From positions 3,253,501 through 3,317,500 of the forward strand of contig CP018227.1 in the NCBI GenBank assembly GCA_016865035.1: 64,000 nucleotides of DNA, given 5' to 3'. Positions 1 through 64,000 of the stretch are shown here, piece by piece. The position numbers were made by a program, and so were the translations under genes. Origin of the DNA: Kordiimonadales bacterium IMCC3096. GTDB taxonomy: Bacteria; Pseudomonadota; Alphaproteobacteria; Minwuiales; Minwuiaceae. The stretch's first letter is position 1, and each line of letters starts with the position of its first letter. A model generated the notes under the pieces. The model searched no databases, was not told the DNA's origin, and saw only the letters and a list, made by a program, of their open reading frames with translations.

Positions 1-290
1 TGATGCTGCGCCTGCAGCGGGAGCGGATGCAGGGGTCCTTCCTGCCCTCCGTCCGCGAGTACTATCATTTCTATGGCCTGGATCACGAGAAGCTGTCGCA
101 CGCCAAGCCCGATGCGCTGATCATGCATCCGGGACCGATGAACCGGGGTGTGGAGATCGATACCGAGGTCGCGGACGATATCCACCGCAGTGTGATCCGG
201 GAGCAGGTCGAGATGGGTGTGGCAGTTCGAATGGCCGTGTTGCGCCTTCTGGTCGCCGGAGGCGGAAACGGGAATGGTGGCGATGCCTGA
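1..290 (+). CDS. pyrB: Aspartate carbamoyltransferase catalytic chain (C-terminal part, cut by window edge)
   Basis: This is the last ~96 codons of aspartate carbamoyltransferase, which joins carbamoyl phosphate and aspartate in the second step of pyrimidine synthesis in the cytosol. The visible part holds the family hallmarks [14 protein letters not shown] and, near the end, [12 protein letters not shown], which belongs to the aspartate-binding domain. The 5' end lies outside the window. Its stop codon overlaps the start region of the dihydroorotase-like gene (ATGCCTGA), so the two are one operon and probably translationally coupled. In several bacteria such a neighbour is a structural partner of the ATCase dodecamer, which fits the next gene. 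Identification is firm. Confidence 0.97.
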
Positions 291-1587
291 GCAACGCCTG
301 GCATATCTGAACGCCCGCCTGCTCGACCCCGCCAGTGGCCGTGACGAGGTTGGTCATGTCCTGATCGAGGATGGGCTGATCGCGGCTGTTGGTCCCGACA
401 TCTTCCCCAACCGGGTACCCGACAGGACGGAAGTGATCGATCTGGATGGCCTGTGCCTGGCGCCCGGCCTGGTGGACATGCACGCGCGGATCGGGGAGCC
501 GGGGGCGGAGCACAAGGAAAGCTTCGAGAGTGCAGCCGCCGCGGCCCGTGCCGGGGGCGTGACGACGCTGTGCACCCTGCCGAACACGGAGCCCGTGATC
601 GATAACGTGGCGCTGGTCGAATATGTGCATCGGCGCGCCAACGAAGGCTCCGATGTCCACATCCGTCCCTTCGCCGCCGCGACCCAGGGACTGAACGGCA
701 AGCAGTTGACGGAATTCGGCCTGTTGCAGGCAGCCGGTGCGGTGGCCTTCACGGACGGCGACCGGGCCATTGCCGATGCCACCGTGATGCGCCGGGCACT
801 GAGCTATTCGACGGCCTTCGACGTGCTGATCGTGCAGCATGTGGAGGAACCGTCGCTGGCCCGCAACGGCGCGATGAACGAAGGTGAACTGGCCACCCGG
901 CTGGGGCTGAAGGGTATCCCGACAGCCGCGGAGACGATCATGCTGGAGCGTGACATCCGCCTGGTGGAAATCACGGGTGCCCGCTATCACGCCGCGCATC
1001 TGACGACCGCAAAGGCACTCGACGCCATGCGCCGGGCGAAGGCGGAAGGCCTGCCGGTGTCCTGCGGGACAGCGCCGCATTACTTCGCCCTGAACGAGAA
1101 TGAGGTCAACGGCTACCGGACCTTTGCCAAGGTCTCGCCGCCTCTGCGTTCGGAGGATGACCGCCGCGCGGTGGTGGAGGCCATTCGCGACGGGACCATC
1201 GACGTGATCTCGTCGGGACATGCGCCGGAGGACCCGGAGGCCAAGCGTCAGCCGTTCGAGCAGGCGGCCTTCGGTGCCGCGGGGCTGGAAACCATGCTGG
1301 CGCTGGGGCTGCAGCTGCACATGAGCGAGGATGTGCCGCTGCTTTCCGTGCTGGCCTGCATGACCTGCAATCCGGCGCGCCTGCTGGGTCTGGACTGTGG
1401 TATCCTGCAGGCGGGCCACCCGGCGGATCTGGTGATCTTCGATCCCGGTGCGCCCTGGGTCGTCGACAGCAAGAAGTTCCGTTCCAAGTCCAAGAATTCG
1501 CCCTTTGACGAGCGGCCCATGCAGGGCCACGCTGTCCGCACCGTCGTGGAAGGCCGGACGGTATTCGTGCGGCGGGTGGAACGGTGA
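283..1587 (+). CDS. Dihydroorotase-like protein, probably non-catalytic (PyrC'/PyrX type)
   Basis: This 434-residue amidohydrolase of the class I dihydroorotase family follows pyrB with an 8-nt overlap. ATG at 274 (MVAMPEQ) is an alternative start. The fold signatures are present: PNTEPVID, a QHVEEP segment, [21 protein letters not shown] and PPLR. The metal site is damaged. The usual HxH at the first strand is H67-A-R69, and the catalytic Asp of the TDHAP motif is Gly (S-S-G312-H-A-P). Such losses are known in pseudo-dihydroorotases that only help assemble aspartate carbamoyltransferase. I infer the same role here, with a true PyrC encoded elsewhere. Automatic annotation will probably call it dihydroorotase. 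Confidence 0.88.
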
Positions 1588-1600
1588 TGGGGGCTGCGCC

Positions 1601-1822
1601 ATGTGGATGAAGATACTGATCCTGGTCGCAGTGGTGGCCGTCGTCATCTACGGCTTCCGCGCCATTGGCGGCAAACGGAGCAGCCGGTCGGGGACCAGTG
1701 ACACGTCTGGCCAGACGCCGGCCAGGGAAAATGCCGTCAATCTGATCCAGTGCGGCAATTGCGGCGCCTATACGCCGGAGGGCAAGTCCTGCAGCAGTTG
1801 CGGCAAGAATACGTCAGGCTGA
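1601..1822 (+). CDS. Small membrane-anchored zinc-ribbon protein
   Basis: A 73-residue protein starting 13 bases after the dihydroorotase-like gene (ATG at 1607 is an alternative). Residues ~4-20 form one hydrophobic segment (ILILVAVVAVVIYGF). A Ser/Thr-rich linker and a C-terminal four-cysteine knuckle CGNCG...CSSCG follow, typical of a zinc ribbon. I read it as a single-pass inner-membrane protein with a cytoplasmic metal-binding tail. The function is unknown. Its position suggests co-transcription with the pyrimidine genes. Its last 9 bases overlap the 3' end of the convergent methyltransferase gene. Confidence 0.75.
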   Translation: MWMKILILVAVVAVVIYGFRAIGGKRSSRSGTSDTSGQTPARENAVNLIQCGNCGAYTPEGKSCSSCGKNTSG

Positions 1823-2743
1823 TTCCGGCGGTTCCGCGACAAGTTCATTTGTACGCTTGGCGGCGTGGAACAGGACCACGCGCAGGTTGCCGCTCTTCAT
1901 CGCGTCGGAGCGACGCTGCCAGTGGTCGACGATCCGCACCAGTTCCTGCAGCATCGTTGGCTGTTCGATATAGGATGCCATGGTCTCGACCGCGCGCTGC
2001 CAGTCCGCGAAGACGCTGATCGTGTGTTTCAGCAGTTCGTCGGTGACGTCCTCTTCCAGGGCGACGTCAAGACCCGCCTCGATCAGGCAACGCCGCTCCT
2101 CCTCGCGTGTCAGATAGACGTAGTCCGTCGGTTCGAGGGACGTGCGCAGATCAAGTGAGAGGTCGTCGGTGTCGGCGTCGTCGTCTGCCACCAGTTGGGT
2201 GAAGACCATCCTGCCGGTCCGTCGCAGGATCTTCTCCACCCGGCTGTAGATCTCGTGCCGGTCAGCCTGCGTGTGCAGGATCTCCCGCGCGACCACCAGC
2301 TGGTATTTCGCGAACCCGAAATCCATGTGCTTCAGGTCGATGGGCCCCAGTCGCACGGCCTTGCCCCGCATCGTGTCGCGGATCATCTCCATGCCGCACC
2401 GCAGCAGTTCGCGGTCAGGGTCCAGTCCTTCCACCCGCAGATTGAATCGTTCCGCCAGATCACGGCACATGCCACCGGAACCACAGCCCAGCACCAGGGC
2501 CTTCTGTTCCTGCAATGGCACATGGGTGCCGATCATGCGAAACAGGAAATCGGTCCCGCCCGGCTGGTGATAGCCCTGACCGAACAGCAGCCCATGCGTA
2601 TCGGCCAGGGGGCCATACGGGCAGTGGCGGCGAATGACTTCCGTGTCGCGACGCCCGGTGCCGCTTACCGCACCCGACTGCGCATCAATCGGATAGCCAT
2701 CCCACCAGGCCTTTATTCGGTTCTTCAGGGCAACTTTGGGCAT
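1814..2743 (-). CDS. Class I SAM-dependent methyltransferase
   Basis: A 309-residue protein starting MPKVALKNR (ATG at 2755, giving MWCTMPK, is an alternative). Neither start has a strong ribosome site. The SAM-binding glycine loop is clear (ALVLGCGSGGMCRDLAE), followed by an acidic residue ending the next strand (VEGLDPDREL). A WDGYPIDAQ-type N-terminal segment is typical of uncharacterised alphaproteobacterial methyltransferases. The substrate cannot be told. It is transcribed away from alaS, and its 3' end overlaps the convergent small zinc-ribbon gene by 9 bases. Confidence 0.82.
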   Translation of the reverse strand: MPKVALKNRIKAWWDGYPIDAQSGAVSGTGRRDTEVIRRHCPYGPLADTHGLLFGQGYHQPGGTDFLFRMIGTHVPLQEQKALVLGCGSGGMCRDLAERFNLRVEGLDPDRELLRCGMEMIRDTMRGKAVRLGPIDLKHMDFGFAKYQLVVAREILHTQADRHEIYSRVEKILRRTGRMVFTQLVADDDADTDDLSLDLRTSLEPTDYVYLTREEERRCLIEAGLDVALEEDVTDELLKHTISVFADWQRAVETMASYIEQPTMLQELVRIVDHWQRRSDAMKSGNLRVVLFHAAKRTNELVAEPPESA

Positions 2744-2849
2744 TGTGCACCACATGACGCGCGGGTCGGAATCCAACTCAGTCGAGTGGTAGTATGACCG
2801 CACTAAGATTGTGTTAACCCCGTATGGATTCCTGCCTCTGGCGGCTGGC

Positions 2850-2879
2850 TTGACAGAGGAACGCCCGCTCGCCAGATTA
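2850..2879 (+). promoter_or_regulatory. Candidate sigma-70 promoter for alaS
   Basis: TTGACA at 2850-2855 and AGATTA at 2874-2879 are separated by 18 bases, close to the housekeeping consensus and oriented toward alaS. The ~150-base leader that follows contains a small hairpin (GGAGCG...CGCTCC, 2935-2952) and an A-rich stretch. This is the only good -35/-10 pair I found in the 287-base gap between the divergent methyltransferase and alaS genes. Confidence 0.5.
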
Positions 2880-3030
2880 ACTCGGTTGTGGGAAGAAATA
2901 GTTCCCGGAAAACAACAGGTTAGAAAACGAATTTGGAGCGGTTCCACGCTCCGGGCCGCATTTTGGCGCGGTCTTCCACAGATGCGAGACCGGGGCTGCG
3001 ATGCCCCCCTGCAACGAGACAGAGGTTCCC

Positions 3031-5688
<2,658 letters not shown>

Positions 5689-5693
5689 GCAAC

Positions 5694-6872
5694 ATGGTGG
5701 CGCAGCGTGACGAGGTCAGCCTGCGCCACCGAACCTTCGAGATTGTCGAGGAGGCCGGTCCCGGTGATCGGCTCAGCCTTCTCTTCGACCGGTTCCTGAT
5801 CGTTCTGATCACCCTGAACATCGCCGCCGTGGTGCTGGAAACGGTGCCGTCCCTGCACGACCGGTTCGGCTTCGAGTTCATGGTGTTCGAGGTGATCTCG
5901 GTGATCATCTTCACGGCCGAATATATCGTGCGGATCTGGGTGGCGCCCGAGCATCCGTCACTGAAACGGCATGGGCCAGTCATGAGCCGTGTTCGCTACG
6001 CGCTTTCCTTTGGCGCCATGATCGATCTGGTCGCCTTCCTGCCCTTCTATCTGGCGATCTTCTTCGGGGCGGATCTGCGGGTGCTGCGGGTGCTGCGGCT
6101 GCTCCGGTTCCTGAAGCTCATGCGATATTCCTCGGCGCTGATGACCTTGCAGCGCGTCTTCTATGACGAGCGTCGGGCATTGCTGGCATCGCTGCTGATC
6201 ATGTTCGGGTTGCTGATCATTTCCTCGACGGCGATCTATCATGCCGAGCGCCATGCCCAGCCCGAAGCGTTCGGGTCGATACCCGCCGCCATGTGGTGGT
6301 CACTGGCGACGCTCACCACCGTTGGATATGGCGACATCGTGCCGGTGACCCTGTACGGCAAGCTGATCGGCGGCGTGGTCATGCTGTTTGGTCTGGGCAT
6401 GTTCGCCCTGCCGCTGGGCATCATCGCCATGGGCTTCTCGCAGGAGGTCAACCAGCGCCAGTTCGTGGTGACGCCAGCGATGGTCGCCAAGGTGCCGCTG
6501 TTCGAGGATCTGAATGCGCGGGAGATCGTGCGCATCTCGCGGATGATGCGGGCACGGCGCTATGCGTCGGACGAGACGATCATCCAGGGTGGCAGCGAAC
6601 CGTGGGAGGAACTGTTGTTTGTCGCCAACGGCATCGTCACGGTGGAGTTCGCGACAGGCAGCCATACGGTCATCGAGGGCGGCATCTTCGGGGCGGAGTC
6701 CGTCCTGCGCCTGGGGCATCAGATCCTGTCAGCGGTTGCGGAGACGCCGGTGCAACTGATGATGCTGGAGGCCAATGACGCCCGCGACCTGATCCGGCGC
6801 CATCCGGAAATCGGGGATACGCTGCGGGCACAGGTTGCCAGCGCCGAAGCTGCCGAAGCCGCTGAAGCATAG
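5694..6872 (+). CDS. Voltage-gated potassium channel with cyclic-nucleotide-binding domain
   Basis: A 392-residue six-helix channel. S1-S3 lie at about residues 30-130. S4 carries arginines at every third position (LRVLRVLRLLRFLKLMR), the pore loop has the selectivity filter TVGYGD, and S6 is GLGMFALPLGIIAMGF. After S6 comes a ~120-residue cyclic-nucleotide-binding-like domain (VAKVPLFEDLNAREIVRIS onward). The architecture matches the MloK1 (MlotiK1) class of Kv-like CNG channels. The binding-domain phosphate cassette looks degenerate (GGIFGAESVL where GEIALL-type is usual), so gating by cAMP is uncertain. It starts 5 bases after alaS and is probably co-transcribed with it. Confidence 0.92.
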   Translation: MVAQRDEVSLRHRTFEIVEEAGPGDRLSLLFDRFLIVLITLNIAAVVLETVPSLHDRFGFEFMVFEVISVIIFTAEYIVRIWVAPEHPSLKRHGPVMSRVRYALSFGAMIDLVAFLPFYLAIFFGADLRVLRVLRLLRFLKLMRYSSALMTLQRVFYDERRALLASLLIMFGLLIISSTAIYHAERHAQPEAFGSIPAAMWWSLATLTTVGYGDIVPVTLYGKLIGGVVMLFGLGMFALPLGIIAMGFSQEVNQRQFVVTPAMVAKVPLFEDLNAREIVRISRMMRARRYASDETIIQGGSEPWEELLFVANGIVTVEFATGSHTVIEGGIFGAESVLRLGHQILSAVAETPVQLMMLEANDARDLIRRHPEIGDTLRAQVASAEAAEAAEA

Positions 6873-6898
6873 GGCAATCGATCCGGGGCCGGCCGCCG

Positions 6899-8347
6899 TC
6901 ATCCCAGGCCCGCGATCGCCGCGACCCGGGCAATGTCGACGTGCCCCGCCAGATGCTTCGACAGTGCATCCAGGGTCGCATCGACGCTGCCGTCGAAATC
7001 CAGGGTTCCGTCCGTCTCCGCGCCCAGGTGGTCGAGAAAGTGCCGCCGGAAGGCGTCATCGCGGAACAGGCCGTGCACGTAGGATCCGATGATCCGCCCG
7101 GACCGGTCCATCGCCCCCTCCGGCCTGTCGCCGATCTGCAGGAACGGCCGCTGCCGGTCCGGGCCGTCGGTGCTGCCGATATGGATCTCGTAACCGCGCA
7201 CGCTGGACCCTGACGCAGGGTGCAGCCCTTCGACCGGCCTGGTCTGCTTGGCCGGATGCATCATGGTCTCGACCTGCAGCAGGCCCAGACCCTCTTCCGT
7301 ACCGCTCGTGCCCTCTATTCCGTCCGGATCATGGACCAACCGGCCAAGCATCTGATAGCCACCGCAGAGGCCAAGTACATGCCCCCCACGTCGGGCGTGG
7401 GCGAGAATGTCGATGTCCCAGCCCTGTGCGCGCAGGAAACGCAGTTCGCCGGTGGTGGACTTGCAGCCGGGCAGGATCACCAGATCAAGGTCGGCGGGAA
7501 GCGGTGTTCCGGGCTGGATGATCTGCAGGTCGACGCCGGGTTCCGCCGCCAGCGGGTCCAGGTCATCGAAGTTGGCGATGCGTGACAGGGCCGGAACCCC
7601 GATCCTGAACGCGCCCTGTCGGTGCCGGGCGCGACCGGCCAGCTCCATCGCATCCTCCGCCGGCAGCCGGTTTGCCGCGTGAAACCATGGAATGACCCCC
7701 AGAGCCGCCCAGCCGGTGCGGAAAGCGATCAGGTCGCGGCCATCATCAAACAGGCTCGGGTCACCCCGGAAACGGTTGACCAGAAAGCCCCTGATCCGTG
7801 CCTGTTCGGGAGCGGGGATCAGGGCATGCGTGCCGACGATCTGTGCGATCACCCCGCCCCGGTCGATATCGCCGATCAGGATCACGGGCACATCGGCCGC
7901 CTCCGCAAATCCCATGTTGGCGATGTCGCCAGCCCGCAGATTGACCTCCGCGGTGCTGCCTGCACCCTCCACGATGATCAGGTCGGCGTCCGTGCAGAGG
8001 TGATGATAGCTCTGCATGACGCGGGTCAGCAGTTGCGGCTTCAGGGCGGAATATTCGCGTGCACGGACCGTCGCGAAACGCTTTCCCTGGACCACGACCT
8101 GTGAACCGGTCTCGCTCTCCGGTTTCAGCAGGACCGGATTCATGTGCACGCTGGTGGGAACACGGGCGGCGAGGGCCTGCATGGCCTGGGCACGCCCGAT
8201 CTCGCCGCCGTCATCGGTCGCGGCTGCATTGTTCGACATGTTCTGTGGCTTGAAGGGCCGCACGCGGAGGCCGCGATCGGCAAACAGGCGGCAGAGCCCG
8301 GCGACCAGCATGGATTTCCCCACGCTGGACCCGGTGCCCTGCAGCAT
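6899..8347 (-). CDS. cobQ: Adenosylcobyric acid synthase (glutamine-hydrolysing)
   Basis: CobQ amidates four side chains of adenosylcobyrinic acid diamide using glutamine and ATP in B12 synthesis. The protein is 482 residues, the normal size. The N-terminal dethiobiotin-synthase-like ATPase begins at once with the P-loop GTGSSVGKS. The C-terminal class I amidotransferase has the nucleophile Cys in GLCGGYQML and the catalytic His in GSYVHGLF. The ATG at 8347 has no ribosome site. A CTG seven codons upstream (about 8368) follows GGGAG and would restore the usual residues before the P-loop, so a CTG start is possible. The gene lies 75 bases downstream of recA on the same strand. No other cob gene is in view. 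Confidence 0.96.
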
Positions 8348-8422
8348 GATGGTGGGGGTCAGAACCGCTCTCCCGCCCCGTCCGTCACCGGACAGGACAG
8401 GGGGCAGCGCCCTGAGCGGACC

Positions 8423-9529
<1,107 letters not shown>

Positions 9530-9579
9530 GGTCCGCTCCTTATTTCACAGGCTGCTCTTCAGGTGCAATTGCGTTCAAT

Positions 9580-9594
9580 GTACGCTTTTTGTTC
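9580..9594 (-). promoter_or_regulatory. Candidate LexA (SOS) operator upstream of recA
   Basis: Read on the minus strand the site is GAAC-N7-GTAC (GAACAAAAAGCGTAC), one base off the alphaproteobacterial LexA direct repeat GAAC-N7-GAAC. It ends 51 bases before the recA start and overlaps a weak TTGCAA ... TACATT promoter-like pair. The position and near-match support an SOS operator. The mismatch and short length keep confidence moderate. Confidence 0.45.
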
Positions 9595-9719
9595 CCGTTG
9601 CAAAGCGGTTTCATCAACTCATTGAAAGTAGATGGAAAAATGCGATATGTACGATGAATGTTCACGTCTGAATTGGCGAAGGTGCATCTGCGTCCTGCAA
9701 GCGGGGCGCTGTCTCCGAA

Positions 9720-11627
9720 TCAGCTGCCGAGCTGTTCCTTCACCTTGGCTGCCAGGTCTTTCAGGCTGAAGGGCTTGGCCAGAAACTCTACGTCGGTCAG
9801 GTCCTCGCCCAGGCTGCGGCGGAAGGCTTCTTCCGCATAGCCGGAGATGAAGACGGCGCGGATGTCGGGCCGTACCTCCCGCGCGCGGCGGATCAGGGTG
9901 GGGCCATCCATGTTCGGCATGACCACGTCGCTGACCATCAGGTCGATCTCGTGCTCACCTTTGCTGATGATCTCCAGCGCGGTATCGCCGCTGTCGGCCT
10001 CCAGCACCGTGTAGCCCTTGTTGCGCAGTGCCCGCACCGCGAACATGCGTACCGCATCCTCGTCCTCCACCAGCAGGATGGTGCCCTGGCCGGTGAGGTC
10101 GACGCTGGCGCGGCGACTGCTGGCACCCGTGGTCTCCGGGTCCGCATCGACCCGGGGCAGCAGGATGCGGAATGTCGTGCCCGCATCGACCTTGCTCTCG
10201 ACCAGAACGTAGCCGCCGGTCTGGCGCACGATGCCATAGACGGTGGCCAGCCCGAGGCCCGTGCCCTGCCCGACTTCCTTGGTGGTGAAGAAGGGTTCGA
10301 AGATCTTGGCGATATTCTCCGCCGAGATGCCGTGCCCTGAATCAATGACGGCGATCTCGACATAGTCTCCGACGGGCATGATCTCGTCGCCGACCGGTTC
10401 CGGCACATCAATCCGCACGTTGCGGGTCTCGAGCGATACCGTGCCGCCCGATTCCATGGCGTCGCGCGCATTGACGACCAGGTTCGTCACGACCTGTTCG
10501 ATCTGCCCCTGGTCGACCTTGACCAACCCCAGATCGCGGTCATGCACGATGCGCAGGTTCAGATGCTCCCCGATCAGGCGCCGCAGCAGATCCGACAGGT
10601 CGGCCAGCACGTCGGTCAGGTTCAGCACCTTGGGGCGCAGGGTCTGGCGCCGGGAAAAGGCGAGCAACTGGCGCACCAGGGCCGCCGCGCGGTTCGCGTT
10701 CTGCTTGATGTGGACGATATCGGCGTAGGAAGGATCACCCGGCGGATGACGCATCAGCAGCAGGTCGGAGAAGCCGATCATGGCCGTCAGCAGATTGTTG
10801 AAATCATGTGCGACACCGCCAGCCAGTTGCCCGACGGCCTGCATCTTCTGGCTCTGCGCGAACTGCGCCTCCAGACTGCGCTGTTCCGTGGCGTCGATGA
10901 GATAGAACACGACAACCCGTTCATGGTCGACCCGATCCAGCCAGGTGCCATGGATGCGTGCCACCCGGGCGGCACTGCCGGCGAGTTTCACTTCCACCGG
11001 TTCAACGGAGTCATTCCCCTCCATCAACTGCGTCTGTCGCAGCAGGGCGGCGTCCCGGTCCTTCTCGTCGACGAACTCGACCCAGTTGCGGCCGATCTCC
11101 TTGCCCCTGGAGCCGAACATGCGTCCAACCGCGCCATTGGCCCGATTGATGCTGCCGTCCTGCGTGACAACGATGATCCCGATCGGCGCACCACTGATGA
11201 ACCGCTCGAAGTTGTGCCGGTCGTGGTCAATTGCCTGGCGGAGCTCCGCGATCTCATCCGGATCAGCAAGAGGGGCTTCGGGGTGAACGGTCGCGGGTTC
11301 CTGCGGCTCGGTCTCGGGTTCGACCGGTTCCTCCACCGGCTGGATGTCGGCTGCGGTCACTTCGGGCACAGGCGGGGGCATGTGCGCCCGCCTGTCATCC
11401 GCAGTCCGCACGCTGCGGCGGCGGAAGATGACCGGCAGCATGCCGATGAACAGGGCGGAAACCAGAACGCCGAGGATCTCCCGGCTCAGATCGAGCTGAC
11501 CGGCGGCGAGCAGCAGACCCAGCAGGATGCCAAGCAGGGCCATGGCGAGTGCCAACATCGGTGGCCGGGTCCCTGCACGGTCCTGCCCGGAGGTCAGGTC
11601 TGGCGGTGTGCTGATCTGGTCGGTCAA
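9720..11627 (-). CDS. cckA: Hybrid sensor histidine kinase CckA (cell-cycle phosphorelay)
   Basis: A 635-residue hybrid kinase. Two transmembrane helices (about residues 24-42 and 48-67) are followed by a Pro/Glu-rich linker, a PAS domain (~135-250), the HisKA box with phospho-acceptor His in [20 protein letters not shown], an HATPase domain ([40 protein letters not shown]) and a C-terminal receiver ([10 protein letters not shown], phospho-acceptor Asp in [11 protein letters not shown]). The HisKA region matches CckA, which sends phosphate through ChpT to CtrA and CpdR. Its ATG overlaps the flhB stop as ATGA, making it the last gene of the flagellar operon. In the family it controls flagellar and cell-cycle genes. 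Confidence 0.95.
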
Positions 11628-12730
11628 TTCTGGATGCTCCGCGCGGGTGCGCGCCCGCCGCTGTAACTCTGGCTCAGGTTCATCACGTAGCTTATCACTT
11701 CCGCCACGGCCTTGTAGTGCTCCGGCGGTATTTCCTCATCCAGTTCCACAACCGCGTGAAGGGCCCGTGCAAGCGGCCGGTTCTCGACAACCGGAACCGC
11801 ATTCTCCTCGGCGACCTGCCTGATGTTCAGCGCCACCTGATCGACACCCTTCGCCACGCAGACCGGTGCGGCCAAGGCAGACATGTCGTACTTCAGCGCC
11901 ACGGCAAAATGTGTCGGGTTGGCAATCACGACACTGGCTTCGGGCACGGCGGCCATCATGCGGCGGCGGGAGCGTTCCATGCGAATGGCACGGATCTTCT
12001 GCTTGATCATCGGGTCGCCGTCCGACTGCTTCTGCTCATCCTTGATGTCGCGGCGGGACATGCGCAGGTCCTGCCGTGTCTTCCATTTCTGGTAGGCGAA
12101 GTCGGCCGCCGCGATCACGGTCATGACCGCCATGACGCCACCGACCATGGTCAGTGCTTCGCCGCGGACGAATTCCAGAATGCCGAGGGGCGGTACGGCG
12201 ATGAGCTGGGGCAGGATGTCGAAGTCTGGCCAGATCAGCGAGAAGGCGACAAAGGCAACAAGGGTCAGCTTCAGGATTCCCTTGCCGAACTCCAGCAGTG
12301 AATTGACGGAGAAGAGGCGTTTCAGGCCGGCGATCGGGGAGATCTTGGAGAGCTCCGGCTTGATCTTCTCCGGCGTGAGCTGGATCGGATGCTGCACAGC
12401 CGTGCTGACGACGGCCAGCACCGCCAGCACGCCCATGATCGGCAGCACGGCGTAGGCGACGCTGCCGACCAGACCGTTGAACAGGCCCTGCATTGCCCCG
12501 GCATCGACGATGATCCGGTCCGGGGAGGCGACGAAAGCGCGCAGGCTGTCGACCAGGATCGCCCCGGCATTGCCGATCATGAACATCAGCAGCGCGGCGG
12601 TACCAATCATCATGAACCAGTGACCGACTTCCTGACTCTTGGCGACCTGGCCCTTCTTGCGGGCCTCCTGCAGTTTCTGTTCTGTCGGTTCTTCGGTTTT
12701 TTCCCACTTGTCCTGCCCGTCACCGGCCAT
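11624..12730 (-). CDS. flhB: Flagellar type III export protein FlhB
   Basis: FlhB is the export-gate protein that switches substrate specificity from rod/hook to filament. It is 368 residues with a charged N-terminus (EKTEEPTEQKLQEARKKGQVAKSQEV), four transmembrane helices, and a cytoplasmic domain holding the self-cleavage site NPTH (VVIANPTHFAVALKYD, about residue 270). It starts 9 bases after fliR ends and overlaps cckA by 4 bases. Confidence 0.98.
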   Translation of the reverse strand: MAGDGQDKWEKTEEPTEQKLQEARKKGQVAKSQEVGHWFMMIGTAALLMFMIGNAGAILVDSLRAFVASPDRIIVDAGAMQGLFNGLVGSVAYAVLPIMGVLAVLAVVSTAVQHPIQLTPEKIKPELSKISPIAGLKRLFSVNSLLEFGKGILKLTLVAFVAFSLIWPDFDILPQLIAVPPLGILEFVRGEALTMVGGVMAVMTVIAAADFAYQKWKTRQDLRMSRRDIKDEQKQSDGDPMIKQKIRAIRMERSRRRMMAAVPEASVVIANPTHFAVALKYDMSALAAPVCVAKGVDQVALNIRQVAEENAVPVVENRPLARALHAVVELDEEIPPEHYKAVAEVISYVMNLSQSYSGGRAPARSIQN

Positions 12731-12739
12731 CCGTTCCCC

Positions 12740-13501
12740 CTATTGCACCAGGAACATGGCGAGGCCGTTCTCGAAGTGGTCCAGGAACCACATCATGCTG
12801 GCCCCCAGGGCCATCATCATGATGACGAAGGCGAGCATGATCTGCAGCGGCATGACGATGAAGAAGACCTGCATCTGCGGCATCAGGCGATTGACCAGGC
12901 CCATGCCGATATAGAGCACCAGGGCATAGGCGATGAAGGGGGCGGAGATCTGCACCCCGATCAGGAAACTGTTGGCGACCCAGCCTGCGGCGGTCTTCGC
13001 GAAATCCTCCATCGGGGGCACGGTGGCCGCCGGAAACAGCACGTAGGAGTCGCTGATCGCATACATCATCATGTGATGCAGGTCGGCCATGAAGATCATC
13101 ACCAGGCCCATGATGCTGAGGAAGCTGCCCAGCAATGCCCCCTGGGCACCCTGCGCCGGATCGAAGAACTGCGCGAAGCCGAGGCTGGCCTGGAAGGAGA
13201 TGACGATGCCCGCCACGTGCAGGGCGGTGACCAGCAGCCGCGCGGCCCCGCCGATGAAGATGCCGATCAGGGCTTCCCCGGCCACGAGGGGCAGCAGGCT
13301 GACCGGCTGCTCCGGGATCGGCGGCAGCGTGGCGACAAGGACGGGCTGAAGGACGATGGAAAGGGCGAGCGCAATGCCCAGCCGGACACGCGGCGACACA
13401 TAGGGTTCACCGAATCCCGGCAGCACCATGATCATTGCGCCGACGCGGGCGAAGATGAGCATGGTGGAGAAGATCGTGACAGGCAGGACTTCGGCCAGCA
13501 C
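12740..13501 (-). CDS. fliR: Flagellar biosynthesis protein FliR
   Basis: FliR is a 253-residue multi-span membrane protein of the flagellar export gate (FliPQR complex). Hydrophobic helices run along its length, and the family segments MLIFARVGAMIMVLPGFGEPYVSPRVRLGIAL and ISFQASLGFAQFFDPAQGAQG are clear. It sits 5 bases after fliQ and 9 bases before flhB in the usual order. Confidence 0.97.
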   Translation of the reverse strand: MLAEVLPVTIFSTMLIFARVGAMIMVLPGFGEPYVSPRVRLGIALALSIVLQPVLVATLPPIPEQPVSLLPLVAGEALIGIFIGGAARLLVTALHVAGIVISFQASLGFAQFFDPAQGAQGALLGSFLSIMGLVMIFMADLHHMMMYAISDSYVLFPAATVPPMEDFAKTAAGWVANSFLIGVQISAPFIAYALVLYIGMGLVNRLMPQMQVFFIVMPLQIMLAFVIMMMALGASMMWFLDHFENGLAMFLVQ

Positions 13502-13506
13502 GATCG

Positions 13507-13785
13507 CTATCCGGCGATCTGGCCGGACTCGGCGATACGCTGCGCGATCTGGTCCATGAAACCGGTCAGTTCACCGATCATGTAGGGGGCGAGTGCCACC
13601 AGCGCGATGAAGATCGCCAGGATCTTCGGCACGAAGGCGAGGGTCATTTCCTGCATCTGGGTCAGGGCCTGGAACAGGGAAACGACCAGGCCGACGCCCA
13701 GGGCGATCAGCATGACGGGGGCGGCGGTCTTCAGCAGCACCCAGATGGCGCTGCGTCCGATGTCGACGACTTCGACGGGGCTCAT
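13507..13785 (-). CDS. fliQ: Flagellar biosynthesis protein FliQ
   Basis: A 92-residue protein with two transmembrane helices, the normal FliQ size. Family residues include LVVSLFQALTQMQEMTLAFVPKI in the loop and second helix. It is part of the FliPQR export pore in the inner membrane and sits between fliE and fliR with gaps of 12 and 5 bases. Confidence 0.97.
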   Translation of the reverse strand: MSPVEVVDIGRSAIWVLLKTAAPVMLIALGVGLVVSLFQALTQMQEMTLAFVPKILAIFIALVALAPYMIGELTGFMDQIAQRIAESGQIAG

Positions 13786-13797
13786 GTCAGTCCCCCG

Positions 13798-14124
13798 TCA
13801 GATCGGCATGCGGATGATCTGCTGGTAGGCGTCGACGACCCGGTCGCGGACGGCCACCACGGTCTGCAATGCGATCTCCGCATTGTTCACCGCGACGACG
13901 ACATCAGTCAGACCGGCCTTGTCGACGTTCGACGACATGGCAACCTGCTCGGACTTCTCCAGCGATCCGACGGCGCTCTCTGCCGCCTCGCGCACCATGT
14001 CGGCAAAGCTGCCGCCCTGGGCGCCACTGACCATACCGGTGTCCGAACCGCTCGGGTCCGCATCTCCGCCTCGGCTCAGGGCCTTGCCATAGGCCATGGC
14101 CGCGTTCTGCAGCGTGACATCCAT
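13798..14124 (-). CDS. fliE: Flagellar hook-basal body protein FliE
   Basis: FliE joins the MS ring to the proximal rod. The 108-residue protein ends with the conserved FliE tail (LTDVVVAVNNAEIALQTVVAVRDRVVDAYQQIIRMPI) after a variable Gly/Ser-rich N-terminal half. It lies between flgC (53-base gap) and fliQ (12-base gap), the common alphaproteobacterial order. Confidence 0.96.
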   Translation of the reverse strand: MDVTLQNAAMAYGKALSRGGDADPSGSDTGMVSGAQGGSFADMVREAAESAVGSLEKSEQVAMSSNVDKAGLTDVVVAVNNAEIALQTVVAVRDRVVDAYQQIIRMPI

Positions 14125-14177
14125 ACTGGAAGCTCCTTGAAGGGGGTGCGATTTGGGGTCTCAGTGAGAGTTCAGCT

Positions 14178-14582
14178 TCAGCGCAGCAGATCGACCGTGC
14201 GCGACATCATGGCCTTGGCATTCTCGATGACGGTGACATTGGCCTCGTAGGAACGCTGGGCCTCCTTCATGTCCACCATCTCGATCAGCGGATTGACGTT
14301 CGGCAGCTTGACGTAGCCGCTGGCGTCCGCGCCGGGGTTGCCCGGATCATAGTTCTTCTCGAACGGCTTCTGGTCGGTGCTGATCTTGTCGATCTCCACC
14401 GTCGGCGCGCCCGACGCATGCATGGTCTGCTGGAACGTCATGATCTTGCGGCGATAGGGATCAGCGCCCGGCGTCATGGAGGTCGAGTGCGCGTTGGCGA
14501 TGTTTTCCGCAATGATCCGCATCCGGGCGCTCTGGGAGCGCATGCCGGAGGCGGAGGTGATCATCGTCTTTTCGAGGTCCAT
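14178..14582 (-). CDS. flgC: Flagellar basal-body rod protein FlgC
   Basis: A 134-residue proximal rod protein, exported by the flagellar type III system. The N-terminal rod motif IIAENIANAHSTSM (an ANxxT-like variant) and the C-terminal coiled segment NVNPLIEMVDMKEAQRSYEANV are both present. It is 30 bases after flgB. Confidence 0.97.
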   Translation of the reverse strand: MDLEKTMITSASGMRSQSARMRIIAENIANAHSTSMTPGADPYRRKIMTFQQTMHASGAPTVEIDKISTDQKPFEKNYDPGNPGADASGYVKLPNVNPLIEMVDMKEAQRSYEANVTVIENAKAMMSRTVDLLR

Positions 14583-14612
14583 CAGACTCTCCCGGTTTCA
14601 GCCACTGAGCGA

Positions 14613-15020
14613 TCAGCCGCCGCGACCGCCAATGGCGGTCTTCATCATCTGCATGTGCTTGCGATAGAGCGACACGGCCAGGTCGTAGGACATGCGCGTG
14701 TCGCTGACTTTCAGGATTTCTTCCTCCAGCACCACGGAGTTCGCCGATGGTGTCGATTCGTAGTTCTCGCCCTTCGCCCTGGCATAGGCATCATCGGCCT
14801 CACCCGGCGGGGCGATGTGGCCCGCGTTCGTCTTGGTGGTCCGCATGGTCGCCTGCGGCTTGTGCACCAGTTCCTCGAACGTCAGCGGCTTCAGGTCCTT
14901 GGCGCTGTAACCCGGCGTATCCGCATTGGCGATGTTCTGGGCCAGTACCTTCTGCCGCGCGCCGAGCCAGTCCATCTGGCGCGTCAGGGCGGCGAATACC
15001 GGTATGTCCTTCATCAGCAT
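14613..15020 (-). CDS. flgB: Flagellar basal-body rod protein FlgB
   Basis: A 135-residue rod protein with the hallmark VLAQNIANADTPGYSAKDL near its N-terminus and the C-terminal helix LAVSLYRKHMQMMKTAI. It is the first gene of the operon flgB-flgC-fliE-fliQ-fliR-flhB-cckA. The next two residues (MLMK) offer a second ATG at 15014. The 255-base gap upstream separates it from the divergent fliO, and operon promoters should lie there. Confidence 0.96.
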   Translation of the reverse strand: MLMKDIPVFAALTRQMDWLGARQKVLAQNIANADTPGYSAKDLKPLTFEELVHKPQATMRTTKTNAGHIAPPGEADDAYARAKGENYESTPSANSVVLEEEILKVSDTRMSYDLAVSLYRKHMQMMKTAIGGRGG

Positions 15021-15275
15021 CGGGCGGTTTCCACGAGGGGTTCAGGGGCAGCGGGTTCATTGATCCGGCCAAGAATGAACGGAGAAGATTAATGAAAGGT
15101 AATGATCGGTCCCGACAGCCTGACGGTCTGCACCATCGCGCCCCGGCGTTATCGGATCGTTAACCAAACACCTTCAAACATTGCGCCTGCGGGAGAGAAA
15201 TTCCCGCCCCCATCCCGTTCGCTCCGGCACCGCGATGCGCGGCCCCGGGCGGCAAAGGCAGAAGGCCCCGCAGGT

Positions 15276-15557
15276 TTGGACATACTGGATTACATGAGAT
15301 TTCTCGGTGCGCTGGTGCTGATCATCGGCATGATCGCCGGTGCCGCCTGGCTGGCCCGTCGCTATGGCCTGGCACCCAAGGTCACCGGCGGCAACGGCCG
15401 TATCGGCATCGTCGCGGTGCAGAGCCTGGATACCCGGCGCAAGCTGGTTCTGGTGCGCCGTGATGACCGTGAACACCTGCTGGTGGTCGGTCCCACAGGC
15501 GAGTCGGTCATCGAGACCGGCATCACGCCCCCCGCCGGCACGGGGGCGCAATCGTGA
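15276..15557 (+). CDS. fliO: Flagellar biosynthesis protein FliO (short form)
   Basis: FliO is the assembly chaperone of the FliP pore ring. I start it at TTG 15276, giving a 93-residue protein (M)DILDYMRFLGALVLIIG, because the LDYxRF lead-in is typical of alphaproteobacterial FliO. ATG 15294 is the conservative alternative. One N-terminal transmembrane helix is followed by a small cytoplasmic domain with the FliO strand pattern IGIVAVQSLDTRRKLVLVRRDDREHLLVVG. Its stop overlaps the fliP start (GTGA). Confidence 0.85.
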   Translation: MDILDYMRFLGALVLIIGMIAGAAWLARRYGLAPKVTGGNGRIGIVAVQSLDTRRKLVLVRRDDREHLLVVGPTGESVIETGITPPAGTGAQS

Positions 15558-16297
15558 GGCACCTGCTCCTGCTGATCGCGGCATGCCTGCTGCTGACGGC
15601 GACCCCGACCTTCGCACAGGACGTGTCCATCGACCTCGGCGAAGGCGGCAGCTTCACCGGGCGGGTGCTGCAGCTTGTCCTGATGCTGACGGTGCTGAGC
15701 CTGGCCCCGGCCATCCTGGTTGTCGTCACATCGTTCACCCGTATCGTCATCGTGCTGTCGCTGCTGCGTTCCGCCATGGGTGTGCAGACCACGCCGCCGA
15801 ACGTGGTGATCATCAGCCTCGCCCTGTTCCTGACCGCCTTCATCATGGCGCCCACGTTCGAGGCCGCCTGGAACGACGGCATCCAGCCCCTGCTGAACGA
15901 GGAAGTGGACGAGCGCGAGGGCCTGACCCGCGCCATCGCCCCGATCCGCACCTTCATGCTGGCCCATGTGCGCGAGAAGGACCTGGCACTGTTCATCGAT
16001 ATCGGGCGCATCGACACGGAGGGGCTGACGCCGGAGAACACGCCGATCCAGGCGCTGGTCCCGGCCTTCATGATCTCGGAGCTGAAACGCGCCTTCGAGA
16101 TCGGGTTCCTGCTGTTCATCCCGTTCCTGGTCATCGACATGGTCGTGGCCAGCGTGCTGATGTCGATGGGCATGATGATGCTGCCCCCGATCATCATCTC
16201 GCTGCCGTTCAAGCTGATCTTCTTCGTCATCGTCGACGGCTGGAACCTGGTCGCGGAGAGCCTGGTCAGAAGCTTTGTCGGAGGCGGTGGGAGTTAG
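15554..16297 (+). CDS. fliP: Flagellar biosynthesis protein FliP
   Basis: A 247-residue export-gate protein starting with GTG inside the fliO stop. The signal peptide (HLLLLIAACLLLTATPTFAQ) is followed by four transmembrane helices and the family segments VVTSFTRIVIVLSLLRSAMGVQ, TPPNVVIISLALFLT, FLLFIPFLVIDMVVASVLMSMGMMMLPP and SLPFKLIFFVIVDGW. It forms the pore with FliQ and FliR, which are encoded on the opposite strand nearby. Confidence 0.98.
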   Translation: MRHLLLLIAACLLLTATPTFAQDVSIDLGEGGSFTGRVLQLVLMLTVLSLAPAILVVVTSFTRIVIVLSLLRSAMGVQTTPPNVVIISLALFLTAFIMAPTFEAAWNDGIQPLLNEEVDEREGLTRAIAPIRTFMLAHVREKDLALFIDIGRIDTEGLTPENTPIQALVPAFMISELKRAFEIGFLLFIPFLVIDMVVASVLMSMGMMMLPPIIISLPFKLIFFVIVDGWNLVAESLVRSFVGGGGS

Positions 16298-16715
16298 CGC
16301 TTCCCACTGTTCGATATTGCGGCACCCTTTCACTCGCCACCCGGCCACCCACGGGGATGTCACCAAAGGGTTGCGGGGTGAGCCGATGCGCTTCTGTCAG
16401 TTGAACGAATGATCGAGTGCCCGGGATCCGGCAGTTCGAACCAGTACCTGCGATCCTGTCCGAGAACTTTGCGTATGGCAGCAATGCGGACAGGACGGCC
16501 GCTTTGGATCGCCGCATATGGAGCCTGCGACCGGTCACGTACGGCCGAATTGTGCGAACACCTGCCAGTCGGAACTGCGGGATCATGGCCAGAACATCGA
16601 GCGCCCGGAAAAGGTCAATACGGCGCTACCTGTCCTTGGCCGCATCATGTACTGTCTCGTCGACTGGGTACTGACCCGCAAACGCAATCTCGGGCGCCCT
16701 CGGAAAGGGGGCGAC
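16298..16715 (+). other. 418-base gap without a recognised gene
   Basis: The gap lies between fliP and the cyclase gene. An open frame continuous with the cyclase runs back to 16518, but the stretch before 16716 shows no family resemblance and its codon pattern looks non-coding. I see no clear promoter or terminator. Confidence 0.5.
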
Positions 16716-19700
16716 GTGTCGGATATCAATCAATGGTTGTCCGGGCTCGGCCTGGAAAGATTTGCGTCGGTGTTTGCAGAGGCCGAGATCGATCTTGAAA
16801 CCCTGCCTGATCTGGCAGAGGCCGATCTGGTGGAACTTGGGCTGCCGCTTGGTCCGCGCCGAAGAATCTGGGGGGCGATTCAGCGTTCGGCCGGTTCTGA
16901 AGAACCGCCGGTTGGAGCCGAGAATGCTGTTGCATCAAGCGGCGTCCAGAACCCTGTCACCGCAGCAGTTTCCTCAGACGCCGAGCGTCGGCATCTGACG
17001 GTGATGTTCGTCGATCTGGTCGGTTCGACCGAGATGGCGGGACGCATTGATGCCGAGGACATGCGCAATGTCATCACCAGCTACCAGAACACGGTCGCCG
17101 GTGTCGTGAGCCGCTACGAGGGCTTCGTGGCCAAGTTCATGGGCGACGGTGTGCTGTGCTATTTCGGCTGGCCGCGTGCCAATGAGGATGACGCGGAACG
17201 CGCGGTTCGTGCCGGACTTTCGATCATCGACAGCGTGAAGAACACAAGAGAGTCCGACGGCACACCGCTGGCAACGCGCGTGGGTATCGCCACCGGCGTG
17301 GTGATCGTGGGCGACCTGATCGGCAGTGGGGCAACGCAGGAAGCCGCGGTCGTTGGCGAGACGCCCAACCTGGCAGCGCGCCTGCAGGGTTTCGCCGAAC
17401 CGAATCAGTTGGTCCTGCCCGATGAGACCCGCCGCCTGCTCGGCGGCGCCTACCAGGTTCGATCGCTGGGCGGACAGGAACTCAAGGGCATTGGTGCGCC
17501 GGTCGAGGTCTTCGTGGTCATTGGCGAGGTGTCGCAGGAAAGCCGCTTTGCCGCGCGCCAGACCGGAACGCTGACGCCCATTGTCGGGCGGGAGCGGGAG
17601 ATCGAACTGATCCTCGAGCGCTGGGCCATGGCCCGTGCACGCAAGGGACAGATGGTGATCGTCAGCGGCGAGGCGGGCATCGGCAAGTCACGCATCACCC
17701 GGGCTGTGATCGATGCAGTTGCGCAGGATGAACATGTGCGCATGACCTATCAATGCTCGCCCTATCACGCCGACAGCGCGTTTTATCCGGTCACGCAGCA
17801 GATGGCGCTTGCCGCAGGCTTCGCACATTCCGACAGTTCGGAAACGCGGCTGGACAAGCTCGAAAGCCTGCTGGGCAAGGACCGCGCCACGCTGAGACTG
17901 ATTGCACCGCTGATGGGCCTCGACGGCGCTGTGCGATACGGCGCACCGGACCTCACTCCTGCCCAGCAGCGTGCACAAATCATGCTGGCCCTGGGCAGGC
18001 TGCTGGTGCGCCAGGCGACCAAAAAGCCTGTCCTGCTGGTCTATGAGGATCTGCACTGGATAGACCCGACATCGCTGGAACTTCTCGAAACCCTGTTGGA
18101 TGAGATCGCTGAAGCGCCCATCATGATACTGGCGACAGCGCGCCCCACCTTCGAATATGGCTTTGGCGGCAACCCGATTGTCACTCGTCTTGCACTCAAT
18201 CGCCTGGGCAAGGACCAGATCGGCGTCATTGCCGCGAAATTGACTGGTGGCAGGGCGCTGCCTGACGAGATCATGGCGATCATCGCCCAGCGCACTGACG
18301 GTGTGCCCCTGTTCGTCGAGGAACTGACCAAGACGATCCTGGAATCCGGCGCTGTGATGCAGGACGGCGACCGTTTCGTACTGAACGGCCCGTTGAGCAC
18401 GATCGCCATTCCCACCACGCTGCATGACAGTCTCATGGCGCGTCTGGACCGGTTGCAGCCGATCAAGGAAGTGGCGCAGACAGCTGCCTGCATCGGGCGC
18501 GGGTTCAGCCATGGTTTGCTGGCAAGAATTGCCCGTTTGCCGGAACCCGAACTCGCGACCGCACTCGACGGTCTGATCAGCGCCGAACTGGTCTACAGGC
18601 GCGGCCTGCCGCCGGAGGCGACCTACTTGTTCAAGCATGCGCTGGTGCGCGACGCGGCCTATGAAAGCCTGCTGAAGGGCAAGCGCCGGGCGATCCATGT
18701 GCGCATTCTGGCGGCTCTGGAGGCGGACCCCGACATCGCCCACGAAGTTCTTGCCGTCCATGCCGAAGCGGCGGGCCTGACCGACCGCGCCATCGACCTG
18801 TGGGAAGCGGCCAGCAAGGTTGCACTCGGTCGGCCAGCCTTTGACGAGGCCCTCTCGCATCTTGGTCATGCGATCAAGCTGATCACGCCGCAGCTCGATA
18901 CCGGCGACAGCTTCGTCTTAAACCGCGCCCTGTCCCTGCAGGTGCCGCTCGGCATGGCGCTGTTGACGCGCAGGGGCTATGGCGCTGACGAAACCGTAGC
19001 TGCGTTCAAGCAGGCATTGGCTTTCGCGGACAGGGTGGGCGAGACGCCGATGCGTTACTCCATCCTCTATGGCTTGTGGGTGGCTACCGGGATCAGAGGG
19101 CAGCACGCGGAGGCGTTGAGAACGGCCGAGGCACTTGTGGATCTGGCGGGCCGATCATCAGATTCCTCATCTGTTGTGGTTGCTCATCGGGTCGCAGGCA
19201 GTTCGCACTGGTTCATGGGCAACACTGCCGTTGCCGAGCATCATCTGGAAATCGCGCTGAGCCATTTCGATCCGCTCAAGCATGCGGGGCTTGCCGACCG
19301 GTACGGGCAGGATATCGGGGTGTCACTGCATGTCTTTCTGGCTTGCGTCGCAATGACGCTTGGCAAGACATCGCGTGCATTGGCACACGCCGCCGAGGCT
19401 GAACGCCTTGCCCAATCAACAGGACATGTTCAGACGATATGCTATGCCGCTGTAATACTGAGTTTATGTTACCTTGCTGTCGGTGACGACGCAAAAGCCC
19501 AGCGTTCAATGAAGACAATCGAACCAATCGCACAAGAGCATGATTTGCTGCTCTGGATTGCATATATTGCTTCGTTCAGCCAGGTCATAGCCGCGAGACG
19601 GGGGGACAAGAACAGCATCGAGCGGTTCAAGTCTGCGGACCAGAAGGTTATCGACCACAACTGCACTTTCTTCGGTTCCCAGCTACGCATTAGTGTTGGA

Positions 19701-20093
19701 TGGTCTGCCTTGGAGATGGGACTTGGCGACGAAGCCGCCGAGTTGGCTTCCATGGCGGAGGGTCTGATCGAGAAGACAGGCGAAACCTACGCACTGTCTG
19801 ACCTTCATCGACTACAGGCGGCGATAGTCAAGGCCGATGGAGACAATGTAGCTTCACAAAGATACCTGGAAATTGCCCTCGATGTGGCCCGGCAGCAGAG
19901 CGCCAGGTTGTGGGAATTGCGTGCTGCGATTGATCTTGCCCGACTATGGCAGGCAAAGGGCAGGATCAAGGAAGCCGTTTCCCTTCTCCGGCCCGTTCAC
20001 GAAAGCATCGCAGAGGGTGACTGTCCGGAGGACCAGGCAAAAGCGCGCGCGTTGCTCGCGGAACTTGGGGCAAATGTTGCCGTGCGCCTCTGA
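16716..20093 (+). CDS. SAM-domain / class III adenylate cyclase / AAA ATPase / TPR protein
   Basis: A 1125-residue protein from GTG 16716, which follows an AAAGGGGG ribosome site by 4 bases. Domain order: a sterile-alpha-motif-like domain (SDINQWLSGLGLERFASVF..., residues 1-62); a class III nucleotide cyclase domain (~85-270; metal loop FVDLVGSTEMAGRI, FMGDGVLCYFGWP); a predicted NTPase module with Walker A SGEAGIGKS (~310) and Walker B VYEDLHWID; then ~550 residues of helical TPR-like repeats. Such proteins are common in soil alphaproteobacteria, but their signals are mostly unknown. No membrane segment is evident, so it is probably a cytosolic cAMP-producing sensor. It may feed the CNB-domain channel at 5694, but that link is speculation. 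GC drops slightly in the last third. Confidence 0.88.
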   Translation: MSDINQWLSGLGLERFASVFAEAEIDLETLPDLAEADLVELGLPLGPRRRIWGAIQRSAGSEEPPVGAENAVASSGVQNPVTAAVSSDAERRHLTVMFVDLVGSTEMAGRIDAEDMRNVITSYQNTVAGVVSRYEGFVAKFMGDGVLCYFGWPRANEDDAERAVRAGLSIIDSVKNTRESDGTPLATRVGIATGVVIVGDLIGSGATQEAAVVGETPNLAARLQGFAEPNQLVLPDETRRLLGGAYQVRSLGGQELKGIGAPVEVFVVIGEVSQESRFAARQTGTLTPIVGREREIELILERWAMARARKGQMVIVSGEAGIGKSRITRAVIDAVAQDEHVRMTYQCSPYHADSAFYPVTQQMALAAGFAHSDSSETRLDKLESLLGKDRATLRLIAPLMGLDGAVRYGAPDLTPAQQRAQIMLALGRLLVRQATKKPVLLVYEDLHWIDPTSLELLETLLDEIAEAPIMILATARPTFEYGFGGNPIVTRLALNRLGKDQIGVIAAKLTGGRALPDEIMAIIAQRTDGVPLFVEELTKTILESGAVMQDGDRFVLNGPLSTIAIPTTLHDSLMARLDRLQPIKEVAQTAACIGRGFSHGLLARIARLPEPELATALDGLISAELVYRRGLPPEATYLFKHALVRDAAYESLLKGKRRAIHVRILAALEADPDIAHEVLAVHAEAAGLTDRAIDLWEAASKVALGRPAFDEALSHLGHAIKLITPQLDTGDSFVLNRALSLQVPLGMALLTRRGYGADETVAAFKQALAFADRVGETPMRYSILYGLWVATGIRGQHAEALRTAEALVDLAGRSSDSSSVVVAHRVAGSSHWFMGNTAVAEHHLEIALSHFDPLKHAGLADRYGQDIGVSLHVFLACVAMTLGKTSRALAHAAEAERLAQSTGHVQTICYAAVILSLCYLAVGDDAKAQRSMKTIEPIAQEHDLLLWIAYIASFSQVIAARRGDKNSIERFKSADQKVIDHNCTFFGSQLRISVGWSALEMGLGDEAAELASMAEGLIEKTGETYALSDLHRLQAAIVKADGDNVASQRYLEIALDVARQQSARLWELRAAIDLARLWQAKGRIKEAVSLLRPVHESIAEGDCPEDQAKARALLAELGANVAVRL

Positions 20094-20245
20094 TCTTGGT
20101 TCAGGCACGCTGTTGGCGGCCCTTCAAATCGCGGAATGACGAATGCACGCAGAACCTGTGCACCCGATCCGGGTGGAACTGTCGCTTCCGCAAATTCGCC
20201 TGGGGTCCCGGTTGGGCGGCGCTGATCGTTCGCAGAAGGTTCCTG

Positions 20246-20728
20246 TCAGCCCGCCCCGGCCACCCGGATATCTGCCTCGTGGTGGACAGGGAAGTTCACC
20301 GAACTGGCGATGAAACACACCTTGCTGGCGGTGCCGTGCAGGCGCAGCGCGTGGTCCACCTTGTCCGCCTGGGCGATGGTGACGACCGGGCGCAGCGTGG
20401 CCTCCGTGAAGGCACCGCCGCCCTTGCCGTTCTCCACCATCGTGGCCGTGGCCCGGTCGGTATAGTCCAGCACCGTGATGCGGGCGCGGGCGCAGCAGGC
20501 GAGATAGCTGAGCATGTGACAGCTCGACAGGGCGCCGAGCAGCATGTCCTCGGGGTTCCAATGTTCCGGCAGGCCCAGGAAGGCGGGGTCGGAACTGGTG
20601 GTCAGGGTAGGCTTGCCCGGCGCGGCAAGCTGGTGGGTCCGGTCATAGGATTCGTAATCCGCGAACCCGGCTGCCGCGCCGGTCCATGTCAGGTCGGTCT
20701 GATAGGTATGATGTCCAGTGTCGGACAT
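20246..20728 (-). CDS. OsmC family peroxiredoxin-like protein
   Basis: A 160-residue OsmC/Ohr-type protein. Members reduce organic hydroperoxides with two cysteines, seen here as SSCHMLSYL (first Cys, start of the long helix) and SKVCFIASSV (second Cys region). The N-terminal strand pattern is HTYQTDLTWTG and the conserved GLPEHWNPEDMLLGAL precedes the first Cys. It lies 6 bases after the DUF1127 gene and is probably co-transcribed with it, opposite the LysR regulator. Confidence 0.92.
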   Translation of the reverse strand: MSDTGHHTYQTDLTWTGAAAGFADYESYDRTHQLAAPGKPTLTTSSDPAFLGLPEHWNPEDMLLGALSSCHMLSYLACCARARITVLDYTDRATATMVENGKGGGAFTEATLRPVVTIAQADKVDHALRLHGTASKVCFIASSVNFPVHHEADIRVAGAG

Positions 20729-20734
20729 GCCGGA

Positions 20735-20965
20735 TCAGCTCCTCCAGAAGGGCTTTTCAGCTTCCTGGTTCGCCGACATGCGGTCAATGCCCATGTCGCG
20801 CAGGATGCGGTCATCCATCTCGGCCAGGTTCTGACGCTCCACCATGCGCTTCTCCCACACATTCAGCAGGGATGCGATGCGCAGCACCGGGCCCAGAATG
20901 GCGGTCAGAGGGCGGTAGGACAGGGTCGGCTGTCCATACCGGACGGTTGTGTAGGTCCGGCTCAT
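20735..20965 (-). CDS. DUF1127 domain-containing small protein
   Basis: A 76-residue protein whose second half fits DUF1127 (RQNLAEMDDRILRDMGIDRMSANQEAEKPFWR). The N-terminal half is a short hydrophobic/basic stretch (LTAILGPVLRIASLL). Small DUF1127 proteins in alphaproteobacteria have been linked to phosphate and carbon metabolism and RNA turnover, but this member's role is unknown. Upstream AGGAGAGAA is a good ribosome site. It precedes the OsmC gene by 6 bases. Confidence 0.85.
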   Translation of the reverse strand: MSRTYTTVRYGQPTLSYRPLTAILGPVLRIASLLNVWEKRMVERQNLAEMDDRILRDMGIDRMSANQEAEKPFWRS

Positions 20966-21097
20966 GGTTTCTCTCCTTGGGTACGAGTGTGTCCGGCGGC
21001 TTGCCGCGACACCTGCTCATCTAGAACCGGGGTCGGGTACTTACAAACGATGCTTTCTCAGCTAGTCTGTTAGAAAATCTCATATGCGAGAATCGCC

Positions 21098-22006
21098 ATG
21101 GCCCGCCGTTTACCGCCTCTTAACGCTCTTCGCGCCTTCGAAGCCGCCGCCCGTCATTTAAGTTTCACAAGGGCAGCGTCGGAGCTGAACGTGACCCCGG
21201 CGGCGATCAGCCATCAGGTCAAGGGGTTGGAGGACTGGTTCGGTGCCAAGCTGTTCCAGCGCCGCAACCGCGAGATCCTGATGACGGAGGCCGGGCAACT
21301 GCTGCTGCCCGGCGTGCGCGATGGCATGGACCAGCTCGAAACCGCCGTGCAGCGCATCACGGTGCAGGGCGACGATACGGAGCTGCGCGTCACATGCATG
21401 CCGTCATTTGCTTCGAAGTGGCTGGTGCCGCGGCTGGGGTCCTTCCGGGCGCGGCACCCGGAGATCGACGTGCTGCTGTCCACATCGGAAGGAATCGTCG
21501 ATCTGGAGGTTGAGCCGTTCGACCTCGGCATCCGTTCCGGGCGGGGCAACTATCCCGGCCTGACAGTGCACAGGCTGTTCGACGACGCGGTCTTTCCGGT
21601 CTGCAGCCCGGCCCTGCTGGAGGGGCCGAACCCCTTGCGCTGTCCGGATGATCTGAAGAACCACACGCTGCTGCATGACGACTATCCCGTCGGCTGGCAG
21701 GAATGGCTGACGGCTGCAGGGGTGGAGGGCGCGGACCCCCGGCGCGGACCGATGTTCGACAATTCCGCGATGCTGTTGCAGGCCGCCGCTGATGGGCTGG
21801 GGGTGGCGCTGGCGCGGCATGTCCTGGCCTACGCCGATATCGTTGCGGGGCGTCTGGTGGCACCGTTCCCGATCACCCTGACATCGGACATGGCCTATTA
21901 CCTGGTGCATCTGCCCCGCACCGCCGACCGCCCGATGATCCGCGCCTTCCGTGAATGGCTGTTCGAGGAGGCCTACACCTACCGCGCGGAGCAGGACCGG
22001 GGATAA
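21098..22006 (+). CDS. LysR family transcriptional regulator, GcvA-like
   Basis: A 302-residue LTTR. The N-terminal winged helix-turn-helix (PLNALRAFEAAARHLSFTRAASELNVTPAAISHQVKGLE) is the GcvA-type version, with a periplasmic-binding-like effector domain after residue ~90. It is divergent from the DUF1127-OsmC pair, with 132 bases between them, which makes those genes the likely target. The ABC importer 114 bases downstream is an alternative. The effector is unknown. Confidence 0.9.
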   Translation: MARRLPPLNALRAFEAAARHLSFTRAASELNVTPAAISHQVKGLEDWFGAKLFQRRNREILMTEAGQLLLPGVRDGMDQLETAVQRITVQGDDTELRVTCMPSFASKWLVPRLGSFRARHPEIDVLLSTSEGIVDLEVEPFDLGIRSGRGNYPGLTVHRLFDDAVFPVCSPALLEGPNPLRCPDDLKNHTLLHDDYPVGWQEWLTAAGVEGADPRRGPMFDNSAMLLQAAADGLGVALARHVLAYADIVAGRLVAPFPITLTSDMAYYLVHLPRTADRPMIRAFREWLFEEAYTYRAEQDRG

Positions 22007-22119
22007 TGCAGTGTCGAGGCGGCGCTGAGGATGCAGGCTGACAGGCGGGGCGCGGCTTCCCTATAGTCGGCGGTATCAATGTCACCCGGCGACAGATCGG
22101 GGACGGGGAGGTAACTGTC

Positions 22120-23121
22120 ATGCGCCGATCTTCGGTTCCCATATGGATCATGCTGGCGCTGCTGGTCCTGCCAGTGGCACTGGCTCCTGCACAGTCTCTG
22201 GCTCAGGCAGCGGAGCGGACCTTGCGTCTCGGCGTGCTGGGTTTCGGCACCGTTGCGTGGGAGCTGGAGACCATCCGCAGCCACGGCCTGGCGGAGGCGG
22301 AAGGTCTGGACCTGCAGGTGCGGGAGTTTGCCGGCAAGCAGGCGGCGGCCATCGCGTTTCAGGGCGGTGAGGTCGATGCCATCGTCACCGACATCGTCTG
22401 GGTGGCCCGCCAGCGCGCGTCCGGCCGGATGCTGCGTTTCGCGCCCTTCTCCAACACCGTCGGCGCGCTCATGGTGCCTGCGGGTTCTTCGCTGCAGGAC
22501 ATTGCCGACCTGAAGGGTGTGAAGATTGGTGTCGCCGGTGGCCCGCTGGACAAGTCGTGGCTGCTGCTGCGCTCCCTGGTGAAGCAGCGCCATGGCTTTG
22601 ACCCTGCCGATGCCGCCAGCCCGGTCTATGGCGCGCCACCCCTGCTGCAACAGCAGTTCATGAAGGGGCAACTGGATGCCCTGATCACGTTCTGGCATTT
22701 CGCGGCCCGGCTGGAGGCCGCGGGCCATCGCAGGCTGGCGGACATGGACGACATGGTTGTCGGGCTTGGTGGTTCCGCCGGCACGTCGCTTGTCGGCTAC
22801 GTGTTTCGGGAAGACACGGACGGGTCGAGAGCGGAGGCGGAAGCCGCCTTCCTGCGTGCCTCCCGCGCCGCGAAGAACGTCCTGTCGAATGATGATGCGG
22901 CATGGCTGCCCCTGCGCCCCCTGATGCGCGCAAGCGACGATGCGGTCTTCGAGACCCTGAAAGCCCGGTTCCGGGCCGGAATACCTGCGGGGTTCGGTGA
23001 TGCGGAGATCAATGCAGCCCGCACCTTGTACGACCTGCTCGCCGGGGCAGGGGGCACGCAGCTTGTCGGGCAGGCGACGACACTGGATGCCGCCGCCTTC
23101 CACCCGGCCGCGCGTTTCTGA
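22120..23121 (+). CDS. ABC importer substrate-binding protein (nitrate/sulfonate/taurine type)
   Basis: A 333-residue periplasmic protein. The start has a strong GGGGAGG site. The signal peptide spans residues 1-~30 (WIMLALLVLPVALAPAQSLAQA). The body is an NMT1/SsuA-like fold, with LRLGVLGFGTVAWELETIRSHGL and FQGGEVDAIVTDIVWVARQR at the ligand cleft. It is the first of three genes, and the permease gene starts 14 bases later. Relatives bind sulfonates, nitrate, pyrimidine precursors or riboflavin-type compounds. The actual ligand cannot be read from the sequence. Confidence 0.87.
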   Translation: MRRSSVPIWIMLALLVLPVALAPAQSLAQAAERTLRLGVLGFGTVAWELETIRSHGLAEAEGLDLQVREFAGKQAAAIAFQGGEVDAIVTDIVWVARQRASGRMLRFAPFSNTVGALMVPAGSSLQDIADLKGVKIGVAGGPLDKSWLLLRSLVKQRHGFDPADAASPVYGAPPLLQQQFMKGQLDALITFWHFAARLEAAGHRRLADMDDMVVGLGGSAGTSLVGYVFREDTDGSRAEAEAAFLRASRAAKNVLSNDDAAWLPLRPLMRASDDAVFETLKARFRAGIPAGFGDAEINAARTLYDLLAGAGGTQLVGQATTLDAAAFHPAARF

Positions 23122-23135
23122 GCGCCAGGCCCCGC

Positions 23136-23894
23136 ATGCCACGTCCGCCGTCAAAGGGACGCCTTGTCTGGATCCTCTCGCTCGGCAGCCTGCTGGCCCT
23201 CTGGGTCGTCGCTGCCGCGCTGACGGACCCGCTGACCCTGCCGGGGCCGGTGCAGGTGTTCGACGTGATGGCGCGGGAGGCGGCGAGCGGGGAACTGTTC
23301 CGGCAACTGGGGGTCACGCTCTATCGCGTGCTGCTGTCCTTCGTGCTGGCCATGTCGCTGGGCATCATGATCGGGCTGTGGATGGGGCTGAACCGCTCGG
23401 CGGACCGGTTCCTGGACCTCTGGCTGGTGTTCTTCCTGAACCTGCCTGCGCTGGTTGTCATGATCCTGGCCTATGTCTGGCTGGGCCTGACGGAGGTGGC
23501 GGCAATCCTGGCCGTGACCGTGAACAAGGTGCCGAATGTCGTCGTGACGGTTCGCGAAGGCGCGCGGGCGCTGGACCCGAAACTGGCGGAGATGGCGCGG
23601 GTGTTCCGTTTCACGCGCGGGCAGACGCTGCGACACGTCATCCTGCCGCAGATGGCACCATTCCTGGCCGCCGCTGCCCGGTCCGGGATCGCACTGATCT
23701 GGAAGATCGTGCTGGTGGTCGAACTGCTCGGCCGGGGCTCCGGCGTCGGCTTCAAGCTGCACCTGCATTTCCAGTTGTTCGAGATCGACGCGATCCTGGC
23801 CTATGCGCTGGCGTTCATCGCGGTGATGCAGATCGTCGAATGGGGCATCCTGCGACCGCTGGAACGGCGCGCCAACCGGTGGCGGCACGCATGA
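23136..23894 (+). CDS. ABC importer permease (SsuC/TauC type)
   Basis: A 252-residue inner-membrane permease with about six helices and the EAA loop contacting the ATPase (EGARALDPKLAEMARVFRFTRGQTLRHVILPQMAPFLAAAARSGIAL). It matches the BPD_transp_1 family of nitrate/sulfonate/bicarbonate importers. It overlaps the ATPase gene by 4 bases (ATGA). Confidence 0.92.
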   Translation: MPRPPSKGRLVWILSLGSLLALWVVAAALTDPLTLPGPVQVFDVMAREAASGELFRQLGVTLYRVLLSFVLAMSLGIMIGLWMGLNRSADRFLDLWLVFFLNLPALVVMILAYVWLGLTEVAAILAVTVNKVPNVVVTVREGARALDPKLAEMARVFRFTRGQTLRHVILPQMAPFLAAAARSGIALIWKIVLVVELLGRGSGVGFKLHLHFQLFEIDAILAYALAFIAVMQIVEWGILRPLERRANRWRHA

Positions 23895-24499
23895 GCGCCC
23901 TCGACATCCATATCCGCGCCAAGCGTTTTGGTGATGCAGTGGTGTTGAGGGATCTGGACCTGCGGGTCGCGGACGGGGAGGTCGTGGCCATCACCGGTCG
24001 GTCCGGCGTCGGCAAGACCACCCTGCTCAACATCATCGCCGGTCTGGACCTTGCCTTCGAGGGGGAGGTTTCACCGGCCCCCGCTGACAGCCGGGTCGGC
24101 TATGTGTTTCAGGAACCACGCCTGCTGCCCTGGCGGACGGTCAGCGAGAACCTGTGTCTGGCCTGCGGCATCACGCCTGCGCAGGCGCAGCAGTGGCTGG
24201 CTGATGTCGGGCTGGCGCGGGAGGGGGTGAAGGTCCCCGGTCAACTCTCCCTGGGCATGCAGCGTCGGGTGGCCGTTGCCCGGGCGCTTGCGATCCGTCC
24301 CGCGGTGCTGCTGCTGGACGAACCGTTCGCGTCGCTGGATGCGGAGACCGCCACGGAGATGCGTGCCCTGTTGCAACGCCTGCTGGCGGCGCACCCGACC
24401 ACGACACTGCTGGTGACGCATGATGCGGCGGAGGCCGCGGAACTGGCGCATCGGAATGTCGTTCTCGACAGGGGCGATGCATCCCGCTCCACGGCGTAG
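23891..24499 (+). CDS. ABC importer ATP-binding protein (SsuB/TauB type)
   Basis: A 202-residue ATPase, somewhat short for the family. Walker A is GRSGVGKTT, the Q-loop YVFQEPRLLPWRT is typical of the SsuB group, the signature is LSLGMQRR (LSGGM expected, the first Gly being Leu), Walker B is VLLLDEPFASLD and the H-loop is LVTHD. It completes the three-gene importer. Its stop lies 5 bases from the convergent znuA stop. The missing C-terminal ~40 residues are often dispensable. Confidence 0.92.
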   Translation: MSALDIHIRAKRFGDAVVLRDLDLRVADGEVVAITGRSGVGKTTLLNIIAGLDLAFEGEVSPAPADSRVGYVFQEPRLLPWRTVSENLCLACGITPAQAQQWLADVGLAREGVKVPGQLSLGMQRRVAVARALAIRPAVLLLDEPFASLDAETATEMRALLQRLLAAHPTTTLLVTHDAAEAAELAHRNVVLDRGDASRSTA

Positions 24500-24504
24500 G
24501 ACCG

Positions 24505-25695
24505 TCAGCCGGTGGCACCAAGACAAGTGGTCAGTTGGGTCACCAACCGGTCCATCATGCCGAAATAGTTGTCCGTTGCGGCGGGCGACGTTGTCCCGAC
24601 GGGATCCACCACACCAACGTGTACATGGTTGTCACTGGCCAGCGCCTCGACGATGTCGCTGTTGAACTGGGGCTCCGCCAGTACGCAGTGAATGTTCTGT
24701 TCGGTAATGCGGGACCGGATCAGGCTGATCTGGCGTGCACCGGGAGAGACCTCCGGGTTGATCGCGATGGAACCGGCGGCGGTCACGCCGAACCGGTTCT
24801 CGAAGTACTGATAGGCGTCATGAAAAACGATGAACGGTCTGTCGGTGACAGACGCCACCCGCTCGGCGGTGCTTGACTCCAGCTCGTTCAGGCGCCGGAT
24901 GGTCCGCGTGGCATTTTCCCTGTAGATGCTGGCATTTGTCGGGTCGGCTTCACCCAGAACGTCCGCGACATGGCGAACGATGGCGATCGCGTTCTGCGGG
25001 TCCAGCCAGACATGCTGGTCTGTGTCTCCCTCATGGCCGTCGTGGTCGGCATGCTTCTCGTGGTCATCATGGCCGTCGTGGTCGGCATGCTTCTCGTGGT
25101 CATCATGGCCGTCGTGGTCGGCGTGCTTCTCGTGGTCATCATGGCCGTCGTGGTCGGCGTGCTTCGCGTGGTCATCGTGCCCGTCGTGGTCGGCATGCTT
25201 CGCGTGGTCATCATGGCCGTCGTGGTCGGCGTGCTTCTCGTGATCATCATGGCCGTCGTGGTCGGCATGTTTCTCGTGATCATCGTGCCCGTCGTGATCG
25301 GCATGCTCTCCGTGATCATGGTGATGTGGTTCGAAAGCTTCATTGTCCCTGACGGGCAGCAGGCGCATGCCAGGGGCCTCGATCAGTTCGACGACTCTCG
25401 CCTTCTTCGAGAGATTGGCGAGGGGGCGGTTCAGAAAGGCCTCAAGGGAGGGCCCGACGCGAAAGATCACGTCCGCGCGGGACAGGGCCAGCGCGTCGGA
25501 GGGCCGGAGTGCATACCCATGCGGTGACGCCCCCGGCGGCAGGATCAGGTCCGGCTCCGCCACACCCTCCATGACCGCAGCGACCAGTCCATGGATCGGG
25601 ACGATGGAGGCGCTGACGCGGATACGCGCCTCCGCCATCGCCGATCCGGCAGTGAGTGTCAGGGCCAGAACGGCAGGCAAGAGGGAACGCAGCAT
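24505..25695 (-). CDS. znuA: High-affinity zinc-binding protein ZnuA with expanded His-rich loop
   Basis: A 396-residue periplasmic zinc-binding protein. I start at ATG 25695 (MLRSLLPAVLALTLTAGSAMA), 7 bases after GGAG; the GTG at 25710 is less likely. The signal peptide is followed by SASIVPIHGLVAAVMEG with the first ligand His in PPGASPHGYAL. Then comes a loop of eight HADHDGH units (about residues 125-225), and further ligand sites at QHVWLDPQNAI, VFHDAYQYFENRFG and the C-terminal Asp (HVGVVDPVG). The family is usually ~300 residues, so the loop explains the excess. ZnuB/ZnuC are not adjacent. A candidate Zur site precedes the gene. Confidence 0.95.
   Translation of the reverse strand: MLRSLLPAVLALTLTAGSAMAEARIRVSASIVPIHGLVAAVMEGVAEPDLILPPGASPHGYALRPSDALALSRADVIFRVGPSLEAFLNRPLANLSKKARVVELIEAPGMRLLPVRDNEAFEPHHHDHGEHADHDGHDDHEKHADHDGHDDHEKHADHDGHDDHAKHADHDGHDDHAKHADHDGHDDHEKHADHDGHDDHEKHADHDGHDDHEKHADHDGHEGDTDQHVWLDPQNAIAIVRHVADVLGEADPTNASIYRENATRTIRRLNELESSTAERVASVTDRPFIVFHDAYQYFENRFGVTAAGSIAINPEVSPGARQISLIRSRITEQNIHCVLAEPQFNSDIVEALASDNHVHVGVVDPVGTTSPAATDNYFGMMDRLVTQLTTCLGATG
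25036..25323 (-). repeat. In-frame tandem 36-bp repeat inside znuA (eight units)
   Basis: Eight tandem copies of a 36-bp unit encode HADHDGHDDH(E/A)K. The last copy is cut short and runs into GDTDQH. Copies differ only at a few silent sites and one Glu/Ala codon, which suggests recent expansion by slippage or recombination. It codes for a metal-binding loop and is not a CRISPR array: there are no spacers. Confidence 0.92.
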
Positions 25696-25723
25696 CAGTC
25701 TTCTCCACACTTCGATGTGCGGC

Positions 25724-25741
25724 GAAGTTTATACATCATTC
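25724..25741 (-). promoter_or_regulatory. Candidate Zur operator upstream of znuA
   Basis: The imperfect AT-rich palindrome GAAGTTTATACATCATTC is centred on TA, about 30 bases before the znuA start. Its GAA...T.TA.A...TTC symmetry resembles Zur boxes. Five of nine half-site positions are symmetric, so support is weak beyond the position in front of a zinc-uptake gene. Confidence 0.35.
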
Positions 25742-25771
25742 GATGAACGTCAAACTGTTCGTGTGGGCCCG

Positions 25772-27301
25772 TCAGGTCCCCGCGAAATCGTCTCTGAGCG
25801 TCCGTTTCAGGACCTTGCCGGTAGCGTTGCGCGGCAGGGTCTGCACAAACTCGACACGGCGCGGCACCTTGAAGGTTGCCAGATGCTCTCGGCAATAGGC
25901 CGTCAGCGCGTCAGCGGAGAGTTCCGCACCCTTCTTCAGCACGATCACGGCGCAGCCGATCTCCCCCCACTTGTCGTCTGGCAGGCCGATCACGGCGGCT
26001 TCCGCGATCTGGTCCAGGCGATAGATCACGTTCTCGACCTCCGCCGGATAGACGTTCTCGCCGCCGGAGATGTACATGTCCTTGGTGCGGTCAACGATGA
26101 AGTAGAAGCCATCCTCGTCGCAGCGCGATGCGTCACCCGTGTTCAGCCAGCCGTCCTGGATCGCGGCCTCCGTGGCCTCCGGCCGGTTCCAGTAGCCGGG
26201 GGTGATGTTGGGACCCTTGCACCAGAGTTCGCCGATCTCGCCCACCGGCAGGTCGTTGCCGTTCTCGTCCACGATCCGAACCTGGTTGTGCAGTGCGGGC
26301 TTGCCGGCCGATCCGGGACGGGTCATGGCGTCGCCTGCATCCAGCACCAGGACGGTCGGGCTCGTCTCCGTCATGCCGAAGCCCTGTGCCAGGCCAAGAC
26401 CGCGTGCGGCCCATGTTTCCAGCAGGGAAACGGGAACCGGGGCACCGCCGACACCCGCGACCTGGACGCGCGAGAGGTCGGTGTCGGGGAATTCGTCGAG
26501 CTGTGCCATGAACTGATAGTTCGCCGGCACACCGAAGAAGTGGGTAACCCCGAACTCCGGGTCGCCGAGCAGCTTCAGTCCGGTTCCGGGATCGAAGGCG
26601 CGCATGATCAGCACCGTGCCGCCCGCGTGCATGACCGGATTGGTGTAGCAGTTCAGGCCGCCGGTATGGAACAGCGGCAGCACCGTCAGCTGCACCGAGT
26701 CCGGCGTGATGCGGTGGGGCAGGCCCAGGTTGACCGTGTTCCAGAAGGTCATGCCATGGGTGATCATCGCGCCCTTGGGCAGCCCCGTGGTGCCGGAGGT
26801 GTACATGATGGTCCACAGATCGTCGTGCGTCAGGTCCACCATCAGCGTCGGCTCGGTGTGGCTTGCGATCCCGCGCTCGTACGCGCTGTCGCCGCCGTCG
26901 CATGTGGTCTCGACGACATGGGGAATGCCGACCTTCTCCGCCACTGCCTGCGCCGTCTCCGCGAACTCGCTGCCGTGAACGATGACCTTCGGCGTGGAAT
27001 CCGAGGTGATGAAGCTCAGTTCGGAGACCGTCAGACGCCAGTTGAGCGGGACCATGACGGCGCCGAGCTTGGCACAGGCGAACTGGACCTCGATGACATC
27101 GGTCGTGTTGGGGGCCAGCACGGCGATGCGATCACCCTTCTGCACACCGAGATCGCGCGACAGCCAGGTCGCCAGACGCCCGGTGCGGTCATTGGTTTCG
27201 ATGTAGGTGAACCGGCGGTCACTCGCCAGATCAATCAGCGCCGTGTGTTCGCCGCGGAACATCGCGTGGTGCGCCAGCCAGTCGTAGACCTTGATCGTCA
27301 T
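25772..27301 (-). CDS. AMP-dependent acyl-CoA synthetase (long-chain type)
   Basis: A 509-residue ANL-superfamily enzyme that activates a carboxylic acid to its AMP ester and then CoA thioester. The P-loop TIMYTSGTTGLPKGAMITH, the A5 motif QGFGMTETSP, the A7/A8 region LNTGDASRCDEDGFYFIVDRTKDMYISGGENVYP and the C-terminal catalytic Lys in PRNATGKVLKRTLRD are all intact. The chain-length preference is unknown. It is followed at 93 bases by a SnoaL-like gene on the same strand. Acyl-CoA dehydrogenase and monooxygenase genes lie 10 kb away. Confidence 0.93.
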   Translation of the reverse strand: MTIKVYDWLAHHAMFRGEHTALIDLASDRRFTYIETNDRTGRLATWLSRDLGVQKGDRIAVLAPNTTDVIEVQFACAKLGAVMVPLNWRLTVSELSFITSDSTPKVIVHGSEFAETAQAVAEKVGIPHVVETTCDGGDSAYERGIASHTEPTLMVDLTHDDLWTIMYTSGTTGLPKGAMITHGMTFWNTVNLGLPHRITPDSVQLTVLPLFHTGGLNCYTNPVMHAGGTVLIMRAFDPGTGLKLLGDPEFGVTHFFGVPANYQFMAQLDEFPDTDLSRVQVAGVGGAPVPVSLLETWAARGLGLAQGFGMTETSPTVLVLDAGDAMTRPGSAGKPALHNQVRIVDENGNDLPVGEIGELWCKGPNITPGYWNRPEATEAAIQDGWLNTGDASRCDEDGFYFIVDRTKDMYISGGENVYPAEVENVIYRLDQIAEAAVIGLPDDKWGEIGCAVIVLKKGAELSADALTAYCREHLATFKVPRRVEFVQTLPRNATGKVLKRTLRDDFAGT

Positions 27302-27394
27302 GGAAATTCCTCCCCTGTTGGCCGAGTCATGGCAATGGGCAGGACGAAGTGCAAGCCACTATCGGCGCAGGGGTGTGTCAGGCGAACGGCATGC

Positions 27395-27829
27395 TCAGTT
27401 GCCCTTGCGCGCCGGGGCTTCCCGGTTATGCCACCAGATGCGGGCGACCCGTGCCGCACCGTTGGCAAGCAGCCGGCATTCGATGATGCCGTCGCACTCG
27501 ACGCGAACACCTGAATCGACCAGATCGAACTGCGCGGCCCAGCGGGCGACACCCATGTCGCCGTTGGTGGCCAGGATCCGATACATGAAGACGATGTCCG
27601 CCTGGCCCTGCAACGCCTGTTGCCAGTGCGCGCGAATGGCCTCGGCCCCCTTGACCGGCGGTCCGAAGGGGCTTTCGAACCAGGCGCCGTCGGCGTCGAA
27701 CAGACCTGCGAGGTCGTCGGCGCTTTCCGCCTGCCAGGCACCGCCAAAGGCCTGCAGCCATTTGTCGAATATCTGCTGCAGGGAGGGCGCGCGTCCCCCG
27801 ATCTCGAAATTGCCGCTGGTCTCGCTCAT
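27395..27829 (-). CDS. SnoaL/NTF2-like domain protein
   Basis: A 144-residue single-domain protein of the NTF2-like fold: a long N-terminal helix, then a strand with DADGAWFESPFGPPVKGAEAIRAHWQQAL, ending in the sheet with GDMGVARWAAQF and RIWWHNREA. These domains act as small-ligand enzymes or binding proteins and no catalytic set is obvious here. It reads into the acyl-CoA synthetase gene and may share its promoter. Confidence 0.75.
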   Translation of the reverse strand: MSETSGNFEIGGRAPSLQQIFDKWLQAFGGAWQAESADDLAGLFDADGAWFESPFGPPVKGAEAIRAHWQQALQGQADIVFMYRILATNGDMGVARWAAQFDLVDSGVRVECDGIIECRLLANGAARVARIWWHNREAPARKGN

Positions 27830-28006
27830 GTCCGGGTCTCGTCAGTCACTGTCCGGCATTCCCTGTACTCGGCACCGGTCCGCATCCGGGTACGGTTGCC
27901 GGTCGTCAATGGTTTGGTGACACTAGGAGACGCAAGAACCGTACCGCAAGCGCGATCTGATCGGATCCCGTCCCTGTCGCGGGGCCGGGTGACAGCGCCG
28001 CGCGGT

Positions 28007-28942
28007 TCAGTCGCGGCCCAGCGCGCCCATCATTTCGCGCCATTCCCGGGCCGAGAGGCCGCTGTCAGCCTGCGTTACCTGCTCCCCCGCCAGCATCCGG
28101 CGCACGATGGCGACCGCGGTACGGGACAGGTGCATACCCCCCAGCCGATACTCCTCGAACGCATCGGTGGTCAGCGGTACCCAGGCCCGCATCATCTCGA
28201 TCATGGCGTCGGCGTAGACGCGAATTTCGTATTGTGCATGCGGATCTGCACGCAGGGACAGAAAATGCATCAGATTGTGCAGGTTCGTCTTCCAGTACCA
28301 CTGGGTGTAGAAGTTGAGCGACAGGTTCATGCGCGCCAGTTCCCGCGCCAGTCCGCTCTTGTTCGCATCAAGCGGCTGACCGTCCGTGCCCTCGTTCAGC
28401 ATCTCGGAATAGTGCTCGTACACCTGCGCGGAATCGTTGCGCAGGATGTCGAGGACCTGGGCGGCTTCCTCCCCCTCCAGCACCGCGCCGCGCCCCTGGT
28501 GGTTCGCGGTCGACTGGGACGCCAGCTGCGCCGGCTCCGGGATGTAGAACTCCCGGTCGAGGATCGAATAGCGGGCGGAATATTCGTTCACGTTGGCGGT
28601 GCGGTGGCGGATCCACTGTCGTGCCACGAAGATCGGCAGCTTGACGTGAAACTTGATCTCGCACATCTCGAACGGCGTCGTGTGGCGGTGCCGCATCAGG
28701 TAGCGGATCAGACCGGCATCCTGGCTAACCTTGCGGGTGCCGCGCCCGTATGAAACACGTGCCGCCTGCACCACGGCATTGTCGTCGCCCATGTAGTCGA
28801 TGACCCGCACGAAGCCATGATCAAGCAGGGGAACGGCGGTATAGAGCTGATCTTCCAGCGCGGTGGAGACGACCCGGCGCGTGGGCTGCGTTTCCGCCCG
28901 CATCCGCTCGATATCGTCGATCTGGTCCTGTGTCAGCGGCAT
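28007..28942 (-). CDS. thyX: FAD-dependent thymidylate synthase ThyX
   Basis: ThyX makes dTMP from dUMP using methylene-tetrahydrofolate and FAD/NADPH. The 311-residue protein starts [15 protein letters not shown] (GGAG 9 bases upstream). The ThyX motif [15 protein letters not shown] is intact (about residue 105-119), and the substrate segment [24 protein letters not shown] is present. It diverges from the tmRNA gene, whose promoter should lie in the ~100 bases after the ThyX start. No thyA is seen in this window. Confidence 0.98.
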
Positions 28943-29039
28943 CTGGGCGTTCTCCGGTGGCGTGGCGCACGATGATAGGGGCAATTGGCGATTCGACGAT
29001 CCCGAATTCCGCCTGCCCCCTCTAGGAAATGCCGTCGAA

Positions 29040-29375
29040 ATGGCCCATATAGGGGCTGTCGGGCAACCGACTATGGCGATAAACGCTATACGAAATAGGC
29101 GTAACGGACCCGGGGGCAGTGCCCGGCGCCTCCACCAACTCCTCCAGCCGGACTTGTGCCGGGGACGATGGGACCCGATGGGGGCGAAACAGGATCGACG
29201 TGCGTAGTAAAGGTGTGGTTTTCGCCCGGCATGGTACCACCGTATCGGACCAACTTTGATAAGTGCCAATGATAATGAAATGGTGCTCGCTGCTTAATAG
29301 CTAAGCAAGCGCGGCCCGGGGGGCGCCGGGCAACAGAAGCCCCCCACCCAATTCCGGTCGCGACTGGCCAGACCC
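29040..29375 (+). ncRNA. ssrA: Split (circularly permuted) transfer-messenger RNA
   Basis: A two-piece alphaproteobacterial tmRNA. The acceptor piece comes first and ends at 29137 with a T-arm (CCGGG, loop GGCAGTG, CCCGG), the acceptor strand CGCCTCC and ACCA. A 42-base intervening segment (29138-29179) is removed. The coding piece starts at 29180 with GGGGGCG, which pairs fully with CGCCTCC (one G-U), then AAACAGGATCGACG (D-loop-like). The tag frame begins at GCC 29265 and reads [10 protein letters not shown] then TAA (29295-29297). A GC-rich H-type pseudoknot follows (about 29314-29346: GCCCGG/CCGGGC with GGGGGC/GCCCCC). The outer ends (about 29040 and 29375) are estimates. tmRNA rescues stalled ribosomes and tags the product for ClpXP. 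The gene sits directly before sspB. Confidence 0.93.
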
Positions 29376-29431
29376 GCGGTGATACCGTGTCAGAGGGGGG
29401 CAGTCGCAGACCCGCGACTTCGGAGGGTACG

Positions 29432-29947
29432 ATGAAATACGCACAGATGGTCGAGGATGCTCTCCGCGGGGTTGTCCGGCGCGCGCTGCATGCCGCGAAC
29501 ACCGAGGGGCTGCACGGCAACCACCATTTCTATGTCACGTTCCTGACCCGCTTTCCGGGCGTGGAACTGCCCGATCATCTGCTGGAGCGGTACGAGCACG
29601 ACATGACCATCGTGCTGCAGCACCAGTACTGGGATCTGAAGGTGGAGGAGACCTTCTTCGAGGTCTCGCTAAGCTTCAACAAGCTGCCGACCCGCATTCA
29701 TGTGCCCTATGCTGCCGTCACCTCCTTTGCCGACCCGAGCGTGCAGTTCGGTCTGCAGTTCGAGCCGCAGATGGACCAGATCGACAGCGAGTCGGTGGTG
29801 CCCGCCGGCAATGCCTTCGCACCGATGAAGGTGCCGGAGGAGTCCGGCGATTCGGAGGTTCCGGAGGCCGAAGAGAGCGGTGAAGGTGCGCCGGAGGAGA
29901 AGGCCGGCGAGGTCGTGTCGCTGGATGCGTTCCGCAAGAAGAGCTAG
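29432..29947 (+). CDS. sspB: SspB-type ClpXP adaptor (alphaproteobacterial SspB)
   Basis: SspB-alpha binds the tmRNA tag and tethers the substrate to ClpXP. The 171-residue protein starts at ATG 29432 behind a perfect GGAGG site. The N-terminal substrate-binding domain (LHAANTEGLHGNHHFYVTFLTRFPGVELPDHLLERYEHDMTIVLQHQYWDL) is typical. An acidic, flexible linker (~120-155) ends in the ClpX-docking peptide VVSLDAFRKKS. It starts ~55 bases after the estimated tmRNA end, so adaptor and tag RNA are neighbours on the same strand. Confidence 0.95.
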   Translation: MKYAQMVEDALRGVVRRALHAANTEGLHGNHHFYVTFLTRFPGVELPDHLLERYEHDMTIVLQHQYWDLKVEETFFEVSLSFNKLPTRIHVPYAAVTSFADPSVQFGLQFEPQMDQIDSESVVPAGNAFAPMKVPEESGDSEVPEAEESGEGAPEEKAGEVVSLDAFRKKS

Positions 29948-30512
29948 GACGCGACCGATTACCGGCTTGCCGCCGGTTCGCGATCAGCGGGCGTTCCGTG
30001 GACTCGGTCTTCTGTCCGGCAGATCGATGCAGCGCCGTCTCGACACATTGTGATCTCCTGTTGGCACTGTCCCAATATGCACCGTCCGTCGCGTTTCGGT
30101 GCATCGATCACGTCTATTTGCAATCACAGTTCGTGATTTGCGCAGGGTCAATCGCGCCGGCGCAATGTTAACGGCCATCACACTTCAGACCACCTGTCGG
30201 GAATGCCGGACTGCTGGTATTCGGGGCCAAGTACGCGATCTGGCGTCTGAATCTCCGTTTCCCGGCTGTTCTGCCGTTGGTGGATTCCCGGGAAGGTTCC
30301 CGTGCTGCGGATTTCTGGCCTGTTGCTTGCTGTTGTTTGATCAGCCCTCGGGCTCCCGACGACCCGGGCAGCAATCAGGATCCCCGACCCCCCAATCCAT
30401 GCTGTCCGGGTCGCCGCGGTATCTCCGCAAGGCGGAGACGCCACCACTTTCCATATGCGTCAGTGACTGAGATGATCATCATGGCCCCGGCCCAGTGATG
30501 TGGAGAATGAAC
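29948..30512 (+). other. 565-base gap with small inverted repeats and no recognised gene
   Basis: After sspB there is a short hairpin (ACCGGC-TTGCC-GCCGGT, 29961-29977) without a T-run, and further on TGCACCG...CGGTGCA (30078-30103). Open frames here have poor codon use and no family resemblance. A promoter for the DUF4197 gene is expected, but I could not point to one. Confidence 0.5.
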
Positions 30513-31259
30513 ATGCGCAAGATTGCCCTGCTGCTCGCGATCACCCTGCTCTCGGCGCCCGTTGCCGCGGACGGCCTGTTCGGCAAGGCCAAGAACCTGC
30601 TGGGCGGTGCCACGCAGAGCATCCCGTCCCTTGGTGGTTCATCGTCCGGTTCCGCGCTGGGAGCGGACGAGGTCGGGCGGGGTCTCAAGGAAGCCCTTCG
30701 TATCGGCAGCGCCCGCGTGATCGACCAGGTCAGCGCGCTGGGGGGCTTCGAGAATGACAGCCTGATCCACATTCCGCTGCCCGACAATCTGGCCCGCGCG
30801 CAGAAGGTGCTGAACCGCATGGGGATGTCGAACCAGCTCGATGATCTGGAGACGCGCCTGAACCGTGCTGCGGAGACGGCATCGGTCAAGGCGCGCGACC
30901 TGTTTGTCGATGCGGTCGACACCATGACCATCGATGACGCCATGAACATCCTGAACGGCCCGAAGGACGCCGCGACGCAGTATTTCCGTCAACGCATGAC
31001 GCCCGGCCTGCTGGCGGAAATGGAGCCGGTGGTGGACCGGAGTCTTTCCGAGGTCGGTGCGATCCAGGTCTACGAGAATGCGGTCGGCCAGTTCGGCAAG
31101 ATGCCGCTTGTGCCGGACCTCAGGGCCGATCTGACAAGCCACGTGCTGGATCTGGGGCTGGACGGAATCTTCCATTATCTGGCGGTCGAGGAGGCGGCGA
31201 TCCGCGCCAATCCTGCCAAGCGGACCACCGAACTGTTGCAGAAGGTCTTCGCGAACTGA
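30513..31259 (+). CDS. DUF4197 family exported protein
   Basis: A 248-residue protein with a signal peptide (MRKIALLLAITLLSAPVAA). ATG 30513 lies 7 bases after GGAG; ATG 30507 would add MN. The mature part matches DUF4197: GLKEALRIGSARVIDQVSALGGFENDSLIHIPLPDNL, then DNIxL-type helices including TIDDAMNILNGPKDAATQYFRQ and a C-terminal DGIFHYLAVEEAAIRANPAKRTTELLQKVF. Family proteins are helical and periplasmic, with no known function. It stands alone, ~90 bases before the response-regulator fusion. Confidence 0.88.
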   Translation: MRKIALLLAITLLSAPVAADGLFGKAKNLLGGATQSIPSLGGSSSGSALGADEVGRGLKEALRIGSARVIDQVSALGGFENDSLIHIPLPDNLARAQKVLNRMGMSNQLDDLETRLNRAAETASVKARDLFVDAVDTMTIDDAMNILNGPKDAATQYFRQRMTPGLLAEMEPVVDRSLSEVGAIQVYENAVGQFGKMPLVPDLRADLTSHVLDLGLDGIFHYLAVEEAAIRANPAKRTTELLQKVFAN

Positions 31260-31351
31260 GCCGTTTCGACGAACCAGCGCGTCAAGGGCTGTATCCATGA
31301 CAGTTTCGTTTCATACTGTCTTTCGCAGACAGGCAATCAGGAGGGGCCGCA

Positions 31352-32599
31352 GTGCCAGATGATCTCGGCGCAGCAGAACAGCGCCGTTTCATCATCGTTG
31401 ATGACGACCGGGTTGCCGCAGGCCATGCGGCGGCGCTGCTGAAGCGTGCCGGTCACGCGGTCGAGGTGTTTCAGTCGAGCCTTGAAGGGCTGGAGGCGAT
31501 CCGGCGGGAGAAGCCGGATGGCGTGGTCACCGACATCATGATGCCGGACATGGACGGGCTGGAACTGACCCAGAAGCTGCGGGAGGATCCGGCGAATGCC
31601 GATACCCGCATCTTCGTCTTCTCCGGCAAGGCCTTCGACTACGACCGCCGCCGCGCGCTGGAGGTTGGTGCCGACGCCTTCATCCAGAAACCGATCAAGA
31701 GCGACGTGTTCCTGGAGACCGTGGAGCGCATCCTGAACGACACCGTGGAGGTGAAGTTCTGGGGCGTGCGCGGCACCCTGCCGAAACCCGGGCCGGACAG
31801 CCTGAAATATGGTGGGCAGACCAACTGCATCACCCTCAATTTTCCCCGCGGCCAGTTCTTCGTCTTCGATGCCGGCAGTGGCATTCGGGAGGTCGGGGAC
31901 AGCCTGATGAAGGCCGGCAAGACCCGGACGGAGGGAAAGATCTTCATCTCCCATCCGCACTGGGACCACATAAACGCGCTGCCCTTCTTCGCGCCGCTCT
32001 ATGTCACCGGCAATGACTACGAAATCCTGGGGCCGTCACATGGCTCCATGGGGATCGGCGATCTCGTCTCGGCGCAGATGGACGGCGCCTACTTCCCCAT
32101 CACCGTCAGGGAGTTCGGTGCCCGTGTCACCTTTCGCGACCTGCGGGAGGGGACCTATGACGTCGCCGGGCTGAAGGTGCGCACGATGCTGCTGTCCCAT
32201 CCCGGCTACTGCCTGGGCTACCGGGTCGAATATGGCGGACGGAGCTTCTGCTACATCACCGACAACGAGCTCTTCCTGCCCGAGTCCGACTATCACTCGC
32301 CGGAATACATGGACCAGCTTGCCGACTTCGTGCGCGGCACCGACCTGCTGGTGACCGACAGCACCTACACCGACGACGAATATGCCTCAAAGGTCGGCTG
32401 GGGCCACAGTTGCCTCAGCCAGGTCGTCGAACTGGCCTGCAGGGCGGAGGTCCGCGAACTCTGTCTCTACCACCACGACCCGTCCCAGGACGATGCCGCC
32501 ATCGACGAGAAACTGCGCCTGGCGACGGAGATGATCGCGGAGAGGGGGGCGGCGGTGAAATGCTCCGCCCCTGCCGAAGGGATGAGTGTGAAGCTTTAG
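31352..32599 (+). CDS. Receiver domain fused to metallo-beta-lactamase-fold hydrolase
   Basis: A 415-residue protein from GTG 31352 (AGGAGGGG ribosome site). Residues ~10-125 are a CheY-like receiver: acidic pair VDDD, phospho-acceptor Asp in VVTDIMMPDMDG, Thr/Ser in FVFSGKAF and Lys in FIQKPIKSD. Residues ~130-415 are a beta-lactamase-fold domain of the cyclic-phosphodiesterase/PhnP-like branch: KFWGVRGTLPKPG, GGQTNCI, metal motif SHPHWDHINALPFF, LLVTDSTYTDDEY and YHHDPSQDD. I infer a phosphorylation-controlled hydrolase, with nucleotide or signal-molecule substrates possible. No partner kinase is adjacent. Confidence 0.9.
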   Translation: MPDDLGAAEQRRFIIVDDDRVAAGHAAALLKRAGHAVEVFQSSLEGLEAIRREKPDGVVTDIMMPDMDGLELTQKLREDPANADTRIFVFSGKAFDYDRRRALEVGADAFIQKPIKSDVFLETVERILNDTVEVKFWGVRGTLPKPGPDSLKYGGQTNCITLNFPRGQFFVFDAGSGIREVGDSLMKAGKTRTEGKIFISHPHWDHINALPFFAPLYVTGNDYEILGPSHGSMGIGDLVSAQMDGAYFPITVREFGARVTFRDLREGTYDVAGLKVRTMLLSHPGYCLGYRVEYGGRSFCYITDNELFLPESDYHSPEYMDQLADFVRGTDLLVTDSTYTDDEYASKVGWGHSCLSQVVELACRAEVRELCLYHHDPSQDDAAIDEKLRLATEMIAERGAAVKCSAPAEGMSVKL

Positions 32600-32775
32600 G
32601 TCGAACACTGTTCGTTCGCTTGAGTTGGCGGCGCGTTGCTTTCGATAGAATGTCTGGCACTGAATCCGTTGTCTGAAGCACATGGATCCAGCTTGACCCG
32701 GACGACGAGCAGGCGAGCAAGAGGGCTTCGCTATCAGATAGGTGCCAGTAAGATTCCAAATTATCTTTCGGCGTT

Positions 32776-33240
32776 CTATTTGAATTTCACCAAGGAAAGA
32801 AAATCGCTATGAATTTTTCGATGATGATCCTTGAGTGTTGTCGATATGGTGTAAGTGATTAATTGAAATGTTCTTTTTGGTCTTGATACAATTTTATTGA
32901 AATAAAGAACTTTAAGGCCTTGCCATTCTCCCGAATATATCAGGAGTGTGGATTTTCCTCCACCAAAATCACCGTCTTCTGCACTGTGTATGATGATATC
33001 TTCAGCTGAAATTCCAGCAGCAGTCGCGAAATTCTGAATTACAGCAGTACGCATGTATCTCAGGGTCATACCGTCTTCGTGCCCCAGTTTTTCAACGACA
33101 AAGATCCCGTAATTCCGGTCGTCAAGACGAAATTGCGCAGAAATTTCCCTCGATGCTGCGCCAATCCGGTTCCATCCTTGTTCAGCACCGCAGAAATCAA
33201 ACTCCGGACTTATAGGAATGCAGTTGTTGCCTGTGTTCTC
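32776..33240 (-). pseudogene. Unrecognised protein fragment cut off by the IS3-family element
   Basis: This frame encodes ~150 residues ending ...IHSDFLSLVKFK and runs at its 5' end straight into the left end of the insertion sequence at 33241, so its own start is missing. The base composition is clearly more AT-rich than the neighbours. Residues such as FRLDDRNYGIFVVEKLGHEDGM and EDIIIHSAEDGDFGGGKSTLLIYSGEW look protein-like, but I do not recognise the family. If the element is removed, the frame stays open into the right flank to about 34610. The absence of a target duplication means this join may not be the original one. Confidence 0.5.
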
Positions 33241-33326
33241 AGAGGTGGCCCGACAAATCTGGACAGTTGAGTTAGGTGGATTTTCTGCTCCCAATCCGGC
33301 AGCGTTGCCGGGACGAAGGAGCGAAG

Positions 33327-33638
33327 ATGACAAGACGACCCAGGCGGAACCACAGCCCTGCCTTCAAAGCGAAAGTCGCATTGGCGGCGCTGAAGGGCGA
33401 CAGGACGATGAGCGAGCTGGCGACGCAGTTCGACCTGCATCCCAATCAGATCAAGCAGTGGAAGGATCAGCTGCTTGAGGGCGTAACGGGTGTCTTCGAT
33501 GACACGCCAAAGGCCGCGAAAGAGCCGCAGATCGACGTAAAGTCCCTGCACGCGAAGATTGGCCAGCTGGCGCTGGAAAACGATTTTTTAGAGGGCGCGC
33601 TCGACAAGGCCGGTCTGTTGCCGAGCGCAAGGAAATGA
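33327..33638 (+). CDS. IS3-family transposase OrfA (DNA-binding subunit)
   Basis: A 103-residue protein with a helix-turn-helix (HSPAFKAKVALAALKGDRTMSELATQFDLHPNQIKQWKDQLLEG) and a leucine-zipper-like tail (SLHAKIGQLALENDFLEGAL). The ribosome site is GGAG. Its stop overlaps the OrfB start (ATGA). OrfB is in the -1 frame, as needed for the OrfAB frameshift fusion of this family, though I do not see a strong A-rich slippery heptamer at the overlap. Confidence 0.93.
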   Translation: MTRRPRRNHSPAFKAKVALAALKGDRTMSELATQFDLHPNQIKQWKDQLLEGVTGVFDDTPKAAKEPQIDVKSLHAKIGQLALENDFLEGALDKAGLLPSARK

Positions 33639-34465
33639 CGGGCCCGGACCACAGGCTGAGCCTGACACGGCAAGCCCGGCTTCTCGGGATCAGCCGGGGC
33701 AGCCTGTATTACGCGCCGCGCCCGACCAGTGCGGCGGACCTCAAGCTTATGCGCAGAATTGACGAGTTGCACATGGACTACCCGTTCGCGGGCAGCCGTA
33801 TGATGAAAGGGTTGCTGCGGCAGGAAGGCTTCACGGCCGGGCGGCTGCACGTGGCAACCTGCATGAAAACGATGGGCATTGAGGCGCTCTATCGCAGACC
33901 GAACACCAGCAAGCCTGCGCCCGGTCACAGGATCTATCCCTACCTGCTGCGCAAGCTGGCCGTGACGCAGCCCAATCAGGTCTGGGCCATGGATATTACC
34001 TACATTCCCATGGCCCGAGGGTTCGTCTATCTGGTCGCCGTTCTGGACTGGTTCAGCCGCAAGGTTCTGGCCTGGCGGCTGTCGGTGACGCTGGAAACAG
34101 CGCCGTGTCTGGAGGCCTTGAATGATGCCCTGCGCAGATATGGCAAGCCGGAGATCATGAACTCGGACCAAGGATCACAGTTCACGTCCATTGACTTCAT
34201 CAAGGCGCTGAAGGACGCCGACATCCAGATCAGCATGGATGGCAAGGGCGCTTGGCGCGATAACGTGTTTGTCGAACGGCTCTGGCGCAGCGTCAAATAC
34301 GAGGAGGTCTATCTGCACGCCTATGAAAGCGTGTCAGCCGCCCGACAGGGCATCGACCGATACCTGGCCTTCTACAACACAAGGAGACCGCATTCATCGC
34401 TGGAAGGGCAAACGCCCGATCAGGCATATCACATCAAGTTGCAACCAATCCCGGTGGCGGCATAA
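33635..34465 (+). CDS. IS3-family transposase OrfB (catalytic subunit)
   Basis: A 276-residue rve/DDE integrase-like protein. The N-terminal HTH_21-like segment (RLSLTRQARLLGISRGSLYY, DELHMDYPFAGSRMMKGLLRQEG) is followed by the catalytic triad: Asp in WAMDITYIPM, Asp in IMNSDQGSQFTS, Glu in DNVFVERLWRSVKYEEVY. It ends with YNTRRPHSSLEGQTPDQAY. All catalytic residues are intact, so the element may still be active. Confidence 0.95.
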   Translation: MTGPDHRLSLTRQARLLGISRGSLYYAPRPTSAADLKLMRRIDELHMDYPFAGSRMMKGLLRQEGFTAGRLHVATCMKTMGIEALYRRPNTSKPAPGHRIYPYLLRKLAVTQPNQVWAMDITYIPMARGFVYLVAVLDWFSRKVLAWRLSVTLETAPCLEALNDALRRYGKPEIMNSDQGSQFTSIDFIKALKDADIQISMDGKGAWRDNVFVERLWRSVKYEEVYLHAYESVSAARQGIDRYLAFYNTRRPHSSLEGQTPDQAYHIKLQPIPVAA

Positions 34466-34526
34466 CCAAGCGGAAAATCCACCTAAGAAACGGCTCGAAA
34501 CTGTTCAAACGAACCGAACCACCTCT

Positions 34527-34808
34527 CGGGATGATCGGAAAGATGCACAGGATGTGTGCACCTTTCCAGAATGATGACAAAAGCGTCTGGCTTCGGCCGG
34601 AATGAGTCAAGCGCTACATGACATGGCGCAAATTTTGGGCGCGTGTATCATCTCTTGAGCGCGCATCTGTCCAGTTTTGCGGCAGAGCGTGGTTCGGAGA
34701 CCTGATTTCACTGCACGCAGGGGCGCGATCCGCGACCAGCGGCAAGCCGGGATTTACCAGTCAGGCAAACGCACTAGCCTGGGCAGGGCAATGCATTTGG
34801 AGGGGACT
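34527..34808 (+). other. Right flank of the IS with an imperfect 13-bp hairpin
   Basis: In this gap, 34537-34567 can fold as GGAAAG-A-TGCACA / TGTGCA-C-CTTTCC with a 5-base loop and one mismatch. It has no T-run. I see no gene of its own. The GST start and its ribosome site (GGAGGGG) follow at the end. Confidence 0.5.
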
Positions 34809-35429
34809 ATGCTGAAGATCTGGGGACGGACAAATTCGATCAACGTGCAGAAGGTCATGTGGACCGTCGCCGAACTGGGTCTGCCGCATGAGCATACCAG
34901 CGTCGGTGGTGCCTTCGGTGGCCTCGACACGGATGAATATGGTGCCATGAACCCCAACCGGCGGGTTCCGGTGATCACGGACGGCGATGTCACGATCTGG
35001 GAAAGCAATGCCATCGTGCGCTACCTGTGCGCAAAGTATTCTGCCGGAGCCCTGTGGGCGACCGATCCCGGGGAGCGCAGCGCCGCGGATCGCTGGATGG
35101 ACTGGCAGGCGGCAAGCGTGGCGCCGGACCTCATCACCGTGTTCCTGGGGCTGATCCGCACCCCGGAGGCGGAGCGCAACATGACCGTCATCAACGCTGC
35201 CGTCGGGCGTCTGAATGCGCAGATGGGCATCCTCGACGCCCAGCTTCGGAAGACCGGTTGGGTCGCAGGCGAGACCCTGAGCATGGGCGACATTCCGACC
35301 GGGGCACTGGCCTATCGCTGGCTCAACATGCCCATCGACCGGCCCGATCTTTCCGCGGTCGTGGATTATCATGCGCGACTGGCGGAGCGTCCCGCCTTCC
35401 GCGAACATGTCATGATTCCGTTGAGCTGA
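34809..35429 (+). CDS. Glutathione S-transferase family protein
   Basis: A 206-residue GST starting at ATG 34809 behind GGAGGGG. The N-terminal thioredoxin fold has WGRTNSINVQKVMWTVAELGLPHEH (Ser/Asn of the active site in RTNSINV), PNRRVPVITDGD with the cis-Pro, and ESNAIVRYL for glutathione contact. The C-terminal helical domain includes LSMGDIPTGALAYRWL. The fold is clear and the substrate is unknown. It starts an apparent pair with the alpha/beta hydrolase 13 bases downstream. Confidence 0.92.
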   Translation: MLKIWGRTNSINVQKVMWTVAELGLPHEHTSVGGAFGGLDTDEYGAMNPNRRVPVITDGDVTIWESNAIVRYLCAKYSAGALWATDPGERSAADRWMDWQAASVAPDLITVFLGLIRTPEAERNMTVINAAVGRLNAQMGILDAQLRKTGWVAGETLSMGDIPTGALAYRWLNMPIDRPDLSAVVDYHARLAERPAFREHVMIPLS

Positions 35430-35442
35430 GGGGGAGGAGACC

Positions 35443-36411
35443 ATGGCCGATCAGCCGCATTCACGCCCACCGGTCGATCCGCAGTGCCAGATCGTGCTGG
35501 ATGCCGCCGCGAGCGGGGGCTCCGCGTTCCAGAAGCCGACACCGCAGGCCATGCGCACCGGCTATGCGTCTATGATGGAGACATTCGCGCAGGCGACGCC
35601 TGAGCTTGCCCGCGTCGAGGACCTTGTCGTTCCCGCCTCCGGTACGGATCCGGAGGTGCCGATCCGGGTGTACCATCCGCCCGGCATCGGGGCCGCCGCG
35701 CCCGGGGTGATCTTCATGCACGGCGGTGGCTGGGTCATCGGTGATCTGGAAAGCCATGACGCGGTCTGCCGGACGCTGGCGTTTCGCTCCGACGCCGTCA
35801 TCGTCTCCTTAGGGTACCGGCTTGCCCCGGAGCATCCGTTTCCCGCCGCTCCGATCGATTGCGAGCGTGCGACGCGTTTCATCGCCGACAATGCGGCTGA
35901 CTTCGGCATTGACGCCTACCGTCTGGCACTTGCCGGGGACAGTGCCGGCGGCAATCTGGCGGCTGTGACCGCGCGCCGCCTGCGCGACGCCGGTGACGGC
36001 CCGGCCATTGCCCTGCAGGTGCTGACCTACCCCGCGACCCAGTTCACGGCGGAGGGAGGCAGCCTGGAGGAAAACGGCACCGGTTACCTGCTGACCAAGG
36101 CCACCATGGACCTGTTCCGGGGGATGTACATGCCGGATGAGACAGACTGGACCCATCCGGATGCATCACCACTGCTGGCGGAGGATCTGTCCGGGCTGCC
36201 GCCGGCGTTCGTGCAGGTTGCCGGGTATGATCCCCTGCGTGACGAGGGCGTTGCCTATGCCGGACGCCTGCGGGAAGCAGGCGTGCCGGTTCAGCTTGTC
36301 GAATATCCCACGATGATCCATGGCTTCCTGCGCATGGGCCGGGTTGTCAGTATCGCCCATGTCGCCATGGATGACATTGCTGCGGCATTGCGCCGGGCCT
36401 TCCGGGGCTGA
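35443..36411 (+). CDS. Alpha/beta hydrolase, hormone-sensitive-lipase family esterase
   Basis: A 322-residue hydrolase. The oxyanion-hole motif HGGGWVIGDLESHD, the nucleophile elbow GDSAGGNLAA, the catalytic Asp region GYDPLRDEG and the His in MIHGFLRMG are all present and in order, which places it in the HSL (BD-FAE/acetyl-hydrolase) family. No signal peptide is seen. It probably hydrolyses short acyl or aromatic esters in the cytosol. The overlap-free 13-base gap to the GST gene and the GGGGGAGGAGACC site suggest co-transcription. Confidence 0.93.
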   Translation: MADQPHSRPPVDPQCQIVLDAAASGGSAFQKPTPQAMRTGYASMMETFAQATPELARVEDLVVPASGTDPEVPIRVYHPPGIGAAAPGVIFMHGGGWVIGDLESHDAVCRTLAFRSDAVIVSLGYRLAPEHPFPAAPIDCERATRFIADNAADFGIDAYRLALAGDSAGGNLAAVTARRLRDAGDGPAIALQVLTYPATQFTAEGGSLEENGTGYLLTKATMDLFRGMYMPDETDWTHPDASPLLAEDLSGLPPAFVQVAGYDPLRDEGVAYAGRLREAGVPVQLVEYPTMIHGFLRMGRVVSIAHVAMDDIAAALRRAFRG

Positions 36412-36439
36412 GGACAGGGGGAGGGTTGCACCGCGCTGG

Positions 36440-37000
36440 TCAGCGCGCGTTCTCCAGGGTTCGCAGTCGCCGCAACTCGTCACGGGTTTCGGTGATGTCG
36501 CGCATGATGGAGAGAATGCCGGTGATCCTGCCGTCGTCGTCCGAGATGGGGGCGACGGTAAACTGGAACGAAATGGTCTTCCGCAGTAGGGTCAGCGCCG
36601 GCACATTCAGCAACTCGCTGGGCTGGTGGATGGATGTTCCGGTCTTCAGCATCGCGAAGTAGCCATTCCAGTGACGTTCGCGCAGCCGTTCCGGAATGAT
36701 GATGTCCAGGGACTGTCCCAGCGCCTGGGTGGCGCTGTATCCGAATATCCGCGCAGCACCGTCGTTCCAGAAGGTGATGACGCCCTTCCTGTCGCACAGG
36801 ACCGCCGCGTCGGGGATCTTCAGCAATGCCTGCAGTCCCGCCTGTTCGAGTTCCCTTTTGCTCAGGGTCGTGGGGGAGGCCTGATCGTTCATCCTGTTTC
36901 CTTCCGTGTCCGGTGCCACGCCGGACCAGGCCGGATCGACTTCATGCATGAAGCAGGGTGGAGAGGCATAGGCAGCCGGTTTCTCTTCTGGGTTGGTCAT
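36440..37000 (-). CDS. PAS-domain protein with a short N-terminal Cys/His motif
   Basis: A 186-residue protein from ATG 37000, 7 bases after GGGAG. The N-terminal ~35 residues contain YASPPCFMHEVDPAWSG. Then comes a PAS domain (~55-175: IPDAAVLCDRKGVITFWNDGAARIFGYSATQALGQSLDIIIPERLRERHWNGY, FTVAPISDDDGRITGILSIMRDIT) of the PAS_4/PAS_9 type that often binds heme or flavin. A short coiled C-terminal helix (ETRDELRRLRTLE) follows, with no output domain. It could be a stand-alone sensor module. It diverges from the monooxygenase gene. Confidence 0.8.
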   Translation of the reverse strand: MTNPEEKPAAYASPPCFMHEVDPAWSGVAPDTEGNRMNDQASPTTLSKRELEQAGLQALLKIPDAAVLCDRKGVITFWNDGAARIFGYSATQALGQSLDIIIPERLRERHWNGYFAMLKTGTSIHQPSELLNVPALTLLRKTISFQFTVAPISDDDGRITGILSIMRDITETRDELRRLRTLENAR

Positions 37001-37179
37001 CGGTGACTCCCATTGATGATTGCCCCTGCAGGACAGGGGGAAGGAATGGTGGGCCTGTTCGGCGTGGGATGCCAATGCGTTGGCTGGCAAGCTGCCATGC
37101 GTATGGCTTGCCACGGGGGTGCGGCGGGGCGCAGGATAGCGGGCGCGGACGCTGTGGAATTTGGGGAGGTTACACAGGC

Positions 37180-38259
37180 ATGACGCTCGAATTCGGAATC
37201 TCGCTCAGCCTTCAGGCGCATGCCGGCGCGGGCGAGACCGCTGCGCAGGTCTATGGCGAAGCACTGGAACTGGCGGCAGAGGCCAGCAGACTTGGCCTCG
37301 ACAGCATCTGGGTCAGCGAGCACCATGGGGAGGCGGATGGCTATTGCCCGTCGCCCATCGTTGCCGGTGCCGCGCTGGCCGTCGCCGCGCCTGGCTGTCG
37401 CATCGGTCAGGCCATCGCGATAGCCCCGCTCTACGGCCATCCCATGCGTCTGGCGGAAGATCTCTCCGTGCTCGACAATCTGTCCGGCGGACGGGTGGAG
37501 ATCGGTCTGGGGCAGGGCTACCGGCCAGAGGAGTTCGCGGCGGTCGGAGCCGACTATCGCCGCCGGACCCGTGCGTTCGAGGAAGCGCTCGAGGTGCTGG
37601 GGCTGGCCTGGACGGGGGAAGCATTCGACTATACCGGTGACATCTATCAGGCGGCGAATGCACGCCTGTGCCCGGCACCCCTGCGGCCCGGACCGCCGCC
37701 ACTCTGGATCGGTGCAGCGGCACCCGTGTCGCGTGCCCGGGCGGTGCGTCATGGCGGCGGGCTGGTGATCTCGCCACTGGTCGAGGATCAGCATGCTGCG
37801 CGGCAGTTCCGTGATTTTGATCAGGAGGCGGCACGGCAGGGGCGGGCGGCACTGCCCCACGCGATCCTGCGGGAGGTCTTCTTCGGCGGCTCCGTGGAGG
37901 ATGCGCTGAAACGGCACGAAGCCACCATTGATCTGGTCTATCGCCAGCAATATGCCCCCGAACGGACCGGCCTGACCTGGCGCGACCCGAAGACCGGGCA
38001 GAAACGTGCCATGACGCGCGACGATCCCGACTATCTTTCGCCCGACTTCGTGGAGGGGCGCTGGTTGATCGGGCCACCGGACCGGATCGTCGATGACATT
38101 GTCGCCGGACAGGCACCGATGAAGCTCGACCGGCTGGTCTGGCAACCGAAGTTGCCCGGCACGTCGCTGCAGAGTGCAGTGGAGAGCCTGGAGATCATGG
38201 TGCGCGACGTGATCGCACCCGTCCGGGCAAAACTGGCGGCCAGGGAGGGCCGAACATGA
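37180..38259 (+). CDS. Luciferase-like (LLM class) flavin-dependent oxidoreductase
   Basis: A 359-residue TIM-barrel monooxygenase of the bacterial luciferase superfamily. Signatures are LGLDSIWVSEHHGEADGYCPSPIVAGAALA near the N-terminus, LSGGRVEIGLGQGYRPEEFAAVG, and PPLWIGAAAPVSRARAVRHGGGLV. These enzymes use FMNH2 from a separate reductase to oxidise aldehydes, alkanes or sulfonates. The acyl-CoA dehydrogenase gene overlaps its last 4 bases, so the two are probably one catabolic unit. The substrate is unknown. Confidence 0.92.
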   Translation: MTLEFGISLSLQAHAGAGETAAQVYGEALELAAEASRLGLDSIWVSEHHGEADGYCPSPIVAGAALAVAAPGCRIGQAIAIAPLYGHPMRLAEDLSVLDNLSGGRVEIGLGQGYRPEEFAAVGADYRRRTRAFEEALEVLGLAWTGEAFDYTGDIYQAANARLCPAPLRPGPPPLWIGAAAPVSRARAVRHGGGLVISPLVEDQHAARQFRDFDQEAARQGRAALPHAILREVFFGGSVEDALKRHEATIDLVYRQQYAPERTGLTWRDPKTGQKRAMTRDDPDYLSPDFVEGRWLIGPPDRIVDDIVAGQAPMKLDRLVWQPKLPGTSLQSAVESLEIMVRDVIAPVRAKLAAREGRT

Positions 38260-39407
38260 TACCGAACCAGCCACCAAGTCCGTTTCTGAACGAGGATCAT
38301 GAGGCCTGGCGCGACACCGTGCGCCGCTTCACGGAACGCGAGATCGAACCGCATGTCGAGGAATGGGAGGCGGCGGAACGCCTGCCGCGCGACCTCTATC
38401 GCAAGGCTGCGGAGATGGGCTTCTTCGCAGCACATTACCCGGAGGACGTGGGGGGTCTGGGCCTCGACGTCTTCTACATGATCATTGCCAGTCAGGAGAT
38501 GGCGCGTGCCGGGGCGGGCGGCGTCAGTGCCAGCCTGGGCAGCCATGCCATCGGACTGCCGCCCGTGGTGCGCGCCGGTTCCGACGCCCTGAAGCGGCGG
38601 ATCGTGCCGCAGGTGCTGTCGGGCGAGAAGATCATGGCGCTGGCGATCACGGAACCGTCGGGCGGATCGGATGTGGCCAACCTGCAAACCACAGCGCGTC
38701 GCGATGGCGACCACTATGTCGTCAATGGCTCCAAGACCTTCATCACCTCCGGCATGCAGGCGGACTTCATCACGGTGGCGGTGCGGACCGGCGGTCCGGG
38801 CATGGGGGGCGTCTCCCTGCTGCTGATCGAGGCGGGGATGGACGGTTTTACCCGGACACCGCTGCGCAAGATGGGCTGGCATGCCTCCGACACCGCCACG
38901 CTCTACTTCGACGATGTGCGGGTCCCGGTGGGCAACCTGATCGGGGAGGAGAACCAGGGGTTCCGCATCATCATGCAGAACTTCAATTACGAACGCCTGA
39001 TGATGGCGGCGGGTTGCACCAGCTTTGCCCGGGTCTGCTACGACGAGACGGTCGCCTACGCGCAGCAGCGCCAGACCTTCGGCAAGCGGCTGATCGACCA
39101 TCAGGTCGTGCGCCACAAGCTGGTGGACATGGCGATGCGCATCAGTGCCACCCAGGCGATGCTGGAATCGCTGGCCTGGCGCATCACCCAGGGTGACAAC
39201 CCGGTGGCCGAGATCTGCATGCTGAAGAACCAGGCGACGCTGACGATGGAGCACTGCGCCCGCGAAGGAGTCCAGACCTTCGGCGGCGCGGGTTACCTGA
39301 AGGGGCCGAAGGTGGAGCGGATCTATCGGGAGGTGCGCGTCAATGCCATCGGAGGCGGGGCGGAGGAGATCATGCGCGATCTGGCGGCAAGGCAGCTCGG
39401 GTTCTGA
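38256..39407 (+). CDS. Acyl-CoA dehydrogenase
   Basis: A 383-residue flavoprotein. Family signatures are ALAITEPSGGSDVANLQTTARRDGDHYVVNGSKTFITSGMQADFI (substrate and FAD loop), ERLMMAAGCTSFARVCYDETVAYAQQRQTFGKRLIDHQVVRHKL, and FGGAGYLKGPKVERIYREVRVNAIGGGAEEIMRDL with the C-terminal catalytic Glu region. It oxidises an acyl-CoA to the enoyl-CoA and passes electrons to ETF. It overlaps the monooxygenase gene by ATGA. Confidence 0.95.
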   Translation: MIPNQPPSPFLNEDHEAWRDTVRRFTEREIEPHVEEWEAAERLPRDLYRKAAEMGFFAAHYPEDVGGLGLDVFYMIIASQEMARAGAGGVSASLGSHAIGLPPVVRAGSDALKRRIVPQVLSGEKIMALAITEPSGGSDVANLQTTARRDGDHYVVNGSKTFITSGMQADFITVAVRTGGPGMGGVSLLLIEAGMDGFTRTPLRKMGWHASDTATLYFDDVRVPVGNLIGEENQGFRIIMQNFNYERLMMAAGCTSFARVCYDETVAYAQQRQTFGKRLIDHQVVRHKLVDMAMRISATQAMLESLAWRITQGDNPVAEICMLKNQATLTMEHCAREGVQTFGGAGYLKGPKVERIYREVRVNAIGGGAEEIMRDLAARQLGF

Positions 39408-39439
39408 CCTGATCCGCACCGCCTGAGCGGCGTTGGCGA

Positions 39440-41035
39440 CTACTTCTGCTTGCCGCCCGCGCGCGGCAGGCGGACGGTGAACCGGGCACCGCGAATGCCC
39501 ATCAGCAGGCCGTGGCTGCCCACATCCTTCACGTTCTCCACGCTCATGCTGCCACCGTGGGCTTCCACGATCTGGCGACAGATGTTCAGGCCGAGACCGG
39601 AGTGGGTGCCGAAGGCCTCCCCCGCCGGGCGTTCGGAATAGAAGCGCTCGAAGATCTTCTGCCGTGCCTCCTCCGGCACGCCCGGACCCTCGTCCTCGAC
39701 CGCCAGCAGAATCTGATCCGCCTCCGCCGAGACACGGATCATGACCTGCCCGTTCTCCGGGCTGAAGGACACCGCATTGTCGACCAGATTGCGCAGGACC
39801 TGTCCCAGCCGGTGCTCCGCGCCCATCACCCGCAGGTCCGCGCCCGACTGCACGTCGGTATTGATCCGCACGTTGGTCCAGGTGGATTGCAGGATTTCGC
39901 GCAGGGCAAGGACCATCTGACCGACATCGACGCTCTCACGCTCTATCCGTCCCATTTCGGCGTCGATACGTGACGCGTCGGAAATCTCGCTGATCAGGCG
40001 GTTCAGGCGCTGTACGTCCTCCAGAACGATGCGTGTGAGCTCCTTGCGCGCCTCCGGCTTGTCGGTGCGCTCCAGCGTTTCCACCGCACTGCGCAGGCTG
40101 GTCAGCGGGTTCTTCAGTTCGTGCGCCACGTCGGCGGCGAAGGCTTCGATGGCGCCCACGCGACCGTTGATCGCCTCCGTCATCGCGCGCAGTGAAACCG
40201 AAAGGTCGCCGATCTCGTCACGCCGCGCCTTCATGTCGGGAATGGCATCGTGGCCGCCGCCTTCCGCGCGCACCCGGTCGGCGGCGCGGGACAGGCGCTG
40301 GATCGGGCGGATGATGGAGCGCGAGAGGAAGAGCGACAGCATCAGCGTGATCAGTGCCGCCATGCCGAACACGGCGAGGGTTGCCGCCTGCTCCCGCCGG
40401 ACGGCATCGTCGATTTCGTAGGTATCGACCGTGAGCACGATGGCGCCCAGAACGCGTTTCAGTGCCCTGACAGGTACGGCAACACCGATCACGAGCCGTC
40501 CGCCGGAAGTGCGCCAGACCTGGCTGACCTCGAACCCCTGCGCGGCGAGGGCAATGTCGGGCCAGTCACGCACCGTGCCGCCATTGGTCTCGCGATAGAC
40601 CGGATAGTCGCCCCGGCGGGGTATCAGGTTCATCGCCCGATCCCACATGACGCCAAGCAGGCTCAGGGGGTCCGTCAGGTCACCGGGCGGCGGCAGGTCG
40701 CGACGTTCCACCTGCCGCTCGGCCGTCGGCAGGCGGCGGCTGTCGAGCATCAGACGCCCCTCCGGATCGAACAGCCGCGTCCGCGCACCGGTGGTCAGAA
40801 CCGCGCGACGCAGGATGTAGGCGGCGAGGGCAGGGTCCAGCCGCAGCCGCTCGATGGGGCCGGCAAGGGCAGCCTCGCCCAGTGCGCCCGCCACCAGATG
40901 CGCCTCCTTCGCCAGGGCTTCCTGCCGCGCCTCCACCAGCCCGGCACGATACTGGTCCAGATAGAACCACGCGCCGACCAGCACCAGAAAGGCAGGCAGG
41001 TTGATGGCCAGTATGCGGCGGGCGAGGGGAGACAA
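39440..41035 (-). CDS. chvG: Envelope-stress sensor histidine kinase, ChvG/ExoS type
   Basis: A 531-residue kinase. Transmembrane helix 1 (~9-27) and helix 2 (~226-248) bracket a ~200-residue periplasmic sensing domain. A HAMP domain (SRSIIRPIQRLSRAADRVR), HisKA with the phospho-acceptor His in FAADVAHELKNPLTSLRSAVETLE, and HATPase (NLVDNAVSFS, DEGPGVP, GTHSGLGLNICRQIVEAHGG) follow. The HisKA/HATPase text is that of ChvG, the acid/envelope stress kinase of alphaproteobacteria. It begins 15 bases after the chvI stop. Confidence 0.93.
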   Translation of the reverse strand: MSPLARRILAINLPAFLVLVGAWFYLDQYRAGLVEARQEALAKEAHLVAGALGEAALAGPIERLRLDPALAAYILRRAVLTTGARTRLFDPEGRLMLDSRRLPTAERQVERRDLPPPGDLTDPLSLLGVMWDRAMNLIPRRGDYPVYRETNGGTVRDWPDIALAAQGFEVSQVWRTSGGRLVIGVAVPVRALKRVLGAIVLTVDTYEIDDAVRREQAATLAVFGMAALITLMLSLFLSRSIIRPIQRLSRAADRVRAEGGGHDAIPDMKARRDEIGDLSVSLRAMTEAINGRVGAIEAFAADVAHELKNPLTSLRSAVETLERTDKPEARKELTRIVLEDVQRLNRLISEISDASRIDAEMGRIERESVDVGQMVLALREILQSTWTNVRINTDVQSGADLRVMGAEHRLGQVLRNLVDNAVSFSPENGQVMIRVSAEADQILLAVEDEGPGVPEEARQKIFERFYSERPAGEAFGTHSGLGLNICRQIVEAHGGSMSVENVKDVGSHGLLMGIRGARFTVRLPRAGGKQK

Positions 41036-41050
41036 GTGGAAACGGCCCGA

Positions 41051-41749
41051 TCAGGTTTCGCGAAACCGGTAGCCGACGCCGTAGAGAGTGTCGATTGCCG
41101 CGAATTCGTCATCCACCACCTTGAACTTGCGGCGCAGGCGCTTGATGTGGCTGTCGATCGTGCGGTCGTCGACATAGACGTTGTCTTCGTAGGCTGCGTC
41201 CATCAACTGATCGCGGGTCTTCACGTGGCCGGGGCGCTGTGCCAGCGATTCCAGGATCAGGAATTCCGTGACAGTCAGCTTCACGGCCTTGCCGCGCCAT
41301 TCACAATGGTGGCGGTTGGGGTCCAGGGTCAGATCGCCCCGCTCTATCACCTTCCGGTCATTGTCTTCCGACGGATTGGCCGCGGCTTCCCGGCGGCGCA
41401 GGACGGCGCGAATGCGCTCGATCAGCAGGCGCATGGAGAACGGCTTCTTGATGTAGTCGTCGGCCCCCATCTTCAGGCCCAGCACCTCATCAACCTCATC
41501 GTCCTTCGAGGTCAGGAAGATCACGGGCACATCGGAGGTGCGGCGCAGGCGGGTCAGTGTCTCCATCCCATCCATGCGCGGCATCTTGATGTCGAGCACG
41601 ACCAGATCAACGGCCTGCGCGGTCAGTCCGCGCAGTGCCTCCGCCCCGTCCGAGAAGCTGCGGACGCGAAAGCCCTCACCCTCCAGCGCGATGGCAACGG
41701 ATGTCAGGATGTTGCGGTCGTCATCGACCAGCGCGATCGTGTCACTCAT
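41051..41749 (-). CDS. chvI: Response regulator ChvI (OmpR family)
   Basis: A 232-residue regulator starting [27 protein letters not shown] at ATG 41749, with GAGGGGG 8 bases upstream. The receiver has phospho-acceptor Asp in [12 protein letters not shown] and Lys in YIKKPFS. The winged-helix effector contains [31 protein letters not shown] and ends YGVGYRF, as in ChvI. With chvG it forms the two-gene operon. A GTG/ATG further upstream (to 41791) is open but not needed. Confidence 0.95.
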
Positions 41750-41867
41750 CCCCAGTTCCCCCTCGGGTCGTTCTGTATCTGATCGTTGCATGGTCCTGTC
41801 TCTGACGAAAGCTGGACCGCAACGGGTCAGGATTGCGGCGATTCAGGGGCAGGGAAGACGCTTTTCT

Positions 41868-41959
41868 CTGACCCCGGCCAGCCCTCTCCCCCTCCCGGCC
41901 ACCCATTTCAGGATACTTGCGTGGGTGGCCGGGAGGGGGAGAGGGCTGGCCGGGGTCAG
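41868..41959. repeat. Perfect 38-bp inverted repeat with 16-base loop
   Basis: Left arm 41868-41905 begins CTGACCCCGGCCAGCCC and is matched without error by the right arm 41922-41959. The loop is TTTCAGGATACTTGCG. It lies between the MATE stop (41982) and the chvI start (41749). Neither side has a T-run, so it is not a simple intrinsic terminator. It may stop the MATE operon transcript through structure, act as an RNase-resistant element, or be a palindromic repeat unit scattered in this genome. Confidence 0.95.
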
Positions 41960-41981
41960 CAAACAAACGCCTCCCGCGCTC

Positions 41982-43337
41982 TCACACCCGGCGCAGCGGA
42001 CGGCGGGAGATCACGTTGAAACGGAAGGCGGCTATGGTCGTCGCCGCGACACAGCCCGCATAGATGCCGCCCATCAGACCCGGCGTGCCGAACTCCATGT
42101 GAAAGGCCAGCATCCAGGCGACGGGCGTGGCGATCAGCCAGAAGGCAACGAACTGTCCGGCCATGGGAAACCAGACATCACCGAGCCCGCGCAGTGCATT
42201 GACCAGCACGCCCTGCGATCCGTCGAAGATCATCATGCTGCTGGCGACCGCAAGGGCACCGATTGCCGTCGCCGCGACCGCTGCGTCGGAGGTGTAGAGG
42301 CCGGTCAGCAGGTCCGGGATCAGCACGAAGCAGGCGCCGAGCAGGATCATGGCAATGACCACCAGGCCAACGCCGACCCCACCGGCCATGCGGACCCCGT
42401 GCGGATCATTGCGCCCGACGGCATTGCCGACACGCACGCCGGTCGCCGCGCCGATGCCGATCGCCGACATGAAGACCAGTGCGACCAGGTTGTGCGCGAT
42501 CTGGTAGCCCGCAACTTCCGCCTTGCCGAGGTGTCCGGCCATCTGCGTCATGGCCATGAAGGCTGCGGTCTCGATGAACATGCCAAGGCCCATGGGATAG
42601 CCGATGCGCCGGATGCGCTTGCCTGCCTCCGGTGCCGAGGGACCGCCGCCACGCACGCGATAGCGGTCGCGGCTGGGCATGAACCAGATGTAGGTCAGGG
42701 CGATCAGCGCAGTGGCCCAACGGGCGATGGTGGTGGCCAGTGCCGCACCTTCCGCGCCCATGGCGTCGCTGAAGGTGATGCCGGCAACCGAATTGCCATG
42801 GATCAGCAGCCAGTTGAGACCGAAGTTCAGCACGTTCGCGCCCAGCATGATGATCATGCCCGGGGCGGGTCGGCTGACTCCCTCGAGGAAGAAGGAACAG
42901 GCGACGAAGACCATCACGGCAGGCAGGCCCCAGCCGAGCATGTGCATGACCCGCCCTGCACCCTCTGCCAGGTCAGGGGCCTGACCCAGCGCCAGCAGGA
43001 TCGCGATCCCGAACTGGCAGACAATGGCGAAGATGGTTCCGACGACCAGTGCATGGCCCAGCCCGACATGCCAGATATGACCTGCGCGTTCCGGCTCCCC
43101 CGCACCATCTGCCTGGCTGGTCAGCACGGTGACACCCAACAGGAATCCCAGACCCAGCAGTGTGAGGGCGATGGTCGGCGACAGGCCCAGCCCGAAATAG
43201 GCCAGCTCGTCCCCGCCTGCGCTGCCTGCCATGGCCGTATCGACAGCCATCATGATCAGCACGCCGGACCGCGCGATGACCACCGGTCCCGCCAGCTTCA
43301 GTGTCTGCCAGATGTGGTGGCGCAGCGACTGGGGCAT
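41982..43337 (-). CDS. MATE family multidrug/toxin exporter
   Basis: A 451-residue protein with about twelve hydrophobic helices in two homologous halves, typical of MATE (NorM-like) Na+/H+ antiporters. Conserved text includes ARSGVLIMMAVDTAMAGSAGGDELAYFGLGLSPT in helix 1-2 and MGLGMFIETAAFMAMTQMAGHLGKAEVAGYQIAHNLVALVFMSAIGIGAATGVRVGNAVG at the second-half start. ATG 43337 follows the ABC ATPase stop by 17 bases. It probably exports an organic cation or toxin, in one operon with merR and the ABC ATPase. Confidence 0.93.
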   Translation of the reverse strand: MPQSLRHHIWQTLKLAGPVVIARSGVLIMMAVDTAMAGSAGGDELAYFGLGLSPTIALTLLGLGFLLGVTVLTSQADGAGEPERAGHIWHVGLGHALVVGTIFAIVCQFGIAILLALGQAPDLAEGAGRVMHMLGWGLPAVMVFVACSFFLEGVSRPAPGMIIMLGANVLNFGLNWLLIHGNSVAGITFSDAMGAEGAALATTIARWATALIALTYIWFMPSRDRYRVRGGGPSAPEAGKRIRRIGYPMGLGMFIETAAFMAMTQMAGHLGKAEVAGYQIAHNLVALVFMSAIGIGAATGVRVGNAVGRNDPHGVRMAGGVGVGLVVIAMILLGACFVLIPDLLTGLYTSDAAVAATAIGALAVASSMMIFDGSQGVLVNALRGLGDVWFPMAGQFVAFWLIATPVAWMLAFHMEFGTPGLMGGIYAGCVAATTIAAFRFNVISRRPLRRV

Positions 43338-43354
43338 GCCCGGCGCGGCGACGC

Positions 43355-44290
43355 TCACGCGCTGCTGCGGGTCATGGAGAGGAAGACATCCTCCAGGTCC
43401 GACTCCTCCGTCGACAGGTCGGCGATGGTGTGACCGGCGGCCTGGACTGCGGCCAGAATCTCGCCGATGGAGCGTTCGGAGGGATGGTAGCTGACGCACA
43501 GGCGACCGAATTCGTCCACGGTGGCACCCAGCCGTTGCAGCCGGTCGGAGATCCCGTCGATCTCCCGGTCGAGCCGCATCGCGACCGACTTGTGGTCCAG
43601 CCGACGGATCATCGTTTCCTTCGGCTCACAGGCCGCCACCTCGCCATGGTTGATGATGGCGATGGTGTCGCACAGCTCTTCGGCTTCCTCCAGATAGTGG
43701 GTCGTCAGCATGATGGTGGTGCCGTCCTGGTTGAGGGCGCGGATGTAGTGCCAGAGCTGCTGGCGCAACTCCACATCGACGCCTGCAGTCGGCTCGTCCA
43801 GTACCAGAACGGGCGGGCGATGGATCATGGCCTTTGCCACCAGCAACCGCCGCCGCATGCCCCCCGACAGCGAGCGCGAATAGACATCGGCCTTGTCGGC
43901 CAGGCCCATGGCGTCCAGCACCTCCATCGTCGCGCGTTCCTTGCGCGGCACGCCGTAGAGGCCGGCCTGGAACTCGACCACCTCCCGGGGGGTGAAGAAG
44001 GCATCCAGGTTCAGTTCCTGCGGCACGACACCGATTGCCGCCCGCGCCTGGCGGGGATGACTGTCGATGTCCATGCCCCAGATGGAGGCGGTGCCGCTGG
44101 TCTTCATCACCAGCCCGGCTAGGATATTGATGAAGGTGGACTTGCCCGCCCCGTTGGGGCCGAGCAGCGCGAAGAATGATCCGCGCGGCACGGTCAGATC
44201 GACGCCTTTCAGCGCCTGCTTGATGCCGTCGGATTTCTTGCCGCGATAGGTCTTGCGCAGATCCCGCGTCTGGATGGCGTTGTCGGTCAT
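43355..44290 (-). CDS. ABC-2 type exporter ATP-binding protein without adjacent permease
   Basis: A 311-residue ATPase of the drug/polysaccharide exporter type (NodI/YadG/CcmA-like). Walker A GPNGAGKST, Q-loop IGVVPQELNLDAFFTPREV, signature LSGGMRRRLLVAKAM, Walker B VLVLDEPTAGVD, H-loop LTTHYLEEAEEL and the C-terminal regulatory tail are present. Its ATG overlaps the merR stop (ATGA). The expected ABC-2 permease gene is absent, and a MATE gene follows. Either the permease is encoded elsewhere or the ATPase works with an unusual partner. Confidence 0.93.
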   Translation of the reverse strand: MTDNAIQTRDLRKTYRGKKSDGIKQALKGVDLTVPRGSFFALLGPNGAGKSTFINILAGLVMKTSGTASIWGMDIDSHPRQARAAIGVVPQELNLDAFFTPREVVEFQAGLYGVPRKERATMEVLDAMGLADKADVYSRSLSGGMRRRLLVAKAMIHRPPVLVLDEPTAGVDVELRQQLWHYIRALNQDGTTIMLTTHYLEEAEELCDTIAIINHGEVAACEPKETMIRRLDHKSVAMRLDREIDGISDRLQRLGATVDEFGRLCVSYHPSERSIGEILAAVQAAGHTIADLSTEESDLEDVFLSMTRSSA

Positions 44291-44757
44291 GCAGGGTCCC
44301 GTCGTGTTGGTTCGACATGCTGCTCCGTCGGGGCAGGCGTCGTGTGCCGGTCGGCAATGCAGTGGGCATGATCGGCAAGGGATTCGATGACGCGACAGTC
44401 GGCCACCGTGCCGCCCGCGCATTGGTCGATCATGCGACACAGTTCCTGCCGCAAGCTGGCCAGACTTGCAAGCCTGCGCTCGACCTCCTGCAACTGGTGA
44501 CGGGCGATGGTGTCCGCGCTGGCACACGACCGTTCCGGGTCATCGCTGAGGTCGAGCAGGGCGCGAACATCTGCCAGCGGGAAGCCCATGTCGCGGCAGT
44601 GGCGGATGAACCGCAGCCGATCGACCTGCTGCTGGCCATAGCGCCGCTGGTTGCCGACGGTGCGCTCCGGCTCCGGCAGCAGGCCGATGTCCTCATAGTA
44701 GCGGATGGTCGGAACCTTGGTTCCGGTCTCCGCAGACAATTGTCCGATTCCCAGCAT
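44287..44757 (-). CDS. MerR family metal-type transcriptional regulator
   Basis: A 156-residue regulator from ATG 44757 (GGAG and AGGGAA upstream). The N-terminal MerR winged helix (MLGIGQLSAETGTKVPTIRYYEDIGLLPEPERTVGNQRRYGQQQVDRLRFIRHCRDMGF) is followed by a dimerisation helix. Its C-terminal cysteines and histidines (C in RSCASAD, C in QELCRMIDQCAGGTVADC, then DHAHCIADRH) resemble ZntR/CadR/PbrR metal sites. It is divergent from the CDF-like gene and reads into the ABC ATPase and MATE genes, so it may control both directions. Confidence 0.92.
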   Translation of the reverse strand: MLGIGQLSAETGTKVPTIRYYEDIGLLPEPERTVGNQRRYGQQQVDRLRFIRHCRDMGFPLADVRALLDLSDDPERSCASADTIARHQLQEVERRLASLASLRQELCRMIDQCAGGTVADCRVIESLADHAHCIADRHTTPAPTEQHVEPTRRDPA

Positions 44758-44801
44758 TTCCCTGCTCCGGCGAAAAATCTGGAGGTCCACCAAGATAGCC
44801 C

Positions 44802-44832
44802 TTGAACCTCTAGTTACTGGAGATCCCATGTT
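44802..44832 (+). promoter_or_regulatory. MerR-type promoter/operator for the CDF-like gene
   Basis: TTGAAC (44802-44807) and CATGTT (44827-44832) are 19 bases apart, the overlong spacer typical of MerR-controlled promoters. Within the spacer, ACCTCTAG-TTA-CTGGAGAT (44806-44824) is a dyad with six of eight matches, like ZntR/CadR operators. It sits between the divergent merR and cation-transporter genes. Confidence 0.7.
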
Positions 44833-44864
44833 GCAGGCATCACAGTGAAGTCAAGGAGACAGCC

Positions 44865-45491
44865 ATGGGTGCCGGATGCAATCACGGCGCGGAACTGCCT
44901 GCCGACAGGCCGGAGATTCGCCGGATCCTGCTGATCGTCATTGCCATCAATGCGGTGATGTTCGTGGTGGAGGTTGCGGCCAGCGTTCAGTCCGGCTCTC
45001 TGGCGCTGCTCAGTGATTCGCTCGACTTTGCCGGGGATGCGGCGACCTATGGCATCAGCCTCGCGGTCCTGTCCGCCAGTCTGCGGACCCGGTCCTGGGC
45101 GGCAATCCTGAAGGCCGCCAGCATGGCACTGTTCGGTATCTGGATCCTGGCTGCGGCCGTGCGGGCAGCGATCATGGGTGATGTGCCCGATGCGACGACC
45201 ATGAGCGCGATCGGCGGTCTGGCCCTGGCGGCCAACCTGATCAGCGTCCTGTTCCTGCTGCGGTTCCGCAGCGGCGACGCCAATCTGCGCTCCGTCTGGT
45301 TCTGCAGCCGCAATGACGCCATAAACAATGTCGCGGTGATTCTCGCCGGTGCCGGTGTCTTCGCCAGTGCCAGCCGCTGGCCCGATCTGGTCGTCGCCAG
45401 CATCATGGCACTGCTGGCATTCTGGAGCGCGGTTTCGGTGCTGAGGCAGGCGCGGCATGAACTTCGCCATGGGGCGCCGGGCCATGCTTGA
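44865..45491 (+). CDS. CDF-like cation efflux membrane protein
   Basis: A 208-residue membrane protein with about five to six helices, matching the transmembrane domain of cation diffusion facilitators. Helix II has SDSLDFAGDAATYGIS (the metal-site region) and helix V has FCSRNDAINNVAVILAGAGVF. The cytoplasmic C-terminal domain of typical CDF proteins is missing, as in the short cation-transporter variants. An N-terminal CNHG could bind metal. With the MerR promoter in front, it is probably induced by a metal such as Zn, Cd or Co. Confidence 0.88.
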   Translation: MGAGCNHGAELPADRPEIRRILLIVIAINAVMFVVEVAASVQSGSLALLSDSLDFAGDAATYGISLAVLSASLRTRSWAAILKAASMALFGIWILAAAVRAAIMGDVPDATTMSAIGGLALAANLISVLFLLRFRSGDANLRSVWFCSRNDAINNVAVILAGAGVFASASRWPDLVVASIMALLAFWSAVSVLRQARHELRHGAPGHA

Positions 45492-45547
45492 ACGGTGCGC
45501 TGCCGACGCTATCATCGCGGCCACGCAACAGCACAGGGGCCGAGGCC

Positions 45548-45727
45548 ATGGAACCAGCGGAAATCGTTGAAACGGAAGACAAGCGCGTCGCCTGCGACGG
45601 CGACAATGGCCCGCTCGGCCATCCCAGGGTGTTCCTGGAGATGGGGAACGAGAACTCCATCGATTGCCCCTACTGCGGTCGACGCTTCGTCCTGAAGGAA
45701 GGTGCGGGCCACGCCGCGGCGCATTGA
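45548..45727 (+). CDS. zf-CHCC zinc-finger protein (NDUFS6-like)
   Basis: A 59-residue protein starting MEPAEIVETEDKRVACDGDNGPLGHPRVFLEM and ending with a CPYCGRRF knuckle. The C...GHPRV...CPYC pattern matches the zf-CHCC family, related to the mitochondrial complex I subunit NDUFS6 and common in alphaproteobacteria. It could serve complex I assembly, though this has not been shown for bacteria in general. Its stop is 7 bases before the polA start. Confidence 0.85.
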   Translation: MEPAEIVETEDKRVACDGDNGPLGHPRVFLEMGNENSIDCPYCGRRFVLKEGAGHAAAH

Positions 45728-45734
45728 GCCGACC

Positions 45735-48527
45735 ATGAGTGACGGTTCCGGCGCGGAGAAGACGCAGCATCTGGTCTATCTGGTCGATGGCTCCGGCTAC
45801 ATCTTCCGGGCCTATCATGCGCTGCCGCCACTGACCCGTGCCGACGGTACGCCGGTCAATGCGGTGCTCGGCTTCTGCAACATGCTCTACAAGCTGCTCG
45901 ATGATCTGACGTCGGCCGGCAAGGCGAGCCATCTGGCGGTCATCTTCGATACGTCGCGGAAGACGTTCCGGTCCGAGATCTATCCCGAGTACAAGGCCAA
46001 CCGTCCGCCCGCGCCGGAAGACCTGATCCCGCAGTTCCCGCTGTTCCGGGAGGCGGTGGAGGCCTTTGGCGTGCCGTCGCTGGAGATGGACGGCTTCGAG
46101 GCCGATGACCTGATCGCCACTTTCGCGCAGCACGCGCGGGAGGACGGGCATGAGGTGGTCATCGTCTCCTCCGACAAGGATCTGATGCAGCTTGTCGATG
46201 ATGGCGTGACCATGCTCGACCCGATGAAGAACCGCAGGATCGGCCCTGCCGAGGTGCGGGAGAAGTTCTTTGTCGATCCCGACAAGGTCGTCGACATTCA
46301 GGCCCTCGCCGGAGACTCGACCGACAATGTGCCGGGCGTGCCGGGCATCGGCGTCAAGACAGCGGCGCAACTGATTGACGAATATGGCGATCTCGACTCC
46401 CTGCTGGCGCGGGCGGAGGAGATCAAGCAGCCGAAGCGGCGCCAGAACCTGATCGAGCACGCGGAGCTGGCGCGGATCAGCCGCCAGCTCGTGACGCTGA
46501 AACGGGACGTGCCGGTCAACGAGGCTTTCCTGGATTTCACCATCGGTCCGCCGGATCTGGCGAAGCTGACCGGATTTCTGGAGGCGAACGAGTTCCGTTC
46601 CCTGACCACAAAGGTGCGCAACCGGTTTGGCACGGAAGGTGAGGTCGAGGCCGCCCGCGCCGCCGAAGCTGCCGCCCCGGCGGATGCGGCCTATGAACTG
46701 GTCCAGGATGTGGACAGCCTGAAACGCTGGATCGCAGCGGCGGAGAAGGCGGGGGTTGTCGCGGTGGATACGGAGACGACGTCTCTGGATGCGGTCGCCG
46801 CGGAACTCGTCGGAATCTCCATGGCGACCGCGCCGGGACAGGCCTGCTACATCCCGCTGCGCCACAAGGGCAAGGTGCCGGAGGGGCAGCTGGACCTGGG
46901 CGGCGAGGCCGCTGACGATCCTGAGCAGATTCCTGTCGAGGAAGCCCTGGACCTGCTGCGTCCGCTGTTCGCCGATCCCGGCGTGCTGAAGGTCGGCCAG
47001 AACATCAAGTACGACCAGACGGTACTGACCCGCGCCGGGGCGCCGCTGGACCCGATCGACGACACCATGCTGCTGTCCTTCGTGCTCGACGCCGGACAGC
47101 ATGGTCACGGGATGGACGAACTCGCGCGGCTGCATCTGGACCACACGCCGATCCCCTACAAGGAAGTCGCGGGCACCGGCAAGGCGCAGGTCACCTTCGA
47201 CCGTGTGCCGCTCGACAAGGCGCTGGACTATGCGGCGGAGGATGCGGACGTGACCCTGCGGCTCTGGCAGTTGCTGAAGCCGCGACTGGTGCATGAACGG
47301 ATGGTCACCCTCTACGAGACCATCGAACGGCCGCTGGTGCCGGTGATTGCCGGCATGGAGCAGGCCGGGATCAAGGTGGACCGGAAGATCCTGGAGGACA
47401 TGTCGGCGGACTTCGAACAGCGCGCCGCCGAGATCGAGAAGGAGATTCACGGTCTGGTAGGGGAAGAGTTCAACGTCGGCAGCCCGAAGCAGCTCGGCGA
47501 GATCCTGTTCGACAGGATGAGCCTCAGCGGCGGCAAGAAGACCAAGACCGGGGCCTATCAGACCGGCGCAGAGGTGCTGGAGGATCTGGCCGCGCAGGGC
47601 GTGGACCTTGCCCGGCGCGTGCTGGACTGGCGGCAGCTTACCAAGCTGAAATCGACCTACACGGATGCCCTGCCGCGGGAGATCAATCCCGAGACCGGGC
47701 GCGTCCACACCGCCTATCACATGGCCGGTGCGGCGACGGGGCGGCTGTCGTCATCGGATCCCAACCTGCAGAACATTCCGATCCGGACGGAGGAGGGGCG
47801 GAAGATCCGTACCGCCTTCATCGCGGAGGAGGGGCATACCCTGATCTCCGCGGACTACAGCCAGATCGAACTGCGCATCCTGGCCGACATCGCCGGAATC
47901 GACTCCCTGAAACAGGCGTTTGCGGATGGTGTGGACATTCACGCCCTGACCGCGTCCCAGGTCTTCGGCGTCCCGCTGGAGGACATGGACGGGGCGACCC
48001 GCCGCCGGGCCAAGGCGATCAACTTCGGCATCATCTACGGTATCTCGGCCTTCGGACTGTCGCGCCAGCTCCAGATCCCGCAGGGGGAGGCGAAGCAGTT
48101 CATCGACGCCTATTTCGAGCGCTATCCGGGCGTGAAGGACTACATGGACCGCACCAAGGCGGAGGCGCGGGAAGCGGGCTCCGTCATGACCCTGTTCGGG
48201 CGGCGGATTCACCTGCGCGGCATCAAGGACAAGAACCCGGCGATGCGCAGCTTCTCGGAGCGTGCGGCGATCAACGCGCCCATCCAGGGCACGGCGGCGG
48301 ACGTGATCAAGCGCGCCATGATCCGCATTCCCGACGGGCTGGCGCAGGCCGGACTGAAGGCGCGGATGCTGTTGCAGGTGCATGACGAACTGATCTTCGA
48401 GGCCCCGGATGCGGAGGTCGAGGCGACCATTGCAACGGTGCGCCGGATCATGGAAGGCGCGGCACGCCTGTCAGTGCCCCTGGTGGCCGAGGCCGGGCAG
48501 GGCCACAGTTGGGCCGACGCGCACTGA
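45735..48527 (+). CDS. polA: DNA polymerase I
   Basis: A 930-residue three-domain polymerase for Okazaki fragment processing and repair. Residues 1-~300: 5' nuclease (VYLVDGSGYIFRAYHALPP, DSTDNVPGVPGIGVKTAAQL). Then a 3'-5' exonuclease with all acidic residues (VVAVDTETTSLDA, GQNIKYDQTVL, YAAEDADVTLRL), so proofreading should be active. The C-terminal palm has motif A SADYSQIELRILADIA, the O-helix RRRAKAINFGIIYGISAFGL and motif C LLQVHDELIFE. I start at MSDGSGAEKTQ (45735). Earlier in-frame codons overlap the zinc-finger gene. Confidence 0.98.
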   Translation: MSDGSGAEKTQHLVYLVDGSGYIFRAYHALPPLTRADGTPVNAVLGFCNMLYKLLDDLTSAGKASHLAVIFDTSRKTFRSEIYPEYKANRPPAPEDLIPQFPLFREAVEAFGVPSLEMDGFEADDLIATFAQHAREDGHEVVIVSSDKDLMQLVDDGVTMLDPMKNRRIGPAEVREKFFVDPDKVVDIQALAGDSTDNVPGVPGIGVKTAAQLIDEYGDLDSLLARAEEIKQPKRRQNLIEHAELARISRQLVTLKRDVPVNEAFLDFTIGPPDLAKLTGFLEANEFRSLTTKVRNRFGTEGEVEAARAAEAAAPADAAYELVQDVDSLKRWIAAAEKAGVVAVDTETTSLDAVAAELVGISMATAPGQACYIPLRHKGKVPEGQLDLGGEAADDPEQIPVEEALDLLRPLFADPGVLKVGQNIKYDQTVLTRAGAPLDPIDDTMLLSFVLDAGQHGHGMDELARLHLDHTPIPYKEVAGTGKAQVTFDRVPLDKALDYAAEDADVTLRLWQLLKPRLVHERMVTLYETIERPLVPVIAGMEQAGIKVDRKILEDMSADFEQRAAEIEKEIHGLVGEEFNVGSPKQLGEILFDRMSLSGGKKTKTGAYQTGAEVLEDLAAQGVDLARRVLDWRQLTKLKSTYTDALPREINPETGRVHTAYHMAGAATGRLSSSDPNLQNIPIRTEEGRKIRTAFIAEEGHTLISADYSQIELRILADIAGIDSLKQAFADGVDIHALTASQVFGVPLEDMDGATRRRAKAINFGIIYGISAFGLSRQLQIPQGEAKQFIDAYFERYPGVKDYMDRTKAEAREAGSVMTLFGRRIHLRGIKDKNPAMRSFSERAAINAPIQGTAADVIKRAMIRIPDGLAQAGLKARMLLQVHDELIFEAPDAEVEATIATVRRIMEGAARLSVPLVAEAGQGHSWADAH

Positions 48528-48557
48528 TAGACCTTTGTTGATCTGAGGAACTTGCGG

Positions 48558-49271
48558 TCAGGCGGTCAGGCCATCGCGGCAATTGACGGCGATCTCCGCG
48601 ACGGAGGCGGCGTTCGACAGGGACAGGATCGTGAGAACGATCTGGGCCAGGTCGCCGGGAGGGATCATTTCCTCCTGCGGCACGCTCTCCACCTTCGCCG
48701 TCATGTCCGTCGCCACGTAGCCGGGGCACAGGGCGGTGCAGCGCACGCCGTCGTCCCAGCCCGCATGGCGGGTTGCGTGGGACAGGGCGACGGCGGCGAA
48801 CTTGGTCATCGAATAGCCGATACCACTGTCGTAGACGACCTTGCCCGCCAGCGAGGCGACATTGATGATGCGCCCGGCCCCGCAACGCCGCAGATGGGGC
48901 AATGCCTTCCGGGTCATCGACAGCGGCGCCTTGACGTTGATAGCCCACATGCGATCCAGATCCGCGTCGGAGCCCTCCTCAACGGAAATGCTCTCCAGAA
49001 TTCCCGCGTTGTTCACCAGACCGTCAATTCGCCCGAAGTGACCGACGGTGGCATCGATCCAGTCCTGATGCGTCTGCTGGTCCTGGGCCTCGTAGCGGCC
49101 AGTGATGACCCTGTCGGTATCCCAGCCGGTGATGAGGTCGCGAAAGGCTTCCGGCTTGCGCGCACCAAGACTGAGACTGAAGCCCGCATCGTAGAGTACG
49201 CGCGCGGCGGCAAGACCGATTCCCCGGTTGGCGCCGGAGATCATGACGACCCGTCCGTCAGGTTTCAGCAT
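48558..49271 (-). CDS. Short-chain dehydrogenase/reductase
   Basis: A 237-residue classical SDR: cofactor motif SGANRGIGLAAARVL, NNAGI structural motif (VNNAGIL), Ser in NVASLAGKV and catalytic YxxxK in GIGYSMTKFA. The Arg of LGARKPE after the second strand suggests NADP(H). The substrate is unknown. It follows the CmcJ-like gene by 33 bases on the same strand and is probably in the same operon. It converges with polA. Confidence 0.92.
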   Translation of the reverse strand: MLKPDGRVVMISGANRGIGLAAARVLYDAGFSLSLGARKPEAFRDLITGWDTDRVITGRYEAQDQQTHQDWIDATVGHFGRIDGLVNNAGILESISVEEGSDADLDRMWAINVKAPLSMTRKALPHLRRCGAGRIINVASLAGKVVYDSGIGYSMTKFAAVALSHATRHAGWDDGVRCTALCPGYVATDMTAKVESVPQEEMIPPGDLAQIVLTILSLSNAASVAEIAVNCRDGLTA

Positions 49272-49304
49272 GTGGATGTCACCTTCTTCCCGTGCGCGTG
49301 CCGG

Positions 49305-50294
49305 TCAGTCATAGAGGACCACGCATCGCACCTCGATGCTCCAGCGGTCGGGGGCATCGGGCCGGGTAGTCCGGTCCCGGAAGGCGCTGTGAAAGCTGAA
49401 GGTGCAGGGCTTGTCGGCTGCGTCGCCGGTCTTGCCCTCTGATCGGGCCAGTTCACCCGCTGAGTCCCACTGCTTGATCAGCAAGGCCTCGTCCCGCGTC
49501 AGCTTCGGGTAGAAGTACCAGCCATGGGTCTCGGCGTGTCTGGCGAAGTAGTTCTCTCCCACACGGTCCTTGTAGTGGATCTCGAAGACCACCAGGTCTT
49601 CCGGCCTGACCGTCGCGGCATCGCAGAGCGCCAGCGGATCGGTCTCGACAGGCTCCGCCACGATGTTGCGCCAGACATTGATGATGGCGAAACGCCCGTC
49701 CCTGATCGCATGCTCGGTCCTGTCGCGATCCAGAAGGGCCTGCCCCTTGGGCAGCAGGCTGCGGATGGTGTCGTTCGCGCCCGGCGGCCGCGTCAGGTCC
49801 CGCAGGCGCTGCGGGGCGCTGGTCAGGGTATAGTCGCCGTGCACCACGCGGGCCGGGCCCTGTACCTGCTGGCCACCGTCGATGCGCTTCCGGCTCTTCT
49901 TGCCGGTGGCGGAACGTACGTTGTGGTCGAAGGCCGCGACAACCGCCGCGCCCGTGGCCTGGCGCACGACTTCCTCGCAGTCCGGGTAGTAGTTCCGCAG
50001 CACGCTGTCGTGGCTGAAGAAGTCGAGATCGGGATCACGCAGCCGGTTCGCCTGCAGCTCGAAGCCATTGTGCAGCAGCGTGGGTTGCCGACCGGCGCCG
50101 AGCTGGCGGGCGTCCGTGACGGGCATGTCCGTCTCCACCAGGTCGACACCGATCCAGGCATTGTCGCTGCCGTCCAGATCGCGGCGCGTCAGAACCTTGC
50201 CGTTGCGATACAGCGAAGGCTCCGATGACCCGGCCATGTAGTTGAATGCCCCGGGACGCACTGCGGTTGTATCCAGTTCCATCGTCAATGCCAT
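49305..50294 (-). CDS. CmcJ/NvfI-like iron/2-oxoglutarate oxygenase-fold protein
   Basis: A 329-residue protein resembling the CmcJ (cephamycin)/NvfI and fungal desaturase-like family. Recognisable features are AFDHNVRS, VVHGDYTLTSAPQRLRDL, the INVWRNI...DPLALCDA segment, HAETHGWYFYPKLTRDEALLIKQWDS, and a C-terminal FHSAFRDRTTRPDAPDRWSIEVRCVVLYD. The His of FDHN, the His/Asp of VHGDY and the C-terminal Arg stretch could form an iron/co-substrate site. It is placed between the SDR and the broken GST, so a small secondary or xenobiotic pathway is possible. Confidence 0.75.
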   Translation of the reverse strand: MALTMELDTTAVRPGAFNYMAGSSEPSLYRNGKVLTRRDLDGSDNAWIGVDLVETDMPVTDARQLGAGRQPTLLHNGFELQANRLRDPDLDFFSHDSVLRNYYPDCEEVVRQATGAAVVAAFDHNVRSATGKKSRKRIDGGQQVQGPARVVHGDYTLTSAPQRLRDLTRPPGANDTIRSLLPKGQALLDRDRTEHAIRDGRFAIINVWRNIVAEPVETDPLALCDAATVRPEDLVVFEIHYKDRVGENYFARHAETHGWYFYPKLTRDEALLIKQWDSAGELARSEGKTGDAADKPCTFSFHSAFRDRTTRPDAPDRWSIEVRCVVLYD

Positions 50295-50341
50295 TCTCCG
50301 ATCAGGCTCCTCTGTTCCGGGCAGACCGCGTCCTTCCGCGA

Positions 50342-50986
50342 TCAGGCCGCGTCCGGCAGGGCGAAACCCTCACCGACATGCGTGTCCTGCCACCAGGGTG
50401 CGGTTTCCACCCGCTCCGTCATCCATTTGACCACATTGGCATGGCGATCAAGGGGCAGCCTCTGCCAGCCATGCAAGTGCATGGGCGCGGCCACCACCAC
50501 GTCTGCGATTGTCGGCTGATCGCCACAGACCCATGGGTTTTCGCCAAGCCGCGTGTTCAGGATTCCCGCCAGCTTGTGGAAGTTCTCCGCTTCCGCCTCC
50601 AGGACCGCCGGGTCGGTCTCCGCCCCCAGCAGCGGCTTCACGCAGTTCTCGACCAGATAGACATAGCAGCTCGGGAACCAGGCGCCGCATTCCCACAGCA
50701 GCCAGCGGTTCACGTCCGCACGGGTCTTGAGGTCGGTGGGATAGGCCTGCGCATTGCCCGACTTGTCGGCAGCATACTGTAGGATGGCGTTGGATTCCCA
50801 CAGCACCAGATCGCCGTCGCGCATGGCGGGGATCGACGCATTGGGGTTGATCGCCATGTACTCGGGGCTTTTCTGTTCGCCCTGGAATTAGTCGATCTTG
50901 GTCAGGCTGTAGTCGGTGCCTATCAGTTTCAGTCCGGCGAGTACCTTGAGGCAATTCACCGTGATCGGATCGGCAAGTATCTCCAT
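50342..50986 (-). pseudogene. Glutathione S-transferase family gene broken by an in-frame stop
   Basis: From ATG 50986 (GGAGG ribosome site) the frame reads MEILADPITVNCLKVLAGL...TKID, then TAA at 50888-50890 (codon 33), then FQGEQKSPEYMAINPNASIPAM without any frame change to the end. The usual family text at this place is ..DYF.GEQKSPEY.., so one Tyr codon has become TAA. The rest of the GST (ESNAILQYAADKSG, the helical domain with NPWVCGDQPTIADVVVAAPMHLHGW) is intact. A remnant starting at ATG 50857 would lack the glutathione-site strand. Read-through or a sequencing error cannot be excluded. Confidence 0.88.
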
Positions 50987-51113
50987 CATTTCCTCCTGTC
51001 ACGCACCGGCATTCAGGGAAGGGCGCCTGTGCCGGTGTCATTCCTTTTTGGGCTTCAAAAGCGTGAAGAACAGTTCATCATCGGTCCAACAGATGAAAAT
51101 GGTATCTGCCACA

Positions 51114-52061
51114 ATGAACCGTGATATTGCCCGACTGGACGTGCGACTGCTGCTGGCGTTCGAAGCCCTGCTGACGGAACGCAATGTCTCGCGCGCTGCC
51201 GAGCGACTGGGACTGACCCAGCAGGGCATGAGCGGGCAACTGTCGCGGATGCGGAGCCTCTTTGGCGATCCGCTGTTCGTGCGCTCCACCGGGGGTGTCG
51301 CGCCGACACCGCGCGCCGAGGAACTGGAGGGCGCTGTTCGCGCCGCCCTTGCCAGTCTGGAGCCGTTGGTATCGCCCGCCTTCTTCGAGCCCGCGAGCTT
51401 CGAGGGGACGGTGACGATAGCCGCCACGGACTATGCCCTGGCGCTGGTGATGCCGGGGTTGCTGGGGCGCCTGCGGGCCTCCGCGCCGGGATTGCGGATT
51501 GTTGTTCGTCCGGCTGATGCCGCGTCCCTGGAAACCGACATGCGGAAGGCACGGACCGAACTCGCCCTCACCGTGCCGCAGTTCGCGCCTTCGGGGCTGC
51601 ACGCGATGAAGCTGTTTGACGAACGCTACGTCGGTGTTGCCCGGGCAGGGCACCCGCTGGTCGCGTCCGGCAGGGTCTCGATCGATGCATTCTGTGACCA
51701 TTCGCATCTGCTGGTCGCCCCGTTCCGGGGGTACGCATCGGGACCAACCGACGACGCCCTGGCCGCGATCGGACGCAAGCGGAAGATTGCGCTGGTGGTT
51801 CCGGGCTTCTCGGTCGTTGGCGCGTTGCTGGAGCAGACCGATCTGATCGGCGCCATGCCGGAGCGGCTGATCCTCTCCATGTGGCGTGATCTCGTGCGTT
51901 TCGAACTGCCTGTCGCTGTGGAGGGCTTCCGCTGTGACATCTACTGGCCCCCGCGCCTGCACGAATCCCCGCCGCACCGTTGGCTGCGCAACGAGATCGT
52001 GGCGGCGGCAGCGGCGTTCGATACCGGGGCCGGATCAGGCAGCATACCGGGCGGTCACTGA
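51114..52061 (+). CDS. LysR family transcriptional regulator (NodD/LinR-like group)
   Basis: A 315-residue LTTR from ATG 51114 (ATG 51093 also open). The winged helix is RLDVRLLLAFEALLTERNVSRAAERLGLTQQGMSGQLSRMRSLFGDPLFVRSTGGVAPTPRAEEL, typical of the PBP2_Nod-like group, with an effector domain after residue ~90. It diverges from the broken GST/CmcJ-like/SDR genes, which are its probable targets. The ribosome site is weak. Confidence 0.9.
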   Translation: MNRDIARLDVRLLLAFEALLTERNVSRAAERLGLTQQGMSGQLSRMRSLFGDPLFVRSTGGVAPTPRAEELEGAVRAALASLEPLVSPAFFEPASFEGTVTIAATDYALALVMPGLLGRLRASAPGLRIVVRPADAASLETDMRKARTELALTVPQFAPSGLHAMKLFDERYVGVARAGHPLVASGRVSIDAFCDHSHLLVAPFRGYASGPTDDALAAIGRKRKIALVVPGFSVVGALLEQTDLIGAMPERLILSMWRDLVRFELPVAVEGFRCDIYWPPRLHESPPHRWLRNEIVAAAAAFDTGAGSGSIPGGH

Positions 52062-52074
52062 GACCACCCCGGTT

Positions 52075-52105
52075 GGCTGCCCCTGCATCATGCGCAGGGG
52101 CAGCC
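52075..52105. terminator. Hairpin between convergent lysR and metY genes
   Basis: GGCTGCCCCTGC and its exact complement GCAGGGGCAGCC enclose a 7-base loop, giving a 12-bp stem midway between the lysR stop (52061) and the metY stop (52122). It is followed by TTT on the plus strand only, so termination of lysR is more likely than of metY. Confidence 0.55.
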
Positions 52106-52121
52106 TTTCAGGTCGCGCGGA

Positions 52122-53414
52122 TCAGGCCTTGGCGAGTGCCTGTTCCAGGTCCGCCAGAATGTCGTCGATATGCTCGATACCGATCGACAGGCGGACGTAG
52201 CCGTCGGACACGCCGGAGGCCAGTTGCTCCTCCGCCGTTAGCTGCGAATGCGTCGTCGTCGCCGGGTGAATGGCCAGGCTGCGCGCATCGCCGATATTGG
52301 CCACGTGATAGAACAGTTCCAGCGCATTGATGAACGCAGAACCGGCCTCCTTGCCGCCCTTGATCTCGAAGCCCAACAGGCCTCCGAAACCGCGGTTCAG
52401 ATAGGTATCGGCCCGTACCTTCGCCTTGCCTTCGGCGAGTCCGGGGAAGATGACCTTTTCCACCTTCGGGTGGTTCTTCAGGAAGTCCGCGACGCGCACT
52501 GCGTTGTCGCAATGGGCACGCATGCGAAGCGGCAGTGTCTCCAGACCCTGAATGAACTGGAAGGCATTGAACGGGCTCATGGCCGCGCCGGTATCGCGCA
52601 GCAGGGTCACGCGGGCCTTCAGCACATAGGCAATCGGACCCAGCGGCCTGACGGCATCGACCCAGACCGCGCCGTGATAGCTCGGGTCGGGCGTGTGCAG
52701 CGCAGGCTGGCGTTCCGGTACCGCGTCCCAGTCGAAGTTGCCGCCGTCGACGATCAGGCCGCCGATGGAGGTGCCATGACCACCGATGTACTTGGTGGTG
52801 GAATAGACGATCACGGCAGCGCCGTGGTCGAACGGACGGCACAGGATCGGTGCCGCCGTATTGTCCACGATCAGCGGAATGCCCAGCGGGCGACCGATCT
52901 CCGCCACTTCGCGGATCGGGAACACGCTCAGCTTCGGGTTCGGCAGGGTTTCCGCATAGTAGGCGCGGGTGCGTTCATCCGTGGCGCGGGCAAAGGCCTC
53001 CGGGTCTTCCGGGTCCACGAAACGGACTTCGATGCCCTGGTCCTTCAGCGTGTTGGCAAACAGGTTCCATGTCCCGCCGTAGAGGTCGGTGGAGGAGACG
53101 ATGTTGTCGCCTGCGCGGGCCAGGTTCTGGATCGCCATGGCACTCGCTGCCTGACCGGAAGCAACGGCCAGCGCCGCGGCACCGCCCTCCAGCGCCGCGA
53201 CACGCTGTTCCAGCGCGTCACAGGTCGGGTTCATGATGCGGGTGTAGATGTTGCCGAGTTCCTTCAGCGCGAACAGGTTCGCCGCATGTTCGGTATGCTG
53301 GAACTGGTACGATGTGGTCTGATAGATCGGCACGGCAACGGCCCCGGTGGTCGGGTCGGCGCGGTGACCGGCATGCAGCACGATCGTTTCGGGATTCTTG
53401 GATGACAGGCTCAT
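52122..53414 (-). CDS. metY: O-acetylhomoserine sulfhydrylase / aminocarboxypropyltransferase
   Basis: A 430-residue PLP enzyme of the Cys/Met metabolism family that makes homocysteine (or methionine) from O-acetylhomoserine and a sulfur donor. Features are AVPIYQTTSYQF, NIYTRIMNPTCDALEQRVAALEGG, ASGQAASAMAIQNLA, the PLP Lys in YSTTKYIGGHGTSIGG and the ending SDGYVRLSIGIEHIDDILADLEQAL. The length and insertions fit MetY rather than MetB/MetC. It is under a SAM-II riboswitch, so high SAM should shut it down. Confidence 0.95.
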   Translation of the reverse strand: MSLSSKNPETIVLHAGHRADPTTGAVAVPIYQTTSYQFQHTEHAANLFALKELGNIYTRIMNPTCDALEQRVAALEGGAAALAVASGQAASAMAIQNLARAGDNIVSSTDLYGGTWNLFANTLKDQGIEVRFVDPEDPEAFARATDERTRAYYAETLPNPKLSVFPIREVAEIGRPLGIPLIVDNTAAPILCRPFDHGAAVIVYSTTKYIGGHGTSIGGLIVDGGNFDWDAVPERQPALHTPDPSYHGAVWVDAVRPLGPIAYVLKARVTLLRDTGAAMSPFNAFQFIQGLETLPLRMRAHCDNAVRVADFLKNHPKVEKVIFPGLAEGKAKVRADTYLNRGFGGLLGFEIKGGKEAGSAFINALELFYHVANIGDARSLAIHPATTTHSQLTAEEQLASGVSDGYVRLSIGIEHIDDILADLEQALAKA

Positions 53415-53417
53415 GGT

Positions 53418-53480
53418 CTTGCGTCCTCACGGCTTCGCATAATGCCAGCGGAGGCGGTGACATCCCGAACGGGACGCAAG
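53418..53480 (-). promoter_or_regulatory. Possible ribosome-site-sequestering helix between riboswitch and metY start
   Basis: CTTGCGTCC (plus 53472-53480, read on minus) lies just after the SAM-II element, and its perfect complement GGACGCAAG (plus 53418-53426) contains part of the GAGG ribosome site 10 bases before the metY ATG. A long helix closing over the leader would hide the start. A small hairpin CCCG-TT-CGGG lies inside. This is inference from complementarity only. Confidence 0.45.
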
Positions 53481-53483
53481 TAC

Positions 53484-53538
53484 ACCTCTTTAGCGGAATT
53501 TGTTTAACGCGCCCGCAAGCTGGCTCAAATCGGCGCGG
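53484..53538 (-). promoter_or_regulatory. SAM-II riboswitch upstream of metY
   Basis: On the minus strand the leader reads CGCGCC-GATTTGAGCCAG-CTTGCGG-GCGCG-TTAAACAAATTC-CGCTAAAGAGG. The P1 stem is CGCGCC/GGCGCG, the loop is GATTTGA, and the pseudoknot pairing of CGG with CCGCTAAAG matches the SAM-II (metA motif) consensus found before methionine genes in alphaproteobacteria. It is 70 bases upstream of the metY start. Confidence 0.9.
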
Positions 53539-53577
53539 TCGGGAAACTAGGGAAGATCAGTCAGAGCTGTCAAGCAT

Positions 53578-54138
53578 TCACGCGGCGAGGCGCAGGCTCT
53601 CCTCCAACCAGACGACATCGTCCGAATGAAAGGGCTTGAGTCCGAAGGTCATGCTGGACGAACGGAACAGGTTGGAAAACAGCAACATGTCCACATTGGT
53701 GCCGTCGGTCGCCAGGGGCAGCAGCAGTCGGTCCGTTTCCAGTTCGCGATCATCGGAGTACTGCATTGTCGTTCGGGAAAACACGGGCGTTCTTCCGACG
53801 ACGCATTCGGCATAGAGGCTTTCCAGAAGGGCCACAAGCTCACCTGACTTGACCTCGGTCAGCCAGCGGTTGGTCAAGTCCATGCCGGTGATGTGGTTCA
53901 TCTGGGTTCCGACCAGGCGATAGCGATAGCGGTAGTTGCCGCCGACTTCCTGCATCTCGTCGATCAGTCCGATATTCTTGAGCAGGCGCGGGAGATCAAG
54001 CGGGTTCACAGCCGAACGGGACGGCAACCGCCCACCGGCCTCAAGACCGCTCCAGTAGTCAAGCAAGGTCAGGTGTTGTGGTCGCAGGTGGCCTCTGTCC
54101 AGCACGATTGCGCCTTTCCTGTGCAAGCGAGGCATCAT
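53578..54138 (-). CDS. PAS_5-type PAS domain protein
   Basis: A 186-residue protein of the PAS_5 family typical of Rhodospirillales. The core reads LLDYWSGLEAGGRLPSRSAVNPLDLPRLLKNIGLIDEMQEVGGNYRYRYRLVGTQMNHITGMDLTNRWLTEV and the C-terminal half is ETDRLLLPLATDGTNVDMLLFSNLF. There is no effector domain, so it is a stand-alone sensor module of unknown ligand. Its stop is just upstream of the metY leader region on the same strand. Confidence 0.85.
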   Translation of the reverse strand: MMPRLHRKGAIVLDRGHLRPQHLTLLDYWSGLEAGGRLPSRSAVNPLDLPRLLKNIGLIDEMQEVGGNYRYRYRLVGTQMNHITGMDLTNRWLTEVKSGELVALLESLYAECVVGRTPVFSRTTMQYSDDRELETDRLLLPLATDGTNVDMLLFSNLFRSSSMTFGLKPFHSDDVVWLEESLRLAA

Positions 54139-54247
54139 CTCGCTTCAAATGCCAATTCGTTCCCTGACGAGTCCCTTCGCCGCCCGCCGAGACTGTTGGC
54201 CGCGACAATTGCAGCACGAAAATCCATCATGCGGCAATCAGGATGAT

Positions 54248-55864
54248 TCAGACGCCGATCGCGACGCCGTCATGACCGGGATCGGCGGCACCGTCGAAGC
54301 TGCCGTCCGGCCTGACCCTGATGCCATGCACTGCCGCAATGTCGAACGTCAGCGGATTGCGCATGACTTCGTAGCCATCGGCCTCCAGTTCGCGCTGCAC
54401 GAAGCGCGGGATCCGGTTGGTCACGTCGATGATGTCGGATGTCGCGGAGAACCTGGGTGCGGAGACCGCCTCTGTCATCGTCATGCCATGGTCGATGACG
54501 TTCAGGGTGGCCTGCATCACGCCCATGGCGATCTGGGTGCCGCCCGGTGCGCCAATGGCCAGCTCCAGCCTGTTGTCGCGGAATCCGAACGTGGGGCATA
54601 CGGAACTGAAGCGGGCCTTGCCCGGCGCGATCGACCCGGCCCGGCCCGGCCGTGGGTCGAAGACGGCCATGCAGCCGTTGTACATGAACCCCAGCCCGTC
54701 GGTGATCACGCCGGATGGCATGCCGAGGGAGTGGGTCATGGTGACCGCATTGCCCTGGGCATCGATGACGGCCACATGCGTCGTCTGTTTCGATTCCTCC
54801 ATGCCGATACGCTCGACATGATGCTTCTCTCCGGCCCTGATCCGCGCCGCGGCTTCCGCGGCATAGGCCTTGGAGGTCAGGCGTTCGATGGGCACATCGT
54901 AGAATGCGGGGTCGCCCACGTGGCCGTCCTTGTCGGCGGTCGCCACCTTCATTGCCTCCGCGACGACACGCAGGTACTCGACCGTGTTGTGACCGATCCC
55001 GGCGAGGTCGAAATTCTCCAGGATGTTCATCATCTCGGCCAGCATGATGCCGCCGCCGGGCGGCTGGTTGGTGGTCAGATGCCAGTCGCGGTAGTCGATC
55101 TCGATCGGCCGGTTGCGGGTGGACGTGTATTCAGCGAGGTCGTCGTAGCCCAGCAGCCCGCCATTGGCGGCAAAGTCCTCCGCGATGCGTTCCGCGATCT
55201 CGCCCTTGTAGAAGATGTCGGGACCGTGTCGGGCGATCAGGGAAAGTGTCCTGGCCAGGTCCGGATTGTTGACCCGGTCACCGACGCGCTTGGTCGTGCC
55301 GTCTCCCCTGAAATAGGCCTCACGCCCGGTGGCGGAGAACCGCAGGCGGTCCGTGACGTCGGCGCGACCGTAGCTGCTGCCGGAATCCCACCAGAACTGC
55401 ACATGCGGGCGGACGACGAAGCCTTCCTCCGCCTGCGCCACGGCGGGGGCGCAGATGTCGGCCCAGTCCATGGTGCCGAATTCGGTCACGGCCTCATGAT
55501 AGGCCTTCAGGCTGCCCGGTGTGGTGATCGCCTGGTAGCCGAGGTCGTTGACGAATCCCTCCAGCACGAAGCCGAAACCGTCCCGTGTCTCGCCGACGAT
55601 GATGTCTTCCCACATGTCCGGCGTGGCCTTCTTCGGGGTCTTGCCGTGGAAGTCGATGAAGGTCAGCACATCCCGGTCCGGCATGTAGACCTGGCAGGAA
55701 CCGAAACCGGCGATGCCGCACATCTGGGGGTCAACGACACCCTGGACCAGCGCCGCAGCCATTGCCGCATCGATGGCGTTGCCACCGCGTTTCAGGATCT
55801 CCGCCCCTGCCTCGGCAGCCTCCGGCTGTGCGGCAACGATCATGGATGTCGCTCTTGCGGCCAT
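54248..55864 (-). CDS. Gamma-glutamyltransferase family protein
   Basis: A 538-residue Ntn-hydrolase. The autocatalytic Thr is in MEESKQTTHVAVIDAQGNAVTMTHSLG (Thr starting the small subunit, about residue 364), followed by SVCPTFGFRDNRLELAIGAPGGTQI. The N-terminal large subunit has EAGAEILKRGGNAIDAAMAAALVQGVVDPQMCGIAGFG. No signal peptide is seen, unlike E. coli Ggt, so it may act in the cytosol. It cleaves gamma-glutamyl bonds or, in some relatives, cephalosporin side chains. Confidence 0.93.
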   Translation of the reverse strand: MAARATSMIVAAQPEAAEAGAEILKRGGNAIDAAMAAALVQGVVDPQMCGIAGFGSCQVYMPDRDVLTFIDFHGKTPKKATPDMWEDIIVGETRDGFGFVLEGFVNDLGYQAITTPGSLKAYHEAVTEFGTMDWADICAPAVAQAEEGFVVRPHVQFWWDSGSSYGRADVTDRLRFSATGREAYFRGDGTTKRVGDRVNNPDLARTLSLIARHGPDIFYKGEIAERIAEDFAANGGLLGYDDLAEYTSTRNRPIEIDYRDWHLTTNQPPGGGIMLAEMMNILENFDLAGIGHNTVEYLRVVAEAMKVATADKDGHVGDPAFYDVPIERLTSKAYAAEAAARIRAGEKHHVERIGMEESKQTTHVAVIDAQGNAVTMTHSLGMPSGVITDGLGFMYNGCMAVFDPRPGRAGSIAPGKARFSSVCPTFGFRDNRLELAIGAPGGTQIAMGVMQATLNVIDHGMTMTEAVSAPRFSATSDIIDVTNRIPRFVQRELEADGYEVMRNPLTFDIAAVHGIRVRPDGSFDGAADPGHDGVAIGV

Positions 55865-56026
55865 TGTCTTCCTCCCCCGTTATTTGCAGGGAAGCCAATC
55901 ACAAGCGCACTGCAACGACAAGCGCGGCAAACGCATTCCGGGCTGCGGGTCAAGTGGTCAGACGGGCAGGACCAGTGTCATTCCATCGCTTGCTCCCGAA
56001 CGAACCGTCTGGGTCATCACGCGGTG

Positions 56027-57079
56027 TCAGGGCATGGTGATGCTGCCCAGCAGTGCCTTCGCGCGCAGACCGGCAACACCCGTGGCGGCAACGATCTGGG
56101 GCAGGAGCATCCACTCCAGCGTCCAGGAAATGCCGGACCGTTCCTGTTCGTGGACCGCCGCCTGCTGCATGCCGCCGGACTGCACGGCGACGAATCGACT
56201 GAGCGTCACCAATGCCTCCGCATTGATCGGGTTCACCTTGTGCGGCATGGCGGAGGAGCCGCCGCCGCTGATCACCCGCAGCTCGCCGATCTCGTTCTGG
56301 GTCATCAGCGTCACGTCCAGGCCGATCTTGCCCAGCGCCGCGGTGACGGCCGCGCACCAGTTCGTCAGTGAGATCAGGCCCCGGCGGTTGGTCTGCCAGT
56401 GCCGCGCCGGGACCGGCAGGTCCAGTTCCCGCCCCAGCGCGGCCGCGACCCTGTGCCCAGCATCGCCCAGCTTGTCCAACGTGCCTGCGGCGCCGCCGCA
56501 TTGAAGCCGGAGGGCGGAAGTCCTGACCATCGCCAGATCCTCCAGGACTTCCCGCAGAGGCGTGATCCAACTCTCCAGCCGGTCCGCGTACCGGATCGCG
56601 ATGGCCTGCTGCATGCGGGTCCGGCCCATCAGCGGTTGCGCGCCATGGGCTGCCGAGAAGGTCTCCAGTGCCGCCAGAATGTCCCCCAGACGGTCCTCCA
56701 GAATATCCAGGCAGGGACCAAGGCGGAGCACCAGCGCGGTATCGATCACGTCCTGCGAAGTGCTGCCGAAATGCAGGAAAGTGCGGTGGGGTTCGGAGAC
56801 GGCGGCGCGAAGCTGGCTGACCAGTGCCGGCACGATCAGCCCGTCACGGGCGCTCGCCTGAGCCAGGGCCGGCATGTCGGGGCTGAACCCGTTGATCAGC
56901 CCGACGATCTCCGTGACCGCCGCTTCGGGAATGACGCCACATGCCCCTTCGGCGCGGGCCAGCGCGGCCTCGAACCGCAACATGGCCGCGATCTCGGCTT
57001 CGGGCGTGAACCATGCGTCGATATCCGGGTCGCCGAGCAGGCCCGCCAGCAGGGGATGATCAAGTGCGCTGATGGCCAA
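56027..57079 (-). CDS. pcaB: Adenylosuccinate-lyase/fumarase superfamily lyase, 3-carboxymuconate cycloisomerase-like
   Basis: A 350-residue lyase. The start is TTG at 57079, 8 bases after AGGAGG, giving (M)AISALDHPLLAGLLGDPDIDAWF, the usual N-terminus of PcaB. ATG or GTG codons further upstream overlap the divergent exonuclease. Signature GSSAMPHKVNPINAEALVTLSR and the second catalytic region HFGSTSQDVIDTALVLRLG are present. PcaB cyclises carboxymuconate in protocatechuate breakdown, but no other pca gene is in view, so the real substrate is uncertain. The C-terminal helical domain is short, as in the compact members. Confidence 0.87.
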   Translation of the reverse strand: MAISALDHPLLAGLLGDPDIDAWFTPEAEIAAMLRFEAALARAEGACGVIPEAAVTEIVGLINGFSPDMPALAQASARDGLIVPALVSQLRAAVSEPHRTFLHFGSTSQDVIDTALVLRLGPCLDILEDRLGDILAALETFSAAHGAQPLMGRTRMQQAIAIRYADRLESWITPLREVLEDLAMVRTSALRLQCGGAAGTLDKLGDAGHRVAAALGRELDLPVPARHWQTNRRGLISLTNWCAAVTAALGKIGLDVTLMTQNEIGELRVISGGGSSAMPHKVNPINAEALVTLSRFVAVQSGGMQQAAVHEQERSGISWTLEWMLLPQIVAATGVAGLRAKALLGSITMP

Positions 57080-57164
57080 GGAAGCGACCTCCTGTATCGT
57101 GGGAGCGGAAGCATGGCGCAGCCGGTTGGCTGGTGCAATCAACGCGGAGAGGGCAAGGACAGGC

Positions 57165-58208
57165 ATGGCAGAGGGGAAGCGCCTGAACTGGCTGGAACCG
57201 CGACCGGGCGGCCTGTACTGCATTCCGGGGGATTTCTACATCGACCCGATGCGGAAGGCGGAGCGGGCGATCATCACCCACGGACATGCGGACCATGCGC
57301 GTCCCGGTAACAATCATGTCCTCGCCACCCACGAGACGATCGCGATTGCGGAGGCTCGCTATGGCAGCAATGCCGGTCGCTCGTTCCAGCGGGTGCGTTA
57401 TGGCGAGGTCACGCGGATCGGGGACGTTTCGGTGCGACTGGTCTCCGCCGGTCACGTGCTCGGCAGCGCCCAGGTCGTGCTGGAGCATGGCGGGGAACGC
57501 ATCGTCGTCTCCGGTGACTACAAGCGCAGTCGCGACCCGACCTGCGCACCGTTCGAGGTCGTGACCTGCGATGCCTTCATCACGGAGGCGACCTTCGGCC
57601 TGCCGGTCTTCCGCCATCCCCCCGCTAGTGCCGAAGTCGGTCGCCTGCTGGCCTCCGTCGCCGCCGCGCCGGAGCGCTGTCATCTGGTGGGTGTCTATGC
57701 CCTGGGCAAGGCGCAGCGCGTCATCGCCCTGCTGCGTGAAGCCGGTTACAGCGACACGATCTATCTGCACGGGGCGCTGCAGAAACTCTGTGCTCTCTAT
57801 CAGCGGCTTGGCGTTGACCTGGGTGATCTGGCACCGGTCGCGGGATTGCCGAAGCAGGCGCTGACCGGGCGGATTGTCCTGTGCCCGCCGAGCGCCCTGG
57901 CGGATCGCTGGTCGCAGAGGATGCCTGATCCGGTCACCGCCGTGGCCTCCGGCTGGATGCGCATCCGTGCCCGCGCGCGCCAGCGCGGTGCCGAGCTGCC
58001 GCTGATCATTTCCGACCATGCGGACTGGGACGAACTGACAGCGACCATCCGGGACGTGGAGGCCGGGGAGATCTGGGTGACACACGGGCGGGAAGACGCG
58101 CTGGTGCACTACGCCCGCTCCCTTGGTCTCGAAGCCCGCGCCCTCAGCCTTGTCGGGCGGGAGGAAGACGGCGACACGGAGACGGAGATGGAAGAGGCCG
58201 GGTGCTGA
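57165..58208 (+). CDS. Ligase-associated DNA exonuclease (beta-CASP/MBL type)
   Basis: A 347-residue nuclease with an MBL metal motif ITHGHADHARPG (HxHxDH), further metal residues in SAGHVLGSAQV and VVSGDYKRS, and a beta-CASP part ending in HADWDELTATIRDVEAGEIWVTHGREDALVHYARSLG. It matches the mRNA 3'-end-processing-factor-like exonucleases encoded with ATP-dependent ligases. Its stop overlaps the ligase start (TGATG). The start has a weak AGGACAGG site. It is divergent from pcaB. Confidence 0.93.
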   Translation: MAEGKRLNWLEPRPGGLYCIPGDFYIDPMRKAERAIITHGHADHARPGNNHVLATHETIAIAEARYGSNAGRSFQRVRYGEVTRIGDVSVRLVSAGHVLGSAQVVLEHGGERIVVSGDYKRSRDPTCAPFEVVTCDAFITEATFGLPVFRHPPASAEVGRLLASVAAAPERCHLVGVYALGKAQRVIALLREAGYSDTIYLHGALQKLCALYQRLGVDLGDLAPVAGLPKQALTGRIVLCPPSALADRWSQRMPDPVTAVASGWMRIRARARQRGAELPLIISDHADWDELTATIRDVEAGEIWVTHGREDALVHYARSLGLEARALSLVGREEDGDTETEMEEAGC

Positions 58209-59773
58209 TGCAGGCCTTTGCCGAACTGCTCGACCGGCTGTCCACCGCTCCGGGGCGCAATGTCCGGCTGGATCTGATCGCCGCGTACCTGAAGTCGACA
58301 CCCGATCCGGACCGTGGCTATGCGCTGGCATCCCTGGCTGGCGATCTGAAGCTGCGTGCCGCCCGCCCGTCGATGATCCGCGAACTGGTGGCGGAGCGGA
58401 CAGACCCGGAACTGTTTCGCCTTTCCTATGACTACATTGGCGATCTGGCGGAGACCGTATCGCTGCTCTGGCCGCAGGACCGCACCGCGAATGCCACCCC
58501 GCGCCTGTCGGAGATCATCGGGGCGCTGGGGGCGGCGAAGCGTGGAGAGGTGCCGGATCTGGTCGCGGGATGGCTCGACCGGCTGGATCCGACAGGGCGC
58601 TGGGCGCTGCTGAAACTGATCACCGGCGGGCTGCGGGTTGGCGTCTCGGGTCGCCTGGCGCGCACCGCCCTGACACGGCTGGGGGAGGCTGACCTGTCGG
58701 CCACCGAGGAAGTCTGGCACGCGGTGGAGCCGCCCTACACGGCCCTGTTCGACTGGCTGGAGGGGCGCGCGGAACGCCCTTCGCTGGCGGAGGCCATGAC
58801 CTTCCGTCCCCTGATGCTGGCGCATCCGCTTGAGGCGGGGGAGCAGTCCCGACTCGACCTGGCCGACTTCCGGGCCGAGTGGAAATGGGACGGCATCCGC
58901 GTGCAACTGGTGCTGCGGGGCGGGGAGGGGCGTCTGTTCTCACGTACCGGCGACGACATCTCCACGGCCTTCCCGGACCTGATGCAGACGCTGGCAGGCG
59001 ACGCCGTGCTGGACGGGGAGTTGCTGGTGATGCGTCCCGACGGGATCGGCAGTTTCAACGATCTGCAGCAGCGGCTGAACCGCAAGACGGTGGGTGCGAA
59101 ACTGCAGGCGGAGCATCCGGTGGGCATCCGGCTCTACGACATACTGTTCGATGCCGATCGGGACTGTCGTTACCTGCCGTTCACCGAACGGCGGCAGGTG
59201 CTGGCGGACTGGGTGGCGCGTCATGCCTCGCCGCGGCTGGACCTGTCGCCGCTGGTCCCGGCGACCGATTGGGACCGGCTGGCGGAGGCGAGGGCCGATC
59301 CACCGCATCCGGCCATCGAGGGGGTGATGCTGAAACGCGCCGACAGCCCCTATCAGGCCGGACGCCCCCGTGGCCTGTGGTTCAAGTGGAAGCGAGAACC
59401 GCACCGCGTCGATTGCGTGATGATGTATGCGCAGCGCGGGCACGGCAGGCGGTCGTCGCTCTATTCGGACTTCACCTTCGGGGCCTGGCGCGGCGACGCG
59501 CTGGTGCCGGTGGGCAAGGCCTACTTCGGTTTCACGGATGCGGAACTGAAGGAACTGGACCGTTTCGTGCGCAACAATACGGTGGATCGCTATGGCCCGG
59601 TCCGCGCCGTGGAACAGAGCCTGGTGCTGGAGATTGCCTTCGACGGGGTCAACCGGTCCCGCCGCCACAAGTCGGGGGTGGCGATGCGCTTTCCCAGGAT
59701 CGCCCGCATCCGCTGGGACAAGCCGGCGGCGGAGGCTGATCACGTGGAAACCCTGGAACGACTGATCGCCTGA
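58208..59773 (+). CDS. ATP-dependent DNA ligase (LHR-cluster type)
   Basis: A 521-residue ligase from ATG 58208 (GTG 58202 is also in frame). An N-terminal helical DNA-binding domain (~1-190) precedes the adenylation domain with the catalytic Lys in AEWKWDGIRVQL (motif I KxDG; about residue 224), motif III VLDGELLVM and motif V region FKWKREP. The OB fold with VDCVMMYAQRGHGRRSSLYSDFTFG closes the protein. It seals nicks in double-stranded DNA, probably in stress repair. In many bacteria the same cluster also encodes an Lhr-like helicase and a metallophosphoesterase, both missing here. Confidence 0.95.
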   Translation: MQAFAELLDRLSTAPGRNVRLDLIAAYLKSTPDPDRGYALASLAGDLKLRAARPSMIRELVAERTDPELFRLSYDYIGDLAETVSLLWPQDRTANATPRLSEIIGALGAAKRGEVPDLVAGWLDRLDPTGRWALLKLITGGLRVGVSGRLARTALTRLGEADLSATEEVWHAVEPPYTALFDWLEGRAERPSLAEAMTFRPLMLAHPLEAGEQSRLDLADFRAEWKWDGIRVQLVLRGGEGRLFSRTGDDISTAFPDLMQTLAGDAVLDGELLVMRPDGIGSFNDLQQRLNRKTVGAKLQAEHPVGIRLYDILFDADRDCRYLPFTERRQVLADWVARHASPRLDLSPLVPATDWDRLAEARADPPHPAIEGVMLKRADSPYQAGRPRGLWFKWKREPHRVDCVMMYAQRGHGRRSSLYSDFTFGAWRGDALVPVGKAYFGFTDAELKELDRFVRNNTVDRYGPVRAVEQSLVLEIAFDGVNRSRRHKSGVAMRFPRIARIRWDKPAAEADHVETLERLIA

Positions 59774-59827
59774 TTGTCTGATCCTGTGGCCGGGGCCTGT
59801 CGTCGGGGTCTGACGCGCTCGGCAAGC

Positions 59828-59857
59828 TTGACCCGGATACCCGCTTATCTGCTATGA
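59828..59857 (+). promoter_or_regulatory. Candidate promoter for yebC
   Basis: TTGACC (59828-59833) and CTATGA (59852-59857) with an 18-base spacer lie 68 bases before the yebC start. This is the best sigma-70-like pair in the 151-base gap after the ligase gene. Confidence 0.4.
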
Positions 59858-59924
59858 GAAGCCGCGTGCGCGGACGATGCAGCGCGCCCCTTGTCATCAT
59901 TGCGGAACGCGGAGCCTGAACCCC

Positions 59925-60674
59925 ATGGCAGGTCATTCACAATTCAAGAACATCATGTACCGCAAGGGCGCGCAGGATGCGAAGCGCGCCAAGCTGTTCA
60001 CGAAACTGGCGCGCGAGATCACCGTCTCGGTCAAGGAAGGTGGCGATGACCCCGCCGCCAACCCGCGCCTGCGCGCCGCGATCATCGCCGGGCGAAAGGA
60101 AAACATGCCCAACGACAACATCAACCGGGCGATCAAGCGCGCTACGGGCGATGGGGCCGCCGACAATTTCGAGGAGATCCGCTACGAGGGCTATGGCCCC
60201 GGCGGCGTCGCCGTGATCATCGAGGCACTGACAGACAACCGCAACCGCACCGCCTCTGAAGTGCGCTCCGCCTTCTCCAAGCACGGCGGTGCGCTGGGGG
60301 AGACCAATTCCGTTTCCTTCATGTTCGACCGGCAGGGCGTCGTTGAGTATCCGGCGGATACGGCCACGACCGACGAGATGTTCGAGGCGGCGGTCGAGGC
60401 CGGCGCCGACGATGTTGCCACCAGCGATGACGGCCATGAGATCATCTGCGCCATCGAAAGCTTCAACAGCGTCCGCGATGCGCTGGAGGCCCGCTTCGGC
60501 GAAGCCAGACGTGCCGGCCTCGATTGGCGCCCGCAGAACACCACCCCGGTGGATGAGGACAAGGCCGCGACCCTGCTGAAGCTGATCGATGTGCTGGACG
60601 ACAATGACGATGTGCAGCGCGTCTTCTCGAACTTCGAGGTGGATGACGAGGTGATGGCGAAACTCTCCGCCTGA
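59925..60674 (+). CDS. yebC: YebC/PmpR family transcription/translation factor
   Basis: A 249-residue protein with the classic start [32 protein letters not shown], then [30 protein letters not shown] and [40 protein letters not shown]. Relatives are DNA-binding regulators, and recent work on related proteins ties some of them to relief of ribosome stalling. The ribosome site is GGAGCC. It is often beside ruvC, which is not the case here. A strong terminator follows. Confidence 0.97.
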
Positions 60675-60701
60675 AGCACATCGCTGATAGTATTCGGAAC
60701 A

Positions 60702-60732
60702 GGGCCTTGCAGGGAACTGCGAGGCCCTTTTT
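60702..60732 (+). terminator. Intrinsic terminator of yebC
   Basis: GGGCCTTGCA pairs with TGCGAGGCCC (10 bp, one G-U) around a 6-base loop and is followed directly by five T. It is 27 bases after the yebC stop. Confidence 0.9.
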
Positions 60733-60773
60733 CGTTTCTGCCGCCCCTGCAGGACGGTCTTGTGGGCTTGACG

Positions 60774-60802
60774 AAAAAGGGCGCCGCATTGCTGCGACGC
60801 CC
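60774..60802 (-). terminator. Intrinsic terminator of hppA
   Basis: Read on the minus strand: GGGCGTCGCA, a GCAA (GNRA) tetraloop, TGCGGCGCCC, then TTTTT. The stem has 10 bp with one G-U. It lies ~70 bases after the hppA stop. A second 12-bp hairpin (CCGGTGCCGCCC/GGGCGGCACCGG, 60832-60860) without a T-run lies closer to the gene. Confidence 0.88.
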
Positions 60803-60869
60803 CTGATCTTGTCCGAAACACCGAACCGGTACCGGTGCCGCCCAGGAAGGGCGGCACCGGCAGACGGGA

Positions 60870-62966
<2,097 letters not shown>

Positions 62967-63193
62967 TTTCTTCTTGTCCCCTGTGTCAAAGACGCGTGAG
63001 AGACCCGGCATGGCGCCGGACCGTTGCGAGACTGATGTTCTGGTGATCGGGAGCAGCACCGAATCCGCCACGCGGACCCCATCCCGGCAAGCTCCCGCCA
63101 GGTCAGTTGCGCTGGCTTATGCCAAAGTGCGGCGCACCATGCAAGGCGGTGCGGTGACGTCGTCCCGCATGGCAGATCACCTGCAGGTCCGCT

Positions 63194-64000
63194 TCAGACT
63201 CCGGCGCCCGCCATGCGGCGGCGGTGCAGGGCCAGCCACAGGGTGGCCAGCAGGGCAAGGCTGATCATCGGCAGGGCGGCTGTGGTGACCACGTCCCAGC
63301 CGAAGGCGTGCAGCAACTGGCCCGAGCTGAGGGAGCTGACCGCGACGACACCGAAGACCATGAAGTCGTTGATGCCCTGGACCCGCGCGGCCTCCGCCGG
63401 GGTATGTGCCTCGGCCAGCAGGGTGGTGCCGCCGACGAACATGAAGTTCCAGCCGATGCCCAGCAGGATCAGTGCGCTCCAGAAGTGCAGGAACTCGAGA
63501 CCGGAGTGGGCTGTCGCGATGCAGATCATGTTCAGTACCGCACCGGCCGCGATGATGCGCAGCACACCGAATTTCCGGATCAGGATGCCGGTGAAGAAGC
63601 TGGGGGCGAACATGCCGACCACATGCCACTGGATCACGGTCGCGGAACTGTTGAAGTCATGCCCGCAGGCAACCATGGCCAGCGGGGTGGCGGTCATGAT
63701 CAGGCTCATGGCCCCGAATCCGGCCATGGCGGAACCGGCGGCGACCCAGAAGACCGGCTGCTTCGCGATCTCCCAGAACGGGCGGCCACGCGTTGCGGCG
63801 GTATGGCGAACCGGCTTGGGGATTCGCAGGCCCATCAGGATCAGCGCCGATAGGACCGTCAGGCCGGACGCCGCGATGTAGCTGCCGGCGAAGGTGATCG
63901 GCTCGATCATGTCCTTGGTCCACTTGGCCAGCTCCGGCCCCAGGAAACCGGCGACGACACCACCGGCCATCACCAGGGAAACCGCCTGGCCGCGCAACAG
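63194..64000 (-). CDS. MFS transporter (C-terminal part, cut by window edge)
   Basis: About 268 residues of the C-terminal half of a major facilitator superfamily protein, with seven or eight hydrophobic helices (e.g. FAGSYIAASGLTVLSALILMGL, VFWVAAGSAMAGFGAMSLIMTATPLAMV, FLHFWSALILLGIGWNFMFVGGTTLL). The text GINDFMVFGVVAVSSLSSGQLLHAFGWDVV resembles the YbfB/YajR-like uncharacterised exporters. The start lies outside the window, so the substrate and full length are unknown. Confidence 0.85.
   Translation of the reverse strand: MLRGQAVSLVMAGGVVAGFLGPELAKWTKDMIEPITFAGSYIAASGLTVLSALILMGLRIPKPVRHTAATRGRPFWEIAKQPVFWVAAGSAMAGFGAMSLIMTATPLAMVACGHDFNSSATVIQWHVVGMFAPSFFTGILIRKFGVLRIIAAGAVLNMICIATAHSGLEFLHFWSALILLGIGWNFMFVGGTTLLAEAHTPAEAARVQGINDFMVFGVVAVSSLSSGQLLHAFGWDVVTTAALPMISLALLATLWLALHRRRMAGAGV

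Follow-up and report, generated by a model that had tools for sequence, protein, structure and literature searches.

A two-piece tmRNA gene followed by the SspB adaptor gene: the usual arrangement in Alphaproteobacteria and a probable transcription unit

In the genome of Kordiimonadales bacterium IMCC3096, the tmRNA gene ssrA is directly followed, on the same strand, by sspB, the gene of a degradation adaptor. Is this arrangement peculiar to this genome, do the two genes form one transcription unit, and do the tag encoded by the first and the adaptor encoded by the second depend on each other? Elsewhere, smpB is a frequent neighbour of ssrA. Linkage to smpB was ruled out here, as this gene lies about 0.97 Mb from ssrA. 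The window, by which we mean the whole stretch of DNA analysed, comprises 64,000 nt of contig CP018227.1, and all coordinates refer to it. Besides the pair, the window contains a SAM_alpha riboswitch (53469-53546, - strand, 47.4 bits), a gene for a ZnuA-like protein (24505-25710) that binds zinc and carries numerous His/Asp-rich repeats of HADHDGHDDHEK type, a gene encoding a 415 aa protein in which a response-regulator receiver domain is fused to a metallo-beta-lactamase fold (31352-32599), and two adjoining frames that by eye resemble an IS3-type transposase pair (33276-34465).

An earlier note, made from the letters of the sequence alone, had proposed a permuted ssrA with an acceptor piece ending at 29137, a 42-base segment to be removed and a coding piece starting at 29180, and had suggested a search with the Rfam alpha_tmRNA model. 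These landmarks turned out to be exact, and the gene was recognized by two methods, Rfam and ARAGORN. The alpha_tmRNA model RF01849 matched 29019-29348 (+ strand) with 244.5 bits (E 9e-70), well over its gathering cut-off of 50 bits; the general permuted-tmRNA model RF04321 matched 29075-29297 with 142.6 bits; and ARAGORN called a permuted tmRNA at 29045-29388, with a tag of 10 residues and two stop codons. On the basis of the RF01849 match, the locus contains a circularly permuted alphaproteobacterial tmRNA gene at about 29057-29348 (+ strand).

The acceptor piece (29057..29137, +) comprises the T arm, the 3' half of the acceptor stem, the discriminator A and CCA, as aligned to RF01849 and RF04321, and ends in CGCCTCC-A-CCA. 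Its 5' end was estimated from the position of the -10 element and from the 82 nt of the Sinorhizobium meliloti acceptor piece given in PMC2245857, and an estimated start near 29057 makes the piece about 81 nt long. It is followed by a spacer of 42 nt (29138..29179, +), which is predicted to be removed and which varies in length and sequence within the genus and family while its flanks are conserved. The coding piece (29180..29348, +) opens with GGGGGCG, the 5' half of the acceptor stem, and contains the tag reading frame (29265..29300, +; tag 29265-29294, followed by TAA TAG, as called by ARAGORN) and a 3' pseudoknot. We took the end of the covariance model, 29348, as its 3' end; sequence conservation in the genus and family alignment falls beyond approximately this position. 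The pseudoknot, which was drawn by eye, is of the H-type (29314..29343, +; 29314-29319 paired with 29326-29331, and 29320-29324 with 29339-29343), and in two aligned loci (L169 and L170) both partners of a pair in stem 2 are changed, A-U standing in place of G-C, so that the pairing is kept. The ends of both pieces can pair to form a 7-bp acceptor stem that includes a G3:U70 wobble, an alanine identity element. The permuted order with an acceptor stem formed between the pieces, evident from the sequence, ARAGORN and Rfam, and the tag frame with a hydrophobic-Ala-Ala end called by ARAGORN are both features by which a gene belongs to RF01849. The region 29057-29348 would give rise to a two-piece RNA, processed in the cell.

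The gene downstream of ssrA, sspB (29432..29947, +), encodes a protein of 171 aa that matches PF04386 with 150.7 bits (cut-off 27). Its PDB matches at E <=0.001 are solely 2nys (AGR_C_3712p), 2qas ("Hypothetical protein") and 2qaz ("SspB Protein"), and residues 1-114, the core of the protein, align with 2qas at E 2e-35. We take 2qas and 2qaz to be SspB-alpha of Caulobacter crescentus, a protein reportedly treated in papers by Lessner (2007) and Chien (2007). Alignment of 31 alphaproteobacterial SspB sequences, which likewise identifies the protein as an SspB-alpha adaptor, revealed a C-terminal peptide, VVSLDAFRKK (about 29912-29941), that is conserved behind a variable linker and in which L164, F167 and R168 are invariant (31/31 sequences). 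This peptide is presumably the ClpX-docking peptide. The ATG start codon at 29432, located behind a GGAGGG, was picked by eye and by its conservation in close relatives. The identity of sspB, its adjacency to ssrA and the shared orientation, all claimed in the earlier note, were thus confirmed, the identity by PF04386 and the PDB matches. The distance of about 55 bases given there did not hold: sspB starts 83 nt after the end of the covariance model (gap 29349..29431, +, with the Shine-Dalgarno sequence GGAGGG directly 5' of the ATG) and 43 nt after the ARAGORN end.

We then asked how far this pairing is conserved. The earlier note had named differing neighbours in all relatives as an observation that would speak against it; what we found is that ssrA and sspB are adjacent in all nine genomes of the genus (seven, own included) and the family (two). 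Both mature tmRNA pieces are strongly conserved in these genomes. Variable regions are the spacer and the gap between ssrA and sspB, the latter except around the start codon in close relatives. A survey of 289 evenly drawn alphaproteobacterial genomes yielded tmRNA matches over the cut-off in 263, SspB in 253 and both in 246. We counted the genes as adjacent when sspB follows ssrA on the same strand and the SspB match is no more than 400 nt away from the model end. By this measure, ssrA lies directly before sspB in 173/246 genomes, so that the pair is adjacent, co-oriented and conserved, and at least one adjacent case occurs in 100/139 families. The two genes are on the same strand at 0.4-10 kb in a further 29/246 genomes, on the same contig but farther apart or in opposite orientation in 12/246 (1 opposite within 10 kb, 11 farther), and on different contigs in 32/246, a result that fragmented assemblies can also give. 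The strand and order are alike in 202 of the 203 genomes having both genes within 10 kb. The ssrA-sspB pairing is therefore the usual arrangement across Alphaproteobacteria and is not peculiar to this genome. Linkage is nevertheless not essential, since the genes are distant or opposite in the 12 genomes mentioned and never linked in three families (f9, f13 and f43), and since several of the spaced cases (17 of the 29 were inspected for reading frames, with insertion of a mobile element in mind) have opposite-strand frames between the two genes.

A second set gave a similar picture. It consists of 80 SspB loci in named GTDB genomes, the best matches to an alphaproteobacterial SspB alignment, and shares at least 5 of them with the class set. 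A tmRNA lies upstream on the same strand in 64/80 loci, 59 of these within 400 nt, and on the opposite strand in none; linked examples include Rhizobium, Bradyrhizobium, Methylobacterium, Devosia, Azospirillum, Phenylobacterium and Brevundimonas. The other 16 show no tmRNA nearby; 4 of these, which were left out of the Rfam scan, are on contigs that stop within 460 nt of sspB on its upstream side. In one genome where tmRNA was not found before sspB, that of Aquamicrobium aerolatum, an Atu_C8 small RNA is present on the opposite strand (L197:5683-5805).

The remaining annotated neighbours in the 80 named loci, whose names come from one representative per cluster of frames of at least 120 codons, are thyA (39), folA (34), fumC (34), hflK (26), a second Band-7 gene, presumably hflC (23), and thyX (12). 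With 64/80, ssrA outnumbers every other annotated neighbour of sspB (at most 39/80). In part this is a link specific to the two genes, and in part it belongs to a large block of conserved genes. In our window the divergent slot upstream of ssrA, outside the unit, is occupied by thyX (28010..28942, -; TIGR02170 214.2 bits, PF02511 199.5 bits). As thyA is found in 39/80 and thyX in 12/80 loci, and as thyA gave no match in this genome, the thymidylate synthase gene at the site flanking ssrA looks like a non-orthologous replacement by thyX.

In SspB loci from other classes of the phylum, ARAGORN detected no tmRNA over about 5 kb around the gene (0/40; for one-piece tmRNA the search had no positive control), and Rfam found none in 14 of these. 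The 40 loci were hand-picked from the 139 non-alpha matches listed; contig ends cut short 3 of the stretches searched. As to the literature, a 2007 paper on the small RNAs of S. meliloti (PMC2245857) states that both genes flanking the tmRNA gene are conserved in Alphaproteobacteria and judges a functional association with them uncertain since smpB is unlinked; a table row in PMC2573895 places S. meliloti ssrA between the divergent SMc01449 and the co-oriented SMc01450. Among the papers listed by our search, which took in few subscription papers, no statement of class-wide ssrA-sspB linkage in Alphaproteobacteria was found.

If SspB maintains the part of the tag that it presumably binds, tags should differ between genomes with and without SspB. 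ARAGORN called tags in 89 of the 96 comparison loci, which are the same-strand cases within 10 kb of a first list made from the best 150 matches per search (80/107 adjacent), the window being kept separate. For the analysis of tags we used a set of 150 loci, window included, that have an SspB protein and an ARAGORN tag starting with AN or AK; loci without such a tag, and L263, which has a misplaced tag call, are outside it. Removal of seven repeated pairs with the same SspB core and tag, five of them identical contigs, left 143 distinct cases. In this set, which was preselected for AN/AK starts, 139/143 distinct tags start with ANDN. By contrast, only 5/17 genomes with a tmRNA but without detectable SspB have an ANDN start. 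The other 12 start with AKSD, AKRD, ANDD, ANES (twice), ANNK, ANQN, ANDK (twice), GNNN, ANSN and AKNN. All 17 tags end in Ala-Ala, five of them having been read by a pattern that requires a final Ala. A profile of the 31 alphaproteobacterial SspB sequences, run against the 17 Pfam-negative genomes for a hidden divergent SspB, gave a single fragment (E 0.03, in G151).

Genomes without SspB could have lost ANDN through the general decay of reduced genomes rather than through release from SspB. Among SspB carriers with small genomes, ANDN is present in 13 of the 19 with a tag (20 fetched), which shows that such carriers at times lose it too. The difference between 5/17 and 13/19 gives a Fisher P of 0.044. 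When the comparison is restricted to genomes of at most 2.0 Mb, ANDN is found in 4/16 without and 17/25 with SspB (Fisher P 0.011; the genomes are not independent), which argues against decay, as does the Ala-Ala end of all tags without SspB. Counting small genomes at the level of families, 4/12 without and 16/24 with SspB gives P 0.08, as decay would allow. Tags called by ARAGORN alone point in the same direction with fewer tags (3/12 without, 6/11 with SspB), and ANDN is kept in 3 of the 10 SspB-less genomes whose completeness is 90% or more. One of the genomes in this completeness class, G188, shares its tag with G068, an SspB-carrying member of the same family, which is as expected if the loss of sspB was recent. 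Small size, not chance, governed the choice of the 20 small SspB carriers, and 6 more were added by eye. Tags that ARAGORN did not call (5/17 without and 8/20 with SspB) were read by a pattern favouring an AN-like start and an Ala end; this gave no tag for G006, which was left out of the Fisher comparisons. The context of the resume codon supports the tag readings where its anchor is present; re-reading by this context met no anchor in 7/17 and 7/20 genomes, and an anchor without candidate in one more of each. Altogether, general decay appears a somewhat unlikely explanation. Genomes without detectable SspB usually lack ANDN, and this association supports a dependency of the tag on the adaptor. 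The data, from a sample that is small, related and partly incomplete, fit the view that SspB holds ANDN in place and ClpX holds the end of the tag.

Long tags offer a further view on this dependency. In ordinary tags, 6-11 residues follow ANDN. Eleven tags are 20-31 residues long (10 with SspB, 1 without), and 10 of these contain a second N-x-N, where shuffling expects 3.5; in each of the 10, one N-x-N copy is located 5-10 residues before the end. The motif was chosen post hoc, and the tags of G005, G006, G092 and G129 come from resume-context readings. Long, partly Arg-rich tags with a second N-x-N were seen in small-genome Alphaproteobacteria at L346, L349, L353, L357-L363, L066, L070 and L146. 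The position of the second N-x-N near the end suggests that a certain spacing between the adaptor site and the protease site is required. Our wider proposal, that ssrA and sspB are an ancient transcription unit in which SspB maintains ANDN, with ANDN decaying where sspB is missing while the end read by ClpX stays, and with the N-x-N spacing fixed in long tags, is a tentative one, to which we give slightly less than an even chance.

Are the two genes also transcribed together? A sequence with the spacing of a promoter precedes ssrA: the 97 class loci, window included, share a conserved CTT at the -35 and CCTATATT at the -10. In the window, the promoter predicted from this conservation and the matrix score spans 29022..29051 (+), with the -35 at about 29022-29027 (CTAGGA) and the -10 at about 29046-29051 (CATATA), a region also covered by the RF01849 model span. 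It scores 11.2 with a matrix whose training set includes the window locus; a generic sigma-70 scan found no promoter at 29022-29051. Scores of at least 8 were obtained before ssrA in 77/80 loci, a figure that is partly circular because these ssrA loci also served to train the matrix, before sspB in 4/80, after sspB in 6/79 and in shuffled sequences in 2/80. There is thus no enrichment of ssrA-type promoters before sspB (4/80), though a promoter of a different type would escape this matrix. The conservation scan singles out only the Shine-Dalgarno signal and the start codon before the sspB start. The gap between the model end and the start codon measures 17-272 nt (median 89) and is below 50 nt in 14/80 loci; the shortest gaps leave no room for an sspB promoter, unless it lies inside ssrA. 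Terminators scored in 8/80 gaps, in 7/80 sequences after sspB, in 8/80 before ssrA and in 2/80 shuffles, and none was found in the gap 29349-29431 of the window, the test being an insensitive one. The structure of the gap is unremarkable (fold z -1.03 for 29349-29450). A short hairpin noticed by eye before the Shine-Dalgarno sequence was rejected, as it is absent from L180.

With a conserved promoter before ssrA, nothing similar before sspB and very short gaps, read-through into sspB is the best reading, and read-through from ssrA most likely supplies the sspB mRNA. The co-regulation of tag and adaptor that the earlier note had considered possible is thereby supported indirectly, by class-wide linkage with conserved orientation, gaps down to 17 nt and a promoter only before ssrA. 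It could instead be that ssrA ends at a separate terminator, non-canonical or Rho-dependent, and that sspB has a promoter to itself, the gene order being inherited synteny without regulatory meaning. The gap without a conserved element would be in line with this, as would the families that have the genes apart and the uncertainty about a functional association of alphaproteobacterial small RNAs with their neighbours expressed in PMC2245857. The wider block is, moreover, conserved with the unrelated genes thyA, folA, hflK and fumC, so that the conserved order may outlast a functional need. Against separate transcription stand the excess of ssrA over all other annotated neighbours of sspB, the almost invariable strand and order of genes within 10 kb of each other, and the short gaps lacking an enrichment of ssrA-type promoters; we consider it unlikely.

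We thus regard it as probable, from the evidence of sequence and comparison, that the two-piece tmRNA gene and the SspB-alpha gene are one transcription unit with read-through. The steps outlined below are partly drawn from general background. A single promoter at about 29022-29051 would drive a transcript starting near 29057. Nucleases that process tRNA would excise the 42-nt spacer, and the acceptor RNA and coding RNA thus separated would pair again via the 7-bp acceptor stem. Charged with alanine and assisted by SmpB, encoded elsewhere, the molecule would rescue stalled ribosomes and add 11 residues. SspB would bind the tag at its ANDN half and, with its C-terminal VVSLDAFRKK, dock on ClpX, which would take the LAA end. 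Low-level read-through beyond the coding piece would produce the sspB mRNA, so that tag and adaptor would come from one unit.

The earlier note had also pointed to a short 10-codon tag with Met-Val before LAA, and had suggested that adaptor and tag may have co-adapted. Within the genus, the 10-residue tag of the window is present in 3 genomes (own included) and ANDNEMALAA in 4, and the LAA end is kept in 9/9 genus and family genomes. A length of 10 is ordinary: it is found in 31/143 distinct alphaproteobacterial tags (35/150 with duplicates), and it is the commonest tag length among the 97,179 sequences of a database (PMC11915505). Co-adaptation of this SspB with the length of the tag, or with the Met-Val residues, is improbable: 10-residue tags are widespread; the nearest SspB neighbour shares the tag class in 122/143 cases (shuffled mean 94), but such a following of SspB relatedness is expected from shared descent; and, in 59 cluster representatives, no SspB column exceeded the family-wise 95% null for association with short versus long tags in either run, the best column staying below it in the first (MI 0.255; null 0.281) and narrowly below it after deduplication (MI 0.271; null 0.277, reached by 6.8% of shuffles), near enough to the line that tag length and SspB may covary weakly.

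The locus itself is ordinary and illustrates two known families well; the points of interest are the class-wide linkage of ssrA and sspB and the way ANDN has eroded in lineages that lack sspB. In most of the Alphaproteobacteria, the neighbour of ssrA is the gene of a degradation adaptor instead of smpB. If both genes are on one transcript, the capacity for tagging would be tied to the capacity for delivery, and maturation of the permuted tmRNA would also have to free an mRNA. Lineages without sspB provide a natural test of which residues of the tag serve the adaptor and which serve the protease.

Comparison with known systems places the locus as follows. Like other two-piece tmRNAs of Alphaproteobacteria (RF01849/RF04321), this one has its acceptor piece placed before the spacer and the coding piece, an acceptor stem of 7 bp that includes a G:U pair, an encoded CCA and a tag starting with ANDN; it differs in its own 10-residue tag, and no structural departure was seen. 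Its adaptor shares the core with SspB-alpha of Caulobacter crescentus, and differs from it in the length and sequence of the linker. Gamma- and betaproteobacteria have an sspA-sspB arrangement, in which the adaptor is of the same family; a tmRNA gene was found beside sspB in none of the 40 non-alpha loci. The smpB-ssrA gene clusters described in PMC4131195 also place the tmRNA gene next to the gene of a partner protein, but the partner encoded in the locus studied here is a degradation adaptor.
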